Shown here: positions 1-64,000 of the stretch, piece by piece
Position numbering within the stretch: position 1 is the stretch's first letter
Layout: the number at the start of each line of letters is the position of its first letter
Source of the DNA: Leptolyngbya sp. PCC 6406
GTDB taxonomy: Bacteria > Cyanobacteriota > Cyanobacteriia > Phormidesmidales > Phormidesmidaceae
Length of the DNA: 64,000 bases
Direction: 5' to 3'
Assembly: GCF_000332095.2 (NCBI RefSeq)
Contig: NZ_KI913949.1
Span: 4,000,869-4,064,868 of the forward strand
Position numbers and translations under genes: made by a program
The notes under the pieces: generated by a model
What the model saw: the letters and a program-made list of their open reading frames with translations, nothing else
Databases searched by the model: none
Told to the model about the DNA's origin: nothing

Positions 1-268
1 ATTTTTTGGCGCTCAGTCCGGACTAGCTGTTGGATAGTGGGCATTGGGTCGTCAAGGGTCTATTGGGGTGAATAAATCTGTGTTGTCACAAGCTCTTATG
101 GTACCGAGCCTTTTCGTAAAGTGTCAATGATTTTACAGTTTTGCTTTGTTTTGTTGGCGCTATCGTTATGTTAACTGCCTGGATCCTAATGCTTCCCTGA
201 TAGCAAGCACCAAGCCTATGATCCTAAGGAAAAGGCTCAGGGAAGTCTTTAATTGTCCGAGAAAATAC
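1..268. other. intergenic stretch, nothing recognised
   Basis: No convincing reading frame, hairpin or RNA was seen in this AT-richer leader segment left of the tRNA gene. Any gene it belongs to lies outside the window. Confidence 0.5.
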
Positions 269-339
269 TGGGGTGCTAGGATTCGAACCTAGGAATGGCG
301 GGACCAAAACCCGCTGCCTTACCACTTGGCTACACCCCA
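269..339 (-). tRNA. trnQ: tRNA-Gln (UUG)
   Basis: The reverse strand folds as a 71-nt tRNA. It has a 7-bp acceptor stem (TGGGGTG with CACCCCA), a D arm GCCAAGTGGTAAGGC, an anticodon stem GCGGG/CCCGC around loop TTTTGGT (anticodon TTG, glutamine), and a T arm CTAGG-TTCGAAT-CCTAG. No CCA is encoded after the acceptor. Its first 10 bases overlap the last codons of the hydrolase gene on the same strand. Confidence 0.97.
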
Positions 340-1274
340 TTCATGGGCTTTTGTAATATAGCAGTTGTTGCCCGATGACTGTCAATAGGTTTTGCGGCGG
401 TATCCATTCTCGCCACCGCTTCAACATACTGCCGAATCTGCTGGGCTAGAGCTGAGGGCTGTTCGAGCATCGCCATGTGGCCGCAGTGGGGCAATACGGA
501 GACATTTCCCGCTTCTTGATGAAAGAGGGTATGGAAACTGGCTAAGTGGCGAACATAGCGCTCCTCCATGACCGGATCGGCTCCCCCCGCCACAAAATAG
601 GTGGGCTGTCGGAGGCTGGCCACCACTTGGGGCAAGCGGTGAACCTCTGCTTCTGTCGTGGAGGCCAAGAGAGCCCCCAGGGCCGCCTCCGGGTGAGCTG
701 CGAGCAAATCCAGTAGCCGCTGACGCCCCCACTGACGAGAGAGGGGCTGGGCCACCATCATGCGGGCAAACCCTAGATCAAGCAGCGGTATCCGGGACAG
801 CCAAGAGGAGCGCCAACGTACAATTTGGGTTCCAGCCCTACGAAACCGCTGAAATTCCTCCGGCAGGTAAATTCCCCCACCCGCATTGACACAGATGACG
901 CCTTGAACACGATCGGGCCATAGATGGGCAGCCCAGAGGGCGATGCTCCCCCCTAGGGAATGGCCTACTAACCAGACAGGCCCCAGGTTTAGCTTTTGCA
1001 AGAGGGTTTCCAGATCGCGGGCATAGGCCGATAGACCATAGTCCGGTGTAACTCCATTGCCAGAGTCGACTGACGGCGGAATGTGGTTGGAAGCGCCAAA
1101 CCCCCGCAGATCGTAGGTCAGACAACGGTAGTGGGAAGCTAACGTATTGGTGATTGGAGTCCAATATCGGTGACTCAACACCCAACCGTGGATAAAGACC
1201 AGTGTGGCGGCACCAGGGATAGCCGGAGTCAGGTCGTAGAAATGGGGAGTAGTCTGAATCTGAAGGTACGGCAT
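330..1274 (-). CDS. alpha/beta-fold hydrolase
   Basis: This 314-residue protein has the alpha/beta-hydrolase layout. An early HGW oxyanion-type motif lies near residue 30, the nucleophile elbow GHSLGGS near 105, an acidic residue in AGGADPV near 230, and the catalytic His in LPHCGHMAMLEQP near 264. No signal peptide is evident, so it is probably cytoplasmic, and the substrate cannot be told. The TAG stop at 330-332 lies inside the 5' end of tRNA-Gln, so the gene and the tRNA overlap by 10 bp on the same strand and may share a transcript. The last 25 or so residues look unstructured. Confidence 0.9.
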   Translation of the reverse strand: MPYLQIQTTPHFYDLTPAIPGAATLVFIHGWVLSHRYWTPITNTLASHYRCLTYDLRGFGASNHIPPSVDSGNGVTPDYGLSAYARDLETLLQKLNLGPVWLVGHSLGGSIALWAAHLWPDRVQGVICVNAGGGIYLPEEFQRFRRAGTQIVRWRSSWLSRIPLLDLGFARMMVAQPLSRQWGRQRLLDLLAAHPEAALGALLASTTEAEVHRLPQVVASLRQPTYFVAGGADPVMEERYVRHLASFHTLFHQEAGNVSVLPHCGHMAMLEQPSALAQQIRQYVEAVARMDTAAKPIDSHRATTAILQKPMNGV

Positions 1275-1302
1275 CCTCTAATCCTAACGCTCAGGGATGT
1301 TC

Positions 1303-2028
1303 TTAAAACCCGCTGCCAAGGAGGCGATAGCGGACTCCCTCGGCAATTTTTTGCCCCAGATATTCAGGAATTAAGCTTTCATTTGGCCCTAGAAGATAGA
1401 GGATTAGCCGCGTGCGGCCCCGCCAAACCAGCAGATTGGCATTGACCACAAGTAGATCCTCCTGCCAGATCGCGTACATGACTTTGTAGAAGAGTCCCGG
1501 CTGGTTATCGGCCTCAATCAGTAGGGCGGGCAGATGGAAGACTGGATCTACATAGAACTCCGTTTCCACCTGCTCCAACCCTGCGTCCAGATTGAACTCA
1601 ACTGTGAGCATCTCCTCCACTTCAAAGCGCCCCGCTAGGGCTTCTCGGATAGCGCGGCGAACATTGTCCGCTGTTTTCGGGGGCAATGCCTTTCCTCCCC
1701 GTGACACCACTAGTTTGATAAACACCAACATGGGGGGGTAGATCTGGCCGTAGAGGCTGAGGTTGTGGATGGTGAGGCCATAGGCTGCCAGCACTCCGAA
1801 AATATCACTCAGCAAAAAAGATTGATTTCGATAGGCGAAATGCAGCGCACTGCGATTGCCTTCCGGCTTCAGTTCAATGACTGCCTTACGAGATTTGTAG
1901 AGTTGATAGGCAAGCCGCAGGTTCTGAAGCTGAATTTCACTGCTAACAAATTGCTCGTAAAATTGGGGGAAGCCTCGGTTGAACCGCTTAAGCAACTCTA
2001 TCGTGGATGACTTTAAGCCAGCAGCCAT
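1303..2028 (-). CDS. tandem ACT-domain protein
   Basis: This 241-residue protein has two ACT-like beta-alpha-beta segments. The first is around residues 50-110 (AYRNQSFLLSDIFGVLAAYG) and the second around 165-220 (LIEADNQPGLFYKVMYAIW). The 'DxPGLxxxV' type loop of the second is the usual small-ligand or amino-acid binding turn of ACT domains, as in GlnD C-termini. No catalytic domain is attached, so a regulatory, ligand-sensing role is inferred. The gene lies 28 bp upstream of the hydrolase on the same strand and could be cotranscribed with it. I recognise the fold but not the gene. Confidence 0.75.
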   Translation of the reverse strand: MAAGLKSSTIELLKRFNRGFPQFYEQFVSSEIQLQNLRLAYQLYKSRKAVIELKPEGNRSALHFAYRNQSFLLSDIFGVLAAYGLTIHNLSLYGQIYPPMLVFIKLVVSRGGKALPPKTADNVRRAIREALAGRFEVEEMLTVEFNLDAGLEQVETEFYVDPVFHLPALLIEADNQPGLFYKVMYAIWQEDLLVVNANLLVWRGRTRLILYLLGPNESLIPEYLGQKIAEGVRYRLLGSGF

Positions 2029-2284
2029 AGAAAGAGGAGGGGTGACGTCAGGAGGAACTGATTTGGGGAGCTCTATGGAAGTGGGGCAGCCACCTCAGGA
2101 CATTAACCATAGATTTCAGGGGATTTCCGGCAAGGATTCCTCTATGGAGGAATCTTGTTGCTGCTGTTATTGTTGACCCTGGACGTAGTCTGCCCTAAGC
2201 GAGGACGAAGAAGGCCAGCGGGGACTGATTGTTTTAGGGTTAGTTGCTGAGGATGGGTTTGGTTGGGGATATGAGGTCGGGATA

Positions 2285-2415
2285 CTAGGGGCTGTGAACA
2301 ATCAAAGCCAGGCCCCTGGTGATGGGGCGGTTACAGCCCCTAGCTTGTTCAGTAGGGCGGGCGTAGTTATGCCTACCCCGCAAGGATTTTCTTGTTCATT
2401 GTCCACACGCTCTAG
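2285..2415 (+). mobile_element. CTAG-MITE family A, copy 1
   Basis: A 131-bp non-coding element begins CTAGGGGCTGTGAACAAT and ends in the inverted counterpart ATTGTCCACACGCTCTAG (imperfect terminal inverted repeats of about 18 bp). The interior holds GGGCGGTTACAGCCCCTAG and CATGCCTACCCCGCAAGG-like blocks shared with the copies at 21449, 24627, 31985 and 38246. It lies between the ACT gene and the GNAT gene. Confidence 0.8.
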
Positions 2416-2434
2416 GGGCTTTGAGCAGATATAT

Positions 2435-2449
2435 TAGTCTAGTAGACTA
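2435..2449. promoter_or_regulatory. 15-bp palindrome upstream of the GNAT gene
   Basis: TAGTCTA-G-TAGACTA is a perfect inverted repeat with a one-base spacer, 42 bp before the GNAT start codon. It could be an operator, but no factor is suggested. It also contains CTAG, the target word of the mobile elements, so it may be an insertion footprint. Confidence 0.3.
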
Positions 2450-2491
2450 GTTCCCGTTCATTCATCATCTATCATCATCATCCAAGCCTGT

Positions 2492-3016
2492 ATGGGTTTC
2501 TGGAAAAGTCTATTCACAGGGGCCGATACGGTGCCCTCGACCCAATTGCCTCAGTCGGGGGGCGTCCTGGCAGAAGTTCCCACGGGAGACGATCGCGGCG
2601 GGCGTATCTTTTTTAGCACCGATCGCGAGATTGATCTCTACGAGTTGGAAGAGCTCTGTGACGCGGTGGGCTGGGCCAGACGCCCCATTCGCAAGGTCCG
2701 CAAGGCGATTCAACATAGTTTTCTGGTGGTGTCCATGTGGGAGCAACGGGGCAGCCGCAAGCGTTTGATTGGCTTTTCTCGGGCCACTTCTGACCATGCC
2801 TTCAATGCCACCATTTGGGACGTGGTGGTACATCCGGACTATCAGGGTAAGGGTTTGGGCAAGACATTGATGAAGCAACTGATCAAAAAGTTGCGGAGTG
2901 AGGACATTAGCAATGTCACCCTCTTTGCCGATCCCCATGTGGTGGATTTCTACCGCACTCTCGGGTTCATGCCCGATCCCGAGGGTATTAAGGGGATGTT
3001 TTGGTACCCTGACTAG
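2492..3016 (+). CDS. GNAT N-acetyltransferase (Ycf52/NSI-like)
   Basis: This 174-residue protein has a C-terminal GNAT fold. Motif A reads [17 protein letters not shown] (around residues 112-128), with the Q-x-G-x-G acetyl-CoA pyrophosphate loop, followed by the [18 protein letters not shown] block typical of motif B. This arrangement matches the cyanobacterial/plastid Ycf52 lineage related to plant plastid GNAT/NSI enzymes, which acetylate lysines or protein N-termini. The substrate here is unknown. The first 45 residues are a variable leader. The stop overlaps the convergent DUF4332 gene by 4 bp. Confidence 0.88.
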
Positions 3017-3450
3017 CGGTGCGGATGTGGATGTGGAGAAGCGCTGCGAAGGAACTGCTGGGCTTCCTGCACCCACTGCACTACTTGGGCTGGGGGTGGG
3101 CATAGATCGGACCGCTGAAGTTGAGCGGTATGCAGTCGCTTGATCTGACTGTGGAGTCGGCCAGGGGTGCTCACTGCTAGTTGCTCAATGGATTGGACGC
3201 CGCTATGAAGCAGCAGCCCACAATGTTGGCAACCGACGCTGGGGAGGCGGGCCAGGTTGGCTAGGGCCGCCCACTTGCGGGGATAGCGCAGGGGAAGGCC
3301 GAGGGTGGTGGCGAGGGTCTGGGTGGTTTGGGGCGATCGCGCTTGCTGTAGGAGGTCTGCTGTTGTGTGCAGCCCTGCGGACTGGAGTTGACGTTGATGT
3401 TCGGCAGATAGGCCGGGGAGGCTGGCAAGGGGCCAGATTTTGATGTTCAT
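3013..3450 (-). CDS. DUF4332 helix-hairpin-helix protein
   Basis: This 145-residue protein resembles the DUF4332 family: repeated short helices with hairpin-like turns ([20 protein letters not shown] near the N-terminus; [19 protein letters not shown] around residue 70). These resemble the helix-hairpin-helix motifs of DNA-binding or structural proteins. The C-terminus is His/Pro-rich (PHPHPHR). No function is established, and it is convergent with the GNAT gene. Confidence 0.75.
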
Positions 3451-3543
3451 GGATAGGTGCAGGATTTTAGGGGGGGTGGTTATGGTAGGCGGTGGCCCAA
3501 AACCAAGCTATATTATTAACTGACAAAGGTAACAGTGCCTTTA

Positions 3544-3617
3544 CGGGATGTAGCGCAGCTTGGTAGCGCGCCTGCTTTGGGAGCAGGATGTCGCAGGTTC
3601 AAATCCTGTCATCCCGA
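3544..3617 (+). tRNA. trnP: tRNA-Pro (UGG)
   Basis: A 74-nt cloverleaf: acceptor CGGGATG/CATCCCG, D arm GCGCAGCTTGGTAGCGC, anticodon stem CCTGC/GCAGG around loop TTTGGGA (anticodon TGG, proline), T arm CAGG-TTCAAAT-CCTG and discriminator A. CCA is not encoded. Confidence 0.97.
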
Positions 3618-3791
3618 TACTTGTGCGTGCTGACCTTAGGCTAGGAAGTGGATGGTTTTGGACGGGAGTCCGGTGGCAGGCTAGCTTCTTTGCCGTAAGG
3701 TGGGGCGCGGCTTGGTGGAACTCTGATCCCCCCCGACCGTCAAAGGTACCCATTGAAGCAAGTTATCCCCTCTATGGGGCTAGGGAGACGT

Positions 3792-4511
3792 ATGAAGGGC
3801 TTTTTGAAACAACTGACCGCATTGGGTTTGATAGGTGGGACATTTTTGGGGGCCGCAACTGTCAACCCTCAAGCAGTTTTGGCGCTGAGTGATGAGGAGA
3901 TTGTTGAGAAGCTCTCCACAGTGCCGGTGTTTATGATCGTGGACGCTGAGGGGCGATCGCTGACGGCTAGTGTGGACTCTGGGAACAGCCAGGAGGTGAG
4001 TGTTCCTATCGTTTTTATTAGTGGTCCTTCTGCGGAAGCGTTTCTGGCGCAGGCTGAGGCTGAAAATGCAGCTATTGCTGAAACAGGCCAAGTGGCAATT
4101 CTGTCCCTAGGGGCGCTGTATCAAGAAGCCAGTACCCAACTGTCTAACGGGCAGGCACTCTTTTATGTGCCGACGTCTGAGTCTCTAGCGGCGGCTAGTG
4201 CGATCGCGGAAGGGCAGGAATTTAATGGGGTACCTCTGTTCACGGCGGTCAGCCTTGAGAATGGCCAGTATCTACTGACCGCCGATGGTGTGTTGCCGGT
4301 GTATTTCTCTCTAGCGGACCTTCAGGCAAGCATTACCCCCTTGTTTGAATCGAACCCTGAACTGCGGGATGTGATTGGGGTCGAGGTGCTGACCCTGGAG
4401 GGACTAATCCAGGGGATGGAAAGCAACAATCCTGAGCTTGATCAGTTGCTAGAACTGGTGCGCTTTGTGCCCGATTCGGCTACGGTGCAATATCTTCGCC
4501 AGGGTCAATAG
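3792..4511 (+). CDS. Tic22-like thylakoid/periplasmic protein
   Basis: From the ATG at 3792 (preceded by GGGAG at a short spacing) the protein has 239 residues, starting with a Sec-type signal: MKGFLKQL, a hydrophobic core, and a likely cleavage after AVLA. The mature part opens with LSTVPVFMIVDAEGRSL, the signature of the Tic22 family. A two-lobed repeat follows, including FYVPTSE and GVPLFTAVSLENGQYL. Cyanobacterial Tic22 proteins are soluble periplasm/thylakoid-lumen chaperone-like factors linked to outer-membrane biogenesis. In-frame upstream starts at 3753 and 3774 would bury the signal peptide and are less likely. Confidence 0.85.
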   Translation: MKGFLKQLTALGLIGGTFLGAATVNPQAVLALSDEEIVEKLSTVPVFMIVDAEGRSLTASVDSGNSQEVSVPIVFISGPSAEAFLAQAEAENAAIAETGQVAILSLGALYQEASTQLSNGQALFYVPTSESLAAASAIAEGQEFNGVPLFTAVSLENGQYLLTADGVLPVYFSLADLQASITPLFESNPELRDVIGVEVLTLEGLIQGMESNNPELDQLLELVRFVPDSATVQYLRQGQ

Positions 4512-4521
4512 GATTGCGGTT

Positions 4522-4959
4522 CTAGGCCATCCCATTGGGGGCAGTAGCGGCATGTTCGATGATCGGGCATATTTCGGCCTCTAGGGTTTCTGTCTGATCT
4601 GCTGCGGCCATCAAGTCCACAATTTGCCCTCGAAGCTGCTGAAGCTGGATGATGCGCTCGTCGATGGCTGATACTTTGGCTTGGAACTTGTGGCGCACGT
4701 CTTGACAGGGCCGATCGCCGTGATCTGCGATCGCAAGAATCTCTTGGATATCTTGGAGACTGAGGCCGAGGGCCTGGGCGCGCCGGATAAACCGCAACCG
4801 GGTCAGCACAGTGTCGTCAAAGAGGCGAAATCCCCCTGAAGATCGGCGGCTGGCCTGAATCAGCCCCCGATCTTCGTAGTAGCGGATGGTTTTCACGGGC
4901 AGATCTACTCGGGCACTGACTTCACCAATGCGCAGGAGGTCGGCTGAGATGACGGGCAT
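4522..4959 (-). CDS. MerR-family heavy-metal-type transcription regulator
   Basis: This 145-residue protein has an N-terminal MerR winged helix (LRIGEVSARVDLPVKTIRYYEDRGLI, then R..GGFRLF) and a dimerisation coiled coil around residues 85-120. Candidate metal ligands are Cys in DRPCQDV near residue 83 and the C-terminal EICPIIEH. The Cys-Pro-Ile-Ile-Glu pattern resembles the metal loop of the ZntR/CadR/CueR-type branch. The inferred role is metal-responsive control of an efflux or storage gene. No metal transporter is adjacent. The small membrane protein at 5111 is divergent and could be a target. Confidence 0.85.
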   Translation of the reverse strand: MPVISADLLRIGEVSARVDLPVKTIRYYEDRGLIQASRRSSGGFRLFDDTVLTRLRFIRRAQALGLSLQDIQEILAIADHGDRPCQDVRHKFQAKVSAIDERIIQLQQLRGQIVDLMAAADQTETLEAEICPIIEHAATAPNGMA

Positions 4960-5110
4960 GGTACAGATTTCTACAATTTTCTCCCATCCACTGTAGCAAA
5001 ACTCTCCTGCAAACTGGAGGGTTCTAGATATCCCCTATCCCCATTACTTGTGGATTAGGGTAGAGCTACATTTTGGGTGGCCTTGGGAGATAGTGCTGGG
5101 AGGAGAAATC

Positions 5111-5398
5111 ATGGGGTCTTGGAAATTACGATTGCGGCAACTCCATCGGGCCTTGGCTCCCATGATGGTGGTGCCGCTGCTGATCACCTTATTGACGGGG
5201 ATCTTGTTCCAAACCGCGATCGCGGCGGGGCGTAGCGGGGATTTTCTCTGGCTCCTGGAGTTTCATCGGGGGCATTTTGGCCCCTTGAATCTGCAATCTA
5301 TCTATCCCTATCTGAATGGACTGGGACTCTTGGTGATGGTGGTAACGGGGATGGTGATGTGGTTCCAACGGCCCAAACGTCGCCGGGTCCAGTCCTGA
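5111..5398 (+). CDS. small PepSY-associated-type membrane protein
   Basis: The start at 5111 is set by a strong ribosome site, GGAGGAG, five bases upstream. The product is 95 residues with two membrane helices (about 15-38, LAPMMVVPLLITLLTGILFQ; and about 68-86, LGLLVMVVTGMVMWF), a conserved-looking LLEFHRGHFG loop and a basic C-terminus. The RxLHR...PL..T..TG and W.....H...LG pattern resembles the PepSY-associated TM family found in iron/haem-linked membrane reductases. The function is unknown. It is divergent from the MerR gene, with 151 bp between starts. Confidence 0.75.
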   Translation: MGSWKLRLRQLHRALAPMMVVPLLITLLTGILFQTAIAAGRSGDFLWLLEFHRGHFGPLNLQSIYPYLNGLGLLVMVVTGMVMWFQRPKRRRVQS

Positions 5399-5407
5399 GA
5401 GAATTTC

Positions 5408-5531
5408 GGGTATCAACTCAAAGCGGGACACATCTCTTGGGGAGGAGTCAGGAGTCAGGAGTCAGTACTCTCCTGGATTCTGACTCCTGAATTCTTTGGA
5501 GCCAATATTGTCTCGGCTTACGTTGATGCCC
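5408..5531 (+). mobile_element. dispersed element family E, copy 1
   Basis: The segment begins GGGTATCAACTCAAAGCGGG and ends CTCGGCTTACGTTGATGCCC. These ends are imperfect inverted repeats (GGGTATCAACnnAAnnCGnGAC), and the interior contains iterated GAGTCAG/CTGACTCC words. A second copy lies at 42719-42856. No coding capacity. MITE-like by structure. Confidence 0.7.
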
Positions 5532-5618
5532 CTTTCTTTCCCTTGTGGATCAACCCAAGGGGTATCGAAGGGATCCGATTTTTGAGTATTCTCCTAGGTG
5601 GCCTTTAGCGGGACTCTT

Positions 5619-6395
5619 ATGCTAGATCTCACTGGAAAAAACGCCCTCGTCACCGGAATTGCCAACAACCGCTCCATTGCCTGGGGCATTGCCCAACAGC
5701 TCCATGCCGCAGGAGCCAATCTGGGGGTGACCTATCTACCCGACGACAAGGGCAAGATGGAAAATAAGGTGCGTAGCCTAGTAGAGCCCCTTGCCCCCTC
5801 CCTATTTCTGCCCTGTAATGTGCAGGATGATGGCCAGGTCACCGCTACCTTTGATGCGGTAAATGCAGCGTGGGGCAAGCTGGATATCTTGATTCACTGT
5901 CTGGCCTTTGCCAATCGAGATGATCTCATGGGGGACTTTAGCGCCGTTTCCCGTCAAGGATTTCAGACCGCCCTGGATATTAGTGCCTATTCTCTGGTCA
6001 GTTTGGCGCGGGGGGCAAAACCCCTTATGACCAGTGGTGGCAGCATTGTTACCCTCACCTACCTGGGCGGCGTGCGGGTGGTGCCTAATTACAACGTCAT
6101 GGGTATTGCCAAGGCTGCCCTGGAAATGAATGTGCGCTACTTGGCCGCTGAAATGGGGCCGCAACAAGTGCGGGTGAATGGCATTTCAGCGGGTCCGATT
6201 CGGACCCTAGCGTCCTCAGCGGTGGGGGGTATTTTAGACATGATTCACCACGTTGAGGCGGTGGCTCCCCTGCGGCGGACAGTGACCCAACAGGAAGTGG
6301 GCAATGCGGCGGCTTTTCTCAGCAGCGACTTAGCCAGTGGCATCACCGGGCAGATTCTCTATGTAGACTCTGGCTATGAAATTATGGGGATGTAG
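5619..6395 (+). CDS. fabI: enoyl-[acyl-carrier-protein] reductase (NADH)
   Basis: FabI catalyses the last reduction of each fatty-acid elongation cycle in the cytoplasm. From the ATG at 5619 it has 258 residues, opening MLDLTGKNALVTGIANNRSI, the FabI dinucleotide-binding loop. The active-site Tyr-x6-Lys is visible as YNVMGIAK, and the C-terminal FLSSDLASGITGQILYVDSG is typical. An in-frame GTG at 5598 would add seven residues not usual in the family. It is a single gene, with no fab neighbours. Confidence 0.96.
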   Translation: MLDLTGKNALVTGIANNRSIAWGIAQQLHAAGANLGVTYLPDDKGKMENKVRSLVEPLAPSLFLPCNVQDDGQVTATFDAVNAAWGKLDILIHCLAFANRDDLMGDFSAVSRQGFQTALDISAYSLVSLARGAKPLMTSGGSIVTLTYLGGVRVVPNYNVMGIAKAALEMNVRYLAAEMGPQQVRVNGISAGPIRTLASSAVGGILDMIHHVEAVAPLRRTVTQQEVGNAAAFLSSDLASGITGQILYVDSGYEIMGM

Positions 6396-6779
6396 AGGGT
6401 GTGGGGGTATGAGGGTGTGAGGGTGGGGGGTTAGAGGGGTGTGAGGGTAAAGGGTGAAGGGTGAAGGGTGTGTGGGGGTGTGAGGAGATTTCGTAGGGGC
6501 AATCCCTTGCCTGTCCTGAGCGAAGTCGAAGGATGGTTGCCCTTGTTGCTGGGTGACCGGTATTGGGGTGTAGGGTAGGGGCGCGGTTTCCGCGCCCAGT
6601 GCAGAATGTGTCTGTAGGGGCAGGTTTGGCTCGTATTGACTGGGGAATCCGGGATGGGAGGCTCAAAACCCGCCCTGCCTAGTTGCCGGGTGACTGCAAA
6701 ATCCATCTATCACTCGGTGTTCTGTGTAATTGCCTAGGAGGGATGGGAATACCAAGGGAGAGGTTTTAGCTCCGAGGTT
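6396..6779. repeat. G-rich low-complexity stretch plus hairpin repeats
   Basis: 6396-6490 is a run of GGGTGTGAGGGTGAAGGG-like words. A perfect hairpin of the genome-repeated type, GGGCGCGG-TTT-CCGCGCCC, lies at 6579-6597. It is followed by the companion inverted-repeat block (GGGGCAGGTTTGGCTCG ... GAGGCTCAAAACCCGCCCTG). The same modules recur at 9663, 11154, 16630, 18391 and 48230. No gene is seen here. Confidence 0.8.
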
Positions 6780-9662
6780 ATGTCTCCAACGCCGCCTTCT
6801 GGTTTCTCCGCCCAGCTCACTGATGTCCTGATCAAGGTTCTGATTACGGGTAGCGGGGGATCGGCGATCTATTTTCTATACGTCAATGAATTGCCCAAGG
6901 CCGCGATCGCGGCCCTAATCGCTGCGGGCGCTTCCCTACTCACCGCCTTTGGCGAGGGGCTGATGGGGCAACTTAAGGGGGGGATGCAACGGCGAGGGGC
7001 GGCCCTAGGGGCAGCGACGGATCAGGCGGTAGAGGGGGCAATGGCCCGCACCTGGGCCAAGCTTTCGGGGGTGCATAAGCAATATCATCGTGCCCTCCAG
7101 TCCCATTGCTACGCCCTAGAGGTGGAGGGGTTCCAAGACCTGCCAGGGCTGGCCCTAGAGGATGTCTTTGTGCCGCTACGGGTGGAATCGGACCAAAACC
7201 TCTGGAGGGCGGTGGATGGTCCCCAGGAAATCTGGCGATTTTTGCCCCGTCGCGATCAAGCTATCGAGACCTATCCCTACCGCCGCATTGTGATCTTGGC
7301 GGCTCCCGGCTATGGCAAGACGACCCTGCTGCGCCATTTGACCCTCACCTTTGTCACCCAGCCTCCGGAGTCGGTGCGGGCGCTGATGCCCATCTTGTTG
7401 CGGTTGCGGGAAACCTACCCACTGATGCGACGACCCCAGGATGATCCTGGTAGCGATCGCCCCATGCACCTGCCGGAACTGGTGGTGCGCCATCTGCGCA
7501 CCCAGGCAGAGTTTAGCCCCTACGCCTCCTTGGCAGAGGCGGATGCCTGGTTTACGGATCAGCTTCAGGGAGGGCACTGTTTAGTGATGCTGGATGGGTT
7601 GGATGAGGTGCCCAGCCTACTGCGGCCTGAGGTGCGGCTATGGGTGGATCAACAGATGAAACGCTATCCCCGCACCCAGTTCATTCTCACCTCACGCCCC
7701 CATGGCTTTGAGCTCCAGCCCGATGATCCCAGCCCTGCGATCGCAGTGGATCTCAAACTGCGGGTTCTGGACTTTACGCCCAACCAAAAGCAAGCCTTTG
7801 TGGAGAAGTGGTACCACACGGTCTTTTGGCGGATGAAGTGGGAGCGATTGTGGCAGGACAGTCTGCGCCGACCGGAGCCGGAACAATTGACCGAGGCCCA
7901 GGCGCGCCTCAAGAGTACTCAAGAGGCCCAGGATAGTGCAGCGGATCTGGTGCGGCAAGTCGTCAACAGCCCCTCTCTGAATGATCTGGCCCGTAATCCG
8001 CTCCTGATCACCATGATCGCCTCCACCCACCGGGCTAAGACCGTATTGCCCAAACGCCGGGTGGAACTTTACGACAAGATTTTTGACCTGTTGCTGGGCA
8101 CTCGCCCCTATGCCAAACGCACCACCCTGACTCTGACGGCGTCGGAATGTCGGGCGGTGCTCCAGGCTCTAGCTTGGCACTTGGCCATGGAAGAGATTAC
8201 TCAGTTTTCCCCGGCCCAGGGGGAGATCTGGATTGCCGAACCCCTAAAACGATGTCTGAAGGAACGGGAGTTGAGCCCTGCCCAGTTTTGGCGAGAGATG
8301 ACGGAGGTAGCGGGGCTGCTGGTGGAAAAGGAACTGGGTCGCTACGAGTTTGCCCATCAGACCTTTCAGGAATATCTGGCGGCGAAGTATCTGCGGGAAT
8401 GCGGTCCGGAGGGGGAGGCATTTTTACTGGAGAAGCTAGACCGCGATCGCTGGCAGGAGATCGTGCGTTTCTATGCTGCCCTAGGGGATGCCACCGCCAT
8501 TATCAACGCCTTGTTGACCGCTGAGGTGACGGAATACAGTCTGCTGCTGGCCCGTCGCTGTATGGAGGAGGGGCGTGAAATCGATCAGGCCGCCCTAGCC
8601 CGTCTCCAGAAGTTGGTGGAAACCTTTACCATTCAAGCCCTGGATCCTATTCAAGGCGCTAATAATCCGGTATTGACCAAGCTGCGAGCTGATCTGCGGC
8701 TGCAACAACGTTTCAGTACTCTGACGCCCCTGACGGAGAGTAGCGCGATGGTCTCCGACCGACTAAAGGCCATCTCGCCCACCTTTATCACCTGGGGCGA
8801 GTATGAGCTGTTTCTCCAGGCCCAGGATACAGGCCAGTTCCACTCCGAGGCAAAGCGGCTGCGCTGCCCTGAGGGCGAGGAAAGTCAGCCCGTCCAAGGC
8901 AGTTCCTGGGAGGATGCCCGCTGGTTTTGTGCTTGGCTCAGCACCCAGGCTAGCCTGCAAAAGGAAGGTCGAGTCTTTAGCTATCGGCTGCCGACGGGGG
9001 CAGAACTTCGCGACATTGATTTCTATTCCTCAATGCTGAGGGACAGTGACGATGAAAGCGCGATCGTCGCCCTTAGTACGAACTTCTACGATCTCCCCCG
9101 GCCCTGGACGGAGCGCCCCACCCCCCCTGGCAATGCCATCTTGGTGGTGCGGGAGGAACTACCGCGTCACTATGAACCCCTGGTGAACTACCTGGCTAAT
9201 TGCCGCTGGGCACAGGCGGATCGGGAAACCGAGGCATTGATGATAGCAATGGCCCCTAGGGGGCAGTCTTTGACTATGACGGAACGGCAGAAGCTAGGTC
9301 CCCTACGGGTGGAGGACATTCGGGGGTTTCCCTGCGAAGACCTGCGGATACTGGATCAACTCTGGGTGCAGTTTAGTGGTGGTCATTTCGGCTTTAGTGT
9401 ACAGCGGCAGATCTATGTGGAAATGGGCAACGCCCTTATGGAGAATCAGTGTGATCTGCGAAAGTGGCATCAGTTTTGTGAGGCGACGGGCTGGCGGCTG
9501 AATGGCACCGTCCGGCAGTATGCCGATTTTGAATTTAGTCTGGCGGCTCCCTGGGGCCATCTTCCTGGTCACCTTTGGTCAGGAGCATCCCAAGATCAGG
9601 GAATTGCAGCGGGAACCCTGGGCAGTTTTCTCTTTTCCCGCGCTAGGGCTTGCGGGCTCTAG
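6780..9662 (+). CDS. NACHT-family STAND NTPase with FGE-like C-terminal region
   Basis: This 960-residue protein has one or two hydrophobic segments at the N-terminus (about 15-60). A NACHT domain follows: Walker A APGYGKTTLL near residue 178, Walker B HCLVMLDGLDEV near 265 and sensor-type FILTSRPHG near 300. Winged-helix/helical regions include LARNPLLITMIA and the FAHQTFQEYLAAKYL motif common after NACHT modules. Residues about 660-950 resemble a formylglycine-generating-enzyme/sulfatase-modifying fold (SWEDARWFCAWLS, YRLPTGAELRDI, and a C-terminal FLFSRARACGL). Bacterial NACHT STAND proteins often act in anti-phage immunity or programmed responses, and that role is inferred here. It is the first of three neighbouring NTPases. 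Confidence 0.85.
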   Translation: MSPTPPSGFSAQLTDVLIKVLITGSGGSAIYFLYVNELPKAAIAALIAAGASLLTAFGEGLMGQLKGGMQRRGAALGAATDQAVEGAMARTWAKLSGVHKQYHRALQSHCYALEVEGFQDLPGLALEDVFVPLRVESDQNLWRAVDGPQEIWRFLPRRDQAIETYPYRRIVILAAPGYGKTTLLRHLTLTFVTQPPESVRALMPILLRLRETYPLMRRPQDDPGSDRPMHLPELVVRHLRTQAEFSPYASLAEADAWFTDQLQGGHCLVMLDGLDEVPSLLRPEVRLWVDQQMKRYPRTQFILTSRPHGFELQPDDPSPAIAVDLKLRVLDFTPNQKQAFVEKWYHTVFWRMKWERLWQDSLRRPEPEQLTEAQARLKSTQEAQDSAADLVRQVVNSPSLNDLARNPLLITMIASTHRAKTVLPKRRVELYDKIFDLLLGTRPYAKRTTLTLTASECRAVLQALAWHLAMEEITQFSPAQGEIWIAEPLKRCLKERELSPAQFWREMTEVAGLLVEKELGRYEFAHQTFQEYLAAKYLRECGPEGEAFLLEKLDRDRWQEIVRFYAALGDATAIINALLTAEVTEYSLLLARRCMEEGREIDQAALARLQKLVETFTIQALDPIQGANNPVLTKLRADLRLQQRFSTLTPLTESSAMVSDRLKAISPTFITWGEYELFLQAQDTGQFHSEAKRLRCPEGEESQPVQGSSWEDARWFCAWLSTQASLQKEGRVFSYRLPTGAELRDIDFYSSMLRDSDDESAIVALSTNFYDLPRPWTERPTPPGNAILVVREELPRHYEPLVNYLANCRWAQADRETEALMIAMAPRGQSLTMTERQKLGPLRVEDIRGFPCEDLRILDQLWVQFSGGHFGFSVQRQIYVEMGNALMENQCDLRKWHQFCEATGWRLNGTVRQYADFEFSLAAPWGHLPGHLWSGASQDQGIAAGTLGSFLFSRARACGL

Positions 9663-9833
9663 GATTTTCCGCGACTGGGTAGGACAGATTTTGAGCCTCC
9701 CATTCTGGATTTCCCAGTCAATACGAGCCAAACCCGCCCCTACGGCGACATTCTGCATTGGGCGCGGAAACCGCGCCCCTACTCCAACACCCCATCTCCT
9801 ATACCATAAAAATCATTCCCCCCAACTCCCGTC
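9663..9833. repeat. hairpin-repeat spacer
   Basis: The spacer contains the inverted-repeat block TTTTGAGCCTCCC...GAGCCAAACCCGCCCCTA and the perfect hairpin GGGCGCGG-AAA-CCGCGCCC at 9760-9778, the same modules as around 6580 and 18456. It separates two NTPase genes and holds no reading frame of its own. Confidence 0.8.
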
Positions 9834-11153
9834 ATGGCCTTAGATGTTAGCCAGTTCTACAAAGCCACCAACCCCAGTCGTCCCCTCCAAGACGATCGCT
9901 ATTACATCAATTTTTCCTCGGTGCGGGGGGGCGACATTGTGGAGGAGCTGGCCCGTACCATTACGCGCCTGTCGCCGGATGAGCCCACGACCCAACTATT
10001 GACAGGGCACATTGGTTCCGGCAAGTCTACGGAGCTGTTGCGTCTGAAGAAGGTACTGGAGGCGGCGGGGTACCACGTGGTCTATTTCGAGTCTGACCGG
10101 GACTTGGAAATGTCGGATGTGGAGGTGACGGACATTTTGCTGGTGATTGCCCGTCAGGTGGCCGTTAGCCTGGAAATGACGGGGGTGACGATGCGCCCCC
10201 CCTATTTTCAGCGGCTGTTTCAGAGCATTGCCGATACCCTGCGAATGCCGGTGGAAATCTCTAATGTCAGTTTGTCGGTGGGGATCGCCACAATTACGAC
10301 CCAGTCCAAGGACAGTGCGGACCTGCGGAGTCAACTGCACCAATATTTGGAGCCCCGTACCCGCAACATTCTGGATGCCATCAATGGGGAACTGCTGGAA
10401 CCCGCGATCGCCCATCTCAAACAACTGGGAAAAGCCGGGTTAGTGGTGATTGTGGATAACCTAGACCGGGTTTCCAGCAGCCGCAAACTGGGGGACCGGC
10501 CCCAGCCGGAATATCTGTTTGTGGATCGGGGGGATCAGCTTAAGCGCTTGGGCTGTCACCTGCTGTATACCATTCCCCTATCCCTGGCCTTTTCCGATGA
10601 TTTGCCCCTGTTGACCAATCGCTTTGGCGTCAGCCCCTCGGTGTTGACGATGGTGCCCGTCATCGATCTAGAGGGCAACTGTCAACCGGAGAGCTTAGCC
10701 AAGCTACGGCAGATGGTGCTAGCGCGGGCCTTTCCTGATTTGGGAGAGCGCGATCGCATTTCCCATTTAGAGGAAGTCTTTGACCATAGCGATACCCTGG
10801 ACCGCCTCTGCACCATTAGCGGTGGCCACATGCGAAACCTCGTGCGCTACCTCTATAGCTGCCTCCGCAAGCACGATCCCCCCCTGGGGCGCGATACCCT
10901 AGAGCGCGTCATCCGCGATGAACGCAATGATTTACTCGGACTGGTGAACGCCGAGGAATGGCAACAACTTTTCCGCGCCGTCAAGGCCCGCACCCTGCAA
11001 GGAGACAGCGACTACAACAGCTTGCTCCGCAGCCTGTTTCTCTACGAATACCGCGACAACCGGGGGCGCTGGGTCGATATCAATCCCGTTTTGGCGGAGA
11101 CGGATACTTTTCGGGAATGGCGGGCGGGGGAGGGGGAGGGAGTGATGGGGTGA
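9834..11153 (+). CDS. AAA-type P-loop ATPase (439 aa)
   Basis: Starts MALDVSQFYKATNPSRPL. A P-loop LTGHIGSGKSTELLRL lies near residue 57, and a Walker B-like VVIVDNLDRV near residue 205 ends in Asp-Arg rather than Asp-Glu. The pattern LLYTIPLSLAF and a helical C-terminal region (SGGHMRNLVRYLYSCLR) resemble Orc/Cdc6- or KAP-like STAND-related ATPases. No DNA-binding domain was recognised. It lies between the NACHT gene and the TPR-nSTAND1 gene on the same strand, so a joint role is inferred. The last residues (GEGEGVMG) and the stop are formed by an 8-bp tandem repeat (TGATGGGG), so the C-terminal tail is repeat-derived. Confidence 0.8.
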   Translation: MALDVSQFYKATNPSRPLQDDRYYINFSSVRGGDIVEELARTITRLSPDEPTTQLLTGHIGSGKSTELLRLKKVLEAAGYHVVYFESDRDLEMSDVEVTDILLVIARQVAVSLEMTGVTMRPPYFQRLFQSIADTLRMPVEISNVSLSVGIATITTQSKDSADLRSQLHQYLEPRTRNILDAINGELLEPAIAHLKQLGKAGLVVIVDNLDRVSSSRKLGDRPQPEYLFVDRGDQLKRLGCHLLYTIPLSLAFSDDLPLLTNRFGVSPSVLTMVPVIDLEGNCQPESLAKLRQMVLARAFPDLGERDRISHLEEVFDHSDTLDRLCTISGGHMRNLVRYLYSCLRKHDPPLGRDTLERVIRDERNDLLGLVNAEEWQQLFRAVKARTLQGDSDYNSLLRSLFLYEYRDNRGRWVDINPVLAETDTFREWRAGEGEGVMG

Positions 11154-11752
11154 TGGGGTGATGGGGTGATGGGGTGTTGGCGTTGGCGTTGGCGTTGGCG
11201 AAGCCACTCCCTGGGAGTTAGCCTGCCCGGAGGGCTTAGGGGTGATGGGGTGGAGGTGAGAGAGTTTTGAGTTTTGAATTGAATTTCCCGTAGGGGCGCG
11301 GTTTCCGCGCCCAATGTAGGATGCCGCCGTAGGGGCGTGGTGCCCGCACCTGATGCAGGATGCCGCCGTGGGGGCGCGGTGCCTGCGCCCTTACGGAAAA
11401 CTCGGGACTCTCCCACCCCAAAGCCCTCGGGGCAGGTTATGCCTTTCTTGCTTGAATGCCGTTAGGCCATCTGCCCCTAAGCCCTGATGCCTTCGGCATC
11501 GCCACACGAACGGGCAGGCTACACCTTTCTTGAATACCGTTAGGTATCACCCCGCCTTCCTCTTCCCCTCTGCATTGGGCGCGGAAACCGCGCCCCTATC
11601 CCATCATGGGTCACGCGGCAACAAGGGCAACCACTACGGGAAATTTAATTCAAAACTCAAAACTTCAAATTCCTGTCACCCCCTACCCCAAAGCCCTCCG
11701 GGCAGGCTCCGCCAACACCCCCCTACTCCATCACCCCATCTCCCCACCCCCC
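11154..11752. repeat. 599-bp repeat-filled spacer
   Basis: The stretch holds short tandem repeats (TGATGGGG from about 11140, then TTGGCG four times near 11177-11200) and a dispersed block CCACTCCCTGGGAGTTAGCC shared with about 51945. Perfect hairpins of the GGGCGCGG type lie at 11294-11312 and 11577-11595, with two degenerate ones near 11340 and 11370. The frame running into the next gene from 11606 is repeat DNA, not a believable N-terminus. Confidence 0.8.
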
Positions 11753-14494
11753 ATGCCCTCCTACCCCAACGACACGGACCTACTGCGCCATAACCAGAAC
11801 AGCCTGGAGGAACTGCGGACGGTGTTGCGGCGGGAGGCGGGGGAGTTTTCCTTAACTCTGGCGGCCTGCAATTACCATCGTCTGCGGCAGGTGGTGATTG
11901 AGGACTTTCAACTGCGATCGCGGATTACAGTTGTACGGCTTCCGGCGCGAGTACCGGGGTTGTTAGCGGCGATTCAGACCCAGATCGGCAATAGCGTTCC
12001 CCCGGCACTCATGGTGACGGGGTTGGAGGCGGTGGAGGACTTACTGGCTCTGCTGAAGGGGGCCAATCTGTCACGGGATGAACTGCGCAAGCGACTGTCC
12101 TGTCCGGTGGTGCTCTGGATGAATGAGATCGTTCGCCAGCATTTTGTCCGCCATGCGCCGGATTTACGGAGCTTTAGTCCCTCTGCGATCGCATTTACCC
12201 TCCCGCCAGCAGCCCTGATCCATTCCCTAGAGCAGGGCACCAGCCAGTTGTTTCTCAACATTTTGGAATACGAGGGCGATCGCGACCTAGCAGGCACCAC
12301 CACCATTCGTCTGCGGGGCAGCCCCCTGCTCCGCAGTGAACTGGAGTTTGCTCTGCAAGATCTGAAGGTGACGGGTTGGCAACCAGACCCCGATTTAGCC
12401 GCCAGTCTGGACTTTCTACGGGGGCGAGAAGCCCATAGTCGCCTAGAGATGGAGACCGCCCGCACCCATTACCAAGCCAGTTTGAGCTATTGGCAAGCTC
12501 CGGCAGTGCAGACCCGTTGGCCCCAGCCAGCCCCCACGGCTCTAGATCGGGAAGCAGTGCTGCTGCTGCACCTGGGGTTGTGGTGGCGCAGTTATGGGGT
12601 GGTGCAGCGGGCAGCCTATTCCCAAGCGTTACGGCAGGCCCGCCAATATTTCACCGCCTGTCTTGCCATTTTTCGTGAGGAGGATCAAACAGAGCGACTG
12701 GCGCGGTTCATTCACGTCCTGGCAGAGGTTCTACAAAAGCAGCGAGACTGGGAGGCTCTGGAGAGTCTGGCGGTGGAGGGCACAACGCTGCATCAGGAAA
12801 CCCGCGATCTCATCCGACTGGCCAGAGATCACGGCTTCCTAGCGGAGGTGGCGCTGATTAAGGAGGACTGGCTGACGGCCCAAAATGAAGCAGCCCAAGC
12901 CCTTACGCTACTGGAGCAGGCCACCCAGGCAGCAGGGCAGGCCCCAGAAGACCGCACCCTCTCCCGAGCCGTACAGATTGCCGATCGCTTTCAGCGGGGA
13001 TGGTATCGCTTTTTGCTAGGTCAGGCCCAGATCTATTTGAAGGATCCCAAAGCTGCGATCGCATATTTAGAAGCAGCTCGCTGGGAAACAGACCCCGAGG
13101 TAGACCTGACCCTCCACCGTCAGGTATTAGAAGCCCTGATTCACCACCATTTTGATCAGGGGGACTACTGGGAAGCCTTTGATGTTAAGCAGGAACTCCG
13201 CCAAGTGGAGTATCGCTATAATCTGCGAGCCTTCATTGGGGCGGGGGCAGTGCAACCCCACTCTCGCCCAGCGACGCCCAAGGATCGGTCCCCAAGAGCC
13301 ATCCCCCCCGCCCTAGAAGGAACCCCAGAGATTGTCGCGGCGGAAATTCGGGCATCGGGGCGACTAGAGGATGTACAAGCCCTAGTCAACCGCCTAGAGG
13401 ATCAACAACGCCAGTTGATCGTCCTCCACGGCCCATCGGGGGTGGGCAAAAGCTCAGTCCTCAACGCAGGGCTTCTGCCAGCCCTACGGACCCTCTATCC
13501 CCAAGGGCGTACCACTGTCCCGATTCTGGTGCAAACCTATAGTAGTTGGCAGCAAGCCATCGCTCGGGAACTAGAGAAAGCCTTAGTGCCTTGGGAACCG
13601 GAACCCCCAGCCACCGTGACTGCGTTATTGACTGGAGGACCACCACCGCCACCACTCCAGGGGACCGCACTGCGAGCACGGCTCCAGGCAGGACTAGATA
13701 AAAACTGCTTTTTTGTGCTGATTTTCGATCAGTTTGAGGAGTTTTTCTTTGAGGAAAAAGGACCGGAGGAACGGCGCAAGTTTTACGAATTTCTCCAATA
13801 CTGCATCGATCAACCCTGGATCAAAGTCGTGCTGGCCCTACGAGAGGATTACCTCCACCATCTGCTGGAGGCGGAGCGGGTGATCAATCAGGTCAGCCCC
13901 ATGGGGGATGTGGACTTGCTCAGCCGCTCGGTGCGCTATGCCTTGGGTAATTTCTCCTTGGCGGCGGCGGAAGCCGTAATTCGTCGCCTAACGGAAGCAG
14001 CCCAATATCCTCTAGAGGAGGCGCTAATCCATCGCTTGGTAGAGGATCTGGCCGCGCCTCTCGGAGAAGTGCGCCCCATTGAGCTCCAGGTAGTCGGATC
14101 CCAACTTCAGCGCCAGGAAATTGAAACCCTGGCCCAGTATGAGCATCTGGGAGAATTGCCCAAGGAAACCCTGGTACAAAGATTCCTCTCCTATGTTGTT
14201 CATGACTGTGGTCCCCCCCATGAGCGACTAGCCTGGGCGGTGCTCTACCTACTCACCGATGAAGACCGAGATCAACGCCTCTATCGCCCTCTGCGCACCA
14301 GGGAAGACCTAGAGTATGAGCTAGCGCTATTGAAAATCCCCTTTGAGGCCGCCCAACTCGACATGGTGCTGTCGATCTTAGTGGGGTCGGGGCTGGTGTT
14401 TGAGGTTCCGGAGGAACCGGAAGATCGCTATCAGCTTGTCCATGACTATTTAGTCAGCTACGTGCGCCAGGTCCAGACCCCCGAATGGACATGA
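11753..14494 (+). CDS. TPR-like/nSTAND1 NTPase
   Basis: With the ATG at 11753 (MPSYPNDTDLLRHNQNSLEE) the protein has 913 residues. Residues 1-180 form a globular region I do not recognise (LAACNYHRLRQVVIEDFQL). About 210-500 is alpha-helical with TPR-like repeats (LGLWWRSYGVVQ, LAEVALIKEDWLTAQNEAA). A P-loop LHGPSGVGKSSVLNAGLLPA lies near residue 565 and a Walker B-type FFVLIFDQFEEFFFE near 655, the signature of the 'novel STAND NTPase 1' family. A winged-helix-like tail follows (YQLVHDYLVSYVRQ). STAND proteins act as inducible oligomeric switches in immunity or signalling, and that is inferred here. It is the third gene of the NTPase trio. Confidence 0.82.
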   Translation: MPSYPNDTDLLRHNQNSLEELRTVLRREAGEFSLTLAACNYHRLRQVVIEDFQLRSRITVVRLPARVPGLLAAIQTQIGNSVPPALMVTGLEAVEDLLALLKGANLSRDELRKRLSCPVVLWMNEIVRQHFVRHAPDLRSFSPSAIAFTLPPAALIHSLEQGTSQLFLNILEYEGDRDLAGTTTIRLRGSPLLRSELEFALQDLKVTGWQPDPDLAASLDFLRGREAHSRLEMETARTHYQASLSYWQAPAVQTRWPQPAPTALDREAVLLLHLGLWWRSYGVVQRAAYSQALRQARQYFTACLAIFREEDQTERLARFIHVLAEVLQKQRDWEALESLAVEGTTLHQETRDLIRLARDHGFLAEVALIKEDWLTAQNEAAQALTLLEQATQAAGQAPEDRTLSRAVQIADRFQRGWYRFLLGQAQIYLKDPKAAIAYLEAARWETDPEVDLTLHRQVLEALIHHHFDQGDYWEAFDVKQELRQVEYRYNLRAFIGAGAVQPHSRPATPKDRSPRAIPPALEGTPEIVAAEIRASGRLEDVQALVNRLEDQQRQLIVLHGPSGVGKSSVLNAGLLPALRTLYPQGRTTVPILVQTYSSWQQAIARELEKALVPWEPEPPATVTALLTGGPPPPPLQGTALRARLQAGLDKNCFFVLIFDQFEEFFFEEKGPEERRKFYEFLQYCIDQPWIKVVLALREDYLHHLLEAERVINQVSPMGDVDLLSRSVRYALGNFSLAAAEAVIRRLTEAAQYPLEEALIHRLVEDLAAPLGEVRPIELQVVGSQLQRQEIETLAQYEHLGELPKETLVQRFLSYVVHDCGPPHERLAWAVLYLLTDEDRDQRLYRPLRTREDLEYELALLKIPFEAAQLDMVLSILVGSGLVFEVPEEPEDRYQLVHDYLVSYVRQVQTPEWT

Positions 14495-14540
14495 ACGATT
14501 TCGCTCAGCCCTTGATCACTGAAGCTTGAGCGAAGTCGCA

Positions 14541-14558
14541 AATTATCCACACGCCCTA
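14541..14558 (+). mobile_element. relic end of CTAG-MITE family A
   Basis: AATTATCCACACGCCCTA matches the right end of family A elements (AATTGTCCACACGCCCTAG) except for one base and the final G. No partner end was found nearby, so this is read as a decayed remnant in the ndhF3 upstream region. Confidence 0.45.
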
Positions 14559-14587
14559 TTTAGGGGCCGACTTATCAAAGATTTTTA

Positions 14588-14609
14588 TCAATTCAAAATG
14601 GAATATTGA
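14588..14609. promoter_or_regulatory. candidate LysR-type (NdhR/CcmR) operator upstream of ndhF3
   Basis: TCAAT-N12-ATTGA is an inverted repeat with the LysR-type T-N11-A geometry. It lies about 175 bp upstream of ndhF3. NdhR (CcmR), a LysR regulator, represses ndhF3-ndhD3-cupA-cupS operons in cyanobacteria under high inorganic carbon and binds TCAAT/ATTGA-like half sites. The assignment is inference, and no ndhR gene lies in this window. Confidence 0.4.
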
Positions 14610-14784
14610 TTGCCTAAACTCTATTTGCATCTTGCTTCTGGGGGGATTGGGGCGCTAAAGTTAAGCTTGTATAGATTTAAGTCAATCGAAAAAGCTTTGT
14701 CATAGACTCATGCCCGAAGTCCATTTGGGATCTGGGTTCTACAGTCTTGTGCCTTGGATTTAGTCCTCCTTTTCCCGGTCCGTC

Positions 14785-16629
14785 ATGATTACCGAAACCA
14801 GTTGGCTGATTCCCCTCTATCCCCTGATCGGAGCCCTGTTGACCATTCCCTGGTCCCCTGGTCTGATCCGACGCACCGGGCCGCGTCCCGCTGGGTACAT
14901 CAATATCGCCACTACGCTGATGGCCTTTATCCATAGCTTACTGGCTTTCCATGCTCTCTGGAACCGCCATTCCTCCCCCCAGTTTTTCTTCGCTCCTTGG
15001 CTCCAGGTGGCGGATCTGAACCTGACCATTCCCTTGGAGGTGTCTGCCATCACCCTGGGGGCGGTGATTTTGATTACGGGGCTGAATTTGCTGGCCCAGG
15101 TTTATGCCATCGGGTACCTGGAAATGGACTGGGGTTGGGGGCGGTTCTTTGCCTTCATGGCCCTATTCGAGGCGGGGATGTGTGCCCTAGTGTTGTGCAA
15201 CTCTTTGTTCTTTGCCTATGTGCTGCTGGAAATTCTCACCCTGGGCACCTATCTGCTGGTGGGCTTTTGGTTTAATCAATCCTTGGTGGTGACGGGGGCG
15301 CGGGATGCTTTTTTGACCAAGCGGGTGGGGGATTTGATCCTGCTGATGGCGGTGCTGGCTATTTACCCCCTGGCCCATACCTGGGATTTTCGTGAGTTGG
15401 CAGCCTGGGCGCAAACTGCTGAGGTGGAGCCCACGGCCATGGCCTTGATTGCCCTGGGACTGGTGGCGGGGCCGATGAGTAAGTGTGCTCAGTTTCCCCT
15501 ACACCTGTGGCTGGATGAAGCCATGGAAGGGCCGCTGCCCAGTACGATCCTGCGCAATGGGGTCGTGGTGGCGACGGGGGCCTGGATACTGGTGAAGTTG
15601 GAGCCGGTGCTGGCCCTGTCTCCAGTGGCAACAACGGGGGCGATCGTTATTGGAGCGGTCACGGCTCTAGGGGCGACCTTAATTGCGATCGCGCAGATTG
15701 ATGCCAAGCGGGTGCTGTCCTATCTTTCCAGTGCCTACATGGGTTTGGTCTTCATCGCGGTCGGGGCACATCAACCGGAAGCAGCCCTGTTGCTGGTGCT
15801 CACCTATGCCCTGGCCATGGCGGCATTGGTTATGGGAACTGGTTCCATCATCCTGTCGGTGATTACCCAGGACTTGACCCAGATGGGGGGCCTGGGGAGT
15901 CGTCGCCCCATTACCGGGTTAACGATACTTGTGGGGACATTTGGTCTGGTGGCCCTGCCGCCCCTGGGGGGATTTTGGGCGCTGTTGCAACTGATGACGG
16001 GACTTTGGACTGACCACTATGGGGGCTTGGTGGTCATCGTCTTGGCTGTGAACGGCTTAACCGCCTTTAGCTTGGCGCGGTTGTTTGGCCTTATGTTCGC
16101 AGGAACCCCCAACCAGATGACCACCCGCGCCCCAGAGCCGATTTGGTTGATGGTGATGCCGATGATGGTGATGGTGGGCTTGACCCTGCACCTGCCCTTG
16201 TTGTTGCAAACCCTGGGGTTATTACCCGCCTGGGCCGAGCTGAATGGAGATCTTGCCTTGGCCTTGACCTGGGTCAGTCTTTCTGGCTTTGGCATAGGCG
16301 CGCTGCTTTACATTGGCCGCTGGGGCGATCGCCCTGACGCAATTGTGCCCTTAAGGCTCCGCAATCTGCTGGCATTCGATTTCTACACCCCCCGCCTCTA
16401 TCGCCTCAGCGTAGTGCTAGGGGTTGATAGCCTCTCCCGGATTGCCGATTGGCTGGATCGCTATCTGGTAGATGGCCTAGTCAATCTGGTGGGGGTGGCC
16501 TCGTTGGTCAGTGGTGAAGCCCTGAAATATAACAACAGCGGTCGCTTCCAGTTCTATATGTTGACGATTTCCCTCTGTGTAGTTGCGATCGCGTTGTTCA
16601 TGACCTGGCAATACTTGCCAGGACTGTGA
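14785..16629 (+). CDS. ndhF3: NDH-1MS subunit NdhF3
   Basis: NdhF3 is the large antiporter-like membrane subunit of the inducible high-affinity CO2-uptake NDH-1 complex in the thylakoid membrane. The 614-residue protein is almost entirely hydrophobic helices. It contains the proton-translocation core GPMSKCAQFPLHLWLDEAM (a Lys plus 'AMEGPLPSTILRNGVVVATGAW') typical of NuoL/NdhF proteins, then a long C-terminal arm ending in a single helix. The downstream partners ndhD3, cupA and cupS fix the F3 rather than F1 identity. The next gene is 243 bp away across repeats, so the operon is loosely packed. Confidence 0.93.
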   Translation: MITETSWLIPLYPLIGALLTIPWSPGLIRRTGPRPAGYINIATTLMAFIHSLLAFHALWNRHSSPQFFFAPWLQVADLNLTIPLEVSAITLGAVILITGLNLLAQVYAIGYLEMDWGWGRFFAFMALFEAGMCALVLCNSLFFAYVLLEILTLGTYLLVGFWFNQSLVVTGARDAFLTKRVGDLILLMAVLAIYPLAHTWDFRELAAWAQTAEVEPTAMALIALGLVAGPMSKCAQFPLHLWLDEAMEGPLPSTILRNGVVVATGAWILVKLEPVLALSPVATTGAIVIGAVTALGATLIAIAQIDAKRVLSYLSSAYMGLVFIAVGAHQPEAALLLVLTYALAMAALVMGTGSIILSVITQDLTQMGGLGSRRPITGLTILVGTFGLVALPPLGGFWALLQLMTGLWTDHYGGLVVIVLAVNGLTAFSLARLFGLMFAGTPNQMTTRAPEPIWLMVMPMMVMVGLTLHLPLLLQTLGLLPAWAELNGDLALALTWVSLSGFGIGALLYIGRWGDRPDAIVPLRLRNLLAFDFYTPRLYRLSVVLGVDSLSRIADWLDRYLVDGLVNLVGVASLVSGEALKYNNSGRFQFYMLTISLCVVAIALFMTWQYLPGL

Positions 16630-16872
16630 TAGTCGTTGTCCCCTGCCACGTCCTGCATCGGGCACAGAAACCGCTCCAGATCAATATCGATCACCCGGCA
16701 CTGGGTAGGGCGGGTTTTGAGCCTCCCATTTGGGATTTCCCAGTAGACACGAGCTAAACCCGCCCCTACGGTGATCACCCCCTCACCCCAATACCCCTAA
16801 GCCCTTCGGGCAGGCTTCGCCCACACCCCAATACCCCATCACCCCATCACCCACACACCCCCACTCCCTACC
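16630..16872. repeat. repeat spacer between ndhF3 and ndhD3
   Basis: The spacer contains a degenerate hairpin module (TGCATCGGGCACAGAAACCG), the inverted-repeat block AGGGCGGGTTTTGAGCCTCCC... GAGCTAAACCCGCCCCTACG at about 16707-16771, and C-rich runs of ACCCCATCACCCC. No gene. Confidence 0.75.
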
Positions 16873-18390
16873 ATGCTCACCCTCCTCATCACCCTCCCCA
16901 TCCTCGGCGCGATCGCACTGGCCTGTTGGCCGGGATGCTCAGCACAGCAAGCAAAATCCGTCGCCTTGGCGGTATCTGGTATAGCCCTGCTATGGACCCT
17001 GTGGCTGTTCACCCAGTTTGACCTGGGAGTAGCGGGAGTACAGATGCGGGAGTTTCTGCTTTGGGTACCCCAGTTGGGATTGCACTATGACCTAGGGCTA
17101 GATGGCCTGTCCCTGTTGATGGTGGCCTTGAATAGTTTTCTCACCTGGATCGCCCTGTGGACTAGCCCTGCGGATATAGAGCGGCCCCGGCTGTTCTATA
17201 GCCTGATGTTGCTAGTGAGCGGCGGCGTAGCCGGAGCGTTTCTAGCCCAGAACTTGCTCTTGTTTTTCCTGCTCTATGAAATTGAGTTGGTGCCCCTCTA
17301 CTTATTAGTGGCGATTTGGGGCGGGGAAAAACGCAGCTACGCAGCGACCAAGTTTTTGCTCTACACCGCCCTGTCGGGGGCGTTGATGTTGGCGGGCTTC
17401 CTGGCCACGGTGCTCTTGACCCAAGGGCTAGATTTTAGCTATGTCAGTGGCTTAGGGCAGTCTCTCCCCCTAGTCACCCAGGCAATTTTATTGCTGATTT
17501 TGGGGGTAGCCTTTGGCATCAAGATTCCCCTGGTGCCCTTCCATACCTGGTTACCGGACACCTACAGCGCCGCCTCTACGCCAGTGGCGATCTTGCTGGG
17601 GGGAGTGCTAGCAAAGTTGGGTACCTATGGTCTGTTCCGCTTTGGCTTGGGGCTGTTCCCGGACGGCTGGAGTTTGCTCGCGCCCTACCTGGCGACTTGG
17701 GCCGCCCTCAGTGTGCTCTATGGAGCGGTGACGGCGATCGCCCAAAAAGACATCAAGCGCATGGTGGCCTACAGTTCCATCGGTCACATGGGCTATGTGT
17801 TGCTAGGGGGCGCGGCTCTGACGGATTTGTCCCTAACCGGAGCGGTGTCCCAGATGGTCTCCCACGGGTTGATTTTGGCCATCCTATTCCACCTAGTAGG
17901 ACTGGTCGAAGCCAAGGTGGGCACCCGCGATCTGGAGGTGCTGAATGGCTTGATGAACCCAGTGCGGGGCTTACCCCTAACCAGTGCCCTGCTGGTGCTG
18001 GGAGGCATGGCCAGTGCCGGTATCCCTGGCCTGGTAGGCTTTGTCACGGAATTCCTAGTGTTCCAAGGCAGTTACGCCACCTACCCCATCCCCACCCTGC
18101 TGGCGGTGGTGGGCACAGGGTTGACGGCAGTGTACTTCGTGATTTTGCTCAACCGTACTTGTTTTGGCAAGCTGGATAATGCGATCGCATACTTTCCTAA
18201 GGTCACTTTCGGGGAACGCTTCCCAGCCCTAGTGCTGGCAGCGCTGATTCTGTTCCTAGGGATTCAACCCAACTGGCTAGTGCGCTGGGGAGAACCCACC
18301 GCCAGCGCCCTGGTAGCCCTAATGACTCCATCCGAGCCCCCCGTTCAGATGGCATTGCAGCCACCCGGCGACAGGCAGGGCGGGTTTTGA
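16873..18390 (+). CDS. ndhD3: NDH-1MS subunit NdhD3
   Basis: NdhD3 is the NuoM-like proton-pumping subunit specific to the CO2-uptake NDH-1MS complex. It has 505 residues, about 14 membrane helices, the conserved Glu in FLLYEIELVPLYLLVAIWGG and the Lys-containing IKIPLVPFHTWLPDTYSAA, both hallmarks of NuoM/NdhD. The final residues (about QPPGDRQGGF) and the TGA stop are encoded by a dispersed repeat (ACCCGGC...GGCGGGTTTTGAGCC), so the natural C-terminus was probably altered by repeat insertion or spread. The gene is flanked by repeat spacers on both sides. Confidence 0.94.
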   Translation: MLTLLITLPILGAIALACWPGCSAQQAKSVALAVSGIALLWTLWLFTQFDLGVAGVQMREFLLWVPQLGLHYDLGLDGLSLLMVALNSFLTWIALWTSPADIERPRLFYSLMLLVSGGVAGAFLAQNLLLFFLLYEIELVPLYLLVAIWGGEKRSYAATKFLLYTALSGALMLAGFLATVLLTQGLDFSYVSGLGQSLPLVTQAILLLILGVAFGIKIPLVPFHTWLPDTYSAASTPVAILLGGVLAKLGTYGLFRFGLGLFPDGWSLLAPYLATWAALSVLYGAVTAIAQKDIKRMVAYSSIGHMGYVLLGGAALTDLSLTGAVSQMVSHGLILAILFHLVGLVEAKVGTRDLEVLNGLMNPVRGLPLTSALLVLGGMASAGIPGLVGFVTEFLVFQGSYATYPIPTLLAVVGTGLTAVYFVILLNRTCFGKLDNAIAYFPKVTFGERFPALVLAALILFLGIQPNWLVRWGEPTASALVALMTPSEPPVQMALQPPGDRQGGF

Positions 18391-18650
18391 GCCTCCCATT
18401 CCGGATTCCCCAGTAGATCCGAGCCAAACCCGCCCCTACGCCACCACCCTGCATTGGGCGCGGAAACCGCGCCCCTACCCCATCACCTCTAAGGCATTGC
18501 CCACCGTTCCCTACTGCCCGCACCTGGATTGGTGGGCATTGCCCACCCTACGGCCAATCCCCTAATACCCCAATCCCCTAATACCCCAATCCCCTAATAC
18601 CCCAATCCCCTAATACCCCCACCCCCCTACCCCATCACCCCCCTACTCCC
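18391..18650. repeat. repeat spacer between ndhD3 and cupA
   Basis: It continues the inverted-repeat block that begins within the ndhD3 end. It holds the perfect hairpin GGGCGCGG-AAA-CCGCGCCC at 18456-18474 and about four tandem copies of a 16-bp unit (CCCCAATCCCCTAATA) at about 18553-18620. No gene. Confidence 0.8.
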
Positions 18651-19931
18651 ATGCCCCTCACCCAAACCCCACCCTCAACCCATCCCCACGCCGATGTCAT
18701 CCATCGCCTAGAGGCGGGCGGTTCCATGCTGCCCGATACGCCGGAAAATCTGATGCAGATCATCGGGATCTACAAGGCTTACGCGGTACCGATGGACTTC
18801 TACTGGCGAGATTTGCTGTACATCGCCGAGCGAGTGTTTCTGAATCCCCTGCCCGCTTTCAAATACTTTCTGCCCCAGGAATATCTGGATCTGCACAACC
18901 ACTATGCGGGGGAGACGGCGGACCTGCGGATCTGGCGCGGTGAAGCCACGGCCCATCCTGAGTTACTGGAATTTATGGAGCAGGGTGAGGTCAAGCGCAA
19001 GCTCCCTAAGTTGCTCCACCACCTCTGGCACGATCGCGTCAATATGGAGTTCGCCGAAGCCTGTATGCGGGCCATGCTGTGGCACCAGGACATGGGCGGA
19101 CGGTTCAATGACTTCCTCTATACGGATGAGTACAAGGCAAACTGCGATCGCGCCATCAACGCCTACTTTAAGCGCAACCCCTTGATGCTAGGGCTGCACA
19201 AACTGTTCCCCGACATGTTCTACGAAAAATGTCGGGAACTGTCCTACTACGCCAACCTAGGACTGTTCTGGGAAGTCATGGCCCCGGTCTTTTTTGAAAT
19301 GTCCGACATCTACGACGAAGGCGGCTTCCAAGGAGTCCCCGATGCCATGAATTTCCTGGTAAATGGCATCTTCGCCGTGGCCGGAAGACCCATTTACCAC
19401 CATGTCTACATCGGCGACGAATGCTTTGAACTGATTCCCAAATCCTGTGGCTTCACCTGGCTCTACGAAGCCGCCCTACCCTACGTGGAAGCAGTGTTTT
19501 ATCGCACCGCTCCCTTCCGGGGGACAAAATCCTACAACGCCCAAGCGGGTCAAGTCCCCCAAGATCAAAAGGATTTCCACTACGGCATCCTCTATGCCGA
19601 TGTTTTCCCCGTCGGTAGCGCCGGGATTCCCCCCACCCTGCTGATGCAGGATATGCTCCACTTTTTGCCCCCCTACTTGCAGGACTACTACCAGCAACAC
19701 TGTCGCGGCGAAGACGACATGCTGATCCAATTGGGGATCACCTTCCAGCGCTCCATGTACAACGTCACCTCAGCGGTGATCCAAGCCCTACGCACCGCCC
19801 TCCTCTACCCCCTGGATGATCCCAACCCAGATCATCGCCAAGCTAACCGCCAATTCTTCGAGGCTCAAATGGATCGCTTCCTCCGCCCTGAAGCCCGCCT
19901 TCGCGACATCCAGCGCCAGGAGTATCGGTAG
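18651..19931 (+). CDS. cupA: CO2 hydration protein CupA (ChpY)
   Basis: CupA is the peripheral subunit of NDH-1MS that sits on NdhF3/NdhD3 and performs vectorial CO2-to-bicarbonate hydration. The 426-residue protein reads colinearly with the Chp family: NLMQIIGIYKAYAVPMDFYW, LPAFKYFLPQEYLDLHNHYAG, the His/Cys-rich KLLHHLWHDRVNMEFAEACM with AMLWHQDMGG expected near the metal site, and VYIGDECFELIPKSCGFTWL. The order behind ndhF3-ndhD3, with cupS further on, supports CupA rather than the constitutive CupB. The first 20 or so residues are Pro/Thr-rich and lie just after repeat DNA, so the start could be a little downstream. Confidence 0.93.
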   Translation: MPLTQTPPSTHPHADVIHRLEAGGSMLPDTPENLMQIIGIYKAYAVPMDFYWRDLLYIAERVFLNPLPAFKYFLPQEYLDLHNHYAGETADLRIWRGEATAHPELLEFMEQGEVKRKLPKLLHHLWHDRVNMEFAEACMRAMLWHQDMGGRFNDFLYTDEYKANCDRAINAYFKRNPLMLGLHKLFPDMFYEKCRELSYYANLGLFWEVMAPVFFEMSDIYDEGGFQGVPDAMNFLVNGIFAVAGRPIYHHVYIGDECFELIPKSCGFTWLYEAALPYVEAVFYRTAPFRGTKSYNAQAGQVPQDQKDFHYGILYADVFPVGSAGIPPTLLMQDMLHFLPPYLQDYYQQHCRGEDDMLIQLGITFQRSMYNVTSAVIQALRTALLYPLDDPNPDHRQANRQFFEAQMDRFLRPEARLRDIQRQEYR

Positions 19932-20026
19932 AAAAGTCGTCAAACAGGGACATACAGAGAGGGCACTGCTACATTTGTAGAGTTAAGCTTTGCTCTCTCT
20001 GTTACAGTTCATTATCCAGCAAAATA

Positions 20027-20806
20027 ATGACTTTCTTAGACTCTCCTTTGCTATTTTCTAAATTCAAATCTCATGAATTTAATGAGTTATGTGACTTGCT
20101 ATGCACAGTCTTTGAGATGTCCCGAACAGAAATAACCGAAGTTTATGATAACATTCGTTCTACATTCGATGAACCTGGCTGGCCGCCTCATCATATCAGA
20201 CGAAGTATATTCAAAAGTGGAGATGAATCTTTTCAGGAAACTTATGCAAAATCACCAGTTATAGCGGTTGACTTACCCAGCTCTTTCGAGTTAGACAATG
20301 GTAGTCAAGAGAAGCAAACAATAGTTATCATTGCTCAAGATTCCAAAAGTGATAGAAACTCACAAGAAATACCCATTGGAACTCCCTTTGGGCTACATCA
20401 TAAAGGTTCTAGGGAAGTCCTGGGCACAACAAAATTTTATTATGAGATGATTGCTGTCTTGATGCAAATGGACTACAGAGTTTACCTCACTGACATATTC
20501 AAAGTCTGGGTTTGCGATCCAGGTCGACCCTACAATCGGATTAAGCTGCCTCTGACAGATCAGAATCGGTTCTTTAAGGCTTTAGAGGCGGAGCTTCCCA
20601 TAATCAATCCATCTGTAGTTATTACTTGGGGTAGAGATGCCAGTTTCGCAATGCATAAAGTTAAATATGATATTAAGCATTTGGCCTTTCCTCATCCAGG
20701 CGGGGCAGCAGGTGGAGCATGGGCCAAGTTGCTTGGCGATTCTCCAACAAGAGTTAATAAGTTGGCTTACTGGAAGTCGGCTATTTCTCAAGCTCTTCAC
20801 CATTAG
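20027..20806 (+). CDS. uracil-DNA-glycosylase-superfamily-like protein, probable insertion
   Basis: This 259-residue protein is visibly AT-richer than its neighbours and lacks the GCGATCGC motif common around it. A strand-plus-loop IVIIAQDSKSDRNSQEIPIG, followed by GTPFGLHHKG, recalls motif 1 of UDG-fold enzymes. AFPHPGGAAGGAW near residue 225 recalls the His-Pro motif, with ITWGRDASFAMHK between them. The match is structural in flavour, and catalytic residues cannot be assigned. It separates cupA from cupS, which are normally adjacent, with short gaps (95 and 61 bp). Acquisition by transfer is inferred. Confidence 0.6.
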   Translation: MTFLDSPLLFSKFKSHEFNELCDLLCTVFEMSRTEITEVYDNIRSTFDEPGWPPHHIRRSIFKSGDESFQETYAKSPVIAVDLPSSFELDNGSQEKQTIVIIAQDSKSDRNSQEIPIGTPFGLHHKGSREVLGTTKFYYEMIAVLMQMDYRVYLTDIFKVWVCDPGRPYNRIKLPLTDQNRFFKALEAELPIINPSVVITWGRDASFAMHKVKYDIKHLAFPHPGGAAGGAWAKLLGDSPTRVNKLAYWKSAISQALHH

Positions 20807-20867
20807 TTAATAAGAATTTATTTCTCACAGTTTTTTATTCGCCAAGTTTCATAACTCCAAATCTCCC

Positions 20868-21269
20868 ATGCCTACTATTGTCGATATCGCTGTCAACACC
20901 GAAGGCTTTTCCACTCTGGTTGCTGCTGTCCAGGCCGCTGGTCTCGTAGAAGCTCTGCAAAGTCCCGGTCCCTTTACGGTCTTTGCCCCCAATGATGCCG
21001 CCTTCGCCAAATTGCCGCCGGGGACGGTGCAAACCCTGGTGCAGAATCCGCCCCAGCTAGCCCGGATCCTCAAATTTCACGTCGCCAGCGGCAAATATAC
21101 CCAAGCGGACTTGGTAGCCCTAGGCCAAGTGGAGTCCTTGGAGGGGGCAACGATTCCCATCCGCCAGGGAGATACCTTTGAGGTCAAAAATGCCACCGTC
21201 CTCGCCGCTGACATCGAAGCAGAAAACGGCATCATCCATGTCCTGGATACGGTGATATTGATGGGTTAA
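20868..21269 (+). CDS. cupS: fasciclin-domain protein CupS of NDH-1MS
   Basis: This 133-residue single fasciclin (FAS1) domain has the H1 region [20 protein letters not shown] and the H2 region [12 protein letters not shown], with no signal peptide. CupS is the small FAS1 subunit of the inducible CO2-uptake NDH-1MS complex and is encoded last in ndhF3-ndhD3-cupA-cupS. The location downstream of cupA supports this over other fasciclin proteins. The intervening UDG-like gene means cupS may need its own promoter or readthrough. Confidence 0.88.
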
Positions 21270-21314
21270 ACGAAGTCCGCGCTAGGTTACGGGACAGATT
21301 TATGCCGTCGAATA

Positions 21315-21452
21315 CTAGTACACCCAGGCTCACTATTCTGTTGCGCCAGCCCAACACTTTCCGGTCCCCTCTCCCCTTGGGAGAGGGCTAGGGTGAGGGG
21401 CCGAGGTGTGCCACTATGGAACGGTCAGGGTATTTACGCCACGAAGTACTAG
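21315..21452 (-). mobile_element. CTAG-MITE family B, copy 1
   Basis: A 138-bp element is bounded by CTAG on both sides. Its ends read CTAGTACTTCGTGGCGTAAAT and, inverted, CTAGTACACCCAGGCTCAC. Inside is a hairpin around TCTCCCCTTGGGAGAGGG. It shares the interior with the copy at 24682. The right-hand CTAG (21449-21452) is also the left boundary of the family A element that follows. Confidence 0.75.
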
Positions 21453-21579
21453 GTGCTGTGGACAATCAAAGCCAGATTACTTGTTATGGGACGGTTACAC
21501 CCCCTATCTTGATGCCGTAGTGCGGGCGTGGTCATGCTTACCCCGCCAGAGTTCCTTGTTAATTGTCCACACGCCCTAG
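21449..21579 (+). mobile_element. CTAG-MITE family A, copy 2, at the kaiC stop
   Basis: 131 bp, from CTAGGTGCTGTGGACAATC to AATTGTCCACACGCCCTAG. The right-end CTAG at 21576-21579 contains the kaiC TAG stop (21576-21578 on the minus strand), so the element abuts kaiC without changing its last sense codon. Confidence 0.85.
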
Positions 21580-23138
21580 AGGCGGGAATCCTCATTGCTC
21601 TGAACACCCTGGACAATCCGCGATAGCTCACTCTTCTCATCCACCGAGGTCCGGGTGGGGGAGCCGCTAATGATGCGTTCCAAGTTGCGGAAGGAACTGC
21701 GAATATCAGGCCCATCACCTGTGATGGTGTATTCGCGAATGCCCTTGTCGTGCCAAGAGCCCCGCATCTTAAAGACATTGATAGCACGGGACATCTCCCC
21801 CCGCACCTCCACATACTGGAGCATCAAAATAGTGTCCGTAATGGTGGAAATATGGGATTCCGTGATGGAATGGAGCCCCATGAACTGCTCCGTTGTGTTG
21901 GTGAAAAACCCCGTGATTTCCTCCTGTTTCGCATAGCCCGTCACCCCAATCACAAACTGGCGGAAAGAGGTATTGCTCACCCCCCGATCTAGAGCAGAGA
22001 GGGAATCAATGGCAATCCGAGCAGGCTTGAACTGGGAAATTTCTGACTTAATAATTTGCAGATGATCCTCCAAACCCGCCGACTCTGGATAGGCACAGAG
22101 AATCTTCAAGAGTCCCCTCTCCTCTAAATCCTCAAAGTCAATCCCCCAAGACGTAGCATTTCGCAGCAGTTGTGCCCGAGACTCCTCATAGGCAAACAGC
22201 ATCACCCGTTCCCCATTGGCGCAGCCATTTTCCAGAAACTTGCTCACCAGCAGGGTTTTGCCCGTTCCTGTTGCCCCGGTGGCCAAGATAATAGAGTCGC
22301 GAAAGAAACCGCCCCCGCACATCTCGTCGAGGGTCTTTACCCCCGAAGACACTCGTACATTGGAGGATCTCTGGGTGAGGCGCATGGCACCAAGGGGGAA
22401 GATATTGATACCTTCGTTAGTGATGGTGAAGGGATATTCTCCCTTCATGTGGGTGGTGCCCCGCAGTTTGAGGATTTCCACCGTGCGGCGGCGACGCTCC
22501 CCCTCTAGGGCATTGCGTAGGATGACTACATTGTCCGAAACAAATTCCTCTACCCCGTAGCGAGCTACTGGACCGTATTCGTCTACACGCTCCGTAGTCA
22601 TTAGGGTCGTGACCTTCATTAGCTTCAGGCGAGCTGCTAGACGAAAGATCTCTCGCCGCACCACGGTCGCCGCATCATACTGCTGAAATACCGCCGTCAC
22701 AGAGTCAATAGACACCCGCTGGGCTTTATATTTGCGAATAGCGTATTGGATCCGTTCGATCAGGGCGGATAGATCGAAGTTTCCCACTACATCCTGCCCC
22801 TCTGGGTCTGGGGAGGCGTCAAGGATAAAAAGTTTGCCCTCGTCCATTAGCTTTTGTAAGTCCCAGCCAAAGCTGAAGGCGTTTTTGATAATGTCTTCGG
22901 GGGATTCCTCAAAGGTGACTAAGATTCCTGGTTCATCAAAGTGAACAATGCCGTGATACAGAAACTGAACCCCCAGCAGCGTTTTACCCGTTCCTGAGGT
23001 GCCGCTCACCAGGGTGGTGCGGCCAATGGGGAGCCCCCCATGACTAATATCGTCGAACCCCTCGATCAGGGTGCGGATTTTAGTCACGCCCGTGGGGGCT
23101 AGGGGGCTAGAGGAGTCATTTAAAGCTACTTGAGTCAT
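21576..23138 (-). CDS. kaiC: circadian clock protein KaiC
   Basis: KaiC is the hexameric autokinase/ATPase core of the cyanobacterial clock. The 520 residues hold two RecA-like domains. CI has Walker A GTSGTGKTLL and catalytic Glu pair TFEESPED. CII has Walker A GATGTGKTLL, Glu pair AYEESRAQ and the phosphorylation site Ser-Thr in ESHISTITDT. The C-terminal A-loop/tail region SGSPTRTSVDEKSELSRIV, which KaiA binds, is intact, and the final residues NEDSRL precede a TAG stop that lies within a mobile-element boundary. The start at 23138 (MTQVALNDSSSPLAPTGVTK) fits the family. kaiB lies 173 bp upstream on the same strand. Confidence 0.98.
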   Translation of the reverse strand: MTQVALNDSSSPLAPTGVTKIRTLIEGFDDISHGGLPIGRTTLVSGTSGTGKTLLGVQFLYHGIVHFDEPGILVTFEESPEDIIKNAFSFGWDLQKLMDEGKLFILDASPDPEGQDVVGNFDLSALIERIQYAIRKYKAQRVSIDSVTAVFQQYDAATVVRREIFRLAARLKLMKVTTLMTTERVDEYGPVARYGVEEFVSDNVVILRNALEGERRRRTVEILKLRGTTHMKGEYPFTITNEGINIFPLGAMRLTQRSSNVRVSSGVKTLDEMCGGGFFRDSIILATGATGTGKTLLVSKFLENGCANGERVMLFAYEESRAQLLRNATSWGIDFEDLEERGLLKILCAYPESAGLEDHLQIIKSEISQFKPARIAIDSLSALDRGVSNTSFRQFVIGVTGYAKQEEITGFFTNTTEQFMGLHSITESHISTITDTILMLQYVEVRGEMSRAINVFKMRGSWHDKGIREYTITGDGPDIRSSFRNLERIISGSPTRTSVDEKSELSRIVQGVQSNEDSRL

Positions 23139-23190
23139 GGAAACTAAAAACAGGGATTATTAATCGTCTTGAAACTTGGACTGGGTCACC

Positions 23191-23273
23191 CTAGGGCGTA
23201 TGGACAATTGACGGGGAAACCCCTGCGGTTAGGTCTGACCATGCCCGCCCTACTACATCAAGCTAGGGGCTGT
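23191..23273 (-). mobile_element. CTAG-MITE family A, truncated copy between kaiB and kaiC
   Basis: The segment starts CTAGGGCGTATGGACAATT and continues through CCATGCCCGCCCTAC to AAGCTAGGGGCTGT, then loses similarity. The other half of the element is missing. It occupies most of the kaiB-kaiC gap, where a kaiBC transcript must pass or a kaiC promoter could lie. Confidence 0.7.
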
Positions 23274-23311
23274 CTGTGGGGGCTCCGTCTGAGTGGAAGG
23301 TGGGAGGAGAA

Positions 23312-23620
23312 TTATGACTCATCTTCCCGCAGTTCTTCATAGAGTAAATCCAGGCCAATCAGGACTCGTTCGCGATCGGACAAATCCCCAATGATTTTAC
23401 GGACTGGCGGCGGCAAAATCTTCGCTAAGGTCGGAGTCGCCAAAATTTTATCCTCCTCCGCAAGCTGAGGGTTTTTCAGAACGTCGATGACCTTCAATGC
23501 GTATACTCCTTGAAATTCCTGCTCTAGGATTTGGTTCAGGGTTTTCAAGGCCCGTACCGAGTTGGGGGTATTGCCCGCGACGTAGAGCTTGAGGATGTAG
23601 GTCTTTTTCAAAGCACTCAT
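23312..23620 (-). CDS. kaiB: circadian clock protein KaiB
   Basis: KaiB is the fold-switching protein that binds KaiC CI and sequesters KaiA. From the ATG at 23620 it has 102 residues, beginning [20 protein letters not shown], with the family-typical [40 protein letters not shown] and an acidic C-terminus (YEELREDES). A TTG three codons upstream would extend the frame, but the ATG matches known KaiB N-termini. It lies 69 bp from the kaiA stop, so kaiA-kaiB are probably cotranscribed. Confidence 0.97.
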
Positions 23621-23689
23621 GGCAGTCAATCATGGGAACGGGAGCGAGAATAGCGTAGCAGTTTACCAGGGGTGAACAGGGTTATGGGT

Positions 23690-24586
23690 TCACTTCTCGC
23701 GAGGAATTGAGCGGCGATACATCTCACACAGGTGGGCGATGATATCGATGAGGGTCAGACGATAGTCCAGCAGAATCTCTTCGCTACGCCCTTCTAGCTT
23801 CAGTTGCTTGGAAAACTGATCCATCAAGTCCATGTGGACCTCGACAATTTGGGAGACGGATATGTCGGCAAAGAAGGCGATGTTGACAAGGTCATCGATC
23901 TTCTGGTTCAAGCCCTCCTGATCGGAAAAGTAGGTGAGGATAATGGCCCGGTACTCATTCTTGAGTGTGGTGACCAGTTCAGCTCGGTCTGTTGGGTTGA
24001 GGTTCCGCAGAAAGTTCTGGGGATTGCGCTTGTAGTAAACCCCCAGATAGCCCAAGCGTTCTCGGAGCTTTTCTGAAAGGCGCTGCTGTTGCAGGCTGAG
24101 GAGAAAGTGGCGGGTATCTGCGATGGGGGGAGGGGGGAGGTTGCTAATGTCTTGGTGATGGGAAAGTCGCAGAAACTCATCGATAGATTGGTGAATGTAC
24201 TGATCTAGTAGGGAGAGTTCCCCCTGGGGTAAACACGCGATCGCACGGTGGTAGCTAATGCCTACTTGGCACCCCGGTGGAATGGGCGGGTTCGTACTGT
24301 CGGGGGCCAACTGACCTGCTGGGATTGGTGATCCTGTAGGGGCCAAGATTACGGTAGGTAATAGGATCTCGCGTCCCAGAAGCTGGATCACCAGGGACTG
24401 AAGCTCGTCATAGCTCTCTAGAAGTAGACAATCAACCCGATGCCGATTTTCTCCGATCCATTGGAGGAAGTTGTCGATGGTGTTGTCGTGATGAATGGCG
24501 TACTCGGGCTCACAGAGAAGGGTCCCGAGTTGCTGAGCGAGCTCAGGGGAGAAAATCAGGCTGCCAATTAACAGTTGTGAATGCAA
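23690..24586 (-). CDS. kaiA: circadian clock protein KaiA
   Basis: KaiA stimulates KaiC autophosphorylation. The C-terminal four-helix domain is very well conserved (QRLSEKLRERLGYLGVYYKR, MDLMDQFSKQLKLEGRSEEI, YRLTLIDIIAHLCEMYRRSI), and the N-terminal pseudo-receiver is divergent. I choose the TTG start at 24586: it has CAAGG four bases upstream and gives MHSQLLIGSLIFS, which aligns with the known KaiA N-terminus MLSQIAI. The protein is then 298 residues. A longer frame starts at 24643, but that start lies inside a mobile element. A composite mobile element (24627-24899) occupies the upstream region. Confidence 0.95.
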   Translation of the reverse strand: MHSQLLIGSLIFSPELAQQLGTLLCEPEYAIHHDNTIDNFLQWIGENRHRVDCLLLESYDELQSLVIQLLGREILLPTVILAPTGSPIPAGQLAPDSTNPPIPPGCQVGISYHRAIACLPQGELSLLDQYIHQSIDEFLRLSHHQDISNLPPPPIADTRHFLLSLQQQRLSEKLRERLGYLGVYYKRNPQNFLRNLNPTDRAELVTTLKNEYRAIILTYFSDQEGLNQKIDDLVNIAFFADISVSQIVEVHMDLMDQFSKQLKLEGRSEEILLDYRLTLIDIIAHLCEMYRRSIPREK

Positions 24587-24626
24587 GACCTTGAACTCAT
24601 GCAGTGGGAAAGTTTGTAGGGTTAGG

Positions 24627-24899
24627 CGAGGGGCTGTGGACAATCAAAGCTAGATTCCTTGTTCTGGGGCGGTTACAGCCCCTAGTACTCTGCGGCGGAA
24701 ATACCCTGGCCGTTCTATCGTGGCACACTCGGCCCCTCACCCTAGCCCTCTCCCCTTGGGAGAGGGGACCGGAAAATGTTGGGCTGACGCGCGACAATAG
24801 TGGACTGATTTACGCCCTGCGGTACTAGCTTGATGTAGTAGGGTGGCCATGGTCTGCCTACCCGCAGGGGTTTCCTCATTAATTGCCCACACGCCCTAG
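24627..24899 (+). mobile_element. CTAG-MITE family A, copy interrupted by family B
   Basis: The left half begins CGAGGGGCTGTGGACAATC (the CTAG is degenerate, CGAG) and runs to GGTTACAGCCCCTAG at 24685. The right half resumes at CTAGCTTGATGTAGTAGGG (24825) and ends AATTGCCCACACGCCCTAG. The 140-bp interruption is a family B element. The composite ends 41 bp from the kaiA start codon. Confidence 0.85.
24682..24828 (+). mobile_element. CTAG-MITE family B, copy 2, nested in family A
   Basis: CTAGTACTCTGCGGCGGAAAT ... ATTTACGCCCTGCGGTACTAG. The outer CTAG words (24682-24685 and 24825-24828) duplicate the single CTAG present at the equivalent site of the family A copies at 31985 and 23191 (CCCCTAGCTT). 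This is a readable 4-bp target duplication. Confidence 0.85.
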
Positions 24900-25259
24900 A
24901 GCTGGATAATGAAAATTTCCTGTAATTATTACCCAACCATTCTAAGGGCTGTTGTCCCCTTGCTTGGGGGCCATAATAAAACCAGGGAAGTAGGACTGAT
25001 TCTGGCCGGCTGTGGTGGTATCTGGGTTGGAGTGCTTCGAGTTGGAGTCCCTCAGTAGACTCCCGCGCTGGACTCTCCCCTGGATGCCATTTTGGCGCTA
25101 TGGTCCCAGATAATCCTAGAAGAGGCTGAGTGCGATGATGTGGGGGGTACTGGGACTCGGAAAGGAACAGGAGGGTCAGGACGGCAAGACTCAGCGGCGA
25201 TGGACCCAGTGGCTGTGTATGAACACCGGTCAGAGACCCTCAGCGTTTGAGGCGGGGCT
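24900..25259. other. intergenic region between kaiA and a divergent kinase gene
   Basis: 360 bp with no convincing gene. It presumably holds the divergent promoters of kaiA (if not displaced by the composite element) and of the gene at 25260. No consensus boxes stood out. Confidence 0.4.
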
Positions 25260-27212
25260 ATGGCGTCACTGCTAGCGTTTGTGGATTCTGTGCCCAGCAG
25301 TCCGGCCTCAGCTCCGGCGGTGGTGTGGCGGCAGGCGTGTCTGGCGGCGGGGAGCAATCAGGTGGTGCTCTTGGATACCCAGGGACGACCCCTGGGTATC
25401 GTAGCTCTAGTCCGGATGCTGACGATATTAGATCGCGATCGCCCCCAACGGACGCGGGCAGCGCCCCATTGGGGAGATAGTAAGCGGGGGGATCAGGTCA
25501 TCTCGCCGGAAATGACCTCTCTGTTGGAATCTGCGCCGGTCATTGCCCTGGAGACCACGCCGTCGATGGCCGCCCAAATCATTGCTGGAGCAGCGGGACA
25601 TCCCTGGCTGGTCATTGATGCCCAGCAGCGGTATGTCGGTGTGCTGAATGGAGCCCGATTGCTTGATAGCCTGCGAGGCCATTCCCAGGGAGATCGGGGG
25701 AACGATGCGTCCCAGGCCGATCTCAGGGATCAGTCTGGCCAGGGCTCAACGGCGATGCTCACCTATTTAGGTCATGAGCTTAAAACCCCCTTGACCTCTC
25801 TTTTGGGCCTCTCTAGCCTGCTGCATCGGGAGCATCTAGGGGCCTTGAGTGATCGCCAAAGTCGATACGTTTCCCTCATTCAGCACCATACCCGTCGCCT
25901 GACGGCATTGGTGAACGCTGTGTTGGATCTGGGGCGTATTGAGGGTAACAGTCTGCAACTGATGCCCCAAATTGTGGAGGTTGCCCCCCTGTGTCAAGAA
26001 GCCTACCGTCAGGCTCATTTGCTGACCCTCGACGCCTCGGCCCCGGTGACGGATTTGCCCCTCAACATGCCTGAAATGGTGGTGGTGGCCGATGCCCTGC
26101 GGCTGGGCCAAATGCTGACTTACCTGATCCAGTTGGCCCTTAGGGCAGGGCGGGTTGAGGGGGTGCCTCTCCAGGTGCAGCACTGGGGCCGCTGGGTTGT
26201 ATTTCGCCCTCTGGGTTTAGGTCAGAGTATTACCCAGTTGCCCCAGCCTGGAAGCGCTTGGGAGCATGGAGCTACCCTGTCTCAAGGGGATGGGGTGGAA
26301 ATTGGGGGCTGGCTAGAATTGCTGCTGACGCGGCGCTTGGCCCATCTCCATGGGGGGGATTTGGTCCGAACTACGGGGGATTTGGATCCTCTGGAGCCGG
26401 TGTTGTTGTTACCCGGAAGCATCGATCCAGTGGCCCCTGAGGGGGATCGTTTGGTGGTGCTGGCAACGGCGGATAGTGAGCTTGCGATCGCAGTAAATGC
26501 CCAGGTTGAGCCCATAGGCTATCACCTGTTGGTCACTCAACCCGGATCTGAAACCCTGGATGTGGTCGCTCGTCTGGCCCCCGCAGCGGTGCTAGTGCCT
26601 GTGATCCTAGCTGCGCCCACCCAACTGTTGGGCCAGCTCAAGGAGAATGCCCAAACCCAAAACTGCCCAGTGATTGCCCTCGTGCTAGATGTGGAGACGC
26701 TGTCTGCCCCGGTGGCCTCTGCTGATTTGGGGATCCCTTGGCCCTCAGATCGCCTCACAGATCTGCTTCAAACTCCTCCGACTCCGGTGCCTCCGCTTCC
26801 TAGTCGCATAACTGTGCTGTACCTAAAGTCGCCGGATATTCTGGTGGAAGAAGCAATAGAGGATGATCTGTCGAGCCTCTTTCATGATTGTGGCTGTCGG
26901 GTTCTAGAGGTGGATGATCTCGATCAAGCAGACCTGATCAGTCGGGTCTGGCGACCTCATGTGATCGTGCTGGATCCTGCTCTGCAACACCCAGAGGTCT
27001 ATTTACAAGGTATTAGCCAGATCCCCAATCTGGCCCAGCTTGCCCTGATTACCCTGACTGCTGAAGCGACCCAGTTTGCCCATACCCTGCCCAATCTGCT
27101 GATTTTTCCCTGTTTGGTGGGCACCTGTCCCTGGCGTGTGCCGGAGGGACAAACTCAGGTCTCGGCTTGGTTGATGCAGGTACTCCAGGCCGCGATCGCA
27201 CCCAAGACCTGA
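25260..27212 (+). CDS. degenerate sensor histidine kinase next to the kai locus
   Basis: 650 residues. Residues 1-135 look like a CBS-type sensing pair (VVLLDTQGRPLGIVALVRML, HPWLVIDAQQRYVGVLNGARLL). A HisKA H-box MLTYLGHELKTPLTSLLGLS lies near residue 170. The ATPase region is degraded: the expected N-box Asn is absent (LGQMLTYLIQLALRAG) and no clear GxGxG loops are seen. Two receiver-like segments follow without an obvious phospho-acceptor pattern (RLVVLATADSEL; RITVLYLKSPDIL). It is probably a pseudo-kinase or phosphotransfer scaffold. Its divergent position upstream of kaiA invites a clock-related role, but that is inference. Confidence 0.75.
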   Translation: MASLLAFVDSVPSSPASAPAVVWRQACLAAGSNQVVLLDTQGRPLGIVALVRMLTILDRDRPQRTRAAPHWGDSKRGDQVISPEMTSLLESAPVIALETTPSMAAQIIAGAAGHPWLVIDAQQRYVGVLNGARLLDSLRGHSQGDRGNDASQADLRDQSGQGSTAMLTYLGHELKTPLTSLLGLSSLLHREHLGALSDRQSRYVSLIQHHTRRLTALVNAVLDLGRIEGNSLQLMPQIVEVAPLCQEAYRQAHLLTLDASAPVTDLPLNMPEMVVVADALRLGQMLTYLIQLALRAGRVEGVPLQVQHWGRWVVFRPLGLGQSITQLPQPGSAWEHGATLSQGDGVEIGGWLELLLTRRLAHLHGGDLVRTTGDLDPLEPVLLLPGSIDPVAPEGDRLVVLATADSELAIAVNAQVEPIGYHLLVTQPGSETLDVVARLAPAAVLVPVILAAPTQLLGQLKENAQTQNCPVIALVLDVETLSAPVASADLGIPWPSDRLTDLLQTPPTPVPPLPSRITVLYLKSPDILVEEAIEDDLSSLFHDCGCRVLEVDDLDQADLISRVWRPHVIVLDPALQHPEVYLQGISQIPNLAQLALITLTAEATQFAHTLPNLLIFPCLVGTCPWRVPEGQTQVSAWLMQVLQAAIAPKT

Positions 27213-27238
27213 CCCTTCAGCGTCTAGGATTCACCTCC

Positions 27239-29002
27239 CTATCCCAGGGTTGCCATCGCCTCGTGGGCACTCAGAAAAATGCGATCGCGCCCCAGGAAGT
27301 CTACAAAATGAGCCAGCTCCAGTTGGTCCATAACTGGTCCCTTCACATCACTGAGGTACACCTGGATACCCGCCTCGCGCAGACCAGAAATCAGCGTTTC
27401 CAAAGTTTCCAGGGCACTAGCGTCCACATGATTTACCGCACTCCAGATCAGCAATAGGAACTCTGCTTCGGGATGGCGGGCGATCGCCCCCATCAGGTAG
27501 TCTTCCAACTGCCGGGTATTGGCAAAATACAAGCTCTCGTCAATACGGATCGCAATCACCCGACTGGAGGTGGTTACCGGATGACGCACCACATTGCGAA
27601 AATGCTCACTGTCCCCCAACCGCCCCACCTCGGCAAAGTGGGGCCGACTGGTGCGCCCCAGAAAAAATAACACCGAGACCCCAAACCCGGCCAGAATACC
27701 GGGCTCAATCCCTAAAAACAACACTGCCAAGAAGGTGATGCCCAGGGCTAGAGCCTCGCCGCGATCAATACGCCACAGTCGCCCTAGGGTTCTAAAGTCC
27801 AACAGATTCACCACCGCCACTAAAATCACCGCCGCCAAGGTGGCCTGGGGTAAAAAAGCAAACAGCGGCGTGAAAAATAACACCACGAACGCTACCAACA
27901 CCGCTGTAATCAGAGAGGCCAGCCCTGTATTTGCCCCAGCGGTAAAGTTAACGACAGAGCGGCTAAAGCCCCCAGTAACCGGATATCCTCCGGTAAAGGC
28001 AGCCCCAATATTGGCAACCCCCAAACCAATTAATTCCTGATTGGGATCAATGCGTTGCCGCCGCTTACTAGCAAGAGACTTCGCCACCGCCACACTCTCC
28101 ATAAAGCCAACAAAGCTAATGGTCAGGGCCGTCGGCAGCAATTGCGTTACCCACTCCCCATTCAAAGACGGCACCGTCAGGGGAGAGAGTCCCTGGGGAA
28201 TGCTGCCCACCACCGCTACCCCAGCGGTGCGATCCAGGCCCCACAGATATGCCATCCCTGTGGTGACAATCACCACAAGCAGGGGACCACTGCGGCTGAG
28301 GGGAATCCGCAACCCTGGAGGCACGCCCCAGCGCTCTAACCAACCGGGCAATAGGTGGGAAAATCCCAGCAGGACGACCAAACTCCCCAAACCCAGGGTC
28401 AGAGTGGGGCCATTGGTGTCGGGCAGACCCTGTCGCAGGGCATGGAGGGTGGCAAAGAAGTTCTCAGATCGGGGAATCTGTACCCCCAAGACATGTTTTA
28501 CCTGGCTGACCCCAATGACCAGGGCGGCGGCATTGGTGAAGCCTACAATCACCGCATGGCTGAGAAAATTGACCACAAAGCCTAGGCGGATGACCCCCAT
28601 CAGGGTTTGAATCAGCCCCACCATCAGGGCCAGGGTCAGCGCGATCGCAATGGCGTTAGCCCCCGACTCCGCCAGGGGAGCAATTCCACTGGCCACCATC
28701 AGGGAGATCATCGCCACTGGTCCAACCGCCAGAGTGCGGCTTGTCCCCAGGGCGGCGTAGAGCATCAGGGGCAAGATGCTGGCATAGAGCCCCACCTGGG
28801 GCGGCAGCCCCGCCAGCAGTGCATAGGCCATGGCCTGGGGCACCAGCATAATGGCGACAATAATCCCCGCCATGGTATCCCCCACGAGGTCTTCCCGTCG
28901 GTATTGGGGCAACCAGGTCAAGAGGGGAACATAGCGACTCAGGCGGGCAAAGCTTGGCCCCCGTTTGGGGACAGAAGAGGTGGAGGAAAGGGGAGATGGC
29001 AT
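27239..29002 (-). CDS. SulP-family anion transporter with STAS domain
   Basis: This inner-membrane anion transporter of the SulP/SLC26 family has about 587 residues from the ATG at 29002. The family signature is in helix 1-2, GDTMAGIIVAIMLVPQAMAY, followed by LPPQVGLYASILPLMLYA. There are about 12-14 membrane spans and a C-terminal STAS domain around residues 455-580 (VIAIRIDESLYFANTRQLED, LLLIWSAVNHVDASALETLE). It looks more like sulfate-permease-type SulP than the shorter BicA bicarbonate transporters, but the substrate is unproven. The adjacent ETHE1-like gene, 50 bp upstream on the same strand, supports a sulfur role. It is convergent with the kinase gene. Confidence 0.88.
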   Translation of the reverse strand: MPSPLSSTSSVPKRGPSFARLSRYVPLLTWLPQYRREDLVGDTMAGIIVAIMLVPQAMAYALLAGLPPQVGLYASILPLMLYAALGTSRTLAVGPVAMISLMVASGIAPLAESGANAIAIALTLALMVGLIQTLMGVIRLGFVVNFLSHAVIVGFTNAAALVIGVSQVKHVLGVQIPRSENFFATLHALRQGLPDTNGPTLTLGLGSLVVLLGFSHLLPGWLERWGVPPGLRIPLSRSGPLLVVIVTTGMAYLWGLDRTAGVAVVGSIPQGLSPLTVPSLNGEWVTQLLPTALTISFVGFMESVAVAKSLASKRRQRIDPNQELIGLGVANIGAAFTGGYPVTGGFSRSVVNFTAGANTGLASLITAVLVAFVVLFFTPLFAFLPQATLAAVILVAVVNLLDFRTLGRLWRIDRGEALALGITFLAVLFLGIEPGILAGFGVSVLFFLGRTSRPHFAEVGRLGDSEHFRNVVRHPVTTSSRVIAIRIDESLYFANTRQLEDYLMGAIARHPEAEFLLLIWSAVNHVDASALETLETLISGLREAGIQVYLSDVKGPVMDQLELAHFVDFLGRDRIFLSAHEAMATLG

Positions 29003-29052
29003 CGAGATCGCATCCAAACGTCAGTTCAGCACGCCAGTTCAGCGCAGTTAGC

Positions 29053-29751
29053 CTAGACTGAGGCCAGAACGCCCCCACACCGTTCGTTGGCGGGCACCGC
29101 CTCCATAATTTTCTTAGGGTTGGGCAGATTGAGCCCCCCCATGAAGTCAATAAAGTCTTCCCGATTACGACCCACCACCCGAGGATTCAGGCGCTGCTCC
29201 TCCCCAATCGTGGATAGGGTCTGGCCCTTGTAGTCGTGGCCGGGGTAAACCAGGGTTTCGGGAGAGAGGGCCAAGAGTCGGTGCAGGGAATCGTACATCA
29301 GTCCCGCATCCCCATTTTGGAAGTCTGTGCGACCACATCCCCGAATAAATAGGCTATCCCCCGTTAACAGGTGAGTTCCGTTTACCAAAAATGCCATGTG
29401 ACTATCGGTATGGCCGGGAGTGGCGATGGCCTCGATAGTGACTGACCCCACCTTCAGCACCGCTTTGTCTTGAATGTGACGGTCCGCACAGGCCACCTGG
29501 GCATGTTCCGGCACGATCCCCTGGCAGCCGGTGATCTCCCGCAGCCGTGCCGTGCCCGTAACGTGATCTGCATGAACATGGGTTTCCAGACAGTATTTCA
29601 ATGTCAGGTTTAGCTCCGTCAGCAAGGTGCGATCGCGATCAACCTGCTCCAAAACTGGATCTACCAGCACGGCCTCGCCCGTGGCCTCATCGGCAATCAG
29701 GTAGGTATAGGTCCAGGTGTCGTAGTCAAACAGTTGGCGAAATAGCATCAT
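29053..29751 (-). CDS. ETHE1-like persulfide dioxygenase (MBL fold)
   Basis: A metallo-beta-lactamase-fold enzyme of the ETHE1 group oxidises glutathione persulfide to sulfite. The start at 29751 follows a strong AAGGAGAGGG site and gives 232 residues. The iron/metal motif THVHADHVTG lies near residue 60, with His in ATPGHTDSH, Asp in LTGDSLFIRGCGRTDFQ and the terminal His in LVYPGHDYKG. The RGCGRTDFQ segment is characteristic of ETHE1-type rather than glyoxalase II enzymes. It is followed directly by the SulP transporter, forming a likely two-gene sulfur operon. Confidence 0.88.
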   Translation of the reverse strand: MMLFRQLFDYDTWTYTYLIADEATGEAVLVDPVLEQVDRDRTLLTELNLTLKYCLETHVHADHVTGTARLREITGCQGIVPEHAQVACADRHIQDKAVLKVGSVTIEAIATPGHTDSHMAFLVNGTHLLTGDSLFIRGCGRTDFQNGDAGLMYDSLHRLLALSPETLVYPGHDYKGQTLSTIGEEQRLNPRVVGRNREDFIDFMGGLNLPNPKKIMEAVPANERCGGVLASV

Positions 29752-29853
29752 CCCTCTCCTTAAAAACACTTGGCCTAGCTAGCACGATGGCCCAACGAGC
29801 CAGCCTTTCGCGATCTCGAACTATCGCGCCGAGTCTAGGACCATATCCCATTA

Positions 29854-29859
29854 ATTATA
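29854..29859 (-). promoter_or_regulatory. candidate -10 box for the ETHE1-like/SulP operon
   Basis: On the minus strand the sequence reads TATAAT, about 100 bp upstream of the start at 29751, in a markedly AT-rich pocket (29850-29905). No good -35 hexamer is found at 17 bp, so an activator may be needed. Confidence 0.35.
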
Positions 29860-29905
29860 CACTTATGACGATATAACTATCTAATAATATATCCTCGCAA
29901 TATTA

Positions 29906-29945
29906 AGCCCCCGCATCCTCCTGGGTAAGGTGGGATACGGGGGCT
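29906..29945. terminator. hairpin downstream of the small minus-strand ORF
   Basis: AGCCCCCG pairs with CGGGGGCT around an inner ATCC/GGAT extension. On the minus strand the stem is followed by TTAATATT rather than a solid T-run, so terminator function is probable but weak. Confidence 0.5.
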
Positions 29946-29977
29946 GGCAGGGGGGGTGGTTTTTTGGGGAACAGCCT

Positions 29978-30145
29978 TTATTCCTTGATAACCTCCCTGA
30001 GATACTTGGCTACGGCCTCCCCAACCTTGTCATGCTTATCGGATTTTGGGGGTTTTTGGGGAAATAGAAAGAACTTGGGGAAATTGTCCTGGGTCCAGAA
30101 GTACAGCACCACAACAGCAATCACAAAGATCGGAGCAACTAGCAT
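29978..30145 (-). CDS. small single-span membrane protein (55 aa), hypothetical
   Basis: The ATG at 30145 opens a 55-codon frame ending TAA. One hydrophobic helix lies at residues 2-16 (LVAPIFVIAVVVLYF), followed by FPQKPPKSDKH and an amphipathic end (GEAVAKYLREVIKE). It is typical of cyanobacterial small membrane proteins but not recognised. No Shine-Dalgarno sequence is obvious. A possible terminator follows at 29906. A plus-strand frame overlaps here, but it looks like a shadow. Confidence 0.45.
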   Translation of the reverse strand: MLVAPIFVIAVVVLYFWTQDNFPKFFLFPQKPPKSDKHDKVGEAVAKYLREVIKE

Positions 30146-30366
30146 GGCGTTTTAGGAGGGTTTCGTCTTAGCAAGATTACTCAATGGCATCCTCCAGCTT
30201 TCCTGAAAATCCAGGTAAGAGAGGAGCACGGATTGAGTTTGTTTGATTTTGCCTTGAAGGATAAACGCTATATCCCGATTTGGAACCCTTTTTCACTAAA
30301 AATGAGCCAAAAAAGTCTTCCCAGGGGGTAAGTCCAGGAAAACAAGGCTCTCACCGCCAAGATGTC

Positions 30367-31110
30367 TTAGATCCGACGAGTCAACACCTTGCCATGGGTA
30401 TCGGTCCCACAGGTGCTAAAGATCTGAAATTGTTCCGCCAACTGACGGACAAGGGGAGTTTTCTTGGGACAGGGTCGCCACTCACTAGGATTTTCGTAGG
30501 CGTAGTAGGTTTCGATCCCATCAATCCCATGGGCCACAGCAGCGGGCACCAATTCCTCCGCAGGGCGACGATAGCGGGCCGGATGGGCCAGCACCGCCAA
30601 GCCTCCCGCTCCCTGAATAGCTGCAATTACCGCTGCCGCCTGTTGATCGGCTCCTTGGGGAGAGCCCCCTTGCAGATAGGGTTGGATGACATCGTGGACC
30701 GGATCAAAGGCATAACCCAAAATGTGCACATCCGTATTCGCCAGCTTGGTAGTGATCTCCACCCCAGTCCAGAGGCGGGGGAGAGCACCGCTGACTACCC
30801 CTGACGGCCCCCGACGCACCCGAGCGGGGTGACGCCACCGCCAGTCCTCCAGTTCTTGTCTGGCCTGATAATAGCCCGCCACCGTATGGTGATCGGTGAT
30901 AGCAAATTCCTTCAGTCCCAAGTCAATCGCCTGTTCTATCAGGGCTGTAGGTGTCAATTGACCGTCTGAACAGACGGTGTGCATGTGAAAGTTGTACTCC
31001 CTAGGACAACTGGCAGCATCTACAGTTTCAAAAATACTTTTCAGCTTCTGAGCATCTCGCGCCAATGCTCCGGTGGTGGTAACACCCAGCTGGCTGGTGC
31101 TGGTGACCAT
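30367..31110 (-). CDS. PHP-domain phosphoesterase
   Basis: A 247-residue protein of the polymerase-and-histidinol-phosphatase (PHP) family. Metal-binding motifs occur in order: FHMHTVCSDG near residue 42, AITDHHTV near 72, TGVEITT near 115, LAHPARYRR near 180 and CGTDTHG near 237. These suit a stand-alone trinuclear-metal phosphatase or nuclease of the YciV/RNase AM type. The substrate is unproven. The first 35 residues are a variable leader. It is a monocistronic-looking gene. Confidence 0.88.
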   Translation of the reverse strand: MVTSTSQLGVTTTGALARDAQKLKSIFETVDAASCPREYNFHMHTVCSDGQLTPTALIEQAIDLGLKEFAITDHHTVAGYYQARQELEDWRWRHPARVRRGPSGVVSGALPRLWTGVEITTKLANTDVHILGYAFDPVHDVIQPYLQGGSPQGADQQAAAVIAAIQGAGGLAVLAHPARYRRPAEELVPAAVAHGIDGIETYYAYENPSEWRPCPKKTPLVRQLAEQFQIFSTCGTDTHGKVLTRRI

Positions 31111-31220
31111 GACTTGCCCTAGCTACCGATAACTTGTCTTTATCTAATATACACAGCCTTTTCAGTGTCAATGGGTATATCCATGATCAAGTCAACGATT
31201 TGTGTGATATCGACCTGTTT

Positions 31221-31937
31221 TTAGGCTTGCTTCTGAAGCGGGGTAGAGGGATCGGCGGTGGGTAGACACAGCAAGCCATCTCCATAGACTTGAATCATGC
31301 CCCGCTGGCGCAATTTGCCCATTAGGCGAGTAATGGTGACCCGAGTGGAGCCAATGGCGCTGCCAATTTGAGCATGGGTCAGGGACCAGGGGAGATAATA
31401 GCCCTCGTCGCAGGATTCACCAAACTCTTCGATTAAAAGAGTCAGGAAGCCGATGAGGCGGTCAATGGTGCGGCGCTGACCTAGGGTGCTGAGCCACAGC
31501 AGCTTACGTTGATGCTGGTGGCGAAAGGCATCGGAAATCTCTCGCCGAAAATGGGGCCAGTTGTCTAGATCATGCCAATACATCCAGATCACCGTAGTCT
31601 GGTCCACGTGGGCAAAGCTGTGGAGGGTAAAGGGAGCCTGAGCCACAATCTCGAAGGGCTGACCCGCTCCCACAAACCCGAGAAAGGCTTCCTCGTCTTG
31701 GGCCATGAGGGCGGTGGTGGGGGTGGGTTCATCGGGGTCAAGGGGACCATTCACCTGGGCATTGCCCGTGAGGCGGACGGATCCCCGCTGGACAAGGTAG
31801 AGGAGACCGGGGCGGGCGGGAATACGCTCATCCTTGGCAAAGGTGCGGCAGCGGTAGTGCTCTTGAGCCCAGTCTGAAATGCGCTGCCAGGTTAGAAAGG
31901 GGCGAACGCTATTGCCGGCGGAAGAGGGTGAATACAT
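31221..31937 (-). CDS. Crp/Fnr-family regulator with NtcA-like recognition helix
   Basis: 238 residues. A divergent cyclic-nucleotide-binding-like beta barrel (residues about 30-120) is followed by a dimer helix (RTIDRLIGFLTLLIEEFG) and a winged helix, LTHAQIGSAIGSTRVTITRL. The latter closely resembles the DNA-reading helix of the nitrogen regulator NtcA (GSTRVTVTRLLGDLR). The sensory half does not resemble NtcA, so it is probably a paralogue sensing something else while able to read NtcA-type GTA-N8-TAC sites. A family A mobile element starts 47 bp upstream of its start codon. Confidence 0.88.
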   Translation of the reverse strand: MYSPSSAGNSVRPFLTWQRISDWAQEHYRCRTFAKDERIPARPGLLYLVQRGSVRLTGNAQVNGPLDPDEPTPTTALMAQDEEAFLGFVGAGQPFEIVAQAPFTLHSFAHVDQTTVIWMYWHDLDNWPHFRREISDAFRHQHQRKLLWLSTLGQRRTIDRLIGFLTLLIEEFGESCDEGYYLPWSLTHAQIGSAIGSTRVTITRLMGKLRQRGMIQVYGDGLLCLPTADPSTPLQKQA

Positions 31938-31984
31938 GGTGAGTGTGTAGGTGGGAGGGAACTACGGGCAGGTTTGAACTGGAC

Positions 31985-32129
31985 CTAGGGCGTGTGGGCA
32001 ATTAACAAGGACACCCTTGCGGGGTAAGTATGACCACGCCTGCCCTACTGAATTAAGCTAGGGGCTGTAAACGCCTCATAATCAGTGATCTGGATCAGTA
32101 ATCTGGCTTTGATTGTCTACAGCTCCTAG
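31985..32129 (-). mobile_element. CTAG-MITE family A, copy upstream of the Crp-type gene
   Basis: 145 bp, CTAGGGCGTGTGGGCAATT to GATTGTCTACAGCTCCTAG. It is inverted relative to the copy at 2285 and has a 14-bp longer interior. It keeps the undisturbed site AAGCTAGGGG that is split by family B in the copy at 24627. It lies in the promoter region of the gene at 31221. Confidence 0.8.
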
Positions 32130-32589
32130 CCAAGAACAAGGCTACCCAAACTTTCTCCGTAGACAAGCTAGCTGCATCGAAAATCTATCTGGGAACTGAT
32201 GGGCTGGGGCAGCAGCCCAACCTGAATTACCCCTAAAATACCTTTCTCTATGCCTAGACGACCCTGTTGAATTTACTGAAGGCGGGTTATCGATTTCATC
32301 CATCCTAAGGTATACCGTTTTGAATTGTTGTCTCTCCTGGGATGTAGTCACGGGAGATAAGGGTTGGATGGAGCGGGAAGCGGGGGATGCCCTGGCGCGA
32401 AGATCCCTGTGGGCCGGTCCCTAACCATCGCACTTTTGAGTCCCCCTTCTTCTAGGATTCTTCTAGGATAAATAGCGAAATGCAGTTGGATTGTGTATAT
32501 CCCTCAAGGCGCACAGCCATACGCCCCTACCGTGGGCGTACTGGATTTTGATGAATACCGCTAAATATTCTTTTCTGCATCGCCCAATC
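32130..32589. other. intergenic region, no gene recognised
   Basis: About 460 bp. One minus-strand frame (32142-32351) has no family resemblance or ribosome site. A short block near 32397-32425 (GGGCCGGTCCCTAACCATCG) recurs near 61025, ahead of the hybrid kinase, so part of this is dispersed repeat DNA. Confidence 0.5.
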
Positions 32590-33426
32590 ATGGCTGATGC
32601 GCTCTTTGCCCTGTCCCCCAAAACCGTATTGCAGGATACATTCAAGACGATCGGGGTCACGACGGCGACGGAGCGCCCCCCTGGGATCACCCTCGTACCT
32701 AGTCGTTTACCCCTGGTGTATAAAGTGACCTGGGGACAGCCCGTAATCCTCCGGGGGGGGATAGGGCTGGCGCAACAACTCAGTGAGGCGCTGGTGACGT
32801 GGCGGGTGGAGGCGGATCCCCAGGGGAACTTGTGGTTTACCCTCAGTCTTGCCGGGGTGATGGCTTGGCTCCAGCAGCTTAATCAATGGCAAGCGACGGC
32901 GGTGTATCGGGGAGAAGGGGCGATACCCCCAACTCAGTCCCCGTTCCTGACGCCTAGGAATTGGAATCTGCCCCTCTGCGATCGCGTAGGGCTTTCCCTA
33001 CCCGCCTTTGTTCAATACAGCTATGGCCGTTGCGGCAGTTGGCTGGTGCAGGCCGATGGGGCCAAGTGGCTGGCCCTAGAACCGGGGACACATAGCTCGC
33101 GACCGATTGTGAGTGCACCCCCCGTCTGGAAGCAGTCCATCGAAAACCCGTCTGTTGGGCTGGGAGCGACCCACCTGATTGCCCTAGTCCAGGCGCTAGA
33201 TACCCTGGCTCGCCATAGCACCCCCCCAACCTATTGGCGACAAGGCTACTGCTTGGGGGCATCTCTCTATGACCTGCTGAGTCAGTGGCGGCCCTATGGT
33301 CAGGGGCCAGAGGGTGATGACTCAGAGGGAGATCGTCTGCGAGTGCTCTGGGTCATTCGGGCTACGCAGGTCTTGCTGGGTCACATCCTGCACGTCTTAG
33401 GGCAACCGCCCGTGGAGCGTATTTAG
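32590..33426 (+). CDS. stand-alone DALR (ArgRS anticodon-binding-like) protein
   Basis: From the ATG at 32590 (MADALFALSPKTVLQDTF) it has 278 residues. An earlier ATG at 32551 is possible. Segment LPAFVQYSYGRCGSWLVQAD resembles the VQYAHAR block that opens the DALR domain of arginyl-tRNA synthetase. The last helix, RLRVLWVIRATQVLLGHILH ending in LGQPPVERI, matches the ArgRS C-terminus, where the enzyme ends in a Pro-Glu-(Arg/Lys)-Met type tail. No HIGH or KMSKS catalytic core is present. A role in tRNA(Arg) binding is inferred only. The remaining N-terminal part is not recognised. Confidence 0.78.
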   Translation: MADALFALSPKTVLQDTFKTIGVTTATERPPGITLVPSRLPLVYKVTWGQPVILRGGIGLAQQLSEALVTWRVEADPQGNLWFTLSLAGVMAWLQQLNQWQATAVYRGEGAIPPTQSPFLTPRNWNLPLCDRVGLSLPAFVQYSYGRCGSWLVQADGAKWLALEPGTHSSRPIVSAPPVWKQSIENPSVGLGATHLIALVQALDTLARHSTPPTYWRQGYCLGASLYDLLSQWRPYGQGPEGDDSEGDRLRVLWVIRATQVLLGHILHVLGQPPVERI

Positions 33427-33431
33427 AAGTC

Positions 33432-33656
33432 CTAGGCCAACAGTTTGCGTAGGTTGGGTGAAACGAAGTGAAACCCAACAGCGGTGGGCTATGTTGGGTT
33501 CCGCTAGCGCTGCACCCAACCCAACCTTGTATGGAATTCTTGTGGGGTGGGCCTCCGGCCTGCCCAACTTGAGTAGGACAGCCAAGATGGCTATCCCACA
33601 AGAATTCTACAAAGTGCTGCACCTAACCTACAAATTGAGGCTTGACAGAGCACTAG
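33432..33656 (+). mobile_element. CTAG-MITE family C, copy with nested element, at the PBP stop
   Basis: The 225-bp segment starts CTAGGCCAACAGTTTGCG and ends TTGACAGAGCACTAG. It shares TAGGTTGGGTGAAACG and CCCAACAGCGGTGGG blocks with the copy at 51331 (opposite orientation). It is enlarged by a second element at about 33534-33607. The right-end CTAG (33653-33656) holds the stop codon of the PBP gene. Confidence 0.8.
33534..33607. mobile_element. small inverted-repeat element nested in family C
   Basis: The inverted ends GAATTCTTGTGGGGTGGGC and GGCTATCCCACAAGAATTC enclose an interior GCCTCCGGCCTGCCC. The sequence is absent from the family C copy at 51331, so it is a separate insertion. Confidence 0.7.
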
Positions 33657-35572
33657 GGCTTAGCAAATTCGGAGGCGTTGCGGAAATTTTCCACCGGAAC
33701 ATCTACCAGCGCCTGATTCATAAAGTCACGCCAGACAGGAGCCACAAAGCCACCCCCCGTGGCCCCAACGCCTAGGGGACTGTAATCGTCGTTACCCACC
33801 CAGATGGCTGTCGCCAACTGGGGTACATAGCCCGCAAACCAAATATCCCGCTGAGAGTCGGTTGTCCCAGTTTTGCCCGCTGCAGGACGACCCAGTTGGG
33901 CTCCAGTACCCGTACCTCGGGCAATCACTCCCTGCAACACATCCGTCAGAGAAGCTGCCGCCCAGGGATCAAGGATCAACTGGGGCTTAGGTGTGTTGTC
34001 CAGCAGCACATTACCGCTGCTATCCGTCACCTGAACGATGAAGGTGGGCGGAGAATGCCAACCATTGCTTGCGAAGGTGGCATAGGCTCCGGCCATTTCC
34101 ATTGGCGTTAGATCTACCGCTCCCAGAGGGAGGGAAATAACGGGTTCCATCGGACTTTCAATCCCCAAGAGCCGACAGATTTCGATAATACGGGCCACCC
34201 CGATTTCCTGTCCTAACTTCACCGCAGGCACATTACGGGAAACCTCCAGCGCCTGACGGATGGGGATATTGCCCATGAATCCGCCATCGTAATTGCGGGG
34301 AGAATAGTATTCGTAGCCGTCGGGGTAGCTAACGGCGGTGTCTTGGATGATGCTGTCGGGGGTGTAACGCCCAGAGGCAAAGGCGGCGTAGTAGACAAAG
34401 GGCTTGAAGGCAGAACCGGGCTGACGCTGGGCCTGAACAGCCCGGTTGAATTGGCTGGTGGTGTAGTCCACACCGCCCACCATGGCCTTGACGAAATGGG
34501 TACGGGGGTCGATGGCTACTAGGGCCATCTGGTCCGCATTCAGTCCCCGTTGTCGCAGTAGGGCATGGTTCCGCTGAACCGTGGCTTCGGCGGTCTGTTG
34601 CATCGCCAGATCCACCGTGGTTTGGACCCGCATTCCCCCCTTGAGCACTGCTTCATTGCCAAAGACCTCCTTCAGCTCCTGCACCACCGCCTCCGTCACA
34701 TAGGGCGAGACACTGCTGCGAAAGGAGGTAATTTCCCCCAGCATCAGGGGTTGGGCCTTGGCGGTGGCTTCCTCTTCGGCGGTAATCCAGCCCAGTTGTC
34801 GCATCCGCCCCAGCACCGTGGCTTGCCGTTGCTTGGCTAGCTGGTAGTCAACAAAGGGACTATATTCTTCGGGAGCCTGCACTAATCCCGCCATCATGGC
34901 CGCTTCTGCTAGGGTCAGATCCGCTGCGGATTTGTTGAAATAGCTCTGGGCAGCGGTCTCTGCGCCGTAGGTGTTATGGCCCCAGTAGACCTGATTCAGG
35001 TACATTTCCAGAACCTGATCCTTCTCAAAGATCTGCTCTAGGCGCAGGGATAGGACCGCCTCCGCGACCTTTCGGCTAATGGTTTGATCAGGTGACAGAA
35101 ATAGGTTCTTCACCAACTGCATGGTGATGGTGGAACCGCCTTCTACGGTAGAGCCTGCCTGAAAGTTGGCCAGAAAGGCACGACCCACGCTACTGGGGTT
35201 AATGCCACGGTGGGCGTAAAAGTGGCTGTCTTCAATGGCTAGAATCGCCCGCTTCAGGTTGGGCGAAACTTCGTCTAGATCCACCACATCTCGGTTGGCC
35301 TCGTCGTGGAGGCTGTAGAGGAGGGTGCCTTTGATGTCGTAGATGTAGCTGGTTTCGCTGGGTAAGTAGTTTCGCAGAACCCGCACGTCGGGGAGGTTGC
35401 GGAAACTAATGGCCAGCCCCACCAACCCACCTGCTGCTACGGAACTGAGCAGCATGGTGGAGCCCAGGAGGGTGGCCACGGTGACTTGTCCCACATCCTG
35501 AATGTATTTGATCAGGTCTGAGGTCTGGCGGATGGAGCGCGATCGCCGTTGGGGAACTGTATTAGAAGACAC
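33653..35572 (-). CDS. class A penicillin-binding protein (transglycosylase/transpeptidase)
   Basis: This bifunctional peptidoglycan synthase is anchored by one membrane helix (residues about 32-56). The 639 residues contain the GT51 motifs EDSHFYAHRGINP near 113, GGSTITMQLVKNLFLS near 145 and RKVAEAVLSLRLEQ near 167. The transpeptidase carries the SxxK Ser in QPGSAFKPF near 390, SRN near 450 and KTGTTDS near 575. It is full length for a PBP1-type enzyme. The TAG stop lies in the CTAG boundary of the adjacent mobile element. Confidence 0.95.
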   Translation of the reverse strand: MSSNTVPQRRSRSIRQTSDLIKYIQDVGQVTVATLLGSTMLLSSVAAGGLVGLAISFRNLPDVRVLRNYLPSETSYIYDIKGTLLYSLHDEANRDVVDLDEVSPNLKRAILAIEDSHFYAHRGINPSSVGRAFLANFQAGSTVEGGSTITMQLVKNLFLSPDQTISRKVAEAVLSLRLEQIFEKDQVLEMYLNQVYWGHNTYGAETAAQSYFNKSAADLTLAEAAMMAGLVQAPEEYSPFVDYQLAKQRQATVLGRMRQLGWITAEEEATAKAQPLMLGEITSFRSSVSPYVTEAVVQELKEVFGNEAVLKGGMRVQTTVDLAMQQTAEATVQRNHALLRQRGLNADQMALVAIDPRTHFVKAMVGGVDYTTSQFNRAVQAQRQPGSAFKPFVYYAAFASGRYTPDSIIQDTAVSYPDGYEYYSPRNYDGGFMGNIPIRQALEVSRNVPAVKLGQEIGVARIIEICRLLGIESPMEPVISLPLGAVDLTPMEMAGAYATFASNGWHSPPTFIVQVTDSSGNVLLDNTPKPQLILDPWAAASLTDVLQGVIARGTGTGAQLGRPAAGKTGTTDSQRDIWFAGYVPQLATAIWVGNDDYSPLGVGATGGGFVAPVWRDFMNQALVDVPVENFRNASEFAKP

Positions 35573-35946
35573 CGGATTTAGAAGTTATGTAAGGATGCTA
35601 AAGGCGGTTATGAAACCTGAGGTGTTGCAATTATAGGAACTAGAGACCTGAAACGGCAGGGGTTGGGGATTGACCAGGAAAATCTCGTCTGTACCAATGG
35701 CAACAGAATAGAGTACTCCCTGAAAGACTGCCACTCTTCCAGGCGGGTGGAGGTCTAGGCGGGTAAAGGACAAAAACACGCCTCCTTGACATCAGGGCAT
35801 AGCATGGGTCCATAGCAGTGCCATGCCTTTAGGAATAGGTCACGAATTTTTCCGTAGGGGCACCACACGGGTGCGCCCTATGCCCTGGGCAAAGACGGGA
35901 AGTAATATGATTGATTGCGATTCTATATATCTTTCAAATTCAGCCG
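35573..35946. other. intergenic region between the PBP gene and tyrS
   Basis: 374 bp between divergent genes, with no recognisable gene or RNA. It must contain both promoters. No consensus pair stood out. Confidence 0.4.
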
Positions 35947-37188
35947 ATGGCGTTGATTCCAGACGAGTTTCAATGGATTTATCGGGGGGTGAGCGAGGTT
36001 TTCCCGGATCAGCCGGGTACCTCAGATCCGCATCAGAGCCTATTGGCCCGGTTACAAACCTGCGGTGGGTCAGGGTCGGTGCGGCAAGACGCTCGACCCC
36101 TGCGGGTCAAGCTGGGGATTGATCCCACGGGGTCTGAGATTCACCTAGGCCACAGTATTCCGGTGCGGAAACTGCGGGCATTTCAGGATGCGGGCCATAC
36201 CGCTGTGCTGATCATCGGCGATTTCACCGCCCGCATCGGCGACCCCACGGGCAAGTCGGAGGTGCGGAAGCAACTCACTGAGGCGGAGGTGAAGGCGAAT
36301 GCGGCTACCTATCTAGATCAGGTACGAGCCATTTTGGATTTTGATACCCCTGGCCGGTTGGAGATCCGGTACAACTCTGAGTGGCTCTCGATCCTGGATC
36401 TGAGCCAAATTTTGGATCTTTTTGCCACCATGACCGTGGGGCAAATGCTGGCGAAGGAGGGTTTCGCGGAGCGCTATGAGAAGGGGAGTCCGGTCTTTCT
36501 TCACGAGTTTTTCTATCCTCTGATGCAGGGCTATGACTCGGTGGCGGTGCGGGCGGATGTGGAGTTGGGGGGCACAGATCAGAAGTTCAACATTGCGGTG
36601 GGGCGGGATCTGCAACGACACTTTGGCCTAGAGCCCCAGTTTGGGATGTTGCTGCCGTTACTGCTGGGGACTGATGGGGAGCAGAAAATGTCGAAGTCCC
36701 TGGGCAATTATGTGGGCCTCCAGGAGGATCCCCTGACCCAGTATTCCAAGCTGGAAAAGGTGCCCGATTCTCTGATTCCCCAGTATTTTGAGCTGTTGAC
36801 CCGGATGCCTCTGGAGAGTTTGCCGGAGAATCCCCGTGATCGCCAAAAGCTCTTGGCCTTGGAAATCACGCGCCAGTGTCATGGCGACGCGGCTGCTCAC
36901 CAGGCCCAGCAGGATGCCCTGAGTCTGGTGCAAACCGGTGGCGGTGCGGAGGCAGTGCCGGAGTTTTCTCTGGCGGCGGTGAATTTTCCGGCTAAAGCCT
37001 TTTACTTGGTGGGGGCAACGCCTCTGTGCGCCAGTAGCAGTGATGCCCGTCGTCAGATTCAGAATGGTGGGGTGAAGTTGGGGGGCGATCGCATTACCGA
37101 TCCTAATCAGGGGTTTGACAGTCCGGAGGTGTTGCTGGGGAAGGTTTTGCAGGTGGGCAAGAAGAAATTCTTGCGGTTGGTGCCCTAA
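35947..37188 (+). CDS. tyrS: tyrosyl-tRNA synthetase
   Basis: This class I synthetase charges tRNA(Tyr) in the cytoplasm. Start at ATG 35947 ([20 protein letters not shown]) gives 413 residues. HIGH-type motif [11 protein letters not shown] lies near residue 84, the tyrosine-site region [20 protein letters not shown] near 195, KMSKS motif [10 protein letters not shown] near 248, and a C-terminal S4-like RNA-binding domain ([19 protein letters not shown]). The stop overlaps the pyrF start (TAATG). Confidence 0.96.
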
Positions 37189-37931
37189 TGGGTATTCTTC
37201 TGTCTGCTCTGAAATCCCCTGTCCTTCCTGCTGAGCGCATTATTGTGCCGTTGGATCTACCCACGGTGACCGAGGCGCTAGCGTTGGTGGATGCCCTGCC
37301 TCTGGTGTCTTTTTGGAAAGTGGGGCTGGAACTGTTTGTCAGTGATGGTCCTGCAATTTTGACGGCGTTGAAGGCGCGGGGGAAGCGCATTTTTCTGGAC
37401 CTTAAGTTCCACGACATTCCCAATACGATGGCGGGAGCCTGTCGGGCGGCGGGGCGGTATGGGGTGGATCTGCTGACGGTCCATGCCCCGGCGGGTAAGG
37501 CGGCGCTGGTGGTGGCCCAAGCGGCGGTGCTGGAGGGGGCTGCGCTGGCACAGGTACCCCCTCCCCAAATCGTTGCGGTAACCCTGCTGACCAGCATCCA
37601 GTCTCGGACGTTGGCCTTGGAGCTGAAGGTACCTTTGGAGCTGACGGATTACGCCTTGCAAATGGCTCTGTTGGCTCAGGAGGCAGGACTGGCGGGGGTG
37701 GTGTGTTCTCCCCAGGAGGCGGCGCAGTTGCGGTTGATCTGCGGGGCGGATTTTCTGCTGGTGTGTCCAGGGGTGCGCCCAAGTTGGGCAGCGCAGGGGG
37801 ATCAGGGTCGGGTGATGACGCCGGGGGATGCGATCGCAGCGGGAGCCAGCTATCTAGTCATCGGTCGGCCCATTACCCAGGCGGCGGATCCAGCCTTAGC
37901 CTTTCAACACATTTGTGATGAGATAGCCTAG
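37188..37931 (+). CDS. pyrF: orotidine 5'-phosphate decarboxylase
   Basis: PyrF makes UMP in the last step of de novo pyrimidine synthesis. The 247-residue TIM barrel carries the catalytic Lys/Asp cluster [12 protein letters not shown] near residue 72, the opening IVPLDLPT and the phosphate-binding VCPGVRPSW ... IGRPIT near the end. It overlaps tyrS by one base (TAATG), indicating translational coupling. Confidence 0.96.
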
Positions 37932-37949
37932 CCTCCGTCGGCGTTGAGA

Positions 37950-38032
37950 CTAGGGGATTTCACGTCCTGAAAAACCCATCACCTACGACACCTCTCTGAG
38001 ATCACCTCAATATACGTATCAAGATCCCCTAG
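37950..38032. mobile_element. 83-bp CTAG-bounded segment with short inverted ends
   Basis: The left end CTAGGGGATTTCACG and the right end AAGATCCCCTAG form a 9-bp perfect terminal inverted repeat (CTAGGGGAT). Only one copy is seen in the window, so its mobile nature rests on similarity to the other CTAG-bounded elements. Confidence 0.4.
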
Positions 38033-38081
38033 AGAAAATTTCACCTGGATAGAATGGGGGCATTGTTACCGAGGGATCGCC

Positions 38082-38249
38082 ATGGTGGTTCAAACTCGCA
38101 CCGCTCAGCCGCAACCGCTGCTTACAGGGCGTGTCCCCTACGGTGTTCTCCGGGCAGCGGCGTTTTGTCCCGTTCCACATCAGCCGCCAGCAGAATCCCG
38201 TGCCCCTCGTCACCTCAGCTATTTGGAATCACTCCTTGGAGACGGCTAG
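38082..38249 (+). CDS. small ORF (55 aa) ending at a mobile-element CTAG
   Basis: GAGG lies seven bases before the ATG at 38082. The 55-codon frame begins MVVQTRTAQPQPLLTG and ends in LESLLGDG followed by TAG. That TAG is in the CTAG left boundary of the family A element at 38246. No family is recognised, and Pro/Arg content is high. It could be a genuine small protein or a gene remnant, and the ribosome site favours translation. Confidence 0.5.
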   Translation: MVVQTRTAQPQPLLTGRVPYGVLRAAAFCPVPHQPPAESRAPRHLSYLESLLGDG

Positions 38250-38377
38250 GGGCTGTGGAAAATCAAAGTCAGCTTCCTGGTTATAGGGCGGTTACAGCCC
38301 CTAACTTGATGCCGTAGGGCGGATGGGGGCATGCCTACCCCGCAAGGGTTTCCCCGTTAATTGTCCACACGCCCTAG
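38246..38377 (+). mobile_element. CTAG-MITE family A, copy after the 55-aa ORF
   Basis: 132 bp, CTAGGGGCTGTGGAAAATC to AATTGTCCACACGCCCTAG, with the standard interior (CGGTTACAGCCCCTA, GCATGCCTACCCCGCAAGGG). It shares its right CTAG (38374-38377) with the next element. Confidence 0.85.
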
Positions 38378-38482
38378 TGTTCTGTCAGGAAAATTTTGAC
38401 GGGCCGAAGACCCTCAAGATTTAACCCCAACTAAACTCCAGGGTTTCGGTCACCCGTCAATTATTAATTGACTGAGCACTAG
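38374..38482 (+). mobile_element. CTAG-bounded element sharing family C ends
   Basis: 109 bp from CTAGTGTTCTGTCAGGAAAA to GTCAATTATTAATTGACTGAGCACTAG-type ends. The outer CTAGTGnTCtGTCA pair is an inverted repeat resembling family C termini (CTAGTGCTCTGTCAA), but the interior differs. It abuts the family A copy, sharing one CTAG. Confidence 0.65.
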
Positions 38483-38608
38483 ATTGCGGGCGTTATGAAA
38501 GCAAGTCTCCGCATTAGGTGCACAGCCGTTCACCCCGACGATATTGTTGGTGCTGACTGAGACAGGGGGGCTCTCGGGTAGAAATCATCTCACTATGAGC
38601 ACTACATC

Positions 38609-38656
38609 AATAAAAAAAGGAGGTAGATGCGATCGCATCTACCTCCTTTTTTTATT
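38609..38656. terminator. 48-bp perfect palindrome, bidirectional terminator
   Basis: The arms ATAAAAAAAGGAGGTAGAT and its complement surround the central HIP1 octamer GCGATCGC. The stem ends in A-runs on one side and T-runs on the other, so it is a rho-independent terminator in both directions. It lies about 40 bp past the stop of the small minus-strand gene at 38696. Confidence 0.85.
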
Positions 38657-38695
38657 CAGGGTAATTCTGAAGGTCTGGAGGTAATAAGGATGGAC

Positions 38696-38869
38696 CTAAG
38701 CTGCGATCGCAATTATCGTAGCGGTTAGGGAAGCTGCGATCGCAATTGCCAGAAGTCCCTCTTGCCAGTCGATCTGGGTTGCATCTTCAGTCATCTGGGC
38801 CGTATATACTGCCGCCTTGGGTTGGGCGGCGTAGTAGCGTGCCAGAGCGTCACGGGTAGAAGGGTGCAT
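38696..38869 (-). CDS. small membrane-tail protein (57 aa), hypothetical
   Basis: The ATG at 38869 gives 57 residues: a soluble part (MHPSTRDALARYYAAQPKAA) and a C-terminal hydrophobic helix (LLAIAIAASLTATIIAIAA) ending at the stop. Longer upstream extension is possible but runs through the regulatory-looking repeats. The gene has a strong terminator (38609) and a repeated GTTACA-type motif 21 bp upstream, both supporting a real transcript. The family is not recognised. Confidence 0.6.
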   Translation of the reverse strand: MHPSTRDALARYYAAQPKAAVYTAQMTEDATQIDWQEGLLAIAIAASLTATIIAIAA

Positions 38870-38890
38870 ATCTAAAAGCTCTTTAACATC

Positions 38891-38907
38891 TGTAACGTTA
38901 ATGTAAC
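38891..38907 (-). promoter_or_regulatory. GTTACA direct-repeat motif upstream of the 57-aa gene
   Basis: The minus strand reads GTTACATTAACGTTACA: two GTTACA words 11 bp apart, with further GTTAA words on both sides. Nearly the same 17-mer lies at 60452-60468. It resembles, but does not exactly fit, the RpaB HLR1 repeat, whose words are 10 bp apart. Confidence 0.4.
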
Positions 38908-38991
38908 AAATCCTTAACGTACTGACAAGGACTCTCTCAGATTTCCCTCCAGGGCGGCAGCCTTTCGAGGCTTTCAGCGAAAACATCCCTC

Positions 38992-39102
38992 GGATCGATA
39001 AAGTCCCCGCTGATCGGGCTTGATCCTCAGCTCCAGGGTGTCTTCCTGGGTTGATCCGTCCCTGGCCTGTACCTGGATCGATAAAGTCTCGCTGATCGGA
39101 CT
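38992..39102 (+). repeat. pair of 29-bp direct repeats
   Basis: GGATCGATAAAGTCCCCGCT continuing to GATCGGGCT (38992-39020) recurs as GGATCGATAAAGTCTCGCTG through GATCGGACT (39075-39102). The pair lies in the gap between the 57-aa gene and tonB. Function unknown. Confidence 0.6.
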
Positions 39103-39200
39103 GGTTCCCTGGGGGGAGTCATTACATGTGCAGACTTGCCCCCTGCCGCACCATCCTCATCTAGGTGCAACCTCAAAGTGGTGCTGAGTATCGGAGAGGG

Positions 39201-40565
39201 TTAACTCTCAGAATTGTCGTCAGATTCAGGCTCGGGCTGAGCCGCAGGGGGTGGTGGTTGGGTTGCAGGCTCGGGCTGAGCCGCAGGGGGTGGTTGCTGG
39301 GTTGCAGCCTCGGGCTCAGTCACAGGGGCGGCTTGCTCGGCTGCGGGCTCGGATTCCGAATCTAAATCTGAAGCCGCCGGTTGTGCTGGCGTTGGTGGGT
39401 TGGCTTCGACATTTTCCCTAGAGGGTACTGGCGGAGCGGTAGGGGCTTGACTTGGCGCAGTTGCGGCTGACTCAGGGGTAGGCGTTGGTTCTGGTGGCAG
39501 CTCTACTGTTTGACGTTCGCCCCGACGGCGAGCATCGCGGTTACGGCGCGAGCCTTCAATAGTTAAGTCATACTCAATGGGCACCCTGGCTCCCCCGCTG
39601 ACGGGCTGGAACCGTGAGTTTCTGGCAGCCTGGAGAGCGGCTTGGTCAATGTCAGGGTTACCGCTAGAGCGGGTTAGGGTCACACTACGGACGCTGCCAT
39701 CGGGGTTGATATCGACGCTGACCATGGGTTGGCCTTCAACACCGGCATCCAGAGCACTTTGGGGATAGTTGGGGCGCACACAGTTTTGGCAAGCCACAGT
39801 ACGAGAACCTTGACCTTGACCATTACCGCCTTCTGAGGGATTGGCAGTTTCTGACGTGCCCGTGCCTGGGCGGGCAGCCGTTGTTTCGGTGGTACCCGTT
39901 GCGTCAAGGGACGGCGGTCCAGATGATTCAGGGCTACCAGCGGATGGAGTCTCTGTCGCGACTGCACCGCGATCGGCATCTCGCCGCCGCCGAAAAAAGT
40001 CACGGAGTCGATCAAATTGGGAAGCGTCTTCTGGCACAGCGGCTAAGTCTGGCGCTGTCGGCTCTTCTTCTGCTTCGGCAATTTCCGCTTCCGTCTCAAC
40101 TGCTTCGGGTGGCAGGGCTGACTCAGCGGTTTCTTCTTCCTGCTCCTCAGGCACTTCTTCAGGCACTTCCAGGTCTGATTCCGCTTCGGTTTCAGCGAGT
40201 TCAGGTTCTACAGCTTCAGCGACCTCAGACTTGGCAACCTCGACGGGCTGGGGAGCGGTAACCACCGCTGCTTTTGGGGCTGGGGCCTGAGTCGCTGGAG
40301 CCCGAGTCGCTGGAGCCGGGGCTGGGTCATGCGTCTCAGTGCTAAGGTCGGCAGGCTGGGTGGGGGCTGGGGCCAGAGGCTCGGTGACAATCAACTCGAT
40401 GAGGGCAAGTTCGGCCTCTTCAGTGTTGGGCCGCAGGTTGAGGTGGCTGAGGCCAAAGGCGATCGCATGCACCCCCACCGACCCTAAAAGCCCCCAGACT
40501 AGGAGCTTTTGCAGCCTAGCTTGGTCTTGCTCGTGTTGTTCGAAGCAGAGGGTAGAAAGACTCAT
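39201..40565 (-). CDS. tonB: TonB-family protein with internal TonB domain
   Basis: 454 residues. It has an N-terminal membrane anchor (residues about 20-40, LLVWGLLGSVGVHAIAFGLS) and a long acidic Pro/Ala/Glu-rich linker. The TonB C-terminal domain is around residues 260-335 (CVRPNYPQSALDAGVEGQPM, ALQAARNSRFQPVSGG). About 110 further residues of Pro/Glu-rich tail follow, containing repeats of QPPPAAQPEPAT. Energy-transducing proteins normally end with the TonB domain, so this tail is unusual. It is divergent from exbB-exbD, which supply the motor. Outer-membrane siderophore uptake is the usual role. Confidence 0.88.
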   Translation of the reverse strand: MSLSTLCFEQHEQDQARLQKLLVWGLLGSVGVHAIAFGLSHLNLRPNTEEAELALIELIVTEPLAPAPTQPADLSTETHDPAPAPATRAPATQAPAPKAAVVTAPQPVEVAKSEVAEAVEPELAETEAESDLEVPEEVPEEQEEETAESALPPEAVETEAEIAEAEEEPTAPDLAAVPEDASQFDRLRDFFRRRRDADRGAVATETPSAGSPESSGPPSLDATGTTETTAARPGTGTSETANPSEGGNGQGQGSRTVACQNCVRPNYPQSALDAGVEGQPMVSVDINPDGSVRSVTLTRSSGNPDIDQAALQAARNSRFQPVSGGARVPIEYDLTIEGSRRNRDARRRGERQTVELPPEPTPTPESAATAPSQAPTAPPVPSRENVEANPPTPAQPAASDLDSESEPAAEQAAPVTEPEAATQQPPPAAQPEPATQPPPPAAQPEPESDDNSES

Positions 40566-40601
40566 GGGCTCTGTCCAAAGGAATGGTGAGTCATAACCCT
40601 C

Positions 40602-40613
40602 CTCAATATTGAG
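40602..40613. promoter_or_regulatory. palindrome in the tonB leader, half-repeated before exbB
   Basis: CTCAATATTGAG is a perfect 12-bp palindrome 37 bp upstream of tonB. CCTCCTCAATAT around it recurs at about 40789-40800 on the exbB side of the same intergenic region. A shared regulator for the divergent genes is plausible. No classical Fur box was recognised. Confidence 0.35.
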
Positions 40614-40971
40614 AAGGAGTCTTGACTATGTTGCAGGTTGTTGACAATTAATTCAACAAGGTAGCTATACGGGCTGGGCTAAAGGCTTAAGTGGAGAACA
40701 GGTTTAGATTGATAAACAAGGATGAAATCTCCTGGTGTACAAGGAATACAGGCCAGAAAAAAGAATTGACCTGCCTTAAGACAACCTGCCTCCTCAATAT
40801 ACTATCAGGATCTATTCCCTATAAGATCTTGACAATGGCACCAGAATCAGGCTCAATGCATTTGACAGTAATTTGCAACAGTTTGATGTTGCCTACCCAG
40901 CCCGACGGCAGGGTAGGCGTCTGAAGTCGGGAATGCGCGATGAAGTTGGGAATGCACGATAAGGACTAACT

Positions 40972-41619
40972 ATGGGCAGTATCTTGGCCGCAGGCGGCAT
41001 TGTCATGGGGCCGCTGCTGGTGTTTTCATTGGTTGCGATCGCACTCATCATCGAGCGGCTAATCTTCTGGGTCCGGCTCAATCAGCGCCAGCGCCGAGTG
41101 ATGCAAGACATTCTGCGCACCTATCGACAGGCTCCGATGGATGTCTACCCCAAGCTGCGGCAAAACATTAGCCTGCCCATCGCCCGCATTTTTCTCGAAG
41201 CGCTGGAAATTGAAGGGGCCAGCCCCAAGCAATTTCACTTAGCCCTAGCTAGCGCTATGCAGTCCGAACTTCCCCATCTACGCCGTTTTAGCACCGTGTT
41301 TGCCACTATCATCAGCGTGGCCCCGTTGTTAGGCTTACTCGGTACCATTTTGGGCTTAATCGCTTCCTTCGATGCTCTTCAGCTAGGGGATGTGGGGGCT
41401 AATGCTGGGGCAGTTACAGGCGGTATTAGCGAGGCGCTGATTTCTACCGCTGCTGGGCTGGTCGTGGCTATCGGCACACTGATGTTTGCCAACCTGTTTC
41501 GTGGCCTCTACAAGCGCCAAATCGCCCTAATTCAAGAATATGGCGGGCAGCTCGAAATTCTCTACGAAACCCACTACGAACGCAGAAGCCAACTTAGGGA
41601 AGAGTCTTTTGTGAGGTAG
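40972..41619 (+). CDS. exbB: ExbB/TolQ-family proton channel
   Basis: This MotA/TolQ/ExbB-type inner-membrane subunit turns the proton gradient into force for TonB. It has 215 residues and three membrane helices: MGPLLVFSLVAIALIIERLI near the start, and two around 110-180 with the family block VAPLLGLLGTILGLIASF and ISEALISTAAGLVVAIGTLM, which hold conserved Thr/Gly. exbD follows 69 bp later. Divergent from tonB. Confidence 0.93.
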   Translation: MGSILAAGGIVMGPLLVFSLVAIALIIERLIFWVRLNQRQRRVMQDILRTYRQAPMDVYPKLRQNISLPIARIFLEALEIEGASPKQFHLALASAMQSELPHLRRFSTVFATIISVAPLLGLLGTILGLIASFDALQLGDVGANAGAVTGGISEALISTAAGLVVAIGTLMFANLFRGLYKRQIALIQEYGGQLEILYETHYERRSQLREESFVR

Positions 41620-41688
41620 GCGGGTTGAGTTCTAAGTTTTGATGCCTCTCTGTAGAGCTGAATTCAGCACTCAACACCCCAACACCCC

Positions 41689-42096
41689 ATGTCCTACCTT
41701 CCCGAAGAAGCCGAAGACGAGTTTGAACTCAATATCGTGCCGATGATCGATGTCATCTTTGCGATTTTGACGTTCTTTATTATCTCTAGCCTGTATTTGA
41801 CTCGATCAGAATCATTGCCGGTGAATCTGCCTAAGGCAGCCAGTGCTGAAGTACAAGAGCAAACGCGGATTACGGTAACGGTGGAAGATTCGGGGGATAT
41901 TGCCCTGAATCGGGAGGCGATTAACCTCGAAAATTTACAAGCGGGCGTGCGTGCCCTGATGGACGCAACTCAGGAATCGGTTATTGTCATTAATGCCGAT
42001 GAGGCGGTGAACCATGGCCGAGTGATTGCGGTGATGGATGAATTGCGGGAGATTGAGGGGGCGACGCTAGGGATTGCAACGCAGCAGTCGGAGTAG
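41689..42096 (+). CDS. exbD: ExbD/TolR-family protein
   Basis: 135 residues with a single N-terminal membrane helix containing the essential Asp in LNIVPMIDVIFAILTFFI, followed by a periplasmic domain (ITVTVEDSGDIALN; VIVINADEAVNHGRVIAVMD) typical of ExbD/TolR. It forms the proton channel with ExbB and couples to the TonB protein encoded opposite. Confidence 0.93.
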   Translation: MSYLPEEAEDEFELNIVPMIDVIFAILTFFIISSLYLTRSESLPVNLPKAASAEVQEQTRITVTVEDSGDIALNREAINLENLQAGVRALMDATQESVIVINADEAVNHGRVIAVMDELREIEGATLGIATQQSE

Positions 42097-42213
42097 GGGC
42101 GGCTGGCTGGCTAGGTGAATGGGCAGATGGGTGGCCTTGTCCTGCGCTTGTCGTTAGCGTAATTTTTCCGCAGGAGAAAGGGATTTGAGTTGTCAATTAA
42201 TTATTTGTAGCCA

Positions 42214-42648
42214 ATGCAAGATCTTGATACTAGAGCCACGACGGAACTGCTGAACCAGATTATGGAATTTGAGCTGGCGGGAGTAGTGCGTTACACGCAC
42301 TATTCCTTGATGGTGACGGGGCCTAACCGGATTCCCATTGTGGATTTTTTTAAGGCCCAAGCTGCTGAGTCGCTGCTCCACGCTCAGGAGGCCGGGGAGA
42401 TTATTACTGGCCTGGAGGAACACCCCAGCCAGCGCATCGCGCCTATTGAGGAGACGAATCGACATGGGGTGCGAGACCTGCTGCAAGAGAGTCTAAACCA
42501 CGAGCAAAAAGCATTGCAGATGTACAAGCTGCTTCTGGGGGTGGTTGAGAACGCCAGCATTTATCTAGAAGAATATGCCCGCACCAAGATTGGCCAAGAG
42601 GAGCTGCACAACTTGGAAATCAAGAAAATGCTGCGCGATTTTAGCTGA
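42214..42648 (+). CDS. bacterioferritin-like iron-storage protein
   Basis: This 144-residue four-helix ferritin-like protein has di-iron ligands visible in IMEFELAGVVRYTHYSLMV (Glu), AAESLLHAQEAGEII (Glu, His), ESLNHEQKALQMY (Glu) and KIGQEELHNLEIKKM (Glu/His). The length fits bacterioferritin, but a haem-ligand Met cannot be assigned with certainty. It follows exbB-exbD by 117 bp on the same strand, forming an iron uptake and storage cluster. Confidence 0.85.
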   Translation: MQDLDTRATTELLNQIMEFELAGVVRYTHYSLMVTGPNRIPIVDFFKAQAAESLLHAQEAGEIITGLEEHPSQRIAPIEETNRHGVRDLLQESLNHEQKALQMYKLLLGVVENASIYLEEYARTKIGQEELHNLEIKKMLRDFS

Positions 42649-42718
42649 TGACCTCTCTGCCCGAACCCTCTGAAGACGCTTACTCAAAGTTCATGCAGGA
42701 TCGCTGTATATGATCGCA

Positions 42719-42856
42719 GGGTATCAACTCAAAGCGGGACAAATCTCTTGGGGAGGAGTTAGGAATTAGGAGCCAGAATCTAGGAGAGTACTGGATTCTG
42801 ACTCCTGACTCCTGAATTCCTCGGAACCAATATTGTCTCGGCTTACGTTGATACCC
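42719..42856 (+). mobile_element. dispersed element family E, copy 2
   Basis: It begins GGGTATCAACTCAAAGCGGG and ends GGCTTACGTTGATACCC, with GAGTTAGGA/CTGACTCCTGA iterations inside, matching the copy at 5408-5531. The ends are imperfect inverted repeats. No coding capacity. Confidence 0.75.
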
Positions 42857-42870
42857 TTATCGCAGATTCT

Positions 42871-44433
42871 TTAGTCTTCTAGGTAGCCCAGTTCTTGAAG
42901 GCGGCGCTGCACTTCGGGATCGTCGTACCCTTGAGCACGGGGGGCCGTGGTGGCGGTGCCGTAGCCGTCAATTTCTCCGGCGAAGGCTTGGAGACAACCT
43001 TGAAGAACTTCCACATTTTCCGGCAGGATGGCGCTGAGGTTGAGGTTTTCCTGGGGATCTTGCTGGACATCGTAGAGTTCTACTTGGTTGGTCCCAGTTT
43101 CAATCAGTTTATGGTGTCCCATCCATACTGCCCGTCGGGGTTGGTCGCAGGCGCGATCTCGCACCAGTTGTGGCTGGCGGCGCTGCATTAGGTTGACCAA
43201 GTTCTGGGGGGGAATAGCTTCTGCAAAGACATAGTCCAGTTCTGCCACGGTACTGACCAGGGTTGGATCTGTCACCAGACTTAGGGTTTGCTCTGGTTCG
43301 CTGGCCAGATGGGCTGCGTCCAGCACTGTATGGAACAGCCGCCGGGTAGAGACCACCTCCTCGACCACGGCTCCCTGGGGCAGGCGCTGGGCGGGGTCGC
43401 GAATAATCAGGGGCACCCGCACCAGTTCGTTATAGATGGATAGGCTGTGGCCCATGAACTGCTTTTCCCCTAGGTGCTCGCCATGGTCGGCACAGATAAT
43501 GACGAGGGTGTTATCCAGGCAACCGGATTGGGACAGCTTGGCAAAGAAGCGCCCTAGGTGTTCATCTTGGGCTGCCACCTCGGCGTCATACATGCCATCT
43601 AGGGTTTTCTTTTGCTCCTCATTTAGGGCTCCTGTAAGAGGGGCTAGCCAGCCGTATACGTCGCTGTTGAAGCGGTGGAGAAAACTACGGGCATCGCGAT
43701 CGCGCAGGACATGGGGGGCAAATTGCTCTACGTAGGCGCGAGGGGGGTGGTAGGGCATGTGGGTTCCCATCAGATTCACAAAGGCAAAGATGGGTTGGTC
43801 TGCATCGACACCATTGCGATCGCACAATAGGCGTGCCGTATCCTCCAAGGATTTAGCCGTGTTGCCCTTAAAGCTGAGGGCCGTCTGCCACAGGGGAACC
43901 ATCAGGGGCGTAAAGGATAGGGACAGCAGCCAGTCGGAGCGGGCAAAGGCATCCTGAAGCCTGATCATGATGTCAGAGAGCCGCCGCTTGAACCATTGGC
44001 GATAGCGATCCAACCAGCCGGAGGAACTGCCTGCCTGGTTAGGCCGGGAGGTGAGGAGGCCGCTGTAATTCAAAAAGCTGAGGTAGCCCCGCCGTAGACC
44101 ATTGTTGATCACTCCCACTAGGGGGTTGTTGCAAAAGCCCGCAGTAAAGTAGCCGCCGTCCCGCAGCCGCTCCGCCAGGGTGGGAATCTCCGCCGGCATC
44201 GTCGAGTAGGTCTGGACCATGGTGTGCTCCGAGGGATAGAGCCCTGTAAACATGGAGGCATGGGAGGGAACCGTCCATTGGGCCGGTGCGATCGCAGTTT
44301 CAAACCGGGTAGAGGTGGCGGCAAATTGGTCTAAATTTGGCGTTGTCGGAAGTCCGTAGCCATAGCAAGAAAGCCGATCCACGCGCTGGGTGTCCAGCAC
44401 GATGAAGAGGATATCGGGACGAGGGCTCACCAT
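42871..44433 (-). CDS. alkaline-phosphatase-superfamily 'sulfatase' with Thr nucleophile motif
   Basis: From the ATG at 44433 the protein has 520 residues. Metal site 1 is in ILFIVLDTQRVDRLSCYGYG near the start. The nucleophile region reads QWTVPSHASMFTGLYPSEHT, and Asp-His pairs occur in IICADHGEHLGEKQFMGHS near 320. The position that is Cys or Ser in formylglycine sulfatases (C/S-x-P-x-R) is Thr here (T-V-P-S-H), so the enzyme is more likely a Thr-dependent phosphodi- or monoesterase, or a phospho-transferase-like hydrolase, than a classical sulfatase. No signal peptide is evident. Substrate unknown. Confidence 0.85.
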   Translation of the reverse strand: MVSPRPDILFIVLDTQRVDRLSCYGYGLPTTPNLDQFAATSTRFETAIAPAQWTVPSHASMFTGLYPSEHTMVQTYSTMPAEIPTLAERLRDGGYFTAGFCNNPLVGVINNGLRRGYLSFLNYSGLLTSRPNQAGSSSGWLDRYRQWFKRRLSDIMIRLQDAFARSDWLLSLSFTPLMVPLWQTALSFKGNTAKSLEDTARLLCDRNGVDADQPIFAFVNLMGTHMPYHPPRAYVEQFAPHVLRDRDARSFLHRFNSDVYGWLAPLTGALNEEQKKTLDGMYDAEVAAQDEHLGRFFAKLSQSGCLDNTLVIICADHGEHLGEKQFMGHSLSIYNELVRVPLIIRDPAQRLPQGAVVEEVVSTRRLFHTVLDAAHLASEPEQTLSLVTDPTLVSTVAELDYVFAEAIPPQNLVNLMQRRQPQLVRDRACDQPRRAVWMGHHKLIETGTNQVELYDVQQDPQENLNLSAILPENVEVLQGCLQAFAGEIDGYGTATTAPRAQGYDDPEVQRRLQELGYLED

Positions 44434-44496
44434 GGCATTCACATTCCGTTGAAGACTATTTTCAGCATAACGACGTAGGGGAAGAACATCCGGCGG

Positions 44497-44919
44497 CTAG
44501 CGATCCTCCTCCACTGGGGGCAACACTTCCACGGAGACCACCGTGGCATCGCGGGTATCGTCCGTTATGTCCACCGCATCCACCTCTACCGTACCCTCGG
44601 GGACATCCCGCTGAAACCCTTCTAGCGTCACCTGGAGCGGCGTTTGGCAATTGGGGCAGACCGTCCGCATCTTGTTTAACCCTGTCAAGGAGGTTTGACA
44701 CACCGGGCAAGCTCCCTCAATCAGGTTGCGGTTCAGCCACCAGCGAAACCCCAGGAAGCCAATCACGGGGGCCACCAACAGTAGAACCAATAACACGGCG
44801 ATAGACTTCACCAGCCAGCCTAGACCCAAGGCTCCCAAAAGCCATGCAAACCCAATCACCGTCAGCCAGCAGCCTAGGCCCGAAAAGTTGAGTTGAGCGT
44901 TATTTCCTTGGGGGTACAT
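44497..44919 (-). CDS. membrane protein with C-terminal zinc ribbon
   Basis: 140 residues. Two hydrophobic segments (about 15-35 LTVIGFAWLLGALGLGWLV and 38-60 IAVLLVLLLVAPVIGFLG) are followed by a four-cysteine zinc ribbon, CPVCQTSLTGLNKMRTVCPNC near residues 70-92, and an acidic C-terminus. I recognise the architecture but no named function. It lies upstream of the sulfatase-like gene on its strand complement, with 63 bp between them. Confidence 0.75.
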   Translation of the reverse strand: MYPQGNNAQLNFSGLGCWLTVIGFAWLLGALGLGWLVKSIAVLLVLLLVAPVIGFLGFRWWLNRNLIEGACPVCQTSLTGLNKMRTVCPNCQTPLQVTLEGFQRDVPEGTVEVDAVDITDDTRDATVVSVEVLPPVEEDR

Positions 44920-45167
44920 GGCGATATCCTCAACTATCCTTCAGTCCAGTATCCTTCAGTCCAGGGTGGCGATGGGGGGCTAGAGAACCCCGCCTGCCCA
45001 GAGCGCACTGTTCCGACATCATGGGTCTAGGGCATCTGCATGGATCTAGATCTGCATGGATCTGGATCTGCACGGGTCTGTAATCGCCCTAGGCACCGAC
45101 ATCGAGACTTCTTCAGACTAGACCACATTTCCCCGACTCAGATCCCCAAGGATGTCGCGATCTCCCC

Positions 45168-45236
45168 CCTACCCTGGGGCGATCGCATAGCCATAGGCTC
45201 TAAACCCCTGATGGGACAGGATCGCCCCAGGGTAGG
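45168..45236. terminator. 17-bp perfect inverted repeat
   Basis: CCTACCCTGGGGCGATC (45168-45184) and its exact complement (45220-45236) enclose a 35-base loop. It lies 40 bp past the stop of the response regulator on the minus strand. There is no T-run, so it could be a structured 3' end or repeat-like element rather than a classic terminator. Confidence 0.5.
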
Positions 45237-45276
45237 AGGTAGTCCCAGGTAAAGACCCACCCAGGAACTGAACCGC

Positions 45277-45948
45277 TTAGCTGCCGCTGGGCAGGTGGTC
45301 ACGGATCGTGGCCGCAACGAGGGCGGCTTGGGTGCGATCGCGCAATTCCAGTCGATTCAGCACATTGGTTACATGGTTTTTGACCGTACCCTCAGAGATG
45401 TAGAGCTGGGCGGCAATTTCCCGGTTACTGGCCCCCGACCCAATCAGCGCCAGCACCTGTCGTTCCCGAGGGGTGAGGTCTTGGAACCCAGGGGGTAGGG
45501 GGGGCGCGTCAGGCGTAGTGGTCATCGTCGGCATCATCTTTTGAAAAATGCCAGGGCCAAACTGGGTATAGCCCCGATGCACCGCCCGAATTGCCGCCGC
45601 CAACTCCTCCGAGGGCGTGTCCTTGAGCAAATAGCCCATCGCCCCCGCCGCGATCGCCTGCTGTACCAACTCATCCTCATCAAAGGTGGTGAGGACCAAA
45701 ACCTTCACCGTGGGAAAGCGCTGACGGATTTCGCGACTGGCGGCAACCCCGTCCATGACAGGCATTCGCATGTCCATCAGCACCACCTCTACCGCCTCCG
45801 GACCATTGCTACAGGTGTGCAGAACTTGGAGCGCTTGGCGACCATTTTCCGCTTCCGCCACGACTTGCACATCTGCCTCTAGCCCCAGCAGAACCCGTAA
45901 GCCTTGACGAATAATCACCTGGTCATCCACCAGCAGTACCCGAATCAT
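45277..45948 (-). CDS. NarL/LuxR-type response regulator
   Basis: 223 residues. Receiver domain: MIRVLLVDDQVIIRQGLRVL, phospho-acceptor Asp in VVLMDMRMPVMDG near residue 60, and Lys in GYLLKDTPSEE near 110. A LuxR helix-turn-helix follows near 155-215 (LTPRERQVLALIGSGASNRE, LYISEGTVKNHVTNVLNRL). The start (GGGAGATAGACC ATG) overlaps the end of the kinase gene upstream with 3 bp between, so the pair is translationally coupled. Confidence 0.95.
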   Translation of the reverse strand: MIRVLLVDDQVIIRQGLRVLLGLEADVQVVAEAENGRQALQVLHTCSNGPEAVEVVLMDMRMPVMDGVAASREIRQRFPTVKVLVLTTFDEDELVQQAIAAGAMGYLLKDTPSEELAAAIRAVHRGYTQFGPGIFQKMMPTMTTTPDAPPLPPGFQDLTPRERQVLALIGSGASNREIAAQLYISEGTVKNHVTNVLNRLELRDRTQAALVAATIRDHLPSGS

Positions 45949-45951
45949 GGT

Positions 45952-47268
45952 CTATCTCCCCAGGAGTTCATCTTCTGCCGAGGGTGGTTGCGGCAACCAC
46001 ACCTGAATGGTGCAGCCCTCACCGGGGGCGCTGATCAGTTGAAATCGACCCCCATCTCCCTCCGCCCGCTCCCGTATTCCCTTGAGGCCAAACCCGGTGC
46101 GGTTGTCATCTAGAAAAAAGCCCCGACCATCGTCGCGAATGGTGACGGAGATACCGCCGCCATGGTCAGCGGGGATAGTCTGCACCGAAATATCCACGGC
46201 AGTGGCTTCGGCATGGCGGGCAATATTGGTCAGTGCTTCTTGCATCATGCGGTAGATGCTTACCTGAAGGTAGCTGGGGAGGGAGGGGGCATTGATCTTG
46301 ATCTGGGGCGTTACTCCGGTGGCCTCGGTCAATTGCTGGGCTAATTGCGCGATCGCATCCGACAGCGATCGGGCCTGGAGTGGATTGGAGCGCATCGTGG
46401 CCACCGCCCGCCGCACATCCTCTAGGGCGGTGGAACCCATTTGCTTGGCCTGGAGTAGAAAGTCATGGGCCTTGGCCGCATCCCCCGGCCAGAGCTTGAC
46501 GGCACTTTCGAGCTGGATATTGAGAGCGGTAAGGGAATGGCCCAGGGAGTCGTGGATGTCGCGGGCAATGCGGCTGCGTTCCTGGGCCATCGCCAGGGCT
46601 TCGATCTGGGCAGCGGATTCCCGCAGCTTTTCATTAGCCCGCCGTAGTTCCTCCCGCCGTTGTCGCTCCGCCAGTAAGGCGTTGACCATGAACAATACAA
46701 ACACCATCAGCACCCCGAACAGGAAGATTAAATTCACCTGGATTCCGGTCAACAGCGGCAAGAGGGGCCGTCCCACCCGGAAGGGTAGCCGTTCTGCCAA
46801 GAGCCGCAGCCGCACCTGCAACACCCCAGCAAACATCAGAAAAGATCCGCAGAGCACCACAATGCGTCCCGCCATGGCCAGCATCAGGCAACTGCGAATC
46901 AGCAAAATTAAGTAGAGAAAGGGAAATAGTCGTAACCCCGCTAACCCGGCTTGGGAGGCGAGCAGAATCAGACAGCCCTGGACGGCAATGTGGACGGTTC
47001 GGAGCCACGGTGACTGAGTGGGTAGCCGCAGCCCTAGGGCTCCAAAGAGGAGTAGAGCCGCGATCGCAACCCCCGGCCCTACCGTATGGCGGGGTAAGGG
47101 CACCGGAGTCAACTCACTTACTACCGCCACCCCCAGCAGCACCCACTCCAGATGCAGCAAAAAGGGAAAGGGATGGTTACTTGGACGAATTATTGGGGGC
47201 ATCACCCTACCTGCATCGACCTCCATCAAAGCGCAAAGAGGCTCCCCCGTGATCATGGCCAAAGTCAT
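45952..47268 (-). CDS. NarL-type sensor histidine kinase (HisKA_3)
   Basis: Up to 438 residues. A later start at about 47202 (MPPIIRPSNHPFPF) is also plausible. About six membrane helices are followed by a HisKA_3 dimerisation segment with phospho-His in RSRIARDIHDSLGHSLTALN near residue 240. The HATPase has MMQEALTNIARHAEA (N-box), VTIRDDGRGF (G1) and GFGLKGIRERAE (G2). It is cotranscribed with the LuxR regulator and divergent from the CpxP/Spy-like gene 100 bp away, which suggests that the membrane sensor reports envelope state. Confidence 0.92.
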   Translation of the reverse strand: MTLAMITGEPLCALMEVDAGRVMPPIIRPSNHPFPFLLHLEWVLLGVAVVSELTPVPLPRHTVGPGVAIAALLLFGALGLRLPTQSPWLRTVHIAVQGCLILLASQAGLAGLRLFPFLYLILLIRSCLMLAMAGRIVVLCGSFLMFAGVLQVRLRLLAERLPFRVGRPLLPLLTGIQVNLIFLFGVLMVFVLFMVNALLAERQRREELRRANEKLRESAAQIEALAMAQERSRIARDIHDSLGHSLTALNIQLESAVKLWPGDAAKAHDFLLQAKQMGSTALEDVRRAVATMRSNPLQARSLSDAIAQLAQQLTEATGVTPQIKINAPSLPSYLQVSIYRMMQEALTNIARHAEATAVDISVQTIPADHGGGISVTIRDDGRGFFLDDNRTGFGLKGIRERAEGDGGRFQLISAPGEGCTIQVWLPQPPSAEDELLGR

Positions 47269-47368
47269 GGTTGAACTATGACCTTTGCCCCAGGGCAGTC
47301 CTCAAGGCACTGCCTAGGATGAGATTACGTCAAGATTTCATCCCTAACAGAACACCAGAGGAACCCCT

Positions 47369-48151
47369 ATGAAACGCCTGTTAACAGCGAGCTTGGTTGG
47401 ACTATTGGGGGCTGTAACCCTGGGGGCAGCCACCCTAGTTAGCCAACCCCATAGCGCTCGCGCCAATGGTCATCCCGGTCTAGAGACCCTAGAGCTGAGT
47501 TCGGAACAACGTACCGCCATTGGAGACATCTTTGCCCGAATTCGAGCCGAGGTAGAGACCCTACTCACCGACGAACAAAAAGCAGCTTTTACCGCAGCCT
47601 TGAGCGACAGCCCCAACGATAGCCCCAACTACTGGCAGGCATTTCAGGCGGCCAACCTCAGCGATGACCAAAAAGCTGCCGTGCGCGAAATCATGGCCAC
47701 TGCCCATGGCGAGATCGGTGAGGTGTTGACGGATGAACAACGTCAGGAACTCCAGGAGGCCATGGGGGCACGCCGGGGTAACGGGCATGGGGCACGGGGG
47801 CGAGGTGGCCCCAACCCAGAGGCAGTGGTCCAGGCTCTAGCCACCTTGGATCTGACGACGGATCAAAAGTCTCAGATTCAGGAGGTGGTAGCCCGGAGTC
47901 GCACTGATGCGGCGGCACTGCTCACGGCAGAGCAGCAGGCGACCTTTGCAGAAACCTTCGCAGAAACCCAAAGTTACTGGCAAGCGTTTACCAGCATCAC
48001 CCTCAGCGATGAACAGAAGGCTGGTGTGCGGACGGTCATGATGACTGCTCGGGAGGAAATTACGGAGGTGCTCACGGCAGAGCAGCGCCAGCAACTCCGG
48101 GAAGCCCTGATGGCACAACACCGCGATCGCGGGGCTCGTCGCCCCCGCTAA
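47369..48151 (+). CDS. CpxP/Spy-like periplasmic LTxxQ-repeat protein
   Basis: 260 residues with a Sec signal peptide (MKRLLTASLVGLLGAVTLGA, likely cut after RANG region) and GAGGAA before the ATG. The mature protein is an internal duplication: each half carries L(S/T)xxQ words (LSSEQRTAIG, LTDEQKAAF, LSDDQKAAV, LTDEQRQEL; then LTTDQKSQI, LTAEQQATF, LSDEQKAGV, LTAEQRQQL) with NYWQAFQA/SYWQAFTS between. Spy/CpxP proteins are periplasmic chaperones or stress sensors. It is divergent from the two-component pair. Confidence 0.85.
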   Translation: MKRLLTASLVGLLGAVTLGAATLVSQPHSARANGHPGLETLELSSEQRTAIGDIFARIRAEVETLLTDEQKAAFTAALSDSPNDSPNYWQAFQAANLSDDQKAAVREIMATAHGEIGEVLTDEQRQELQEAMGARRGNGHGARGRGGPNPEAVVQALATLDLTTDQKSQIQEVVARSRTDAAALLTAEQQATFAETFAETQSYWQAFTSITLSDEQKAGVRTVMMTAREEITEVLTAEQRQQLREALMAQHRDRGARRPR

Positions 48152-48175
48152 CAAGATCCCAGCTCGGTTTTGGAT

Positions 48176-48206
48176 TTCGGTTCTGGATTAACGATCCAGA
48201 ACCGAA
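48176..48206. terminator. hairpin after the Spy-like gene
   Basis: TTCGGTTCTGGAT pairs perfectly with ATCCAGAACCGAA across a 5-base loop (TAACG), 25 bp past the stop codon. No strong T-run follows. It is probably a 3'-end structure. Confidence 0.6.
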
Positions 48207-48230
48207 GATTTCGCCGCCTGCCCGCAGGGC

Positions 48231-48494
48231 TTTGGGGTAGGGGCGCGGTTTCCGCGCCCAATGCAGAATGTCGCTCGGAATGACAGGCTTCCCTCTGTGT
48301 CTTCGGGAGGAGTAACCGAGTCGTAGGGTGGTTGCCCGGTGGGCGGGTGGCCGATATTGGGCTTTGGGGTAGGGGCGCGGTTTCCGCGCCCAATGCAGAA
48401 TGTCGCTCGGAATGACAGGCTTCCCTCTGTGTCTTCGGGAGGAGTAACCGAGTCGTAGGGTGGCTGCCCGGTGGGCGGGTGGCCGATATTGGGC
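48231..48494. repeat. two tandem 132-bp repeats with hairpins
   Basis: A 132-bp unit starting TTTGGGGTAGGGGCGCGG occurs at 48231-48362 and again at 48363-48494 with about one visible base change (GGTTGCCC/GGCTGCCC). Each contains the perfect hairpin GGGCGCGG-TTT-CCGCGCCC (48241-48259 and 48373-48391). The gap between the Spy-like gene and the sugar gene otherwise holds nothing recognisable. Confidence 0.9.
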
Positions 48495-48755
48495 TGGTGG
48501 TGGGGTGTTATTTAATTGCACGTCCTCTAGGACATCTAGGCGGCAAGCGGAAGGCGGCAACCAGAAAGCAGATTGCCGTGAACGAAGCCAAACGGAATGG
48601 GAATTGGGGCATTCATTCCCCTATAAGGTGTTTGGGAAGTCGCAGTTCTCCGTAAATCCTGGTAGAAGGGGTTACTCCAAGGGCTAGGAGGGGTATCCTC
48701 CTGAGTGTAGCCGCAGGAGCCCCTTGTTCCTGGTCCTTCTCGACACCTAATTCCT

Positions 48756-49718
48756 ATGCGAATTTTAGTCACTGGCGGAGCCGGTTTTATTGGCTCGCAC
48801 CTCATTGACCGCCTAATGGAGACTAACCATGAGGTTCTCTGCCTAGATAACTTTTTCACCGGGCACAAGCGCAACATTCAGCATTGGTTTGGCAATCCCC
48901 GCTTTGAACTGATTCGCCACGACATTACAGAGCCCATCCGCCTAGAGGTGGATCAGATTTACCACTTGGCTTGCCCCGCTTCCCCGGTTCACTATCAGTA
49001 CAATCCCGTCAAAACGAGCAAGACCAACTTCCTCGGCACCCTCAATATGTTGGGCTTGGCTAAGCGGGTTAAAGCCCGTTTCTTTCTCGCCTCCACCTCC
49101 GAAGTCTATGGGGATCCTGAAATTCACCCCCAGCCAGAAAGTTATCGGGGCAATGTTAACCCCATTGGTATCCGCAGTTGCTACGACGAGGGCAAGCGGG
49201 TGGCGGAAACCCTAGCTTTTGACTACTACCGCCAAAATAGTGTGGATATTCGGGTGGTGCGGATCTTTAATACCTATGGTCCCCGGATGTTAGAGAACGA
49301 TGGCCGGGTTGTGAGCAACCTGATTGTCCAGTCTCTCAAGGGCATTCCCCTGACGGTGTACGGCGATGGATCCCAAACCCGGAGCTTCTGCTACGTCTCG
49401 GACTTGGTGGAGGGATTCATTCGGCTGATGAATAGCGACACCGTTGGCCCCGTCAACCTGGGTAACCCGGATGAGTACACCATCTTGCAATTGGCGGAAA
49501 CCATTCAGGCCATGGTCAACCCCGAAGCCCGACTTAAGTTTGAACCCCTGCCCCAGGATGACCCCCGCCGTCGCAAGCCTGATATCACTCTGGCCAAGAC
49601 GGCTCTTGGCTGGGAGCCCACTATCCCCCTGACTCTAGGTCTGCAAAAGACCATTGAAGATTTTCGGGCTCGCATTGCTATGGGGATCCCCTCCATGGCG
49701 GAATCTACCTTGATCTAG
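48756..49718 (+). CDS. UDP-glucuronate decarboxylase (UDP-xylose synthase)
   Basis: This short-chain dehydrogenase-fold enzyme converts UDP-glucuronate to UDP-xylose in the cytoplasm. The 320 residues hold the NAD loop [11 protein letters not shown] near residue 7, substrate-side STSEVYGDP near 115, the family-diagnostic RSCYDEGKR (catalytic Tyr-x3-Lys) near 145, and [11 protein letters not shown]. Its substrate would come from the UDP-glucose dehydrogenase encoded 228 bp downstream, a two-step route to xylosyl units for surface polysaccharide. Confidence 0.93.
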
Positions 49719-49946
49719 ATCTCCCTAACCGTTCGTGGCTCAGTGCCGACTGGGCCACGAGCTGGTGGGTGATGATTTCCAGCGCTACACCCCAGGGTTT
49801 AACCGCTGGAAACTACCACTGGAAACTATCGTGTCGGTTGCTGCCCTTGGGAACCCTAGCCCTAGATATCAATATTGATGGGCACCCCCCGCCAAGTGGC
49901 ATCTATTTTGGAAAGCTCACCTTAGTGCAATGAGGACTGTAACCCT

Positions 49947-51329
49947 ATGCGTGTTTGTGTAATTGGAACTGGATATGTGGGCCTAGTGACCGGTGTCTGC
50001 CTATCCCACATTGGTCATGATGTCATTTGCGTTGATAACAACGAGCAAAAAGTGACCCTGATGCGGTCGGGTCAGTCGCCGATCTATGAGCCCGGTCTGT
50101 CGGAGTTGATGAAGTCTTCTATGGAGGTGGGGCGACTCACCTTTACGACGGATCTGGCGGCGGGGGTGGCCCACGGTGAGATTCTGTTCATTGCTGTGGG
50201 TACGCCGCCTTTGCCTACGGGGGAGAGTGATACCCGCTATGTGGAGGCGGTAGCCCGTGGAATTGGCGCTCACCTGAATGGGGGCTATAAGGTCATCGTC
50301 AATAAGTCTACGGTGCCCATTGGTTCGGGGGACTGGGTCCGGATGATCGTCTTGGATGGTATTGCCGAACGCAGAAAGGCGCTGGTGGGGGCTGGAGGAC
50401 CGTCTACGGAGGAGGCCATTCAGGCCGACTTTGATGTGGTCAGTAATCCTGAGTTTCTGCGGGAGGGCTCGGCGGTCTACGATACCTTCAACCCTGATCG
50501 TATTGTCCTGGGGAGCAACAATGAACGCGCGATCTCGATGATGCAGGAACTCTATGCCCCCTTGGTGGAGCGTAAGTTTGCTGAGGAGGCGGATCTGCCT
50601 CAGGTGCCCGTGGTGGTGACGGACCTGAGTTCCGCCGAGATGGTGAAGTACGCTTCCAATGCCTTCCTGGCCACCAAGATTAGCTTCATTAATGAAGTGG
50701 CCAATATTTGCGATCGCGTTGGAGCCGATGTCACCCAGGTGGCTCTGGGCATTGGCCTCGATTCCCGTATTGGTAAGAAGTTCCTCCAGGCGGGCATTGG
50801 CTGGGGTGGCTCCTGCTTCCCGAAGGATGTGCTGGCCCTACTACACACTGCCGATGACTATGGCTACGAGGCAGAATTGCTGAAGGCCACCGTCAGCGTC
50901 AACCAGCACCAACGACTGGTGGCCCTGGAAAAACTCCAGCAGGAACTCAAAATCCTGAAGGGCAAAACCATTGGCCTTCTGGGGCTCACCTTCAAGCCCG
51001 ACACCGACGACATGCGAGATGCCCCCTCTCTGACCCTGATCGAGCAGCTTAATCGTCTGGGGGCCAGGGTCAAAGCCTACGATCCCATCGTCTCCCAAAG
51101 TGGTCTGCGGGATGGTCTATCGGGGGTGATTGTGGAAACGGATCCCGAACGACTGGCGGACGGCTGTGATGCCCTCGTACTGGTCACAGACTGGAAGCAA
51201 TTTGAGTCTCTCGACTACGGCAAGATGGCGAAGCTTATGCACACGCCAGTGCTGATCGATGGCCGCAACTTCCTGAATCAAAAGGCTATGGAAGCCGCAG
51301 GGTTCCGCTACCTGGGTATTGGCCGTTAG
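49947..51329 (+). CDS. UDP-glucose 6-dehydrogenase
   Basis: Oxidises UDP-glucose to UDP-glucuronate with two NAD. The 460 residues have the Rossmann start VIGTGYVGLVTGVCLSHIGH, the substrate region NPEFLREGSAV near 168, the catalytic Cys in GIGWGGSCFPKD near 285 and the C-terminal domain LLGLTFKPDTDDMRDAPS. GAGGACT precedes the ATG. It provides substrate for the neighbouring UDP-xylose synthase. A mobile element begins two bases after its stop. Confidence 0.96.
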   Translation: MRVCVIGTGYVGLVTGVCLSHIGHDVICVDNNEQKVTLMRSGQSPIYEPGLSELMKSSMEVGRLTFTTDLAAGVAHGEILFIAVGTPPLPTGESDTRYVEAVARGIGAHLNGGYKVIVNKSTVPIGSGDWVRMIVLDGIAERRKALVGAGGPSTEEAIQADFDVVSNPEFLREGSAVYDTFNPDRIVLGSNNERAISMMQELYAPLVERKFAEEADLPQVPVVVTDLSSAEMVKYASNAFLATKISFINEVANICDRVGADVTQVALGIGLDSRIGKKFLQAGIGWGGSCFPKDVLALLHTADDYGYEAELLKATVSVNQHQRLVALEKLQQELKILKGKTIGLLGLTFKPDTDDMRDAPSLTLIEQLNRLGARVKAYDPIVSQSGLRDGLSGVIVETDPERLADGCDALVLVTDWKQFESLDYGKMAKLMHTPVLIDGRNFLNQKAMEAAGFRYLGIGR

Positions 51330-51330
51330 C

Positions 51331-51465
51331 CTAGTGCTCTGTCAAGCCTCAATTTGTAGGTTGGGTGCAGCGCTAGCGAAACCCAACATGACCCACCGCT
51401 GTTGGGTTCCACTCCGTTTCACCCAACCTACGCAGACTCCAAAGGTAAAGTTGACAGACACCTAG
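51331..51465 (-). mobile_element. CTAG-MITE family C, copy at the TM2-gene stop
   Basis: 135 bp, CTAGTGCTCTGTCAAGCC to GTTGACAGACACCTAG. Ends are inverted repeats (CTAGTGCTCTGTCAA / CTAGGTGTCTGTCAA). The right-end CTAG (51462-51465) contains the stop codon of the convergent TM2 gene. The interior matches the copy at 33432 without its nested insertion. Confidence 0.85.
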
Positions 51466-51884
51466 GACGTTCCCGATTCCGCCAACTCCAGTAGGTGTCG
51501 TCGCTGTTGTTCAAACTCCTGCTCTGTAATTAGCCCCTCCTGACGAAGCTGTTCTAGATCGCGAATGGCGGCGGCGATGGCCTGGGTCTGTTGTGCGATC
51601 GCGGTTCCTGTAGCTGGGGACTGCGATCGCCAAAATTGGGGCAGACCACTCCCCATCGGTATCGCCATCAGATACCAAATCGCCTCCAGAGCACAGGCCA
51701 TACGGGGAATTTGGGTCCATCCTAAAGACAAATAGAGCACTCCCCAAAGGGGCTGGCCCAGATAAAACTTGTGGAGGCCCGCCAAGGGAACAGGCGAGGG
51801 ATTCAGGGCTCCCGCCAGGGCTAAGGTGGCCGCCACCACCTTGCGCGGGGGATTTTGGGGAGGGGTATCTAGAAGGGGGGCCAT
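51462..51884 (-). CDS. TM2-domain protein with C-terminal SHOCT motif
   Basis: 140 residues. A TM2-type membrane hairpin (residues about 17-75) includes GLHKFYLGQPLWGVLYLSLG, matching the G-x-HxFYLG pattern of TM2 domains. A C-terminal SHOCT segment reads IRDLEQLRQEGLITEQEFEQ. The last codons GGA ACG TCC are followed by TAG, which lies in the CTAG border of the adjacent mobile element. Function unknown, inner-membrane location inferred. Confidence 0.82.
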   Translation of the reverse strand: MAPLLDTPPQNPPRKVVAATLALAGALNPSPVPLAGLHKFYLGQPLWGVLYLSLGWTQIPRMACALEAIWYLMAIPMGSGLPQFWRSQSPATGTAIAQQTQAIAAAIRDLEQLRQEGLITEQEFEQQRRHLLELAESGTS

Positions 51885-52669
51885 AGGGTGTGAGGGTGGA
51901 TGGGTGTGTATAGCCTGAAGGCATTCAAGAAAGGCGTTGGCGAAGCCACTCCCAGGGAGTTAGCCTGCCCATTGGCGATGAGCCTGCCTTTGGCATAGGG
52001 CTTGGGTGGCGGTTATTTGGAGAACTGGGATGAGTCCTCATGGGGGCAATACAGGGACTTTCTGGACGGGAGATGCCCCAGATCCCAAATTAATGGTCGC
52101 AGGTATCTGGTTTATGTCCGGTTGAGGGGCCTGGAGCCTAGAAAAGTCAGTTTAAACCAGCCGCCTAAAAATAAACCTTGCCCAAGTCCAGAAGTGGAGT
52201 TTTCCCGGTGGGGAAGCTCCAGATTTCGAGCTGGACTTGGTATCGCATTCCATATTGGACCGCCCCCGTCCCTATTGCGGTTGAGCTACCCTGGGCTAGC
52301 CCCCTCTGCCGTGATCCAGGATTGACGATTCATCACTTCTGTCCACCGATTCCGGTCTTCCTAGGTTACGGTGAGAAGCAACCCTAATCCAGAACGATGG
52401 GTCTGTATTGCTTCATGAGCCAAAATGAGCTGCCCTTTGCCTCAAATCCGACTCCGTATATATTCGTATATTCATTATCCTAGGAAGGAATGGTGCTCTC
52501 TTGAGGCGTGTCCTAGCGGATCCTAGGCCAGACGACGGAGAAGCCACCCTTCTCTAGCGAAAGAGGTCTATGAAGCGTACTTGAGTACACTGCTTTCCTG
52601 GAGCGCCTGTCCCAGACCCTTTCGCTACCCCGTTCTATCCCCTACCGTCGCCACATCAGGCCGTCTTGC
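51885..52669. other. 785-bp gap with repeat fragments, no gene recognised
   Basis: Near 51936-51976 lies GAAGCCACTCCCAGGGAGTT, a block shared with about 11200-11231. One plus-strand frame (52002-52325) has no ribosome site or family resemblance. The final 170 bp may hold the promoter of the J-domain gene, but no boxes were clear. Confidence 0.5.
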
Positions 52670-53584
52670 ATGTCGAATGCCGATTTCTCGCCCGATTGGA
52701 TTAAACGCTTTGCGACCGATCCCTATGCTGTCCTGGGGTTAGCGGTGACGGCTGACGAGCGCCGTATTTTGAAGCGTTATCACCAGGTCGCAAAACAACT
52801 TCACCCCGATGTCCAATCTGGCAACGATGACGCCGGCGAAGCGTTTGCAAATCAAGTCCTGACCCGGTTTGTGAATCCGGCCTATCAGCGCCTCAAACAG
52901 GAGAAGGGGCGTGCTGAAACCCTGGCTACTCTACGGTTTAAGGTGCGCCGTCTGAGTCGCGAAGAGAAACTCCAGGCGCGACGGGATCTGGCGCAAAAGT
53001 TGATGGTCGTGCCCGAATCAGAGGTGGATACCTTCTACGAGCAGACCCTCACCCAACTGTCGGAGATTCAATACGAGTCTGCTGAGACATTTATCCAGCA
53101 GACCGCTGCGATCGCAGAATTGAACATGATCTATCTGCGCCGCAAGATGGGGGATCCGGTAATTCGGGAAAAACGCGCCGGTCTAGTCTCCTCCGCCACA
53201 ATCCAGACTCCAGTAACGGCTCCCCCCCCCGCCCCCTTCGAACCGGAGCCCGAACCCGTCAACTACGCTCAACGCCATATTGAGCGGGCCAAAACCTACA
53301 TTGCGAACAAGCGCTACCCCCAAGCAATCCAAGAGTTACGGGATGCCGTCCGCATTGAAGCCACTAACGCGGGCTACCACACCATGCTGGGCCAAGCCTA
53401 CCTACTCAACAAGATGGAGGGGATGGCCAAGGTCCATATTCGCCAAGCCTTAAAACTCAATCCTCGCCATGCTGTAGCCCTCAAGTACGCGCACCAGCTT
53501 GCCATCGATACCGGCGAATACAACAACAATGGTTCCCAACAGAAGGGGGGCGGGTTATTTGGCATGTTTGCTAAGAAGCGCTAA
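52670..53584 (+). CDS. J-domain protein with TPR repeats
   Basis: 304 residues. An N-terminal J-domain (DPYAVLGLAVTADERRILKR, then the HPD motif in KQLHPDVQSG near residue 45) should stimulate a DnaK ATPase. A helical middle and Pro-rich linker (APPPAPFEPEPEP) follow. TPR-like repeats lie around 205-285 (AKTYIANKRYPQAIQELRDA, HTMLGQAYLLNKMEGMAKVH). The C-terminus is Gly/Lys-rich. It is typical of cyanobacterial J-TPR proteins and may guide client proteins. The gene stands alone, 141 bp ahead of the DUF1825 gene. Confidence 0.9.
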   Translation: MSNADFSPDWIKRFATDPYAVLGLAVTADERRILKRYHQVAKQLHPDVQSGNDDAGEAFANQVLTRFVNPAYQRLKQEKGRAETLATLRFKVRRLSREEKLQARRDLAQKLMVVPESEVDTFYEQTLTQLSEIQYESAETFIQQTAAIAELNMIYLRRKMGDPVIREKRAGLVSSATIQTPVTAPPPAPFEPEPEPVNYAQRHIERAKTYIANKRYPQAIQELRDAVRIEATNAGYHTMLGQAYLLNKMEGMAKVHIRQALKLNPRHAVALKYAHQLAIDTGEYNNNGSQQKGGGLFGMFAKKR

Positions 53585-53725
53585 GGGTGGGGATATTTCA
53601 CCTTGGCCAGCGGCGGGGATCCTTCGTAGGCTAGGGATATTCAAGATCTAAGACACCCTTCTAGCGGTTCCCTGGAATCTAGCTGGTAAGGCAACTTACG
53701 AAAGGTCAGCGAGGAAGATAGGGAT

Positions 53726-54043
53726 ATGGGCTTTTTTGATTCCGAGATTGTTCAACAAGAAGCGATGCAACTGTTTCAGGACTATCAAAACCTGATGCAG
53801 TTGGGCAGTAGCTACGGTAAGTTTGACCGCGAGGGCAAGATCCTCTACATCGAGAAGATGGAAACCATGATGGAGCGCTACCGCATCTTCATGAAGCGCT
53901 TCGAGCTGTCTGAGGACTTTGCCGCCCAGATGACGGTGGAGCAGCTCAAAACCCAGCTCAATCAGTTTGGGGTCACACCCCAGCAGATGTTTGACCAGAT
54001 GCATCAAACTCTGGAACGGATGAAGGCGGAAATCGATAAGTAG
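53726..54043 (+). CDS. DUF1825 family cyanobacterial protein
   Basis: This 105-residue all-helical protein opens MGFFDSEIVQQEAMQLFQDY and includes GSSYGKFDREGKILYIEKME and RYRIFMKRFELSEDFAAQMT, the conserved core of DUF1825, a cyanobacterium-restricted family of unknown function. GAGGAAGATAGGG precedes the ATG. It is convergent with pth. Confidence 0.92.
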   Translation: MGFFDSEIVQQEAMQLFQDYQNLMQLGSSYGKFDREGKILYIEKMETMMERYRIFMKRFELSEDFAAQMTVEQLKTQLNQFGVTPQQMFDQMHQTLERMKAEIDK

Positions 54044-54071
54044 TTTTAGACCCCCTTAGACGACCCAATGC

Positions 54072-54713
54072 CTAACCCAGGGCGCTAGGGGCTTCAATGG
54101 TGCGGCCATTAAAACGACTCATAGCCTTCTCGACGCCCTCCCGCAGGGCCATTTCCACGACATCTGCCGCTAGGGTAACCACCTCTTCCATGTGGGCGCG
54201 CTCGGCGGCAGAGGGGCGGCCTAGGACATGGGCCACGACGGCGCGATCACCGGGTTCCCCTGTCGCTGTTCTGCCGATGCCTAGGCGCAGACGGGGGAAG
54301 TCTTGCCCCCCCAGGTGGGCAATTAGGGATTTCATGCCGTTATGGCCGCCAGCGGAGCCCGACAGTCGTAGCCGCAGTCGCCCCGTGGCCAGATCCATGT
54401 CGTCATAGATCACGAGCACGGCCTCGGGCTCCACTTTGTACCAATCCAAGACCGCCCGCACCGATTGACCGGAGCGGTTCATGTAGGTTTGGGGCTTGAG
54501 AAGACCAACCTTGTGCCCTGCGGCCCAGCCCTCGCCGTAGATGCCTTGGAACTTAGCTTGACTGGCTAGGGCAACCTGCCAGCGGTGGGCCAAGGTATCT
54601 ACCACCTCAAAGCCAATGTTGTGGCGAGTCTTGGCATATTTTTCGCCGGGATTCCCCAGGCCCACCACCAATCGGGGAATAATCAAGTGGGGAGTGGCGC
54701 TATCGTCAGCCAT
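54072..54713 (-). CDS. pth: peptidyl-tRNA hydrolase
   Basis: Pth recycles tRNA from peptidyl-tRNA released by ribosome drop-off. Start at ATG 54713 (MADDSATPHLIIPRL) gives 213 residues. Motifs: VVGLGNPGEKYAKTRHNIGF with the catalytic His, LLKPQTYMNRSGQSV, VIYDDMDLATGRLRLR, and SAGGHNGMKSLIAHLG. In-frame starts up to 54788 would add a leader not usual in the family. Confidence 0.95.
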   Translation of the reverse strand: MADDSATPHLIIPRLVVGLGNPGEKYAKTRHNIGFEVVDTLAHRWQVALASQAKFQGIYGEGWAAGHKVGLLKPQTYMNRSGQSVRAVLDWYKVEPEAVLVIYDDMDLATGRLRLRLSGSAGGHNGMKSLIAHLGGQDFPRLRLGIGRTATGEPGDRAVVAHVLGRPSAAERAHMEEVVTLAADVVEMALREGVEKAMSRFNGRTIEAPSALG

Positions 54714-54894
54714 GGCAACAGAATGAATTACAACAGAGGGCCGGGTCAATCTCATTTTTGCAAACTTATGGCCCCATCCTGTGGCCAAAGTCCAAGGTCG
54801 CTACCCCAAGCGGCAGCATTTTCCTGCGAGTCCCTAATGGTGATCCACGGCGCTCGGAGCCGTTCCTAGGGAAAATGGCAAAACGGCTGCTCAG

Positions 54895-55797
54895 CTAGTT
54901 GCTCACCAGTAGCCAGATGCCTGCCAAGGCTACGAGCACGCCCAGTACGGCCCGTCCCGTCACCCGTTCTCCCAGGAGAGCGGCGATGGGGAGGACAAAC
55001 AGGGGGCTGGTGGCGGTCAGGGATTGAGCAATGCCTGTGGAGGCATACTTGAATGCCACCTGCTGAAGCCAGATGGCGAGATAGGTGCCGAGAAAGGCGG
55101 TCAGTATCAGAACGGGCCAAATCTGGGGCGATCGCAATCCTTGAAATGGGGCACGGCCTTGTCCCCGCCCTAGGAGCAGGAAGAGCAGGACTCCGACCCC
55201 AGCCCCCAATCGCAGCAGACTACTCCAGAGGGGATCTACTGCTGTGTTTGCCAGGGCGGCGCGGGACATGACGGCACCGCTGGCCTGCCCCAGGGCGGCT
55301 AAAGCCCCCCAGACAATGCCGCGCCTTGGAGACAAGCCTACTCCGGCTCCCGCTGCGGGAACACCCTCGGAAATGACCCAACTCACCCCCAGCAGGGTGA
55401 GAAAAATGCCGACCCATGCGATCGCACTTAAGGTTTCCTTTAGAAAAACTAGGGCCAGTACCGCTGAGAGGGGGGGAGCCAAGCATTCCATCAGGAGGGC
55501 ACGACGGGGGCCGAGGTGATTGACGGCGCTGAAGTAGGCGGTATCCCCCAGACCAATGCCGATGGCTCCACTCAGCACTAACCACAGGACCGAGGCTCCC
55601 GGCAATTGGGGCGCTGTTCCCGATCGCAGCACCAGGGTCAGGCTAATAAATGCGATCGCAATGCCGCCCTTGACCAAGTTCAGAACCAGGGGCGATAGAG
55701 TTTTGCCCAAGCGCCCGAATAGCACCGTCGCGATCGCCCACAGTGCCGCCGCCGTCAGGGCTGCGGTTTCCCCCTGACCCAGGTACCCATTATCCAA
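54895..55797 (-). CDS. EamA/DMT-family transporter
   Basis: 300 residues with about ten membrane helices in two EamA repeats (residues about 10-140 and 155-298). The repeats carry LWAIATVLFGRLGKTLSPLV and LVLSGAIGIGLGDTAYFSAV in the first, and LTAFLGTYLAIWLQQVAFKY in the second. Such drug/metabolite transporters export amino acids or other small molecules, and the substrate is unknown. The frame opens at a TTG (MDNGYLGQGE), and no better ATG is nearby. Confidence 0.88.
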   Translation of the reverse strand: MDNGYLGQGETAALTAAALWAIATVLFGRLGKTLSPLVLNLVKGGIAIAFISLTLVLRSGTAPQLPGASVLWLVLSGAIGIGLGDTAYFSAVNHLGPRRALLMECLAPPLSAVLALVFLKETLSAIAWVGIFLTLLGVSWVISEGVPAAGAGVGLSPRRGIVWGALAALGQASGAVMSRAALANTAVDPLWSSLLRLGAGVGVLLFLLLGRGQGRAPFQGLRSPQIWPVLILTAFLGTYLAIWLQQVAFKYASTGIAQSLTATSPLFVLPIAALLGERVTGRAVLGVLVALAGIWLLVSN

Positions 55798-55964
55798 TGC
55801 TTGTCACCGCCTGAATTTTCCTTGTCAGCCTATCGGAAAAAGCCAGCGGTGGTAGATAACCTCGAACTCAACATCAATGGCCCTCAACCGTCCGCTGCAT
55901 TGGAATTATGGGGAGACCGTTTTAGCTGTGAAGAAGTGCTTCGTAACGATCGCGATCGCCTCAT

Positions 55965-56501
55965 CTATGAAACGCATTTAAGAGCCAGTAGTTCGCTTAA
56001 CTTATTCTTTAAGTCTGGCGATACCATCAGTGGCTTATAAACTTCGCCTTCATAGGGACACCAAACGTAGCCGGTACTGAAAGGTTGAAATAAAGTCGAG
56101 GCTCCGAGCGATTGCCAAACTGCCTCAGCCAAGACTAAACCTGGAAACCTGGGAACGGTTCCTTCCGAGATCAACTCACTATAGGTTCTAAATTCATCAA
56201 CTTCCACGCCAACCAAGGCATACCGAAAGGGGGGAGCAGACTGCAACTGCTGATAGAGTTCAATACCTAACTCCGTCATCTGGTAAGCAATGTCAGAACC
56301 CTCAATTCCCGCTTCACTGATGCCACTGGGACAAACCTGACACCACCAGTTCCCCTCGATATCCTGAAAAATTGCTGTATGGCATTGGGATGCATTACCG
56401 TTTGAAAAAAGATAGGAAAGACCGTCGAAATACTGGGCAAACTGCTCAGCAGCAACCTGTTTTGCCCCACATTCAGCCGACAAACTAAATGCCCACGTCA
56501 T
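55965..56501 (-). CDS. hypothetical protein (178 aa)
   Basis: A soluble-looking protein starting MTWAFSLSAECGAKQVAAEQ, with Trp/Cys-rich DIEGNWWCQVCPSG and GYVWCPYEGEVYK patches. No family is recognised. It is a little AT-richer than neighbours. The short remnant-like frame at 56518 lies directly upstream on the same strand, so the two may have been one locus, for instance a toxin and its immunity partner. That is speculation. Confidence 0.6.
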   Translation of the reverse strand: MTWAFSLSAECGAKQVAAEQFAQYFDGLSYLFSNGNASQCHTAIFQDIEGNWWCQVCPSGISEAGIEGSDIAYQMTELGIELYQQLQSAPPFRYALVGVEVDEFRTYSELISEGTVPRFPGLVLAEAVWQSLGASTLFQPFSTGYVWCPYEGEVYKPLMVSPDLKNKLSELLALKCVS

Positions 56502-56517
56502 TTTAACTAACCCTCTC

Positions 56518-56664
56518 TCAGCTAGTTTGGGTATTTGTCAATGCGGTCTCGTACTTTTCCAGGAGCATCGTGACTCTTGGCATAATGCTAATGCCAATGC
56601 CGAGCCTGACTCCCAAAAGCCGAGCACTGCGCCCCACTTTAGGTTTACCGTTTACTTCCGCCAT
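56518..56664 (-). pseudogene. short remnant-like frame upstream of the 178-aa gene
   Basis: From ATG 56664 the frame reads MAEVNGKPKVGRSARLLGVR and then 28 residues of unrelated composition. The opening 'GKPKVGRSARxLGVR' recalls conserved C-terminal segments of some polymorphic or secreted bacterial proteins, but the remainder does not continue, as expected of a frameshifted or truncated gene. Low confidence. Confidence 0.25.
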
Positions 56665-56781
56665 GCCTTGATAGTAAAGTTTCGTCACGCAACAGGAATG
56701 AACCAATCAATTTCAAGAGCATAGATCCAAAATTCCTCATTGCGGTCTAACACTATATCCCTCTGACCTATGGTGGGTAGG

Positions 56782-58374
56782 CTAGCTGAGTTGGACGACA
56801 GGGCGATCCTGGAGGAGAGTTTCGCCGGTGAGGATGTCTTCGACAGTGATGCGCAGGGTGCGATCGCGATCGACCTGGAATAGGACGCGAATGCGATCGC
56901 TACCGGGAGCCCCGAGGGGAGCTAGGCGGGCAATGGTGCGGCTGCCGTCGCGATCATTTAGAGGCTGGACGGCGGCGGCGGCGGTTTTTCGCTGGCGGGT
57001 AATGAGGCGATCGCCCTCAAAAAATACCTCTGTCGCAATGCCCTCCCCCTCCTCTAGCTCACCGATGATCAGCTCAATGCTGGGTTGGCCCTCGGTGGAA
57101 GCCCCCAACACCAATTCTATTGGCTCCGCCATGGGATAGGGTTGCCCCGAGGGAATGATGGGGTGCCAGCCGTGGCGGTTTTCCCGGCGATTCCAATAGC
57201 GGACGCCGTAGCTGTGGTAGAGAAAATCCTTGAGGTCCAGACCCCGTTGTAATTGCAGGGCTCCCTCGGCGACGGCGGTGAAGGGGCGATCGCTGCGGAT
57301 TTTGTTCTGGGGGAAATAGCCCTGGAGCCAGGTTTGCACCGCTGGAATTTGGGCGGTGCCTCCCACCACCAGCACCGCGTCCACATCGGCAGCGGTGATA
57401 CCCTGGCGACGGGCCTGCTGGAGCAGTTGCTCCATGCGGCTGTCTAGGCGCTGGAAGAATCCCTGGTCCTTCAAAAGGATCTCGAAGTGCGATCGCGTCA
57501 GGGCCAGTTCCACACTGTCGAGGGTTTCATCATCAAAATAGGTAACGGTGGCCTGCTCTTGGCGAGAAAGCTGGATTTTCAAACGCTCCACCAATTGCAG
57601 CGTCAGCGGGGTCGTATCGAGCCCCTGGGTCTGACGAAAGTGATCTGCCAACCAGTTATCAATGTCAGCGCCCCCCAGATTGTCGCCAGTTTTGGCCAAG
57701 ACGCGGGCGGTTTGAGGCTTTTGGGCTGAGGTTTCCGCCAGGGACTTTTGGCCCCATTTCAAAATGAAGCCCAGGGGTTGCCCCTGGGGAGCCGCCGCCA
57801 GTTGTACCAAGGACAGATCTAGGGTGCCACCGCCAAAATCCAACACCAGCAGGGTTTCTCCATCCCGCAGGCCGTAGCCCAAAGCCGCCGCCGTGGGCTC
57901 ATCTAGCATTCGCACCTGCTCTACCCCCAGACTCTGGCATACCCCTCCTAGCCAGTGACGATAGGCTTCAAAACTATCTACAGGCACCGTAAACACCAGA
58001 TCCGTGACCTCGGTCTGGGTCTGGAGTCCCCGCACTACCTCCGTTACAAACCACTGGCCGATCTGCTCGAAATTCAGGCTCCGCCCATCCAACTCCGGCA
58101 GAAATCCTTGAATTGGCGTACCGATCCCCCGTTTGAAGTTGCGAAAGAAGCGGCGATCGCGGGTTTGATCTAAGCCGCGATCGCGCACGGTTTGCCCCGC
58201 CTGGACGGTATCCGCTGCCGCATCTTCTATATAGATCAGCGACGGAATCAGCGGTGGGTTATCGGCAATTTGCTGCACTAGGGCGGGCAGAAAAAGGATC
58301 TCCGGCTGCTGGGTAGCGGCATTCCAGCGGGTAACGACGGTGTTGCTGGTGCCAAAGTCGATGGCAAAGGTCAT
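56782..58374 (-). CDS. Hsp70-family protein with short substrate-binding region
   Basis: 530 residues. The actin-like ATPase domain fills about 1-375: AIDFGTSNTVVTRWN (phosphate 1), RMLDEPTAAALGYGLRDG, TLLVLDFGGGTLDLSLVQ (phosphate 2) and DAVLVVGGTAQIPAVQTWLQ (adenosine loop). The C-terminal beta region is only about 130 residues and there is no helical lid, unlike DnaK. It belongs to the DnaK-like/HSP70-short group common in cyanobacteria. It lies 65 bp downstream of the HTH-AAA gene on the same strand and is probably cotranscribed, so a functional pair is likely. Confidence 0.88.
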   Translation of the reverse strand: MTFAIDFGTSNTVVTRWNAATQQPEILFLPALVQQIADNPPLIPSLIYIEDAAADTVQAGQTVRDRGLDQTRDRRFFRNFKRGIGTPIQGFLPELDGRSLNFEQIGQWFVTEVVRGLQTQTEVTDLVFTVPVDSFEAYRHWLGGVCQSLGVEQVRMLDEPTAAALGYGLRDGETLLVLDFGGGTLDLSLVQLAAAPQGQPLGFILKWGQKSLAETSAQKPQTARVLAKTGDNLGGADIDNWLADHFRQTQGLDTTPLTLQLVERLKIQLSRQEQATVTYFDDETLDSVELALTRSHFEILLKDQGFFQRLDSRMEQLLQQARRQGITAADVDAVLVVGGTAQIPAVQTWLQGYFPQNKIRSDRPFTAVAEGALQLQRGLDLKDFLYHSYGVRYWNRRENRHGWHPIIPSGQPYPMAEPIELVLGASTEGQPSIELIIGELEEGEGIATEVFFEGDRLITRQRKTAAAAVQPLNDRDGSRTIARLAPLGAPGSDRIRVLFQVDRDRTLRITVEDILTGETLLQDRPVVQLS

Positions 58375-58439
58375 CCGAGTTTCAGTACGGGACTAGAGGT
58401 AGCATAGCGGAGTGCACCCCCTATTCCCTCTAGGGCAAA

Positions 58440-59783
58440 CTACCTGTCGCCGCACAGGGCTGCAAAATACTGGCGATAGAGGTTGCAGCCCGGTAAAGCC
58501 CGCTGGCCCTCAAAGGTAATCAACCCTACCTCCTCTAGCTTGAAGGCAATGTGGGGATCAAGCGTAACGCCGCAGTCCTGCTCCACTACCTGGGCAATCG
58601 CCTCCAACAGGGTCGGATCTCGTTGAAGATAGCTGAGCTGCTGCCGCAGATGGCTGCTAAAAATACCCTTATGCGCGATCGCGCACAAGGGCAATTCCGC
58701 CAGAGAGATGTGTTTCTGGCTGAGGTGATACAGGGCCAGTTGGGTCAAATAGGGATGCCCCCCCAATAGATCATAGAGTTGTTGGGCCACCGTAACTGGG
58801 GGGACCAGTCCATAGCGCTGGACTAATTCTTGCACCTGGGTCAGGGTAAAGGCGTCTAAATCCACCATCAACCCCACATCAAAGGGCGACTGGCCCAAGT
58901 TAAAGGGCGACAGTATCAAGGTGGCATGAACCACCATCAACCGCAGGTGGGCAAATTGTTGTGAATGTACGCCGTAGTGACCCCGCTCGTACCAGGTCCG
59001 CAGCAAACCGAGGAAATCCATGGCAACGGCAGGATAGCGAAAGATTTCATCAAGATCATCGATCGCTAACAGTAAGGGAGCCTCGGCAGCGGGAAGCAGA
59101 TAGGTTTCAAAATATTCAGAACAGCTATAGTTGCCCCCAAACATACCGTCCCAGCGGCTGTCCATAGCGGCGGGTAGTCCCAGCCCCCGCGCCACCATGG
59201 CACAAAACCAGCGCAAAAAGCGATCCGTACTTTGAAAAACCTGCTGGTCTGCCCCCCGCAAGCTGACCACCACCGTCCGCAAGCCCTGATTCTGTACCCG
59301 GTTGAGCACTTGGGCCATGAGGGAAGTTTTGCCGTATTGGTAAGGCCCTTTGATCCGCACTAGGGCTCCGGGTTTCATCACCTCATCGCTACAGAGTCGC
59401 TCGATGGGAGGACGATAGATATAGAAGGGAGAGTCTATGGTTAATTGGCCTTTGAGGGGACCGAGTTGCAAACTGGCCAGACTGGTGGGGCAGCACTCCA
59501 CCTCTTGCCCCAGGCAGTCTTCTGGTTCTAAAACCAGGCCAAAGGCTTGAAAATAGTCTTCTACGGTGGGGGTATCCACTGACTTTTGACGACGACGGAC
59601 CTTGGTCAAGGTATTGGGACTGAGGCCCGTCATTTCTGCCAGTTGATCGAGGGTATAGGGCTTGCCACTATTGTCTCGCATATAGGACAAGTACTCCGCT
59701 GACTGGAGACGCTGCCATCCTTGGACGCTGAGGATTACGCCTCGTTTGCGTTTAGGTGTCTGCATAGGTTTCTGAGAGTGCAT
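58440..59783 (-). CDS. HTH plus AAA-like ATPase
   Basis: 447 residues. An N-terminal helix-turn-helix (YTLDQLAEMTGLSPNTLTKV, residues about 43-62) is followed by an AAA_35-like ATPase: YIYRPPIERLCSDEVMKPGA ahead of a P-loop KGPYQYGKTSL near 147, Walker B LLLAIDDLDEIFRYP near 240 and the winged-helix-like LLGGHPYLTQLALYHL near 340. The same layout recurs in cyanobacterial proteins in which an HTH, or another sensor domain, fronts the AAA-like domain. It could regulate expression or act in a STAND-like switch. It precedes the Hsp70-like gene. Confidence 0.82.
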   Translation of the reverse strand: MHSQKPMQTPKRKRGVILSVQGWQRLQSAEYLSYMRDNSGKPYTLDQLAEMTGLSPNTLTKVRRRQKSVDTPTVEDYFQAFGLVLEPEDCLGQEVECCPTSLASLQLGPLKGQLTIDSPFYIYRPPIERLCSDEVMKPGALVRIKGPYQYGKTSLMAQVLNRVQNQGLRTVVVSLRGADQQVFQSTDRFLRWFCAMVARGLGLPAAMDSRWDGMFGGNYSCSEYFETYLLPAAEAPLLLAIDDLDEIFRYPAVAMDFLGLLRTWYERGHYGVHSQQFAHLRLMVVHATLILSPFNLGQSPFDVGLMVDLDAFTLTQVQELVQRYGLVPPVTVAQQLYDLLGGHPYLTQLALYHLSQKHISLAELPLCAIAHKGIFSSHLRQQLSYLQRDPTLLEAIAQVVEQDCGVTLDPHIAFKLEEVGLITFEGQRALPGCNLYRQYFAALCGDR

Positions 59784-60823
59784 CCGTACTCCCTAACCGT
59801 TAAGTTAGGTCCAGCAAGGGGATGTTGCGTTCCGCCTCAGTACAATCAGCGCCATTACTTAGTCCCCAGGAAACTATCTCTGTTCCCTTAGGTCTGACGA
59901 ATCAATGTTACCAATCTTACTCAGGCTATATCTACTGATTGAGCTGAACCTTGGCGGGGTCGGGCTCTGATCAGCCCATGCCAACGAGCGTTTGATTGTG
60001 CCCCTATCGCCTTAACCCTAAGCTTGGCGGATCCAGTTTTTAGGCTCTAGCTGGTATCCCCCTGGGTCAGAAGTATTCCCACGATAAAACCATATTTTGG
60101 ATATTCCATGCCTCATCCTAGGGTAGACGGACAACTCATATATGAAGGATATCCACAGGGGTAATGCATGTATCGGGGGATGGATTTATTGTTTCTGAGA
60201 GACAATTCTGTTTTATGAGAATATCCAGGGGCGGGCTCCATCTGACTCGCTGCCTGGATCGTAAAGATATGGGGCTTTGGTTCCCTTTATCTGCTGGCAT
60301 CCTGCTCTAGCCTCCGAAACTTGGTTCTTAGAGCAGCATAAAGCAATGTAAATTCGATAAACTTCTCACTTTCCCTGCTTTTTGGAAGTTGAGGCTGAAA
60401 ACCCTAAAATTCAGCGATTAACTTTTGAAGTTGAGTGGACAAATCCAGTTTGTTAACTTAACGTTACAATAGATGGTGGCAGGTGTAGAGATCCTCTTGT
60501 AGGTCTCCTCTTTGTGAAAGGTGTAACGCCTGCTCTAGAGACTACGGTCCCTAGGGTTCCCCAATGACGATAGAAGTGAGGCCACTGATGTCACCATCTC
60601 CTGTGTCCCCATCCCTCTGTGTCCCGTCCCGTCTTTGCTGACGGTAGATCTAAGTCGGTCTAAGTTGTTTCATCTCTCAGTAGTTTTCCCTAGGCCCCAG
60701 TTTGTTAACTCCCGTCAGTGGGGCTAGCGGCGTTGACCCAGGCACCAAGGATAGAAATGACATCACGACTGCTGGAATCGCAGATCGGATCGTATTCAGC
60801 CCGAAGGCGGGCTAATCATACAT
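59784..60823. other. long intergenic region with a GTTACA-type motif
   Basis: About 1 kb without a recognisable gene. Long AT-rich stretches (60060-60460) suggest promoters. The motif at 60452-60468 is listed separately. A conserved RNA is possible near 60480-60540 (CTCTTGTAGGTCTCCTC) but not recognised. Confidence 0.45.
60452..60468 (+). promoter_or_regulatory. GTTACA direct-repeat motif matching 38891-38907
   Basis: GTTAACTTAACGTTACA differs from the minus-strand motif at 38891-38907 (GTTACATTAACGTTACA) at two positions. The final TACAAT could serve as a -10 box. It may be a common factor-binding site upstream of the hybrid-kinase gene. Confidence 0.4.
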
Positions 60824-60865
60824 ACAGATCTGTCCTAAAACAGATCTGTTTTAGGACAGATCTGT
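60824..60865. promoter_or_regulatory. 42-bp perfect palindrome built from three ACAGATCTGT units
   Basis: The 10-bp palindrome ACAGATCTGT occurs three times at a 16-bp period (60824, 60840, 60856), joined by CCTAAA and TTTAGG, so the whole 42 bp is an exact inverted repeat. It lies about 270 bp ahead of the likely hybrid-kinase start. It could be an operator array, a cruciform or a long transcript hairpin. Confidence 0.6.
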
Positions 60866-61138
60866 TTCAAAACAGAGGCTGAACCCTAGAAAGGGAAGGG
60901 TTTGTGTGACTTTCTGGGGTCTCTATGTGCTGGCAAGAAAATTTATAAAGTTTTAAGATTTGAGGGCGGTTTGCCCTGTCGGTCGATGGGGACAGGGAAA
61001 TTAAAGATGCTGCGATGGCCCTTTGGGCCGGTCCCTGACCATGGCAACATCTTTGCTAGGGGATTCTGCCAGGTCGATGGGTGCAACAAGAACAATTGCT
61101 ACGGATGCTGTCCACCGACAGAATGGTTGAGTTTGACA

Positions 61139-63712
61139 ATGGGCAACGGGATTTTTGGCGCATCTCATTTGATTCCTCAGGCTGCTAATAGCCTGGAGGG
61201 TATATTCCTGGTGATTCTCCATGGGGGCAGTGATCTGCTAGCTGCGATCGCAGCTTTTTCGATCCCCGTGATGCTGGTGCACTTTGTTAGACGGCGTCAA
61301 GACACGCCCTTTCGCAATCTGTTCCTGCTGTTTGGAGCCTTCATTGGCATCTGTGGCCTGGGTCATGGACTGAATCTCTGGACCATGTGGTTTCCCCAAG
61401 ACTGGATGGTGGGCATCGTCAAGGGTCTCAGCGCCCTGATCTTTGCCATTACCGCCCTCAAGCTGCGGGCGTGGCTACCCCAGTTTCTGGCCCTGAAATC
61501 GCCCCAAGAACTCGAAACCCTCAATCGTCGATTGGTCACAGAGCAGGATGTATTGGAACAGCGGGTGCAGGAACGCACCGCTGCCCTAGCCGCCGCCAAT
61601 GCCCATCTAGAACGGCTTGCCCTCCAAGCCCGCACCACCGCCTCCATCATTCAGCAGGTGCGACGCAGTCTGGACCTGAACGAAATTTTCACCGCTGCCA
61701 CTGCCGAACTGCGGCGGGCACTGCTCTGTGACCGGGTGCTCGTGTATCGCTTTAATCCAGATTGGAGCGGCGCGATTGTGGCAGAAACCGTCGCTGAGGG
61801 TTGGGAGCCTTGCCTTGATCCCCAGGGCAATCTAACCGCTACGCCCTGGACCCAAACCACCTTCAAAAAGGACCGCTGTGCTGTCTGTCTCCAGGAAAAT
61901 GGCGATAACCACCTCAGCACCCATTTCCAGGCTACCCAAGGGGTGTTCTATCAGGAGAATGTGGACTACCTCAGTGTCCCCGACATCTGCCAATCGGACT
62001 TCCACCCTCGCTATGTCCAGTTGATAGCGGCCCTGCAAGCACGGGCCTATCTGACGGTGCCTATTTATTCCGGTCAAACCCTCTGGGGGCTCTTGGCCAG
62101 CTACCAAAACGATGCCCCCCGCACCTGGGAGCCGGAAGAAATTCAGATGGTCGTGCAGGTGGGCAGCCAATTGGGGGTGGCAATTCAGCAGGGGGAACTC
62201 CTGCACCGCACCCGGCAACAGACAGCGGAACTACAACAGGCCAAGGAATCTGCTGATCAGGCCAACCGTGCCAAGGGGGATTTCATCACCAGTATGAGCC
62301 ACGAGCTGCGGACCCCCCTGAATGCCATTCTGGGCTTCACCCAGTTAATGGGGCGGGATGACACCCTTTCCCCTCGACACCAGCGCTATGTGGATATTGT
62401 CAACACCAGCGGCGAGCATCTACTGGGGCTGATCAACAACATTTTGGAGATGTCCAAGATTGAGGCGGGTCGTCTGCAACGGTGCGACACGGACTTTGAG
62501 TTGGGGCCGTTTCTCGAAAACTTGCAGGCCATGCTGGGGTTGAGGGCACGGCAAAAGGGCCTGTCCTTTTATTTAGAGCAGGCGGTGCCCCTGCCGGAAT
62601 GGATTTGTGCCGATCAGGGTAAGTTACGTCAGATTCTGTTAAACCTTCTGGGGAATGCCATCAAGTTCACCAGCAGCGGCCATGTCCGGTTGCGGGTACA
62701 GGCCGATTCCCCCCAGCCTTCGATAGAGGCGGGGGATGATCTCCACTACAGGCTCTATTTCGAGGTGGAGGATACGGGGCCGGGGCTGAGTAAGGCGGAA
62801 CTTCAGGTTCTGTTTGAACCCTTTCAGCAGACTAAGACGGGGGTAAAGTCGGGCCAGGGCAGCGGTCTGGGGTTGTTCATTAGCCAGCGCTATGTGCAGT
62901 TGATGGGGGCAGATCTGGCGGTGGAGAGTACGGTGGGTCAGGGAACCACCTTTACTCTGGCGCTAGCGGTGACGGCGCGATCGCAGCCCCAGCGCTGTCG
63001 CAGCTACAACCGCTCTAGCCCCCTGCTGCAATTGACCTCGGGCCAAGAACCCTACCGGGTGCTAGTGGCGGAAGATAACCATACCAACCGTATTCTGTTG
63101 CGGGAATATCTGACTCCCCTGGGGTTTGAACTCCAGGAAGTGGAAAATGGCGCAGATGCGATCGCGCGCTGGCGCTGCTGGCGGCCCCACCTGATCTGGA
63201 TGGATATGCGAATGCCGAAAATGGATGGCTACGAAGCCACCCGCCGCATCCGCGCCCTAGAGTGCGAACAGGACCTGGAACCAACAGTCATTCTGGCCCT
63301 CACCGCCACCGCCTTTGAAGAAAGTCGCGAAGCTATTTTGGCCGCTGGCTGCGACGACATGGTGCGAAAACCCTTTCTCGGGGATGACCTGTTAGCCACC
63401 ATGGCCCGCTATCTCGGCAGCCCTAATTCCCCCGGTGCAGAAGGAATCCTCGCACGATCCACAGCGACCGCCCCCCTCACCCTCAATAGTTCTGCCCTGC
63501 AAACCATGCCTTCCGATTGGCTCTGGGATTTGCACCACGCCGCCAGTCAATGCAGCGATACCAAGGTTAAAGTTCTTGCCCAGGCTATGCCCACCGACCA
63601 AGCACCCCAAGCCCAGGCCCTCCTGCATTTGGCCTCTGTCTTTCAATTCGAGCGTATTTTGGCAGTGACCACACCGCTGTTATCGAGTCCTGAAGTTCCT
63701 GTAGGGGGTTAA
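61139..63712 (+). CDS. ethylene-receptor-like hybrid histidine kinase
   Basis: From ATG 61139 (MGNGIFGASHLIPQ) it has 857 residues. An N-terminal three-helix domain with GSDLLAAIAAFSIPVMLVHF and GAFIGICGLGHGLNLWTMWF resembles the copper/ethylene-binding domain of ETR1, including the Cys-x3-His pair and an Asp before the helix. A coiled coil leads to a phytochrome-like GAF (LTVPIYSGQTLWGLLASYQN). Its usual chromophore Cys-His position reads Phe-His. HisKA (SMSHELRTPLNAILGFTQLM) and HATPase (LLNLLGNAIKFT, DTGPGLS, GSGLGLFISQ) follow. A receiver has its Asp in IWMDMRMPKMDG. Frames starting earlier (60902 or 60986) run through repeat DNA. Confidence 0.88.
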   Translation: MGNGIFGASHLIPQAANSLEGIFLVILHGGSDLLAAIAAFSIPVMLVHFVRRRQDTPFRNLFLLFGAFIGICGLGHGLNLWTMWFPQDWMVGIVKGLSALIFAITALKLRAWLPQFLALKSPQELETLNRRLVTEQDVLEQRVQERTAALAAANAHLERLALQARTTASIIQQVRRSLDLNEIFTAATAELRRALLCDRVLVYRFNPDWSGAIVAETVAEGWEPCLDPQGNLTATPWTQTTFKKDRCAVCLQENGDNHLSTHFQATQGVFYQENVDYLSVPDICQSDFHPRYVQLIAALQARAYLTVPIYSGQTLWGLLASYQNDAPRTWEPEEIQMVVQVGSQLGVAIQQGELLHRTRQQTAELQQAKESADQANRAKGDFITSMSHELRTPLNAILGFTQLMGRDDTLSPRHQRYVDIVNTSGEHLLGLINNILEMSKIEAGRLQRCDTDFELGPFLENLQAMLGLRARQKGLSFYLEQAVPLPEWICADQGKLRQILLNLLGNAIKFTSSGHVRLRVQADSPQPSIEAGDDLHYRLYFEVEDTGPGLSKAELQVLFEPFQQTKTGVKSGQGSGLGLFISQRYVQLMGADLAVESTVGQGTTFTLALAVTARSQPQRCRSYNRSSPLLQLTSGQEPYRVLVAEDNHTNRILLREYLTPLGFELQEVENGADAIARWRCWRPHLIWMDMRMPKMDGYEATRRIRALECEQDLEPTVILALTATAFEESREAILAAGCDDMVRKPFLGDDLLATMARYLGSPNSPGAEGILARSTATAPLTLNSSALQTMPSDWLWDLHHAASQCSDTKVKVLAQAMPTDQAPQAQALLHLASVFQFERILAVTTPLLSSPEVPVGG

Positions 63713-63718
63713 CACCAG

Positions 63719-64000
63719 ATGGATCCTTATGCCAGCAATTATTTAGAGGCTCCGCATCCAGCCGACATTTTGATCGTGGATGACACCCTAGAAAACGTGG
63801 TGTTTCTTGCCGACGTGCTGGAATCCCAAGGCTATCTGGTGCGCAAGGCCCTGAGTGGCGAAATGGCTCTACGGGCGGTGGACACCGCCATCCCCGACTT
63901 GATTTTGTTGGACATCTGTATGCCAGATCTCGACGGCTACGAGGTTTGCCGACGCATCAAGGCTCAGGTTCAGGCGGCCCAGGTGCCGGTCATTTTCCTC
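63719..64000 (+). CDS. response regulator, cut by the window edge
   Basis: The ATG at 63719, with AGGGGG upstream, starts six bases after the kinase stop. The readable 94 residues are a receiver domain: ADILIVDDTLENVVFLADVL, then LILLDICMPDLDGYEVCRRI with the phospho-acceptor Asp. The frame is open at the end. The output domain (perhaps GGDEF or another kinase module) lies outside the window. Confidence 0.85.
   Translation, partial: MDPYASNYLEAPHPADILIVDDTLENVVFLADVLESQGYLVRKALSGEMALRAVDTAIPDLILLDICMPDLDGYEVCRRIKAQVQAAQVPVIFL

What the first reader, a model, noticed from the sequence alone, without database searches (positions are those of the whole stretch)
6780..14494. Trio of large STAND/P-loop NTPases: possible undescribed defence or signalling cassette
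A NACHT protein with N-terminal membrane segments and an FGE-like C-terminal region, an AAA/KAP-like ATPase and a TPR-nSTAND1 protein lie in one orientation, with no unrelated gene between them. STAND proteins with variable sensor/effector ends are known immune switches in bacteria. The combination, with membrane anchoring on one and an unrecognised N-terminal domain on the third, does not match a system I can name.
Basis: partly seen in the sequence, partly recalled or inferred. Interest (0 to 1): 0.65.

Follow-up and report, generated by a model that had tools for sequence, protein, structure and literature searches.

The report
Two-gene ATPase switch beside NACHT-GUN4 gene
The three large ATPase genes are real but are not one system: two form an ancient, repeatedly duplicated cyanobacterial gene pair (a working ATPase plus a partner that starts with a 'dead' ATPase-like domain followed by sensor-like repeats), while the third is an unrelated immune-type NACHT gene with a chlorophyll-regulator-like GUN4 tail that happens to sit next to them here.

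Summary
Three intact same-strand P-loop genes lie at 6780-9662, 9834-11153 and 11606 (probably 11753)-14494. Their description needs two corrections. The C-terminal module of the NACHT protein is GUN4 (E=1.5e-30) behind an FGE remnant, and the 'unrecognised' domain of the third protein is an AAA+/STAND-like fold without Walker motifs.

The trio is not a cassette. No NACHT-GUN4 gene was found beside the other two in 160 other loci, and copies of a dispersed repeat (60 matches in this genome) separate it from them.

Genes 2 and 3 are a real unit. In 58 of 58 relative loci with a downstream ORF, and in 74 of 80 independently gathered loci, the ORC/Cdc6-like ATPase is followed by a gene starting with the same ~145-aa domain (call it P3N). 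Walker A is present in 61/61 ATPases and 0/59 P3N domains. Behind P3N lie TPR arrays, or TPR+nSTAND1, or TPR+nSTAND1+WD40, often as highly similar tandem DNA repeats. The two trees match (r=0.84).

Best reading: an ATPase-pseudoATPase switch with fast-evolving repeat sensors, analogous to but not a member of nSTAND2 two-gene systems. No effector enzyme, defence-island signal or defence-library match was found, so 'defence' is unproven.

The parts
6780..9662 (+). P0001: NACHT STAND protein with FGE remnant and C-terminal GUN4 domain, 960 aa; an independent gene, not part of the conserved pair
6819..6965 (+). Two Gly/Ala-rich hydrophobic stretches at the N-terminus of P0001 (borderline membrane segments)
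   Evidence: hydropathy
7284..7817 (+). NACHT NTPase domain (residues 169-346); Walker A APGYGKTT, Walker B LVMLDGLDE
   Evidence: sequence
8772..9008 (+). Partial FGE-sulfatase (C-type-lectin-fold) remnant, residues 665-743
   Evidence: the same remnant in relatives L002, L004, L005, L007
9165..9569 (+). GUN4 domain (residues 796-930); keeps the FGFSVQ motif and Phe917 (equivalent of Arabidopsis F191), lacks the LxNxLR porphyrin/bilin motif
   Evidence: PMC8967248, PMC10156173
9834..11153 (+). P0002: intact ORC/Cdc6-STAND-type ATPase, 439 aa, gene A of the conserved pair
10005..10031 (+). Walker A of P0002 (GHIGSGKST); G....GK[ST] present in 61/61 homologues
11007..11141 (+). C-terminal winged-helix-like region of P0002 (AF2: helix, two strands, helix; conserved LEYRD..W.DvNPL)
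11753..14494 (+). P0003, gene B of the conserved pair (probable true start Met50; the ORF is open from 11606): P3N + TPR + nSTAND1
11753..12220 (+). P3N domain: AAA+/STAND-like a/b fold without Walker A or the Walker B Asp; the obligate N-terminal domain of gene B
12413..13285 (+). Degenerate TPR / helical-repeat region of P0003 (approximate limits)
   Evidence: TPR_12 18.8 bits, sub-threshold; homologous position is strong TPR in relatives
13358..14458 (+). nSTAND1 NTPase domain of P0003 (residues 585-951), with intact GPSGVGKSS and VLIFDQFEEFF
   Evidence: sequence
6562..6686 (+). Dispersed repeat, left copy flanking the NACHT gene
   Evidence: 60 matches in the genome
9671..9795 (-). Dispersed repeat, inverted right copy between NACHT and P0002 (84% complementary)
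11290..11616 (.). Further repeat copies (11290-11337, 11569-11616) in the gap between P0002 and P0003

Best explanation
Genes 9834-11153 and 11753-14494 are a two-gene switch. Gene A is an ORC/Cdc6-STAND-type ATPase. Gene B starts with P3N, an AAA+-fold pseudoATPase domain, followed by a sensor/scaffold of TPR repeats (here also a second, intact nSTAND1 NTPase; WD40 propellers in many relatives). Proposed mechanism: P3N docks on the ATPase and may complete a mixed ring or dimer, as inactive subunits do in ORC. The repeat region binds a ligand (a protein, perhaps of an invader or a stressed cell). ATP-driven rearrangement of A, and of nSTAND1 where present, then assembles an active complex whose output goes through recruited proteins or through the winged-helix end of A. 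Shown: obligate linkage and order, intact Walker A in A, absent Walker motifs and AAA+-like fold in P3N, co-divergence, repeat turnover. Inferred: physical contact, ligand sensing, output. The NACHT-GUN4 gene at 6780-9662 is a separate STAND switch that is adjacent by chance.
For: 58/58 downstream ORFs carry P3N; a model built from 31 of them hits all 58 (E<=2.2e-14) and none of the other 1081 ORFs. 74/80 loci of a separate collection likewise, median gap 169 bp, one of the 74 at an unlikely 3.65 kb. Of 20 P3N places that had no partner in the first search, 13 have the ATPase immediately upstream. Many pairs overlap by 4 nt. Walker A 61/61 in A, 0/59 in P3N. AF2 of P3N pLDDT 92.7, Foldseek top hits nearly all AAA+/ORC/STAND. 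AF2 of A pLDDT 93.7, best hits archaeal Orc1/Cdc6, ORC, CED-4, Apaf-1, DAP3, TnsC, RdrA. Mirror correlation 0.84, 0/999 permutations. Tandem repeats 74-93% alike in partner genes. No conserved third gene. NACHT gene unlinked and repeat-flanked.
Against: P3N and A are not detectably homologous by profile (hhalign probability 0.2%), and Foldseek TM-scores for P3N are only about 0.4, with the best E at 1e-3. 6 of 80 loci lack P3N downstream, and a diverged P3N group (L144-L149, E about 1e-24) and L150 lack a clear adjacent ATPase. No effector enzyme, ligand or interaction has been demonstrated. In this genome the pair is split by about 600 bp of repeats, so co-transcription here is uncertain. A shared tree is also expected from co-inheritance alone.
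Confidence: 0.6

Rival explanations
1. The three genes are one defence/signalling cassette, with the NACHT-GUN4 protein as the membrane-anchored effector of the pair.
For: Same strand, contiguous, all STAND/P-loop.
Against: No separate P0001-like gene near the pair in 160 other loci; orthologues of the NACHT gene (40-43% identical) are unlinked to the pair; dispersed repeats flank it; fabI and ndhF3, the outer neighbours here, are not next to each other or to these genes in relatives.
Confidence: 0.04
2. The pair is an anti-phage (abortive-infection) system: TPR/WD40 sense phage proteins, the ATPase pair oligomerises and kills or shuts down the cell.
For: STAND/ORC-class switches with rapidly homogenising repeat arrays resemble Avs/NLR sensors; multiple paralogues per genome (up to about 10); found on cyanobacterial plasmids, one flanked by tyrosine recombinases; one sibling carries NACHT+TPR behind P3N.
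Against: No PADLOC match, no toxic enzymatic domain in any partner scanned, neighbours are ordinary genes with no defence enrichment, not found in phage records.
Confidence: 0.3
3. The pair is a housekeeping or stress signalling regulator of large-genome cyanobacteria; the ATPase's winged helix acts on DNA as in ORC/TnsC/MalT-like STAND regulators.
For: Winged-helix-like C-terminus and best fold matches to DNA-bound ORC/Cdc6 and TnsC; scattered among ordinary genes; present in 47 of 59 relatives (three of them marginal) but largely absent from the small-genome ones.
Against: Many diverged paralogues and highly similar tandem repeats suggest fast-evolving recognition rather than a conserved regulon; STAND winged helices are often regulatory rather than DNA-binding (established knowledge).
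Confidence: 0.3
4. P3N is not a pseudoATPase but an unrelated a/b (Rossmann-like) adaptor domain.
For: Low TM-scores (~0.4), no sequence-profile link to P0002 or to PDB sequences.
Against: Nearly all of the 50 listed top Foldseek matches are AAA+/ORC/STAND/RuvB-type (the exceptions seen are an ISWI remodeller, 5jxt, and a papillomavirus helicase, 1tue), with probability 0.99 at the top; helix/strand order fits.
Confidence: 0.25

Closest known systems
nSTAND2 two-gene counter-invader system (Kaur et al. 2021, PMC8195603, Fig. 6C; Pfam PF20702)
   Same: A stand-alone bicistronic unit of two STAND-class P-loop proteins, one with intact and one with eroded NTP-binding motifs, the inactive one carrying a variable C-terminal part.
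   Different: The PF20702 profile does not match either gene (its single match in this genome is elsewhere); the variable part is TPR/nSTAND1/WD40 instead of GT4 or HEPN effectors; P3N lacks the helical lid.
iSTAND / iSTAND2 proteins of MoxR-vWA ternary systems and BREX BrxB/BrxF iSTAND (PMC7159879, PMC8195603, PMC12839542)
   Same: A compact inactive STAND/ORC-like P-loop domain without Walker motifs and without a C-terminal helical bundle, proposed as sensor/adaptor.
   Different: No MoxR or vWA gene next to the pair; the partner is an ORC/Cdc6-like ATPase and the N-terminal module is fused to repeats.
ORC/Cdc6, CED-4/Apaf-1, DAP3, TnsC, RdrA class of AAA+ ATPases
   Same: P0002 model matches these folds best (E down to 4.2e-7); mixed active/inactive subunits occur in ORC.
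   Different: Sequence identity about 10-15%; no shared domain outside the ATPase and winged-helix region.
STAND-FGS (FGE) NACHT proteins and cyanobacterial GUN4 fusions (PMC8195603, PMC7159879, PMC2853523)
   Same: P0001 = NACHT + FGE remnant + GUN4; NACHT-FGS proteins and GUN4 fused to kinases, caspases, TIR and others are described.
   Different: A direct NACHT-GUN4 fusion is not described in the passages I could read; here it recurs in many cyanobacteria, and its GUN4 lacks the LxNxLR motif.
Npun2340/2341 family of the MNS STAND clade (Leipe et al. 2004, cited in PMC8195603)
   Same: A Nostoc STAND family named after two adjacent gene numbers; it may include one or both genes.

Membership tests
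   No separate P0001-like gene in 160 other loci of the pair
Two-gene ATPase + P3N unit (this report) | ATPase gene immediately followed on the same strand by a P3N-bearing gene | tested here: met
   58/58 and 74/80 independent loci
nSTAND2 two-gene system | Match to nSTAND2 profile PF20702 | tested here: not met
   Only match in the genome is at C1:1278234, outside the window
nSTAND2 two-gene system | One active and one motif-eroded P-loop protein | tested here: met
   Walker A 61/61 in A and 0/59 in P3N; AAA+-like fold
nSTAND2 two-gene system | Inactive partner fused to GT4 or HEPN effector | tested here: not met
   25 partners scanned; only TPR, nSTAND1/NACHT and WD40 stand out
nSTAND2 two-gene system | Conserved arginine finger in both proteins | tested here: inconclusive
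   R334 (SGGHxR) invariant in A; R157 in 58/59 P3N but its geometric role is unknown
MoxR-vWA-iSTAND ternary system | Adjacent MoxR and vWA genes | tested here: not met
   No recurrent third gene; neither appears among the most frequent neighbour families
KAP NTPase family | Clear match to PF07693 | tested here: inconclusive
   21.2 bits against cut-off 20; nSTAND_NTPase5 scores higher but below its own cut-off
KAP NTPase family | Membrane-spanning segments inserted in the P-loop domain | not tested
   Hydropathy was computed for P0001 only
NACHT-clade STAND (P0001) | NACHT domain above cut-off with intact Walker A/B | tested here: met
   35.4 bits against 26.7; APGYGKTT and LVMLDGLDE
GUN4 tetrapyrrole-binding proteins (P0001 C-terminus) | GUN4 domain | tested here: met
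   106.6 bits against 29.2; solved GUN4 structures match
GUN4 tetrapyrrole-binding proteins (P0001 C-terminus) | LxNxLR motif (porphyrin Arg211 in Arabidopsis, bilin Asn) | tested here: not met
   Absent in P0001 and all NACHT-fused GUN4 domains aligned; present in this genome's stand-alone GUN4
Known anti-phage defence systems (PADLOC-DB v2) | Specific match of gene A or B to a defence model | tested here: not met
   Best E for genes A/B 1e-3; the P0001 hit (PD-T4-6) covers only its GUN4 part
Avs-type antiviral STAND | Effector-STAND-TPR in one protein with demonstrated phage-protein sensing | not testable with these tools
   No effector domain recognised; needs phage assays

The most novel reading that the evidence does not exclude
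An undescribed, widespread two-gene immune or stress switch of cyanobacteria (with a distant example in an Acidobacteriota plasmid). A pseudoATPase domain (P3N) that always opens gene B plugs into an ORC/Cdc6-like ATPase encoded by gene A, so that one conserved motor serves interchangeable TPR, TPR-nSTAND1 or TPR-nSTAND1-WD40 sensors whose repeats turn over fast.
Probability: 0.4. Interest if true: 0.7.

Novelty: new variant of a known kind. Interest (0 to 1): 0.5.

Why it matters
If right, P3N gives a clean handle on a family of up to about ten paralogous systems per genome that are annotated only as 'P-loop NTPase' and 'TPR/WD40 protein'. It would be another independent case of an active STAND/ORC ATPase paired with an inactive one, here with recently amplified recognition arrays rather than an enzymatic effector. 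That makes the open question of what cyanobacterial STAND switches detect, and whether for immunity or stress signalling, directly testable. The NACHT-GUN4 fusions are a smaller point: a recurring STAND protein carrying a diverged chlorophyll-regulator domain that has lost its known pigment-binding motif.

Tried and rejected
Trio as one cassette: rejected. The 125-nt inverted repeats around the NACHT gene as ends of a mobile unit: rejected as specific, since the repeat has 60 matches genome-wide, though repeat-mediated rearrangement could explain the juxtaposition. P3N homologous to P0002 by profile comparison: not detected. P3N by PDB sequence search: nothing meaningful. Membership in nSTAND2: profile negative. 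Conserved third gene or effector next to the pair: none. Defence-island association of the pair: no enrichment among 135 neighbour proteins. Presence in phages: none. Promoter/terminator consensus scan: 0 promoter-like sites where 3.4 are expected by chance and terminator-like sites at chance level, so uninformative about transcription units. GUN4 as a proven tetrapyrrole sensor in P0001: not claimed, since the motif is missing.

Full report
WHAT IS THERE. The window lies in a 5.78-Mb cyanobacterial genome. Between fabI (5598-6395) and ndhF3-ndhD3-chpXY of CO2 uptake (14785-19931) lie three intact + strand genes. P0002 (439 aa) is a P-loop ATPase with weak KAP, AAA_16 and nSTAND_NTPase5 matches. 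P0003 (962-aa ORF) has nSTAND1 at 585-951, a degenerate TPR region and an N-terminal region with no Pfam match. Its real start is probably Met50 (11753): homologues start there, and the first 49 codons lie in repeat DNA, residues 8-51 also matching a second genomic site.

THE TRIO IS NOT A UNIT. In 59 genomes, NACHT relatives of P0001 are common but its orthologues do not lie with the pair (for example G033:C11:1657477 against 854633). Among all ORFs of 160 other loci that hold the ATPase or its partner, no separate P0001-like gene was found; the single hit was a NACHT domain inside one long partner protein, L116. Flanks were only about 3-6 kb, so a more distant linkage is not excluded. The NACHT gene is bracketed by 125-nt inverted repeats, but that element has 60 matches in the genome, so it is a dispersed repeat. 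fabI and ndhF3 are not neighbours of each other, of the NACHT gene or of the pair in the relatives checked, so the arrangement is particular to this lineage.

THE PAIR IS A UNIT. I fetched 60 loci holding P0002 homologues down to about 20% identity. They hold 61 ATPases; 58 have a same-strand downstream ORF, and all 58 of these ORFs carry the same ~145-aa N-terminal domain, P3N. A model made from 31 of them finds all 58 with E<=2.2e-14 and none of the other 1081 ORFs. The genes frequently overlap by 4 nt. In 80 loci gathered independently from genome contigs, 74 have P3N downstream, one of them only at 3.65 kb. Conversely, of 20 P3N places without a partner in the first search, 13 have the ATPase just upstream; six of a diverged group (E about 1e-24) and L150 do not. 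P3N occurs in 51 and the ATPase in 47 of 59 relatives, three of the latter marginal. This genome has five complete pairs: at 4.01, 3.53, 4.46, 4.57 and 5.35 Mb on C1. An Acidobacteriota plasmid holds a diverged pair with a 4-nt overlap, its ATPase ORF lacking the N-terminal part.

ANATOMY. The ATPase has Walker A in 61/61 homologues, a DNLD(R) Walker B, the SGGHxR motif and a winged-helix-like end. Its AF2 model (pLDDT 93.7) is closest to Orc1/Cdc6 and ORC, then TnsC, DAP3, CED-4, Apaf-1 and RdrA. P3N models at pLDDT 92.7 as a five-stranded a/b domain; its PDB matches are almost all AAA+/ORC/STAND (E about 1e-3, probability 0.99, TM about 0.4). Strand 1 is followed by Cys-Asn instead of a P-loop, the Walker B acid is replaced by Gly-Leu-Glu, and 0/59 carry a Walker A. 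I therefore read it as a pseudoATPase; the fold evidence is good but not conclusive, and sequence profiles do not link it to P0002. Behind P3N come TPR only (most of the 37 partners without a second Walker A), or TPR with a second STAND NTPase (21), of which at least 13 add WD40 arrays. Several of these arrays are tandem at the DNA level, 74-93% alike (WD40 123 nt, TPR 102/126 nt), so the sensor ends are turning over fast. Pair trees agree (r=0.84, 0/999 permutations), as expected of a unit inherited together.

HOW IT MAY WORK. The most likely mechanism is a switch: P3N docks on the ATPase, the repeats sense, nucleotide exchange assembles the complex. Contact, ligand and output are inference. 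No effector enzyme, no recurring third gene, no defence-library match, no enrichment of defence genes among 135 neighbour proteins and no phage record were found. Some pairs sit on plasmids, one between two integrases. Defence and stress signalling remain about equally likely.

THE NACHT-GUN4 GENE. Near-full-length relatives (L002-L005, L007) share NACHT, usually an FGE remnant, and GUN4; a shorter NACHT-GUN4 form of roughly 740-860 aa recurs, including a 777-aa one in this genome. GUN4 fusions and NACHT-FGS proteins are described (PMC7159879, PMC8195603). The fused GUN4 domains lack the LxNxLR motif that carries the porphyrin Arg and bilin Asn (PMC8967248, PMC10156173), which this genome's stand-alone GUN4 keeps. 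Pigment sensing by P0001 is therefore uncertain.

COMPARISON. The nearest known kind is the nSTAND2 two-gene system (PMC8195603): same logic, but its Pfam profile does not match here and its GT4/HEPN effectors are absent. iSTAND proteins of MoxR-vWA and BREX systems (PMC7159879, PMC12839542) resemble P3N in kind, without the shared partners. I found no description of this pair in the open-access library, which lacks subscription papers, including Leipe et al. 2004 with its Npun2340/2341 family. Hence 'new variant of a known kind'.

LIMITS. ORFs were called mechanically, several partners run off contigs, the genome-contig search kept only the best 80 of 530 relatives (all cyanobacterial), and defence enrichment was judged without a matched control set.

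Noticed in passing
window 6562-6686, 9671-9795, 11290-11337, 11569-11616: A ~125-nt dispersed repeat (GTAGGGGCGCGGTTTCCGCGCCC core) with 60 matches in the genome sits in the gaps around all three genes and supplies part of the spurious first 49 codons of the P0003 ORF.
   Followed up: partly
window 9630-9659 and L002, L004, L005, L007, L008, L016, L019: Many NACHT-fused GUN4 proteins end in a conserved [SF]R[IALV]xxC motif a few residues from the C-terminus, where the stand-alone GUN4 has none.
   Followed up: no
L240:3339-6263: In a Nostoc plasmid a diverged relative of the P0002 ATPase is fused behind a SAV_2336 N-terminal-related region, next to a MoxR ATPase gene: a possible link between this ATPase family and MoxR ternary systems.
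   Followed up: no
L241:5214-7924: An Acidobacteriota plasmid (Acidisarcina pACPOL1) carries a diverged ATPase/P3N-TPR pair with 4-nt overlap; its annotated TPR gene starts too late and misses P3N, and the ATPase ORF lacks the N-terminal Walker A part.
   Followed up: partly
L145:2733-6425, L146:2391-6079, L147:2532-6201: A diverged P3N group (E about 1e-24) lies divergently from a ~220-aa ORF with a weak ATPase-family match (E about 1e-5): possibly a second, differently arranged version of the system.
   Followed up: no
G000:C1:1278234-1278473: A real nSTAND2 (PF20702) match elsewhere in this genome, so both kinds of STAND system may coexist.
   Followed up: no
L012:454-4101: A 1216-aa relative of P0001 has NACHT, GUN4 and a complete FGE domain in that order, suggesting that the FGE/GUN4 tail is reshuffled.
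   Followed up: no

Follow-up and report, generated by a model that had tools for sequence, protein, structure and literature searches.

What kind of gene separates cupA from cupS in the carbon-uptake operon of Leptolyngbya sp. PCC 6406, and how did it get there? The window, by which we mean the whole stretch of 64,000 nucleotides analysed, contains at exactly 20027–20806 (+) an open reading frame of 259 amino acids running from ATG to TAG, which model, profile and motifs mark as a UDG-superfamily DNA-glycosylase-like gene. It is flanked upstream by cupA (ChpXY; 18651–19931, +; TIGR01964, 765 bits) and downstream by cupS (20868–21269, +), recognized by a match to the fasciclin domain. Farther upstream, ndhF3 (TIGR01960, NF005633) and ndhD3 (PRK07363) were identified by profile matches.

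A foreign insert between cupA and cupS

The first-pass annotation had described the gene as AT-rich, and its base composition bears this out. With a GC content of 0.409, it is the lowest among the 39 non-overlapping window ORFs of at least 150 aa (other long ORFs, 0.572 ± 0.030; z −5.5), and its GC3 of 0.355 departs similarly from that of the other long ORFs (z −5.2). No transposase was found in the insert, as already remarked in that annotation. The HIP1 motif, whose absence had been read as a further sign of foreign DNA, is truly missing from the gene, but we rejected this mark. At 68 sites per 64 kb, 0.83 sites are expected in 780 bp and the chance of finding none is 0.44; moreover, the HIP1-free stretch extends from 19152 to 24236 and includes cupS. 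Because of both facts, the absence carries no weight.

Comparison with the cup loci of relatives was more informative. The glycosylase gene occurs in none of 30 other cup loci, namely 29 loci of relatives, among which the same-genus locus G386 is counted, and the additional same-genus locus G387. Conservation of homologues in NDH-1MS operons of many cyanobacteria, an outcome that would have spoken against the idea of cargo, was thus sought and not found. In 26 of the 29 relatives' loci cupS lies 46–395 bp past cupA; in the other three it was not found in the available flank (128 bp in L041, 1.5 kb in L046 and L051). The assumption that ndhF3-ndhD3-cupA-cupS are normally contiguous therefore holds as far as spacing is concerned, but the gap between the last two genes is not always empty. 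A small conserved ORF of about 50–60 aa (MRRLLDRLDPFFAASAIAIAGLT-like) follows cupA in eight of the 29 loci, one of them same-genus (L024, L025, L026, L033, L034, L037, L040, L041). The window lacks it and has the glycosylase gene at that place.

In both same-genus loci cupA and cupS stand without the insert, separated by about 80 bp in G387 and 176 bp in G386. DNA similarity of the window to these loci ends at 19930 and resumes at 20865; the inserted segment accordingly spans 19931–20864 (+), and nothing of it is common to either locus. From the deviant composition, these empty sites and the break in similarity it follows that the glycosylase gene is a foreign insert, recent on the scale of the genus.

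Between cupA and the glycosylase gene lies a stem-loop (19954–20002, +) with 17-nt arms of 82% complementarity, and the region 19932–20026 has a folding energy of −26.7 kcal/mol (z −3.5). Inverted repeats directly after cupA were seen by eye in several relatives as well. The stem-loop was rejected as an integron attC site by the attC model introduced below, and as a terminator, too, it was dismissed, no terminator-like site being found in 19850–20950 with the stem-loop region included. In the same interval, three sigma-70-like promoter matches were found where 1.8 are expected; a single weak match, overlapping the start codon, was considered as the gene's own promoter and given no weight. Since neither a terminator nor a convincing promoter was found in the insert, and since cupS is reported to be cotranscribed with cupA in Synechocystis (PMC11456788), it is plausible that transcripts of the cup operon run on into the insert.

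Predicted fold and putative active site

A UDG-like fold had been proposed from the sequence, and the structure prediction agrees with it. The AF2 model, for which 25 family rows served as alignment, reached a pLDDT of 92.7 and a pTM of 0.91. Among the best 50 structures that VIA-align listed, ranks 1 to 47 are taken by UDG-superfamily chains (Z 11.6 to 8.6), and an unrelated entry first appears at Z 8.4; at the top stands a Thermotoga family 4 enzyme (Z 11.6, rmsd 3.4, 164 residues aligned), and SMUG1 reaches Z 11.5 (rmsd 3.5–3.7, 179–187 aligned). All 50 Foldseek matches listed at E≤0.001 belong to the same superfamily. Profile searches gave a fainter signal: PF03167 matches 21 of the 25 family rows at E≤1 (best 3.9e-7), the window sequence alone scoring 15.9 bits, below the cut-off of 24.3, and TIGR00628 (ung) matches six of the 25 (best 1.7e-4). 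Sequence searches of the PDB returned no significant match; the weak matches obtained with the 25-row alignment were UDGs in seven cases out of seven (Ung chains), aligned at GQD and WG...HPS. Judged by the model, the protein belongs to the UDG superfamily and is predicted to adopt its alpha/beta fold. It falls short of the family 4 UDG profile (13.9 versus 125.3 bits).

Four places of the putative active site could be located. Codons Q104-D105 (20336–20341, +) are invariant in 25 of 25 family rows and belong to motif A, (G/A)QD[SP], which was aligned with GQDP of Ung. F121 (20387–20389, +) corresponds in the alignment to the Phe on which family 4 enzymes stack the base; all 20 rows used have F or Y there, and all 25 family-4 sequences have F. 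D156 (20492–20494, +) stands, by alignment, in place of the uracil-reading Asn; every one of the 25 rows has Asp here, and all 25 cyanobacterial family-4 UDGs have Asn. Codons H223-P224 of motif B (20693–20698, +) were aligned with the family 4 HP in two of three MAFFT modes. When the 20 full-length sequences of the 25 rows were combined in an alignment with family-4 UDGs of relatives (25 sequences), the register of D156 was the same in all three modes, and hhalign gave it as well, though in a weak two-profile match (E 0.058); K159 stands opposite a Lys present in 25 of 25 family-4 UDGs (MAFFT). H223 is nearly invariant among the 25 family rows, and no invariant Cys is found among them. The window copy has HPGG and AQD, most family members HPSG and GQD. 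At the position of Ung Tyr66, a residue which blocks C5 groups in Ung, most family members have Lys.

The uracil-reading Asn of E. coli UDG is N123, and the N123D variant is reported to excise cytosine and to be cytotoxic in E. coli (PMC3989344). In Brig1, E147 replaces Asn82 of S. tokodaii UDG and matters for immunity (PMC11078745); in Brig3, which excises 5hmC, D127 is described as essential for immunity (PMC13160076), and we take it as the equivalent of the Brig1 E147 position. On this Glu/Asp pattern, D156 would be the acidic base reader of the protein. Asp in place of Asn, the parallels with N123D and the Brig enzymes, and Lys in place of Tyr66 together point to a substrate of cytosine type, probably C5-modified. 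Asp at this position is no proof of cytosine, because residual uracil activity is retained according to the accounts of N123D UDG (PMC3989344) and Brig3 (PMC13160076), and because Brig2 is said to counter phages with modified thymine (PMC13160076).

As the closest folds listed for it are all of repair type (SMUG1, family 4, UdgX) and motif A is Ung-like, the protein might instead be an accessory repair glycosylase, acting on uracil or on other deaminated or damaged bases and spread in cassettes by the benefit of lower mutation or of protection from oxidative stress. We consider this unlikely, given an invariant Asp where the uracil-reading Asn would be expected and a patchy presence (5/386 genomes). 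A canonical family-4 UDG, moreover, is already encoded in the same genome, as in each of the 24 good-quality genomes searched; because the own genome has this enzyme, the gene between cupA and cupS is accessory.

Scattered relatives and integron cassettes

The glycosylase gene is single-copy in its own genome, and its relatives are scattered. Counting the window's genome wherever that genome was searched, members were found in five of 386 genomes of a phylum sample by protein search and in six of 386 by profile, in 14 of 388 genomes of the order of G338, and in five of 63 genomes of the window's own family. A scan of an 84,980-species collection yielded 13 loci, all cyanobacterial by title. 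Single-sequence scans of genome contigs and viral contigs, limited by their peptide patterns, gave no close relatives, and none came from profile scans of viral contigs or from phages and plasmids, searched with two queries each, within the limits of the collections used.

Neighbouring genes are mostly unrelated between places and include chaperone genes, an rlmL-like gene, purT with a D-Ala-D-Ala carboxypeptidase, ABC transporters and toxin-antitoxin genes (names partly given by eye). Surroundings are shared in a few close pairs (L013/L016, L014/L021), and no flanks conserved across all family loci were seen by eye. Family genes are often AT-richer than their surroundings. Among 126 neighbour ORFs at 23 loci, counted without a random-gene control, there are Uma2, HNH and toxin-antitoxin genes and some PADLOC candidate models, with no steady partner and no clear defence-island pattern; for the glycosylase gene itself, PADLOC has no model. 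On the side of defence, the earlier suggestion of a defence-related cargo gene hence finds no clear backing in PADLOC or in the neighbours, whereas its other half, cargo, is supported by relatives residing in integron cassettes.

Integron attC sites are characterized by R and L boxes and extrahelical bases. A unit of about 1.98 kb, composed of the glycosylase gene, a 101-aa ORF, an antitoxin-like ORF and a PIN/VapC toxin, is 88–95% identical among L012, L015, L020 and L121, with identical ends and unrelated flanks. In L020 and L121 the bottom strand of its right end folds as attC, with GCCTAAC pairing to GTTAGGC and, past a spacer that stays unpaired, another stem carrying an extrahelical base; the end is degenerate in L015, and in L012 the unit is cut by the end of the contig. 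The L020 unit (filamentous cyanobacterium CCP2), whose glycosylase gene is frameshifted, adjoins an integron integrase gene whose product scores 484.7 bits (cut-off 265). In G403 and G502, attC lies directly 5' of the glycosylase gene with a G/TTAGGC junction, and G/TTRRRY junctions were read in L012, L015, L020, L121, G403 and L101. Integron integrase above the TIGR02249 cut-off is present in six of 20 genomes tested. A unit that recurs at unrelated sites with its ends unchanged, its attC and the adjoining integrase identify the gene as integron-cassette cargo, and in this form the family would travel between cyanobacterial genomes. Cyanobacterial integrons and attC sites have been described already (PMC8352920, PMC2426708).

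The strict attC scanner was weak when used alone. Its first scan gave two distinct DNA stretches against two shuffle hits (each stretch had been counted on both strands, and one stretch entered as two loci), its second scan 14 hits against 3.5 in shuffles. The attC model comprises nine scanner hits, picked by eye for length (86–89) and L-box sequence, and the L121 end; the hits L138 11166, L139 13997, L142 9267, L144 17457, L146 372 and 8655 and both L147 hits were left out, likewise the degenerate L015 end. The consensus of these 10 sites has 19 pairs, 11 of them with both-sided pair-keeping changes. Of 32 matches at E≤1e-5, the 10 model sites are circular and 22 lie outside the model, and the control, 54 loci of 202,627 bases in all, gave no match. 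At eight of 30 family places an attC match lies no more than about 1.1 kb from the gene (L020, L121, L015, L012, G403, L095, L101, L124); 22 have none within this distance. The proposed check of homologues and their neighbours thus returned scattered cyanobacterial relatives at mostly unrelated sites, with attC near the gene at these eight places. In the family tree, whose forks near the window row lack resolution, the rows from cassettes occupy two parts or more. In the genome of L012 (G742, Leptolyngbyaceae SM1_4_3), at least 149 sequences match attC at E≤0.01, which makes for a very large set of cassettes.

For the window copy, no attC was found in 19700–21300 with filters off (best 6.1 bits), and its 5' flank has no repeats or second copies of note in the own genome. 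In this genome 30 sequences match attC at E≤0.01, some isolated and some in small groups, and integron integrase is present as fragments only; arrays without integrase lie, for example, at C1:3181417, 2983571–2988900, 516756–518017 and 3882726–3885781. It is possible that the window copy arrived as a cassette whose attC has since been lost. Elsewhere in the window, an attC-like site (55828–55913, −; 35.2 bits, E 1.1e-6) lies 51 bp behind a 178-aa ORF (55965–56501, −) that has no Pfam match and the second lowest GC of the 39 (0.47), and we read 55828–56501 (−) as an integron-cassette remnant. On C1 of the same genome, L147:3964–5587 carries a DUF6119 protein (PF19614, 132 bits) followed by a possible attC found by the scanner (model 20.5 bits, E 0.073).

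At L124:4178–6252 in G401, a glycosylase gene with an internal deletion is accompanied by a BrnT/BrnA-like pair and an attC-like site; an XisH/XisI-like pair with attC comes next (all names by eye). The attC-like sites of G401 score 23.6 bits (E 0.011) and 36.8 bits. Cassettes commonly carry toxin-antitoxin pairs anyway, and many copies of the glycosylase gene, the window's too, have no such pair. Both points weigh against a protein of mobile DNA acting in addiction or conflict, one that would hit host or rival DNA, be kept together with toxin-antitoxin pairs and not be directed at phages. We hold this for the least probable of the explanations weighed here, even with the VapBC-like partners in cassettes, the BrnT/BrnA-like pair and the reported cytotoxicity of N123D UDG in E. 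coli (PMC3989344) in its favour.

Copies are broken at eight of the 30 family places (L018, L020, L021, L022, L086, L094, L095, L124), and the G403 copy is divided between two contigs. Such breakage would fit a neutral passenger, a gene that was formerly mobile and now degenerates at its site, with no function under selection in the window species. The window copy, however, is open over its full length and keeps nearly all motifs, and the family appears to be under purifying selection, with dN/dS of 0.11–0.19 in five of seven pairs of relatives (the other two pairs are saturated), which leaves neutral decay quite improbable.

Probable role and comparison with known systems

We assign a probability of about one half to the following explanation: the gene encodes an accessory UDG-superfamily DNA glycosylase, cassette cargo in cyanobacteria, which was inserted between cupA and cupS and whose substrate is most probably C5-modified cytosine of phage DNA. 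The gene would have entered after the window's species split from the two sampled congeners. Its product would flip the base out of DNA and stack it on F/Y121, and Asp156 would read the Watson-Crick face of the base, as a cytosine-type reader unlike the uracil-reading Asn. The N-glycosidic bond would be cleaved with help of Asp105 from the Ung-like GQD motif and of His223, and the abasic sites left behind would block replication of incoming DNA. C5-modified cytosine in phage DNA would be the likeliest substrate, as for Brig1 and Brig3. Active-site likeness to these two enzymes, together with mobility in company of toxin-antitoxin genes, suggests a role in defence.

A tentative extension of this explanation concerns regulation. 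A family of natural cytosine-class DNA glycosylases, in which the Asp base reader is joined to a catalytic motif of Ung type and which is spread in integron cassettes with toxin-antitoxin genes, might here, inside the presumably low-CO2-induced NDH-1MS operon, raise defence against modified-cytosine phages when inorganic carbon is scarce.

Among the papers listed on DNA glycosylases and integron cassettes, on integrons and phage defence and on cyanobacterial integrons, none deals with this gene by title and abstract. New is the glycosylase gene as integron-cassette cargo; cyanobacterial integrons with their attC sites and the Brig glycosylases are already known. If our explanation is true, Brig-type base-excision defence has a separate cyanobacterial branch that uses another catalytic motif and counts integrons among its vehicles of spread. 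A natural enzyme with the Asp of the laboratory cytosine-glycosylase UDG would offer a ready test of how host DNA is spared, as well as a possible source of base-editing parts, and the window case lets one ask whether a carbon-uptake operon lends its regulation to an incoming gene.

Among known systems, family 1 Ung is similar in that its GQD (motif A) and its HPS (motif B) can be aligned with those found here. Motif B of Ung is HPSPLS, and of the marks of this family (GQDPYH, Asn123 and HPSPLS) GQD is kept. The present family differs in having Asp at the base-reading Asn123 and mostly Lys at Tyr66, as these residues are described for Ung (PMC3989344). The nearest folds are family 4 UDG (TIGR00758), UdgX and SMUG1 (family 3), with Z of 10–11.6. 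The motifs G-x-P-F, V-Y-I-x-N/D-x-x-K and HP align with those of family 4, but GQD stands for GEGPG or GE(A/G)PG, Asp stands for Asn and there is no invariant Fe-S cluster Cys, so that the uracil-reading Asn, the GE(A/G)PG motif and the Fe-S cysteines of family 4 are all missing. With cyanobacterial integron cassettes, the relatives share the attC fold with R and L boxes and extrahelical bases, the G/TTRRRY junctions and a neighbouring intI, whereas the window copy is without recognisable attC.

Closest in the proposed action are Brig1 and Brig3, single-gene glycosylases of the UDG superfamily. By their published descriptions (PMC11078745, PMC13160076), they have an acidic residue at the Asn position of uracil enzymes (E147 and D127, respectively; here D156) and a stacking aromatic residue (Y121 and W100; here F/Y121). 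In Brig3, N50-P51-S52 line the spot of motif A (PMC13160076), in contrast to the Ung-like GQD[SP] here, and, compared by description, the Brig genes lie in defence islands, the present family in integron cassettes. Cyanobacterial sequences are said to figure in the Brig1 tree (PMC11078745), and the family described here may be among them.
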